Shown here one piece after another: positions 1 to 17,160 of a stretch of 17,160 nucleotides of DNA. Position 1 is the stretch's first letter; the number at the start of each line of letters is the position of its first letter. The position numbers and the translations under genes were made by a program. The DNA is from Willaertia magna (taxonomy: Eukaryota; Heterolobosea; Eutetramitea; Acrasida; Naegleriidae): NCBI GenBank assembly GCA_902984215.1, contig CADWAF010004328.1, forward strand, positions 1 to 17,160. Direction: 5' to 3'. The notes under the pieces were generated by a model. It was given only the letters and a program-made list of their open reading frames with translations. It was not told the origin of the DNA and searched no databases.

Positions 1-938
1 AATCTTTTAGGAATATTTAGTGATGAAATTAAAAAAGATTGGATTGAGATTAATGATAAAAGATTACAAAAAATTAAAGATATAAAAACTAATACATTTA
101 CAACTTTATTCTTTTTGGAAGGTATGTTTATTTTTTAATCAATAATATTTTTACAATTTTTTTATCTAATTATTAAATTTTTAAATTGAATAATTGATTG
201 AAATTTTAAAATTATTATTGAAAGACAATACAATTTATATTTGTGGTCGTGATACTAAAGGAGAATTATTAAATTTAACAAATTCTTTACAAAATGAAGA
301 AGAAAAAGAAGAAATTTTAAAAATTGATTTATATGTTAATGGAGCAATCATGTTAACTAAAAAAGGAGAATTATTTTACTTGTCACAAAATGAACATCAT
401 ATATTTGATTATTTTAATTCACAAAATTTAAGAAAAATTAAAATTCGAAATTCAGAATGTCACTTTTTACAATTAAATATTAATTATAAAATTTTAGATT
501 TATTTTCAATTGATTCTAAAATGATCATTGTAAATAAAGAAGATAAACAATTACTGTTAGTTAAATCTGAAGAAATTATAGAAACAAAATTATTTTATAA
601 TGAAATTAAAACTTTATTTTGTAGTTACAATGAATTTTATATTGAAACAATTAGTAAGTTTTTTTTACAATTTTTTTATTTTACAATTTTTTTTATTTTA
701 CAAAATAGCAAATGAATTTTTTATTATTGACAATAATGTAACTAAATATTGCGGTTTAGAAAATGAAAATTATAAAAAATTAGCAAACCCAATGGTTAGA
801 AATATTTTAAATTTTAAATCTGAAAATTTAATATTTTTTGAGGAAGAAGATTTAATTAAGAGAAATTTTTATTATTCATTACAAGAGTGTAAAGGTTATA
901 GAGATTTGGATATTTTTATTATTAATAACAATTATTAG
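1..938 (+). CDS. RCC1-like beta-propeller protein, 3' part of a spliced gene
   Basis: Three exons can be joined in one frame: 1-121, 225-653 and 709-938, ending at TAG 936-938. The gene starts outside the window. The introns (122-224 and 654-708) begin GTATGT and GTAAGT and end AAG and TAG, and both joins keep the frame. After the first junction the protein reads NTIYICGRDTKGELLNL, which resembles an RCC1 blade core (hydrophobic strand, W/C-G-R/N, then G-x-L). Further on, NGAIMLTKKGELFYLSQN is a second blade-like segment. RCC1-type propellers act as guanine exchange factors or protein-binding scaffolds; which applies here cannot be seen. The C-terminal third is acidic and hydrophobic with no recognised motif. 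The splicing is well supported. The family call is moderate, because only two weak blades are visible and other propeller families are possible. Confidence 0.55.
122..224 (+). other. Spliceosomal intron 1 of the RCC1-like gene
   Basis: This 103-nt intron starts GTATGT and ends at the first AG downstream (223-224). Removing it joins exon base 121 to 225 and makes a GAC codon, continuing the same reading frame. Its interior is almost pure A/T and includes a TTTTTACAATTTTTTT pyrimidine tract. Confidence 0.65.
654..708 (+). other. Spliceosomal intron 2 of the RCC1-like gene
   Basis: This 55-nt intron has a canonical GTAAGT donor and a TAG acceptor. The interior repeats TTTTACAATTTTTT almost exactly, giving a strong pyrimidine tract. 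Splicing joins A653 to CA709-710 (an ACA codon) and opens the frame that continues to the stop at 936-938. Without splicing, the upstream frame ends at a TGA just inside the next exon. Confidence 0.75.
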
Positions 939-1127
939 GAGTTTAATTAACGAATATTTTTTTATACAGGTTGGAAACAGTAATTAAATAATCTACATCA
1001 CTTTTATATTTTACAATGAGGATAAGAACATACAAACTATTGACGCATTATTATTTTACATTAAAGTAAATATCAACAAATGAATTGTTGGTTGTTGTCA
1101 ATCTTTGTAAATTATTTTTAAAATAAA

Positions 1128-1238
1128 TTAATGATTTGATTCCTTTAAATTCTTATCATATACAACATAATGCCATCCTCCTGCAACAACTGTATTAAAT
1201 TTTAATGTTGATGAATATTGTAAAGATAAACAATGTGT
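1128..1238 (-). pseudogene. Short coding-like tail, possibly RCC1-like, overlapping the end of the exonuclease-PUF gene
   Basis: On the minus strand a 36-codon frame runs from just after an in-frame TGA (1239-1241) to TAA at 1128-1130. It contains NTVVAGGWHYVVYDKN, which resembles the G-G-W-H-x-V-V strand of an RCC1 repeat, and it is more GC-rich than its surroundings, as host exons are. It overlaps the last codons of the exonuclease-PUF gene in a different frame. It could be a spliced last exon, the true C-terminus reached after a frame change, or a remnant of an RCC1-like copy. No upstream part was found, so I treat it as a fragment. Confidence 0.3.
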
Positions 1239-2772
1239 TCAATAGCTAAACTTCCAAATAATTGTAAACTTAAATTTACAATATTTCCTTTTAATTCATA
1301 TAATAATTCTTTTTTAAAATCGTCAAATAATACACAACATTCAAAAAATGATTGTATTACAAAAAGTCCATATTTATCATTCATAAATAATAACATTTTA
1401 GATTTTAATTTTTGGAAAATTAATTCTTTAACTTTTGTACTATTACTTTTTTGTAAATGTTGTATAATAAATTTAGAACCAATATCAGTTTTAATTAATT
1501 CTAAAATTAAATGTTCATATCTACGTAATTTTGTCTTTTTAAAATCTCCATTCGTTACAATAATTGACTTTATTTGTTGTAATGCTTCTTCTATTGTAAT
1601 TAACGGTTTTACCGCTTTTTTAATAATTTTATCTACAAATAATTGACATTCCTTCTTTACAATTTCTAGTTGTTGCTGATTATTTTCTTGTACTAATTTT
1701 TGTATCATTAAATGATATAATTTTTCTAAATTTTTAACGTCCATCGCAGCATAATTTTTTAAATCATTTGACAATGGTCGTTTTTCCCAAATTGTATTAT
1801 CAATTTTATAAATATTATTAATATCATCTTTATGTAGATTTTCTTCAATTGAAAATAAAATTAATAAATTATTTAATCCAATATTTGATAAATCAATACT
1901 ATTATTTGTATCAGTTGTAAGGATAGGTAAATATTTAAATAATATTTGTGTGTCCATAATATTATTAATTTTAATTTGGTATTGACCATATAAAGCTTTA
2001 CAATCAGATGAACAAGCGTGAAAGATTTTTAGAATAGATTCATTTTCAAATAGTTCTTTTAAGAATTGTACCATTTCTTCTTTAATATTTTCGTTAATAA
2101 TTAGAAAATCAAATAAATATTGTTTATGATTTGCTGCGATTTGAACTAATGTTAATTTACCGTGATAACTTAAACATACACCTTCACAATCAACTGCTAA
2201 AATAGATTGATTTTGTAATTCTTGTTTTGCTTTTTGTAAAGTATTGTAATTGTCAACTAATAAATATGTATTTTCTAATTTTTTATTGTTTTTTATATTA
2301 CTATTATTTAACGACTTTTGTTTATTATTTTGATCTATAACTTTTTGTATAAATCTAACCACAATATCCATTCCTTGTTTATAATTTTGATTATTTTTAT
2401 TGTAAATAATGGAAGCGATTTCTAAAACTGTAAAATTTTCAAAAATAAATCTTTGATAAACTTTTTGTTGTAATTTCAATTTATGTTGCGCTGCAGTTAC
2501 AATTTTATTTTTTAATAAATTTCTATCAATTATTAGAGATGTGCTATTAATTTTATTTGGTTATTAAAGATGGTTATAAATTCGCATTGCTTAATAATTT
2601 GTTGTAAAGTTTGTAAATTTAAATTTTTTAAAGCAGATTTTCTTATCGGAAAGGAAACGTTAATTATTTGTTGATAAAGATCTTCAATATTTAATAAATT
2701 ATTTTGTTGTTTATTTAATAATAATAAAATTACCACTTGAATAATTTTTGTGGCAATAAAAGAAAGTGGCAT
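1202..2772 (-). CDS. DEDDy 3'-5' exonuclease with C-terminal PUF-type repeats; frame change near 2530
   Basis: The main frame (2479 down to 1202) contains a WRN/EXD1-type exonuclease domain. Counted from 2479, D97 and E99 sit in AVDCEG, D159 in HACSSDCKAL, and Y243/D247 in YAAMD, so all four acidic residues and the tyrosine of a DEDDy nuclease are present. After about residue 300 there are PUF/Pumilio-like helical repeats with TDIGSKFIIQ, NDKYGLFVIQ and LFGSLAIEH spaced about 36 residues apart. Such a protein would bind and trim RNA from the 3' end, probably in the cytoplasm. The N-terminal part starts at ATG 2770-2772 and stays open to a TAA at 2533-2535. The downstream frame overlaps it and is open from about 2555. 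No good GT-AG intron links the two, and one missing base near CATCTC/TAATAATTG would join them. This may be a sequence error or a real mutation. The PUF array is short and may continue past the annotated stop. Confidence 0.7.
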
Positions 2773-2924
2773 TTTCTGAAGTTGCGCTATTTTTTATTTT
2801 TAAAGTTTTGTAATTTTTCTAATCATTGTAAAACCCAGTTGCAGAAAATCATTAGAACTTTGTGAAGGTGTTTATATTTTGTTTGACATATTTAGGTATA
2901 TTCTAATCTTTCAGTTTTTATTGG

Positions 2925-5810
2925 TCATTTATTTCTCTTTTGTTCAAAAAAGGAAATTATTTTGGTGAATAATTTACTATCTTTGTAAAGTTGGTTTGTA
3001 GTATCATTTCTATTTAGTAATAAAATATCTAAAGGAGTATTTTCATTTACGTTTTTAATTGAAATTATTTCTTTCACCTCTTCTTCTGTGATATTATTAT
3101 TGTTCTTTTTTTGTAAAGTTTTTATAATATATTTTAAAAAATAAAAAGAATCACTCTCTATTTTTGAGGCACAACATAAATGTAATGGTGTATTATTATT
3201 AAATGTTTTTGTATTAAACAACTTTGTAATGTAACCATTTTGACAACTTAATACTTTATAAAGTTGTCCTTTTTTAGTAATGTTGTTAAATAATTTCTTT
3301 AATAATAATAATCCACAATTTCCAAAATTTAACATGTCATTTTGATTTGAAAATATTTTAATTAAATAATGTAAACAAGTATCTCCATTACAATCCTGCA
3401 ATTCATATCGTTTTGTTAATTTAATTAATTTAAATAAAACTGGATATATTTGTTGTTGTACAATATTTGGTTGCTGTTTTTGATATAAAATATAAAATTG
3501 TTCAAAACTATCCAACAATAAAGTTCTTTTCGTAATTTCATTTTGTATTTCAAAAACGTGATCTAAATCCTTAACATAGTTTTTTAATTGAAGTAAAAAA
3601 TATAAAGAATTAAATTTTGAATTATTTAAGGCTAAAGAAATTAAATGATAAAATTCCTCAGCTCTCATAATCTTAATACCATCATTGTCCTTATTAGATA
3701 TTTTAACTGTTAATTCTTGTATTGTTTGTAAAATGTAATTAATAATTTCAGATAATAAACTTTCATAATTTATAGAAATGGATAGTAAATGATAAATTCT
3801 ACTTTCAATTAATATTTCATTAATTTTAATAATATCATTATTATTTAAATTTTCTTTTAATTTAAAGAAATTATCTTTCCATCCAAGTAATAAAAAGATA
3901 AATACGGTGTCCATTGAAAAATTACTCTTTTCATCAATTGTATCAACTAATAATCCATAATTATATTTATTAACTAAATAAATTAAATATTCATATAATG
4001 CATATTCATTTCTTTCAGTTGGTCTTAACATATAAATACTTAAAAATGGAATAAATTGAACAGGCATATTATGACGTTTAATTAAATAATTTAAAATTTT
4101 AAATTGTTCAATTATGTCAGAATTTGGTTCTTTTAAAAAACTTTGAATAAAATTTACAAAGGATAAATTATCAATTCCAAACTCTTTAATGTAACTTGCT
4201 ATTTCACTTAAGGTAATAGTATTCATTGGTTGTAAAAATATCATTAAAGAATTATCATCTTTGGAACTCTCGCTGACAACATTATTTATAAATTCCTCTT
4301 TTGTTTTTGTAAATTTAACTAACTTTACAGGACGCTTAGTTGATTCATTGCTAATAAAACTAGGTAAAGTAGCAATAGAAATAATTGTTGAAAGATTGGT
4401 TACATGATAACCCCATATTAAATACTTTAATTTAGGGCACAGCGAAGAAAGAAACTCATAAAAATTATATGGAATATGTGAACGATCTTCAAAAGTCCCT
4501 AAAAATTCTAGTTTTTCCAATTTTGTAAACAAATTATCTTTCTCGGAGACAGTTGTGAAAAATTCTAAAGGATTGTTAACATTTAAAAGTATTAAATGTT
4601 CTAAATTTGGGAAAATTCTAATAATTAACTTTATAGTATTCATTCTCATTGTCTTTCCATTTAAGGTGAGTTTTTTAATATTATCTATTCTCATATTATA
4701 AAAAGACATATCTGACAATAAAGTATTTAAACGATATTCAAAAGATGTTGTCAGTTTCAATTGATTTGTATTGTTAACGTCTTTTGTGACAGTTAACATT
4801 TCTTTAAATAAAGCACTATAAGAAACATTGGTATCTGTACTAATAAATTTAACAGGCGATAGCAACCATGAAAACCTAGAAAGTGGGTTTGGAACTGTTT
4901 TATAATAATCATTAAAGACTGTGTTTAACTCTTTATGCTCGTTACACGCCTTATTCATTCTTTCATTCCAAACGATATCAACACTCTCGGTTGTACTACC
5001 GGTACTCATTGAATTATTAAGATTATTAAATAAAGATGATGAATTGTTATTGTTAGTATTGGTTGTTCCAAAATTAAACACCATTGAAGAATTATTTCCA
5101 ACAGTAGTATTACGTGTTTGTAATTGAAAAGAACTAAAACTTTTATAATTATTTTCATTCTTATTGTGTATGAATTCATTTGCTGTTGAGCTACTGTTGG
5201 TTGTAGGAAAACTAGTAGTGGTAGCAAATGAAAAACTAGGCACATAGTTTGAATCACTTTTCCCAAAGTTGAAAAGAGATGGTTGACTGGTAAACTCTGT
5301 AATTGGTTGTAAACCATTTTTCCATTCGTTTGAAGATCTTTCATCAAATAAAGTTCTTTCTTCATTCTGTAAAGCTCTTATTAAATAATACTGAAATTTA
5401 TAATATGATTCATTTTCGAGGTTAACATTTTCTGAATTTAAAATTAAAGCAAAATTTAAATAAGATTTAAAATATTTTACAATTTCTCTTTCAAATTTCA
5501 TTTTAAATTCTTTACAAATCACTCTATACTTTAAATAAGTCATTAATAAATTATCTTCTTTGTAAATAAATAAAACTTCTTTATCATAACTATAGTCTGA
5601 TAATAAATTTTCAATTGCATAAATATTTTCCTTAAATAATTTCCATAATTTTTCGTTGCTTTGTAACATTGTCAATGTATTTGTAAGTTTCTTTTCTAAA
5701 GAAGATTTTTGTAATTGTTGTAAAAGTTCAACAAAATAATTTTTTTTTGACAAGGTTGGAATAAATGAAATAATTTCAAATTTAATTTCCATGGGTAAAT
5801 TACTTTTCAT
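2925..5810 (-). CDS. Large F-box-like / LRR-like / ankyrin-like protein with an FG-rich linker
   Basis: This is a 961-residue frame from ATG 5808-5810. The N-terminus LPMEIKFEIISFIP resembles an F-box core (LP-x-E-I-x-x-x-I), which would link the protein to an SCF ubiquitin ligase. Residues about 160-275 form a Ser/Thr/Asn-rich low-complexity linker with FG-type motifs (LFNFGK, FSFATT, VFNFGTT). Around 365-475 are leucine-rich segments (LEHLILLNV, LEKLEFLG, LKYLIWGY). The C-terminal 140 residues have ankyrin-type starts (DTCLHYLI, NTPLHLCCA, NTPLDILLL). The open frame continues upstream of the ATG for about 50 codons with coding-like Glu/Gln/Lys content, and a good acceptor (TTCTCTTCCAG) lies at about 5897-5907 on this strand. 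An upstream exon is therefore possible, although the SPRY-like fragment occupies that DNA on the other strand. The domain calls rest on short motifs and are moderate. Confidence 0.6.
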   Translation of the reverse strand: MKSNLPMEIKFEIISFIPTLSKKNYFVELLQQLQKSSLEKKLTNTLTMLQSNEKLWKLFKENIYAIENLLSDYSYDKEVLFIYKEDNLLMTYLKYRVICKEFKMKFEREIVKYFKSYLNFALILNSENVNLENESYYKFQYYLIRALQNEERTLFDERSSNEWKNGLQPITEFTSQPSLFNFGKSDSNYVPSFSFATTTSFPTTNSSSTANEFIHNKNENNYKSFSSFQLQTRNTTVGNNSSMVFNFGTTNTNNNNSSSLFNNLNNSMSTGSTTESVDIVWNERMNKACNEHKELNTVFNDYYKTVPNPLSRFSWLLSPVKFISTDTNVSYSALFKEMLTVTKDVNNTNQLKLTTSFEYRLNTLLSDMSFYNMRIDNIKKLTLNGKTMRMNTIKLIIRIFPNLEHLILLNVNNPLEFFTTVSEKDNLFTKLEKLEFLGTFEDRSHIPYNFYEFLSSLCPKLKYLIWGYHVTNLSTIISIATLPSFISNESTKRPVKLVKFTKTKEEFINNVVSESSKDDNSLMIFLQPMNTITLSEIASYIKEFGIDNLSFVNFIQSFLKEPNSDIIEQFKILNYLIKRHNMPVQFIPFLSIYMLRPTERNEYALYEYLIYLVNKYNYGLLVDTIDEKSNFSMDTVFIFLLLGWKDNFFKLKENLNNNDIIKINEILIESRIYHLLSISINYESLLSEIINYILQTIQELTVKISNKDNDGIKIMRAEEFYHLISLALNNSKFNSLYFLLQLKNYVKDLDHVFEIQNEITKRTLLLDSFEQFYILYQKQQPNIVQQQIYPVLFKLIKLTKRYELQDCNGDTCLHYLIKIFSNQNDMLNFGNCGLLLLKKLFNNITKKGQLYKVLSCQNGYITKLFNTKTFNNNTPLHLCCASKIESDSFYFLKYIIKTLQKKNNNNITEEEVKEIISIKNVNENTPLDILLLNRNDTTNQLYKDSKLFTKIISFFEQKRNK

Positions 5811-5921
5811 CAATTCAATTGTACTTTCTTTTAATACTTCTTGTTTTTCTTCATCTTCTTGTTGACCTTCTTCTTGTTTTTTAATCCAATATTCAACTGG
5901 AAGAGAATAGTTTCTCTTTGT

Positions 5922-6183
5922 AGATAATAAATCCTTGGTTTTTTTCCAAGTTCGTAATAGTGTAGAATCAAATGCAATAAAATATTATTTCAATGGTGAA
6001 TTAGTTTATAAGTATGATAATATTTTAAGAGGAGTGGATGTGGTAAATGAGGCTGGACACAGGTTATATTTTGCTGTGGGTATAGAACAAACAAATGAAA
6101 ATGTTAATAATACAGTAGTTATTGGATCTTCTAAAAAGTTGGATACCACTAATTTTAGAAAATATAATTGTGAAATTCAATAA
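5922..6183 (+). pseudogene. Orphan SPRY/B30.2-like C-terminal fragment
   Basis: An open frame begins just after TAG 5919-5921, which forms a good splice acceptor (TTTCTCTTTGTAG), and ends at TAA 6181-6183. Its sequence has the SPRY pattern: IKYYFNGELVYKYDNI, then HRLYFAVGIEQ, then VVIG. That matches the F/Y-x-x-NG-x-L strand and the Y/F-F-A-V-G-I strand near the end of SPRY domains, which bind proteins. There is no ATG near the start, and no upstream exon is evident, because the minus-strand F-box-like gene lies immediately to the left. It may be the last exon of a gene with a tiny or distant first exon, or a truncated duplicate. Coding character is clear; gene status is not. Confidence 0.5.
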
Positions 6184-6316
6184 TATGTTTTAGTTAATAC
6201 TTTACAATTGTTTGTATTTAAATTAAATAACAAAGTAAATTAAATTTTTTTTAAACTTTTGAGTAATTCTGGCGCCCTTTTTTTCCGTTGATTTCAAAAA
6301 ATTTGAAAAATAAAAA
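6184..6316 (+). promoter_or_regulatory. Short upstream region of the 54-residue gene, with a GGCGCC palindrome
   Basis: This gap separates the SPRY-like fragment from the next ATG. In otherwise very AT-rich DNA it holds TTCTGGCGCCC (GGCGCC at 6271-6276), about 40 bp upstream of the ATG at 6317. The core resembles an E2F-type GGCGC site, which would suit cell-cycle control, but this is inferred from a single motif. A T-run and an A-rich leader follow. Confidence 0.3.
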
Positions 6317-6481
6317 ATGCAACCAAATGATGATTATGAATTAACCCTAGAAGAGTATTTGCGAAAATATACTGAAAAACAAATTCAAAAAATCAATGAA
6401 CGTACTGAAGAATTAATAAATCAATTACGAAAGGAAGGAAAAGAAAAACAAGAAGAAATCAAACAAATTCTAAATGAATAA
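6317..6481 (+). CDS. Small 54-residue coiled-coil protein, unknown function
   Basis: ATG 6317-6319 lies in an A-rich context and the frame ends at TAA 6479-6481. The product starts MQPNDDYELTLEEYL and continues as a highly charged helix rich in Lys, Glu and Gln with hydrophobic residues in heptad-like spacing (EELINQLRKE, EEIKQILNE). No signal peptide or membrane segment is seen. It looks like a small coiled-coil subunit of a larger complex, but I do not recognise the family. It ends only 29 bp from the convergent histone gene. Coding is supported by the clean ATG, the E/K/Q codon bias and the unusual GC-containing promoter. Confidence 0.6.
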   Translation: MQPNDDYELTLEEYLRKYTEKQIQKINERTEELINQLRKEGKEKQEEIKQILNE

Positions 6482-6510
6482 CAATTTTTTATTTACAATA
6501 TTAAACAATT

Positions 6511-7494
6511 CTAAACAAATCTATTCTTTCCAGATTGCAGCCTAATTGCCAAGTGAATATCTCTATCCATCAAGGTAACTCTTTTTGCATGTAATGTACA
6601 AAGGTAAGCATCATTAAAAACTGAAATTAAATAACTTTCTGCAGCTTCATGTAAATCGTCTACTGCACTTACTCGTATTCTATAATTTTCTTTTAACACT
6701 TCACATAGAATATGTTTAATAAACCTTCTAAAAGGTGCCTTTGGAATTAGCTTATCCCCACTCTTTTGATACTTCCTTACTTCATCTAAATACTTGTAAG
6801 TATTTCTAGGTCTTCTTGGAGTACCATTATTTGTAGTTCTTGTCGCAGTGGTTGTAGTAGTTGTGGTAGCAGCAGTTGTAGAAGATGAAGCCCGATTTTT
6901 ATTTGCATTAGACGACCTATAAAGCTTTCTCGATCTTGTACCGCTAGTAGATTTTCTAGCTGTACCCTTTTCATAATAATCATCTGCTTCTCTTTGTTCT
7001 ATCGCTGTTGGTGGAGGAAGATTTGTTGGGGGAGGGATATTTACATTGTTATTGTTAGTATTGGGTAAATTTTCTATTGTTTCTTCTTCTTCCATTCTAT
7101 TTGGAATATCAATTGGTGGGCTAGTTACTTGTTGTTGTTCTTCTAATGGGTTTTGCGGAAGGATGGGTGAAGGAGTATCATCGAAAGGAGGTCTTATGTT
7201 GAAAGAAGTATCTTGGGTAATGTTAGGAGGAGATGGAGATAGTGAAGGTTGTTCTTCGTTCGGTTTCTGTTTCTTTGATGCATTCATCATTTCTTGGGGA
7301 TCGAAAGTGTCACTTTCCCTACTATAGACATTACTAGTAGTTTCACCAATTATATTTAATTGTTGCGATCCTCCGAGTGTAGTTTCTCCCACTTCTTCGT
7401 TTTCACTTTCCGAAGAAGAAGATGAAGAAGAAGGAGAAGGCAGATTTTGCCTCATTGAAATTTGTGTAGATTTCTTACTTCTGAATCTTCTCAT
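6511..7494 (-). CDS. Divergent histone H3 variant with a long N-terminal tail (candidate centromeric H3)
   Basis: This is a 327-residue protein. Residues about 232-327 form a histone H3 fold: DEVRKYQKSGDKLIPKAPFR matches the alpha-N region of H3 ([20 protein letters not shown]), followed by AVDDLHEAAESYL (alpha-2) and LCTLHAKRVTLMDRDIHLA (loop 2/alpha-3). The fold is far more divergent than canonical H3, and it is preceded by a disordered tail of about 230 residues rich in Ser, Pro, Asn and Thr, with a poly-Thr run near 209-217. Both points suggest a CENP-A-like protein that marks centromeres. Against that, loop 1 appears to be the same length as in ordinary H3, without the small expansion common in CENP-A. 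The tail contains GTARKSTSGTRSRKL (177-191), closely matching the K9 region of canonical H3. ATG is at 7492-7494 and TAA at 6511-6513. The gene is divergent from the actin-related gene. Confidence 0.85.
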   Translation of the reverse strand: MRRFRSKKSTQISMRQNLPSPSSSSSSSESENEEVGETTLGGSQQLNIIGETTSNVYSRESDTFDPQEMMNASKKQKPNEEQPSLSPSPPNITQDTSFNIRPPFDDTPSPILPQNPLEEQQQVTSPPIDIPNRMEEEETIENLPNTNNNNVNIPPPTNLPPPTAIEQREADDYYEKGTARKSTSGTRSRKLYRSSNANKNRASSSTTAATTTTTTTATRTTNNGTPRRPRNTYKYLDEVRKYQKSGDKLIPKAPFRRFIKHILCEVLKENYRIRVSAVDDLHEAAESYLISVFNDAYLCTLHAKRVTLMDRDIHLAIRLQSGKNRFV

Positions 7495-7579
7495 TTTTTC
7501 ATTTAATTTTCATCACCACATTGAAGAAGAAGGAACTGAGACAATTGAGTTTTAACCAAGTCAACAAAATCAACAAAAA
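7495..7579. promoter_or_regulatory. Compact divergent promoter between the H3 variant and the actin-related gene
   Basis: Only 85 bp separate the two start codons. The sequence includes a short direct repeat near the plus-strand start (CAACAAAATCAACAAAA) and no clear TATA box. Both genes must start transcription from this segment, or from within each other's leader, so co-regulation is plausible but unproven. Confidence 0.5.
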
Positions 7580-8761
7580 ATGTCTGAAGAAGAGGAAGCA
7601 CCGTGTTTAGTGGTTGATATTGGAACTAGTTTAATTAAAGCTGGATTTGCAGGAGATGATGTAGCACGTTTTGTTTTTCCATCATTAGTGGTACGACCAA
7701 AAGCTCAGCCAATTTTTATAACACAAAATAAGGATGCTTATGTTGGAGAGGACGCCTTCAATAAAATTAATGGAAGATATGGTGGATATTTTAGAAGATG
7801 TTATCCAACAATATGTGGTGAAATTTCCAATTTTGATGATTTTGAGAAAATATTACACTCTACATTTTACAATGAATTAAGAGCTTGTCCAGATAAAGTT
7901 TTATTATGTGAAAATCCATTTTGTAATGATAGAGAGAAATTAGCAGAGATGATGTTTGAAAAGTTTGATACAAAGGAATTAAGTATTCAACATCGTTCTT
8001 ATTTATCGCTATTGGCAACTGGAAGGACTAGTGGTTGTGTTTTATTTTCTGGAAATAATATAACATATAGTTCATGTTATTATGATTCTAAATTTTGTGG
8101 AAATAAATGTATTTTTAGGGAAAATTATGGTGGGTTGACTATTACAAAGGAGATTGGAAATCAGTTATATAACACGTTATACATAACGAATGACGAGGCC
8201 TTTGAGGAAGTTAAAAAGGGGGTTTGTGTTATTCCTAGCCCAGAAAATAATGAAATTAACGATTGTAATTTTACCACACAATACTCACAAGACTTGCTTA
8301 TCCCTTCATCTTTAAGAAAATTACCTGAATTATTCTTTTTAAAAGCCAACATTTCAAAATATGGACAAATGACAATAGATGAACTGGTATTAGAATCAAT
8401 TTATAAGATAAGAAATAAAAAGATAGAAAAGGAAATATGTGAAAATATTGTGTTGAGTGGTGGAAATACAATGGTTGAAGGATTTTCTAAAAGATTGGAA
8501 AGTAAACTTAAGAAATCTTGTAATTTTAATGTTAAAGTTATTGCAAGTCCAGAAAGACAACAATTAGCTTGGATTGGAGGTTCAATTTTTGGATCTTTGG
8601 CAGAAAATCAAAAATCATTTCTCTCAAAAGAGTTGTACGAAGAATTTGGAAGTTCAATAATTAATAGACAACCCTACAATATTGAGAGTTTACACCTTAA
8701 CAATATTACAAGAGAAATGAAAGGATTTGAAGACATTGATGTAAATTTTAATATTTATTAA
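7580..8761 (+). CDS. Divergent actin-related protein, probably ATPase-defective
   Basis: This 393-residue protein has the actin fold along its whole length. VVDIGTSLIKAGFAGDD (11-27) is phosphate loop 1, ENIVLSGGNTMVEGF (288-302) is the adenosine motif, and SPERQQLAWIGGSIFGSL (323-340) and EEFGSSIINR (354-363) match the C-terminal region of actin. Asp11 of actin is kept (D13). Gln137, Asp154, Asp157 and His161 of actin align with E123, F156, N159 and Y163, so the residues that position catalytic water and metal appear lost. A tail of about 25 residues follows the normal actin C-terminus. Arps of this kind work in chromatin remodelling, dynactin or Arp2/3; I cannot assign a subfamily. The location next to an H3 variant gene hints at, but does not prove, a chromatin role. 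The start is the first ATG (AAAAAATG). Confidence 0.85.
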   Translation: MSEEEEAPCLVVDIGTSLIKAGFAGDDVARFVFPSLVVRPKAQPIFITQNKDAYVGEDAFNKINGRYGGYFRRCYPTICGEISNFDDFEKILHSTFYNELRACPDKVLLCENPFCNDREKLAEMMFEKFDTKELSIQHRSYLSLLATGRTSGCVLFSGNNITYSSCYYDSKFCGNKCIFRENYGGLTITKEIGNQLYNTLYITNDEAFEEVKKGVCVIPSPENNEINDCNFTTQYSQDLLIPSSLRKLPELFFLKANISKYGQMTIDELVLESIYKIRNKKIEKEICENIVLSGGNTMVEGFSKRLESKLKKSCNFNVKVIASPERQQLAWIGGSIFGSLAENQKSFLSKELYEEFGSSIINRQPYNIESLHLNNITREMKGFEDIDVNFNIY

Positions 8762-8823
8762 TGTACCTTATTTTTGAATTTTATTGTTACCCATTAAGAC
8801 AGTTGGTTAGTTTGGTTTAAAGT

Positions 8824-11800
8824 TTACTTAATTTCAATATTACACACTGAAAGATTGTCCTTATTTTCTGCCAATCTAACAGTAACCATTTCTTTTTTCT
8901 CATTTTCTCTCATATAATTTGTAAAGAAACAGCATAATACTGTTGTTCCTCCAGTTAAATCTTGTCTGTGATTTGCAAAATATCTACAACCAACTTTATA
9001 AATACCTTTCTCAGCTTGCCTTAAAATATATTCTTCTGGGCCATATCCATGTCTAAAATCAATTGATAAATGTCCACCAATTGGTGTATTCCTATTTCCA
9101 TAATAACATTCTTGTCCTTTTGGTTTTGGTTCAATAACGTGAAGATCAATGTCAGTTTCGTCAGTGTCCCATCCTAAACTAACTCTTAAATCTAAATCTA
9201 ATTTGTGGATTAATCTTTCATCTAGAATTAGAGTTTTTAATTCAGAGTTTACTTCTTCATTTTCTCTCTTTGCACTTTTAAATAATATATGATTTAATTC
9301 TGTGACAGCTGTAACTTCAATTTGTTCAAATTTAGTGCCCCACTCTCCACAAATTACATGATTTAATAAACTGATAGCTTCTTCAAATTTCCCTAATCTT
9401 TCTTTAATTAAGGCTAAATCTCTAAAGGATTGAGGTTCATTTGGAGAAAGTTTTTTAACCTTTTCAAAAATCATTTCAGCTTCCTCCAAATAGTTTTCTT
9501 GATCTAATCTATAACCAACTATTCTAAATAATTGAGTATTTTCAAGATCTAATTCTAAAATATTTGTTAATATTGTGATACCTAATTTTTGTTCTTTTAA
9601 TTCAGTTAAGAAGTAATTGGAGACATCTAAATAGAAAGATGGTGAGGTTTGATATCTATTTCTTTGTTTTAAATATTCTTCATATTTTTTTTCTTTTTCC
9701 ACATTCTTAATTTTCTTTAAATATTTTACATCTGGAGACCAGGCTTTGACAACAATGTCAGCATTTGTACCAATCTGTGATCCTGGAAAGCAGTTATCTT
9801 CTTCAGTTGACATACTCTTCTTTTTCTTTTTTGACTTTGTTCTTTCTTCTACAGCTCCCCCTAATTCGATTTCACCATCACTATTATTCTCATTTGTGCT
9901 TAAATATTGATTTGTTACTGTTCTTCTACTTCTTGTACCTCCTCTACCACCCCCTCTGCCTCTTCCACCACCTCTGCCGCCGCCTCTACCGCCACCTCTG
10001 CCACCTCTGTTACCAAGAGTATAATTACTTGATAATGTATAATCAAAATTAAAGTTTTCTTCATGTTGTTGTGATATTACACTATGCCAATGCTTTCTGT
10101 CAATCCACCAAGAAACTACTTGTTCAATCTTTTGTAATTTTTTATATTCCTCTGTTTGTTTTTCTTTTTCTTTTATTTGTTGATATTGATTGTAAATATC
10201 ACTTCTCGTTTTTGGAGGGACAATCTTATACTTTAAATATTGTTCTAAAGTTTCTAAAACAAGAAGGGAAGTATTTGGTGTTACTAAACACCATTCTTCA
10301 CCAATTTGTTTTAATTCTTGTTGATAGTAATCTGGGAAAACTGACATGAATTCAATTTTCTTTTGTGCCCAAAGTAAGGGAATAATTCCATTCTGAAAAG
10401 AAGTATTAATTGATAATACTTGTTCATCATCCTTCATTTCATTTTGATTGTTGCCATTATTGTTATCCATAATTGGTAATGAAATGGTTTGAATTTCAAA
10501 TAGTTCATTTCCTAAACGAAAAGAGATTGCAATTTTCTTATCTTCATTATTGTGTTTAACTTTTCCATACAAATCAAACACCCCACCAACAACTGTTGTT
10601 GGAACATTTGGATAAATCTCTTCAAAATCATCTTCTTCATAATCTGCAACTAAAAAGAAATGTAAAGGTCTTCCAATTAAATCAATGAGTACATCTTCAT
10701 TTTCATATTGATTCTTATCAATAAACATTCCACCACTATTTGTTGCAATATATTTTAAATAATTTGCATTATTATTTGAAGAATTAGAAATAATATACAT
10801 TGGATAGTTATAAATGGTGTCAAATGTGATTGGTTTACCGTAATTATGAAATCCATCTGTAAATACAATTGAATAATTAATTCCATCTTGTTGATTTAAA
10901 ATCTTTTGTAAACAATTAATATTTGAACCTCCATCATAAATTAATGAAGTGTCAATATAATTTAATAAATCATTTGCTGACATGTCTTTGCCTTCATATT
11001 GTATATCATTGCTAAATGTAATGAATGAAACTCTTTTTGGATTTAATTTTAATAAAATCTTTTTTAATAAATCAATATCGGCATCACGTTGTTGTAATCT
11101 ACTTAGAGAACTATCCCAAATAATTGAAATGTGATCTGTTTCTAATTTCTTTATATTTTCAGGTTTTTTAGGATAAACCCTTATGTGAAAATAATCACCA
11201 TTTACGGCTACTGTTGATGCAGATTGTAATTGTGTATCCTTATTGTTATTATTGTTACAGTTATCAGTAACAGTCACAACAAATCCTTCAATCAGTGAAG
11301 TGTTTTGTAATTTTGAATTTAAATAATTATTATTTTCCTTTTTAGTAATCTCCAAATCCTTTAATCCCTTTCTTTTAATAAGAACATTTAATTCATAATC
11401 ATTGTTAACAACTTTTCCCATCTTCTTATTCATTAAATGAGTAAATAAATTTACTTCACATTCTTTATGAAAAGATTGTGGTAGCCACATTACAAAATTA
11501 TTATTATCACCGCTGTCACTTTTCATTGTCAATAAATATTCTAATCTAATAATTCTTTTCTGTTTATAATGTAAAGGATATATTCTAGTTTTAAAAACAT
11601 TTCCAACCACTTGTTCAACAGTTGACACTAAACTTTGTGAATAATTTTGAACTTCATTTTCAAAAATCTGTTTTGCTTTTTCCTTTTCAACTGGAATAGC
11701 ATCAACAATTATTGAATTTACATCCAAACCATATCTTGTGATAATAGCTTGTTCTGGTAAAGGAAATATTAATTGACCTTCTAACGTTTTATTAATAATA

Positions 11801-12063
11801 TCATTTTCAAATGTTAATGTTTGAATTATTTTAAGGTAAGGTAATGAAATTTCAATGTCAATATTATTTTCAATTACGTGTAATTCTTTCTTTTCGTTAT
11901 TGATGTTGTCAATGGTTGTTTCAATTGTTGTTTTTTCTTTTTTATTCTTCTTCTTTTCACTCTTTTTTTTATCGGTATTTTCAAAATCACTGATCTTTAG
12001 TTCAATAGTGGCAGGAGGAAGAGAGGAAAGATCTACTTCTTTTAAATATTGTTGTGGGGACAT
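8824..12063 (-). CDS. VIT-vWA protein with an RGG box, TPR-like helices and a DUF2135 (YfaP-like) C-terminus
   Basis: This is a single-exon protein of 1079 residues. A Lys/Glu-rich N-terminus (28-63) precedes a VIT domain (about 65-235, with LEGQLIFPLPEQAIITRYGL and RIYPLHYKQKR). A von Willebrand A domain follows (about 310-470), with MIDAS motif DSSLS (317-321) and FTDG (401-404), so metal-dependent protein binding is likely. Residues 685-710 are an arginine-glycine RGG/RGGG tract typical of RNA-binding, arginine-methylated regions. Next come a KSKKKKKS basic stretch (743-750) and TPR-like helices (about 806-930). DUF2135 closes the protein (about 957-1045), with LGWDTDETDIDLHV and GGHLSIDFRHGYGPEEY. 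VIT-vWA-TPR-DUF2135 proteins are known from bacteria and protists; the internal RGG box is unusual. No signal peptide is seen. It converges on the actin-related gene with a 62-bp gap. ATG is at 12061-12063. Confidence 0.85.
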   Translation of the reverse strand: MSPQQYLKEVDLSSLPPATIELKISDFENTDKKKSEKKKNKKEKTTIETTIDNINNEKKELHVIENNIDIEISLPYLKIIQTLTFENDIINKTLEGQLIFPLPEQAIITRYGLDVNSIIVDAIPVEKEKAKQIFENEVQNYSQSLVSTVEQVVGNVFKTRIYPLHYKQKRIIRLEYLLTMKSDSGDNNNFVMWLPQSFHKECEVNLFTHLMNKKMGKVVNNDYELNVLIKRKGLKDLEITKKENNNYLNSKLQNTSLIEGFVVTVTDNCNNNNNKDTQLQSASTVAVNGDYFHIRVYPKKPENIKKLETDHISIIWDSSLSRLQQRDADIDLLKKILLKLNPKRVSFITFSNDIQYEGKDMSANDLLNYIDTSLIYDGGSNINCLQKILNQQDGINYSIVFTDGFHNYGKPITFDTIYNYPMYIISNSSNNNANYLKYIATNSGGMFIDKNQYENEDVLIDLIGRPLHFFLVADYEEDDFEEIYPNVPTTVVGGVFDLYGKVKHNNEDKKIAISFRLGNELFEIQTISLPIMDNNNGNNQNEMKDDEQVLSINTSFQNGIIPLLWAQKKIEFMSVFPDYYQQELKQIGEEWCLVTPNTSLLVLETLEQYLKYKIVPPKTRSDIYNQYQQIKEKEKQTEEYKKLQKIEQVVSWWIDRKHWHSVISQQHEENFNFDYTLSSNYTLGNRGGRGGGRGGGRGGGRGRGGGRGGTRSRRTVTNQYLSTNENNSDGEIELGGAVEERTKSKKKKKSMSTEEDNCFPGSQIGTNADIVVKAWSPDVKYLKKIKNVEKEKKYEEYLKQRNRYQTSPSFYLDVSNYFLTELKEQKLGITILTNILELDLENTQLFRIVGYRLDQENYLEEAEMIFEKVKKLSPNEPQSFRDLALIKERLGKFEEAISLLNHVICGEWGTKFEQIEVTAVTELNHILFKSAKRENEEVNSELKTLILDERLIHKLDLDLRVSLGWDTDETDIDLHVIEPKPKGQECYYGNRNTPIGGHLSIDFRHGYGPEEYILRQAEKGIYKVGCRYFANHRQDLTGGTTVLCCFFTNYMRENEKKEMVTVRLAENKDNLSVCNIEIK

Positions 12064-12207
12064 TTTTTTTTAAATTTTTTGTAAATGTTTTTGTTGTTTA
12101 AACTTTTTACTGGGTTACTTGTAATTTTTGGAGATGAAGAAAAATTAAGAAATTTCCTTCACAACAACTTCAACAAAGATGTGGGAAACAAGTCATGTGT
12201 ACACTTA

Positions 12208-12226
12208 GTAGCGGGGTTTTTGCTAC
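12208..12226. other. Small stem-loop in the VIT-vWA upstream region
   Basis: GTAGC (12208-12212) and GCTAC (12222-12226) can pair around a 9-nt GGGGTTTTT loop. It stands out because it is one of the few GC-containing spots in the intergenic DNA. It could be a factor-binding site; a five-pair stem is weak evidence for an RNA structure. Confidence 0.25.
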
Positions 12227-12327
12227 AAACTTTAAAAAAATTTGGATCAAAAGTTTGGAGTTAAGATTTAAAAAGAACAAACTTTAACTTTGTATTTAAA
12301 CTTTATAAAAATAAACATTAAACTTTA
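12227..12327. repeat. Four copies of AAACTTTA within 100 bp
   Basis: AAACTTTA occurs at 12227-12234, 12279-12286, 12298-12305 and 12320-12327, all in the same orientation. On the minus strand this is TAAAGTTT, 160-265 bp upstream of the VIT-vWA start codon. It may be a clustered promoter element. The chance of such AT-rich octamers is not negligible here. Confidence 0.35.
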
Positions 12328-12738
12328 AATTTATCATTAAATAAACACAAATATAAAGAAAACAATAAATTTATTAAAATTACAATACAAATTTACAAAA
12401 TATTATATTTAAATACAAGAAGTTCTTTTATCCACTCTATTCTTCCCACCCTTAAACTATTTACACCATAAATTGAAACACAAACAACTTCACTAACTAA
12501 TTATAGTAAATAACAAGAATTATTGCTTAATAATAATATATGCATAATTAAACTTTTTTAAAGTTATACTAAATGTTTTAGTTAAGAAAAATATTTTATT
12601 AATTATTGTTCTAGTATATAAAAAATATTAAATTTTTAATAATTTAAAAATAATTCTTTTAATAAATGTAATTCTAAATATATTCTAGAAAATAAATAAT
12701 TTTTTTTAAAAATTATTCTTTTTCTAAAACAAACAAAA

Positions 12739-14515
12739 ATGTTTTTACTGTTTTTTAAAATTAATTGTTTATTATTTACTATACTGTATGATAATAGTAA
12801 TATTATTATTATTAATTTTTTAAATTTTTTTTCTTTTTTTTATCCTTTAAATTTAATAAAAGTTTTAATTATTTTTTTATTACTATTTATTATTATATAT
12901 TATAATGATGTTTGTAATATAAATAATATTGATACTAATTGTTATTATATGTAATATAGTAAGGTTTGTAGTAATTTAAAGTATTTAAAATAGTATTAAT
13001 GTTATTTATTATTATATATCATAATAAAATTTATAAGTTTCTTGTATTTTAAAATATTTTATAATTTTATTTAAATTAATTATACTTATTGTTGATATAT
13101 TTTTTTAAAAAAAAATTTGGTTATAATTTAATATAGTTTATGATTAAATAATATTTAAAAAATTATTAAAATACAACTAAATAATGATAATGATATTATT
13201 AATATGTGTTTAAAATATATAAAATAAATATTAAAACAATGTAATTATTAGATAAAGAAAGTAATGATAGATAATTATTGTATTAATAAAAAACTTTTTA
13301 TAATCAATTAGATTGCAATGTTGTTGTATTGTTTAAGTAGTATTGTTGTTGTTATTAAATTAGAGATAAATACTAAATTTTTATTATTTGTATTTTAAGT
13401 GTTATTTAGAATATTGTTGATTAACAATAGATGAATTAAAAATAATTTTTTATTATTTGATCAAACATTAATATTTGATTAAAAAGAAGAATTGACTAGT
13501 TTTTAATTTTTATAAAATAAACACTCACTGAAAAATAGATTTTTTAATATTTAATTATTTTTGTTAAAAATATAAAAAAGTTAAACCAAATTAAAAAAAA
13601 ATAATAACAATAATATTTTTAATAAAATATATTTTTTATTCAATATTTATATAACATTATCTTCTATTATATTCTCATCTCTCGTTACAATTAATAATAA
13701 TTATAATAATAATCTATCACTATTAGTATCATCATATTATTTAATTAATAATATAACTTCACATGGTATTAAAGTTAATAATATTAATGAATAAATAAAT
13801 TATTTATTAAATAAATAATAACAACAATAATAAACAAACATTAACAATTTAAATCTATTAACAGTCACTCATAATAATAATAAAATAGAATATAATAATT
13901 TAATTAATAATAATAATAATAATATATTACCATTAATATCGAAAATAAAGAAAGTATAAAGAATAATTATAATTGTAATGATAATAATTATATTATAATT
14001 GATAAATTAAATAATTATATTATTAATAGAACAATTAATATAGAAAAAGAAAAAATAAATAAAAAAAATTATCAGATTGTTAAAAAAATTGGTGATTTTT
14101 AATTTGAATGTAAATATAGAGATAAAAAATTGAATGAAATTGATATAAATATAAAAGAAATGTTATTATAAGATATATTGATCTATATATATTTTATTAT
14201 TTCTTTAAAAAAAATGAAAAGTATAAAATTTAAAAATTGTTATGAGAATTTAAAGAAAAATAGTTTAAAAAAAAAGTGTTTTATATTAGATTTAATAATA
14301 TATTGCTAATTTTATATAATGTTAATATATAAAGAATATACAATTATATAGTAAATATTATAGGAAAAAATAATGAAGAATATGTTATAAAATATAAATT
14401 AAATATAAAATATATAACATTTAAATATAATTTACATATTTATATTGTAAAAACTACATTTAAATATATACAAGAAACCATTTTTAATCAATAAAACTTT
14501 ATTGTAAAATTTTAA
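12739..14515 (+). pseudogene. Decayed element gene A, with chromodomain-like segments
   Basis: ATG 12739 opens a frame that is free of stops for 71 codons. The same frame stays coding-like to about 13930, although interrupted by about 24 TAA/TAG/TGA codons. It then moves to the frame of 13938 (up to about 14290), and again, at an A-run near 14270, to the frame of 14297, ending at TAA 14513-14515. The frame changes fall in an AAT repeat and an A-run, typical slip sites. G is concentrated at codon position 1 within these frames. Asn-rich runs and a Gln run written as TAA and CAA codons (13816-13833) occur. Two late segments (FECKYRDKKLNEIDI near 14103-14147, and NNEEYVIKYK near 14364-14393) faintly recall chromodomain strands, as found in some integrases. 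The hydrophobic N-terminus suggests membrane helices, but it may only reflect AT-rich codons. Function is unknown. Confidence 0.4.
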
Positions 14516-14538
14516 ATTAATTAATAAAAAAAAATCAC

Positions 14539-14625
14539 AAATACTATATCAACAAACTCACAAACAACAATAAAACACAACCAAATACTATATTAATAAA
14601 CTCTCAAACAATAATAAAATATTAT
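14539..14625 (+). repeat. Imperfect 44-bp tandem duplication whose copies differ mainly by C/T
   Basis: Copy 1 begins AAATACTATATCAACAAACT at 14539 and copy 2 AAATACTATATTAATAAACT at 14583. Over the 44 aligned positions I count nine mismatches, six of them C in copy 1 and T in copy 2, with none the other way. It lies in the gap between relics A and B, so it has probably not been under protein-coding selection. Confidence 0.65.
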
Positions 14626-14685
14626 AATCAATTAAAAACACAAAACATTATTAAGTTTCATATTATTAAAATTTAATTTAACAAA

Positions 14686-15439
14686 ATGTTTTAAAAAAAA
14701 ACTATTTTAAAAAAGTCAAAATATATTTTTTTTTGTTTAAATAAAATTAATGATAGTAGTAGTGATAGTATTAATGATAGTAGTAGTGATAGTATTAATG
14801 ATAGTAGTAGTGAGAATAAATTAAAAAAAATTAATAAAAAAATATTAAAAATATTTAATTTTTATTCTTTATCATTAGTAAAATATAATAATAAATATTA
14901 TATTTCAAGTTTAGATTTTAAATATTTTATTTATAACAACAAAAAATTAGATTTATTTAATAATATTTTTAATAGAATTAGTAAATAAGATAAAGTTAAT
15001 TTATTTTTAAATATAATTAAAAAAATAATATTATTTTTAGTAAAAAAACATAGATTATTTGATATAAAAAAATATAGTATTAACAAATTATATAAAGGAA
15101 TAATGATTATTAAATATAATATATTTATAGATATGTTAAGAAAAAAAATTAAAAAAAAATAAAAATAACAACAAATTAATTTATAAATGTATAAATAATA
15201 TTAAATATTTAATTAAAAATGATTTAAATCTTAAAAATTATAAAAAAGTATTTGATATTGAGAATAGATGATTATTAGTTAAATATGATGAAAAATTTTT
15301 ATTATTAAATATTCAACTGAATAATATATTTGATAAAGAAATTATAGAAATTTAATAAAAATAAAACTTAGATTTATATTGGAAAATTATTTATTTTTTT
15401 AAATATTTATTGAACCACATTAATATTTTGTGTTTTTGA
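14686..15439 (+). pseudogene. Decayed element gene B, with an acidic-serine repeat, unknown function
   Basis: ATG 14686 starts a frame with TAA as its third codon, then a basic stretch and a Ser/Asp repeat (14746-14811). After that comes a Lys/Ile/Asn-rich region that reads smoothly (SLSLVKYNNKYYISSLDF, DIKKYSINKLYKGIMIIKY). A single in-frame TAA lies near 14986. At an A-rich stretch near 15140-15165 the coding character moves one frame on and continues (KKVFDIENR, then a TGA, then LLVKYDEKFLLLNIQLN), ending at TGA 15437-15439 after several TAA codons. No family is recognised. The codon pattern is like that of genes A and C, and the order and strand fit one element. Confidence 0.4.
14746..14811 (+). 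repeat. 24-bp in-frame tandem repeat coding INDSSSDS
   Basis: The unit ATT AAT GAT AGT AGT AGT GAT AGT occurs twice perfectly (14746-14769 and 14770-14793) and a third time for 18 bp before diverging. It keeps the frame of gene B and gives an acidic, serine-rich N-terminal tract. Perfect identity in otherwise decayed sequence suggests recent expansion. Confidence 0.8.
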
Positions 15440-15664
15440 AATATAATATAATTATTTATTTTAAATTTTTAAAATTTTTCATTAAATTTTAGAAATTAAT
15501 TTTTTAAAATTTATATTATAATCCCAAAAACGCAATTTATTAAATTATTTTAATAAAACAATCATTTTATAATTTTATAAAATTTTTTTATTTGTTAATA
15601 AATTTAAATTTTTATTTTGTAATTAATTTTTAATGATTTTTATTTTATTTTATAAATAAATTTA

Positions 15665-16965
15665 ATGTATTTTTTATAAAAAAAAATATCTCTACAACAA
15701 AAAAAAAAGTATCTCTATAATAAAAAAAGTACCTCTACAACAAAAAAAAGTATCTTCATAAAAATTATCATAATAATATAAAACTATTGATTATTTTAAA
15801 TTAATAGAAAAAGTTAATAAAATATAAAATAAATATTTATATTATAAACTATTCATTTATAATGATAGTATTGTTGATTATGATATTTATTTAAAAACTT
15901 ATTTTAAAAAAGATTTTTTATACTTTATAGAATTACAAAATATAGTTATATAATTGTTAGATCAAAAATTGTATATTAATATAATAAATATAAAGATTAT
16001 GATTTTAAATAAAATATATGAATATATATTAATTTTTAATGTTGATTATTTATTAATATTTGTATAAAATTATCAATTAAATGATTTTGTAAATAATTTT
16101 TATAGTAATATTGATTTAAATATAATTAAATTAATATTTATTCTTATAATAATTAATAATAATCATTTTCAATTTTTAATATTTAAGAAAACAAATAATA
16201 AAAATAATATATATTAAAAAAATACTTACAAAAGAAAATATAATAATGATATAATAAAAATTTTTTCAAAAATAATTAACAAATATTATTTAAAAAACAA
16301 TATTAAATTAAAACAATTTAAATATATAAAACTATTAATTCTAAATCAATGTAATAATAAAAGTTGTGGTTGTTATATAATATTTATAATGAAATACTTA
16401 TTTATTTTAAAAAATACAATTAATTTTTATTTATTATCTGCGTATATCAATTTTAAAAAATATTACAATATAGAGATATTATTTTAAAAAAGTTTTAAAT
16501 TATTTTTGTGGTCAAAAATAGTTAAAAGAATTAAACAGTGTGAATTATTTGAAATATGAAGAATTTTTAAAAAGTTTAAAAGAGTTTGTGTTAAAAAATG
16601 ATAAAAGCTTATTAAAGTTTTTAAAAATAAAAACATTAAAATTGTTAATATTAATACATGGTATTTTTTGTTATAAATTGAATAATTTTATAAAACTAAA
16701 ATTATTAAATATTTTTTTTATAAATTTTTATAAAAGAAAAGAATTTGAAAATAATAAATATGTAAAAGATTTATTATTAAAAAATTATAATTTTTATAAA
16801 ATTATTACATTTTTTTTAAAAAATATACTTATTATATTTACAAAAAATATAAAGTTAAAAAAGAAGATATTAGATAATATTAATTTTAATTTAAATTCTA
16901 ATTTATATGTTTTTAAATTATATAATTTATTTGCTTTTTTTAATGATATCATTAAATTAAAATAA
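15665..16965 (+). pseudogene. Decayed element gene C: Ulp1/adenovirus-type (clan CE) cysteine protease
   Basis: ATG 15665 leads into a repeat of a VSLQQKK-type heptapeptide, after which the frame settles (codons starting at multiples of 3) until about 16540. This frame contains NNNHFQFLIF with the catalytic His at 16164-16166, and LNQCNNKSCGCY with Gln at 16347-16349 and Cys at 16365-16367. Gln lies six residues before Cys and His 67 before it, the spacing of Ulp1 family proteases (yeast Ulp1: H514, Q574, C580). The expected Asp, about 17 residues after His, is not seen; a TAA is at +17 and an Asn at +19. TAA interrupts the frame at 15825, 15951, 16065, 16215 and 16485, among others, with a TGA near 16552. 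Near 16540 the coding character moves to the next frame, which is open for 141 codons to TAA 16963-16965. The enzyme would process element proteins or remove ubiquitin-like tags. It is almost surely inactive if the standard code applies. Confidence 0.6.
15686..15770 (+). repeat. Heptapeptide-coding repeat (about 21 bp) with CAA/TAA interchange
   Basis: Units start at 15686 (ATATCTCTACAACAA), 15709 (GTATCTCTATAATAA), 15729 (GTACCTCTACAACAA) and 15750 (GTATCTTCATAAAAA), each followed by an A-run of varying length. Intervals are 23, 20 and 21 bp, so A-run slippage produces a net frame change. At the two codons that are CAA CAA in units 1 and 3, unit 2 has TAA TAA, an exact C-to-T difference. Confidence 0.7.
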
Positions 16966-17160
16966 TTAAATACTGAAATTAAATCATTAAATAATAATAT
17001 TTACTATAAATAACATAAATAACATTGTTTTAAAGAAATTTAAATATTAAAATTTAACAAATCAACTTACAAAACTATTTTTAAAAATCTTAGCAGTTCC
17101 ATAGTTTTTTTAAGAAAAAAAATAAGAGTTTTTTTACAGAAATTTGCAAAATCTATATAA
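16966..17160. other. AT-rich right edge without a recognisable gene
   Basis: Nothing coding is evident. C and G become slightly more frequent after about 17085 (CTTAGCAGTTCCATAG), which might mark the approach of the element's end or another gene. The window is too short to decide. Confidence 0.4.

Follow-up and report, generated by a model that had tools for sequence, protein, structure and literature searches.

Repeat-induced point mutation (RIP) is known from fungi, where it converts C:G pairs to T:A one way and on both strands and leaves AT-rich DNA interrupted by stop codons. It acts in the sexual cycle and requires RID or DIM-2, and in Neurospora it prefers CpA sites and mutates both copies of a repeated pair. 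CACTA/CMC-type DNA transposons provide a second point of comparison, through their termini, inverted ends and transposase. PMC12344493 describes the repeats of the heterolobosean Naegleria gruberi as methylated equally in all four cytosine contexts, with DNMT1 enzymes only, and the global 5mC level as very low (0.28%), with few sites fully methylated. PMC12695648 reports that Naegleria is CpG-depleted although its CpG methylation is very low, and concludes that base composition across eukaryotes is not substantially shaped by 5mC. Among the published papers listed in a literature search, no title or opening of an abstract described repeat-induced point mutation in Heterolobosea. Here we describe a stop-riddled stretch of the genome of the heterolobosean Willaertia magna that consists of a decayed transposon and host-gene scraps and gives no support to a new genetic code; judged by comparison with other copies, the scraps have lost about half their C and G by one-way C-to-T change, a type of decay best known from fungi.

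Structure of the AT-Rich Stretch

The window, the whole 17,160-nucleotide stretch of DNA analysed, has a GC content of 9–13% across 12501–17000 (500-base bins). At its left edge GC falls from 23% at 12481–12520 to values no higher than 15% starting at 12521, and another stretch of 10–12% lies at 12281–12400. Five adjacent host ORFs have a GC content of 20–36%. Scans of the window detected no tRNAs and no Rfam matches. Six segments with a coding-like frame, between 13932 and 17013, contain 18 stops in 801 codons (13 TAA, 4 TGA, and 1 TAG), against 274 stops in 1597 codons in the other two sense frames and a composition-only expectation of 12.8%. The initial annotation had correctly described AT-rich, stop-interrupted coding-like frames, neighbouring host genes in the standard code (all five end at ordinary stops), and frame changes in A-runs, which are present in the sequence at about 15.16 and 16.55–16.59 kb. 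Its three genes of a single element proved instead to be a host-fragment mosaic followed by a truncated transposon (Table 1), and what it took for one gene, gene A, is mosaic over its first two thirds (12739–13525) and transposon in the remainder. A foreign or organellar AT-rich element was ruled out, since the copies adjoin host genes and the left part consists of host fragments.

Table 1. Features of the AT-rich stretch (positions in the window). Labels such as C823, C850, and C416 denote loci with copies elsewhere in the W. magna genome.
Feature	Position	Strand	Basis or relatives
AT-rich stretch left of mosaic, source not found	12501..12761	.	GC profile
Hypermutated copy of host-fragment mosaic	12762..13525	+	Undecayed counterpart at C823:9290-10628
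Decayed piece of host gene, ORF on C566	13168..13268	+	Sequence comparison
5′ part of decayed DNA transposon, ends at contig end	13526..17160	+	Better copies elsewhere
Transposon terminus, starts CACTG	13526..13531	+	C823 without insertion (this side only)
First transposon ORF remains, frame change near 14136	13932..14500	+	C850, C416, C414, C609, C872
Second ORF remains (gene B), frame change near 15160	14738..15345	+	C850, C416, C520, C609, C872, C425, C414
ORF remains, first part of gene C	15780..16600	+	C872, C425, C850, weakly C520
Gene C continuation, other frame	16540..17013	+	C609, C850, C414

The mosaic lacks about 620 bp that C823 has, and its best frame, with 16 stops in 262 codons, is not coding-like. 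One piece derives from a host gene that we take to encode the hybrid-cluster protein. The boundary between mosaic and transposon is directly visible against C823, and C425 has the same CACTG terminus in a more decayed copy. Copies of the transposon elsewhere are better preserved: that on C170 has a stop-free standard-code ORF of 611 aa, and those on C850, C416, and C520 have a few stops each. The C416 copy has terminal inverted repeats in pieces of 401 and 517 bp (84%; within 74960–76270 and 83411–84314); by eye, one of its ends is CACTA and the other CATTG, and no target-site duplication is evident in its flanks, which differ. The window copy is cut short of its right end. The terminus (CACTG/CACTA) and the long inverted ends on C416 resemble those of CACTA/CMC elements, and an ORF in which Asp, Cys, and Glu are invariant may be a transposase; the transposon here differs in having no credible Pfam or PDB match. 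Pfam searches with the transposon ORFs gave only weak matches below the cut-off (ATP-synt, LETM1, HTH_27, and a CUB model), and a PDB profile search for a transposase gave no credible match. The structure prediction reached a pLDDT of only 34. The ORF remains at the start of gene C show, by eye only, a His-Asp-Gln-Cys pattern like that of Ulp1/C48 proteases; the corresponding C850 ORF matches no Pfam family and has only chance-level PDB matches. Among the best 7991 candidates scored in a protein profile search, the only relatives were three W. magna proteins.

One-Way Loss of C:G Pairs

With C823 as a proxy for the ancestor, 94 of 177 G/C sites aligned at 12769–13524 have changed C>T or G>A in the window (C>T 43/65 and G>A 51/112 by strand), against 4 reverse changes at 534 A/T sites, 4 A/T swaps, and 6 C>A or G>T changes; C:G to T:A accounts for 94 of the 110 mismatches. 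The GC content of C823 itself stays at 23–27%. All cytosine contexts are affected (mutated/total: CpA 49/89, CpT 36/65, CpC 8/20, CpG 1/2). We used A/T swaps as a clock and expressed excess relative to a GC-richer pair of transposon copies, C170 to C416 (C>T or G>A 43/294, reverse 30/1332, 41 A/T swaps). On this scale decay of the mosaic is 19.9-fold, and comparisons of C96, C226, C411, and C566 with the window run in the same direction at 4.1- to 8.7-fold. The GC-normal mosaic copies C566, C96, C411, and C394, pooled against C823, have 18/170 such changes and 13 A/T swaps, a baseline from which C226 (7/97, 22 A/T swaps against C823) is excluded.

The same one-way spectrum was observed directly at other loci. 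From C850 to C302, copies of the same transposon, 112/161 G/C sites have changed (C>T 50/71 and G>A 62/90 by strand), with a reverse change at 10/735 and 22 A/T swaps, a 7.7-fold excess; the baseline for the same gene, from the GC-richer pair C850 to C520, is 60/182 with 67 A/T swaps in 767. A separate repeat family, which has no match to the transposon by blastn or tblastn, shows 118/193 from C604 to C566 (reverse 17/616; 2.4-fold) and 5.7- and 6.9-fold in two AT-rich copy pairs.

In the transposon part of the window, one-way decay cannot be told from old drift. Pooled against GC-richer relatives it has 107/212 changes and 122 A/T swaps in 1085 (1.2-fold), and against AT-rich relatives 171/400 and 324 A/T swaps in 3992 (1.3-fold), neither of them a clear excess; C859, C420, C18, and matches below 130 bits were excluded from this comparison, the matches at about 65% (C859, C420, C18, and others) being dominated by A/T swaps and not counted as relatives. 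Three of the 15 transposon stretches in the window reach 3.5- to 5.5-fold, and 12 lie at 0.6- to 1.8-fold. Alignment with other copies, which the initial annotation had proposed as a check, brought out a one-way C/T pattern in the mosaic and C302 and no clear one in the pooled window transposon. Elsewhere, C170 to C609 gives 0.5-fold, C170 to C425 1.0-fold, C850 to C675 1.3-fold, and C520 to C675 2.2-fold. Hypermutation can therefore not be demonstrated for every AT-rich copy. RIP dinucleotide indices gave no clean split between the islands and the better copies. A long low-stringency BLAST list was discarded as compositional noise.

Cause of the Decay

We consider it probable that a multi-gene DNA transposon entered a copy of the host-fragment mosaic in W. 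magna and that both then decayed through all-context DNMT1-type methylation followed by deamination. The flanking mosaic, over a length of at least 0.75 kb, has lost about half its C:G pairs through C-to-T change that runs one way, affects both strands, and spares no cytosine context; the transposon part of the window may have decayed by the same process, a step that we infer, its relatives being too old for proof. A DNMT1-type enzyme would methylate the cytosines of heterochromatic repeats whatever their context, deamination would follow, and the stops would arise through lost Gln and Trp codons together with ordinary drift. By analogy with Naegleria, deamination of all-context-methylated cytosines is the likeliest cause. 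Only two PF00145 loci are found in the W. magna genome, one a DNMT1-like gene on C319 and the other DNMT2-like by eye. In the relevant section of PMC12344493, N. gruberi is similar in being a related heterolobosean with a DNMT1-type enzyme, four methylated contexts, and repeats as targets; it differs in that methylation, not mutation, is reported there and at a very low global level, whereas the Willaertia pattern is read from sequence. Methylation at so low a level is a weak mutator unless it is focused on repeats.

An active RIP-like defence, one that detects repeats and mutates their cytosines within a short burst, possibly during a sexual phase yet to be described, would also produce one-way G/C loss on both strands as high as that seen here (53% in the mosaic, 70% in C302, and 61% from C604 to C566), and the mosaic and C302, although not demonstrably the window transposon part, share with fungal RIP a change that is almost only C:G to T:A on both strands. 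We nevertheless regard it as unlikely. The CpA preference is weak at most: CpA and CpT are mutated at 49/89 and 36/65 in the mosaic, at 48/64 and 48/74 in C302, and at 138/222 and 125/244 over four copies in which the same sites are recounted, so that CpA may be slightly preferred. Of the C823/C696 pair just one member is mutated, the five GC-richer pairs compared among C170, C416, C850, C520, and C414 have no excess, and the two PF00145 loci look DNMT1-like and, by eye, DNMT2-like. Further differences from fungal RIP are that a repeat can have both mutated and spared copies and that the host is a discoban amoeba. That Heterolobosea run a repeat-directed, context-free C-to-T defence of DNMT1 type, which arose independently of fungal RIP and makes AT-rich islands of transposons and their flanks, is a tentative suggestion that we consider less likely than not.

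AT-biased mutation of the ordinary kind, acting on unconstrained DNA without any special process, is enough to explain most of the window transposon part, given its small pooled excess, and also C609 and C425, but as a general account it is distinctly improbable. It does not fit 12769–13524, where the 94 C>T or G>A changes accompany 4 swaps, compared with 43 and 41 in the GC-richer transposon pair (Fisher p = 7e-13) and 18 and 13 in the GC-normal mosaic copies (p = 1e-6), nor does it fit C302, with 112 changes and 22 swaps (p = 5e-7).

The Genetic Code

The initial annotation had placed the stops where glutamine fits and TGA where tryptophan would suit, and had weighed decay against recoding. 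In the comparison of the transposon stops, 28 of 62 tblastn matches were used, antisense matches and those outside the six accepted segments or their frames being dropped, and for 13 of the 18 stops the matching site is present in one relative or more. At 4 of these 13 a relative has Gln and at 1 Trp, and the remaining stops face Lys, Glu, Gly, Ser, Leu, Ile, Pro, and other residues. Opposite the 16 mosaic stops C823 has 8 stops, 6 TGG, 1 TTG, and 1 gap; a Gln codon stands at none of them. Glutamine was a fitting guess at a minority of the testable transposon stops and at none in the mosaic, and most transposon stops lie opposite neither glutamine nor tryptophan. Descent of the element from a genome with TAR as Gln has next to no probability: TAA makes up most of the transposon stops and Gln is enriched opposite stops (5/64 comparisons, set against a share of 1.8% among 1570 aligned sense codons, the comparisons overlapping and including some off-frame alignments), but 9 of the 13 testable stops have no Gln in any relative, the same transposon has long standard-code ORFs in the W. 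magna genome, and the frame changes would be left unexplained. The host genetic code is standard, and recoding is not supported; decay, the other reading offered, holds strongly for 12769–13524 and other copies, with a small pooled excess in the window transposon.

Significance

Loss of half the cytosines in repeat DNA of a discoban, one-way and almost regardless of context, would reveal DNA methylation, or else a dedicated system, at work as a mutator in a eukaryote group far from the fungi. It also offers a connection, open to testing, with the CX methylation of Naegleria described in PMC12344493, and W. magna repeats would be an exception to the conclusion on 5mC given in PMC12695648. Stop-rich AT islands of this kind may mimic a new genetic code, which is a warning for the interpretation of such sequences.

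Host genes and setting

The window is all of contig C696 in an assembly of 19.2 Mb in 894 contigs (C plus a number designates a contig, L plus a number a stretch cut from one). Its five checked host ORFs use both CAA and CAG codons and end in TAA, TGA, TAG, TAA, and TAA, and four of six scanned window ORFs contain Pfam domains above cut-off: exonuclease, histone, actin, and VIT with DUF2135. The histone match identifies an H3-type gene whose product has a long, low-complexity extension at its N-terminus. This gene may, at a guess, encode a centromeric or other variant H3; the adjoining actin-family gene perhaps encodes an actin-related protein. CpG depletion is common to genes and repeats, with observed/expected values of 0.16 to 0.64 in blocks of the window, L025, L027, L029, L031–L034, L038, and L042–L044, falling to 0 in the short block from the mosaic.

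Features of the window and of related loci
Feature	Contig	Position	Remarks
Histone H3-type gene	C696 (window)	6511–7494 (−)	Pfam histone match
Actin-family gene	C696	7580–8761 (+)	Pfam match
Mosaic	C696	12762–13525	left of the transposon
Transposon part	C696	13526–17160	cut by contig end
Gene B	C696	~14738–15345	coding-like frame
Tandem repeat at start of gene B	C696	~14749–14815	short, in frame; Asn-Asp-Ser-Ser-Ser-Asp-Ser-Ile
Gene C	C696	from 15780	coding-like frame
Mosaic counterpart	C823	9225–10685 (L029 4800–6260)	intergenic; fragments from many host loci, 77–96% identity
Transposon copy	C416	~74960–84314	end pieces of 401 and 517 bp inverted, 84% alike
Repeat	C566	L038 5970–6410	
Transposon ORF			low-complexity repeats
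Transposon ORF			counterpart of gene B
Transposon ORF			counterpart of gene C; Ulp1-like pattern (by eye)
Transposon ORF			transposase-like; invariant Asp, Cys, and Glu kept in alignment with C307 and C800

A transposon end beside a mosaic of host fragments

A DNA search of the contigs found places related to the AT-rich stretch elsewhere in the same genome. Homology to C823 spans 12762–13169 and 13167–13524 and ends there, and homology to C425 and C872 begins at 13524 and 13531, respectively. From 13526 the window reads CACTG, as does C425 in more decayed form, whereas C823 continues with different sequence, which places the transposon end at this position. Because the contig ends within the transposon, the insertion-free site (C823) is visible from one side only. 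The C823 locus matches host places piecewise, among them C243 at 96%, C566 at 94% (within a large ORF that we take to encode a hybrid-cluster protein), and C96, C226, C411, and C394 at 78 to 90% identity. Judged by these matches, the locus is a mosaic of host fragments, and it looks as if it had been captured or used as filler DNA.

Other transposon copies carry standard-code ORFs, including a stop-free 611-aa transposase-like ORF on C170 and long ORFs with a few stops on C850, C416, and C520. The C170 ORF matches two Willaertia magna "hypothetical protein" entries at 82 to 83%, one of which (P0001) agrees letter for letter, by eye, with the C416 ORF over much of a long run of residues. No match in Pfam or PDB supported a superfamily, so the likeness to CACTA transposons is a resemblance only. 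A repeated Thr-Ser-x-Asn-x-Glu-Val-like motif is common to low-complexity regions of different transposon ORFs (C850 and C416; L033, L031, and L032).

In-frame stops and the recoding question

Six segments of the transposon part contain 18 in-frame stops in 801 codons (2.2%) versus 17.2% in the two alternative frames of the sense strand, which indicates that they were once coding. The best frame of 12739–13525 has 16 stops in 262 codons, half of them also stops in C823. The initial annotation had described stops where glutamine fits, ascribing them either to decay or to a genome reading TAR as Gln. Stops face Gln more often than sense codons do (5 of 64 comparisons versus 1.8% of 1570), and likewise Trp (2 of 64 versus 0.1%), in counts from four decayed copies that include overlapping and some off-frame alignments; this is as expected from decay of CAA, CAG, and TGG. 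Recoding predicts Gln at nearly all stop sites, but Gln faces none of the 16 mosaic stops and 4 of 13 transposon stops. The initial description is partly confirmed, with glutamine opposite some transposon stops and none in the mosaic; TAR recoding is rejected, and decay is supported.

One-way change at the mosaic and elsewhere

From C823 to the window, C>T or G>A is found at 94 of 177 G/C sites and the reverse at 4 of 534 A/T sites, with six C>A or G>T changes and four A/T swaps. The C>T/G>A load relative to A/T swaps was expressed as fold over the transposon copy pair C170 to C416 (43/294 G/C sites, 41 swaps in 1332), itself among the GC-richer pairs; five such pairs, two in both directions, gave 0.6- to 1.0-fold, so the baseline is steady. 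On this scale C566, C96, C226, and C411 compared with the window show change in the same direction, at 4.1- to 8.7-fold. The skew is absent when GC-normal copies are compared with C823 (18/170 with 13 swaps for C566, C96, C411, and C394 pooled; 7/97 with 22 swaps for C226).

Within the transposon family, C850 to C302 shows change at 112 of 161 G/C sites with 22 swaps in 735, a swap distance nearly that of C170 to C416 in a different gene; C850 to C520, in the same gene, shows 60/182 with 67 swaps in 767. The AT-rich copies C609 and C425 show no excess against C170 (0.5- and 1.0-fold). A separate repeat family, without a match to the transposon by blastn or tblastn, has at least 75 matches on at least 38 contigs, the query's own included, in a search that scored 40 of its 442 candidates. 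Within this family the 26%-GC piece from C604 compared with C566 gave 118/193, reverse 17/616, and 2.4-fold, and two AT-rich copy pairs gave 5.7- and 6.9-fold. Changes fell at CpA 138/222, CpC 39/72, CpG 18/28, and CpT 125/244, counted over four AT-rich copies with individual C604 sites counted more than once. Repeat matches at 77 to 94% identity lie in the first few hundred bases of C859, C711, C794, C874, C24, and C158, and also on C566; those near contig starts are either subtelomeric or merely at assembly breaks. Blocks on C859, C420, and C18 (L042, L043, and L044) are as low as 2 to 8% GC, below the window.

The transposon part of the window itself gave 1.2-fold against GC-richer relatives (107/212 G/C sites, 122 swaps in 1085) and 1.3-fold against AT-rich ones (171/400, 324 swaps in 3992). 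Three of 15 stretches reached 3.5- to 5.5-fold (C872 at 14264–14542 and 15787–16437, C425 at 13524–13709), and the remaining 12 lay at 0.6- to 1.8-fold. The test for an excess here had no clear outcome, these relatives having diverged too long ago; the transposon part was likely hypermutated jointly with its flank.

A possible origin in cytosine methylation

Nearly context-free C-to-T decay extends at least 0.75 kb past the transposon end. For Naegleria gruberi, one study (PMC12344493) describes repeat cytosines methylated equally in all four contexts, DNMT1 enzymes only, methylated regions marked by H3K9me3 and H3K27me3, and low global methylation (0.28%). The W. magna genome contains a DNMT1-like gene on C319, split across ORFs and with a BAH match under the Pfam cut-off. 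Another PF00145 gene, on C456, looks DNMT2-like by eye. The observed decay is consistent with deamination of Naegleria-type, all-context methylation as the proposed cause. The C823 copy escaped, so being next to the transposon, rather than being duplicated, seems to be what exposes DNA to mutation; this argues against classic RIP. The interest of the locus lies in the one-way decay of the mosaic and of other repeats.
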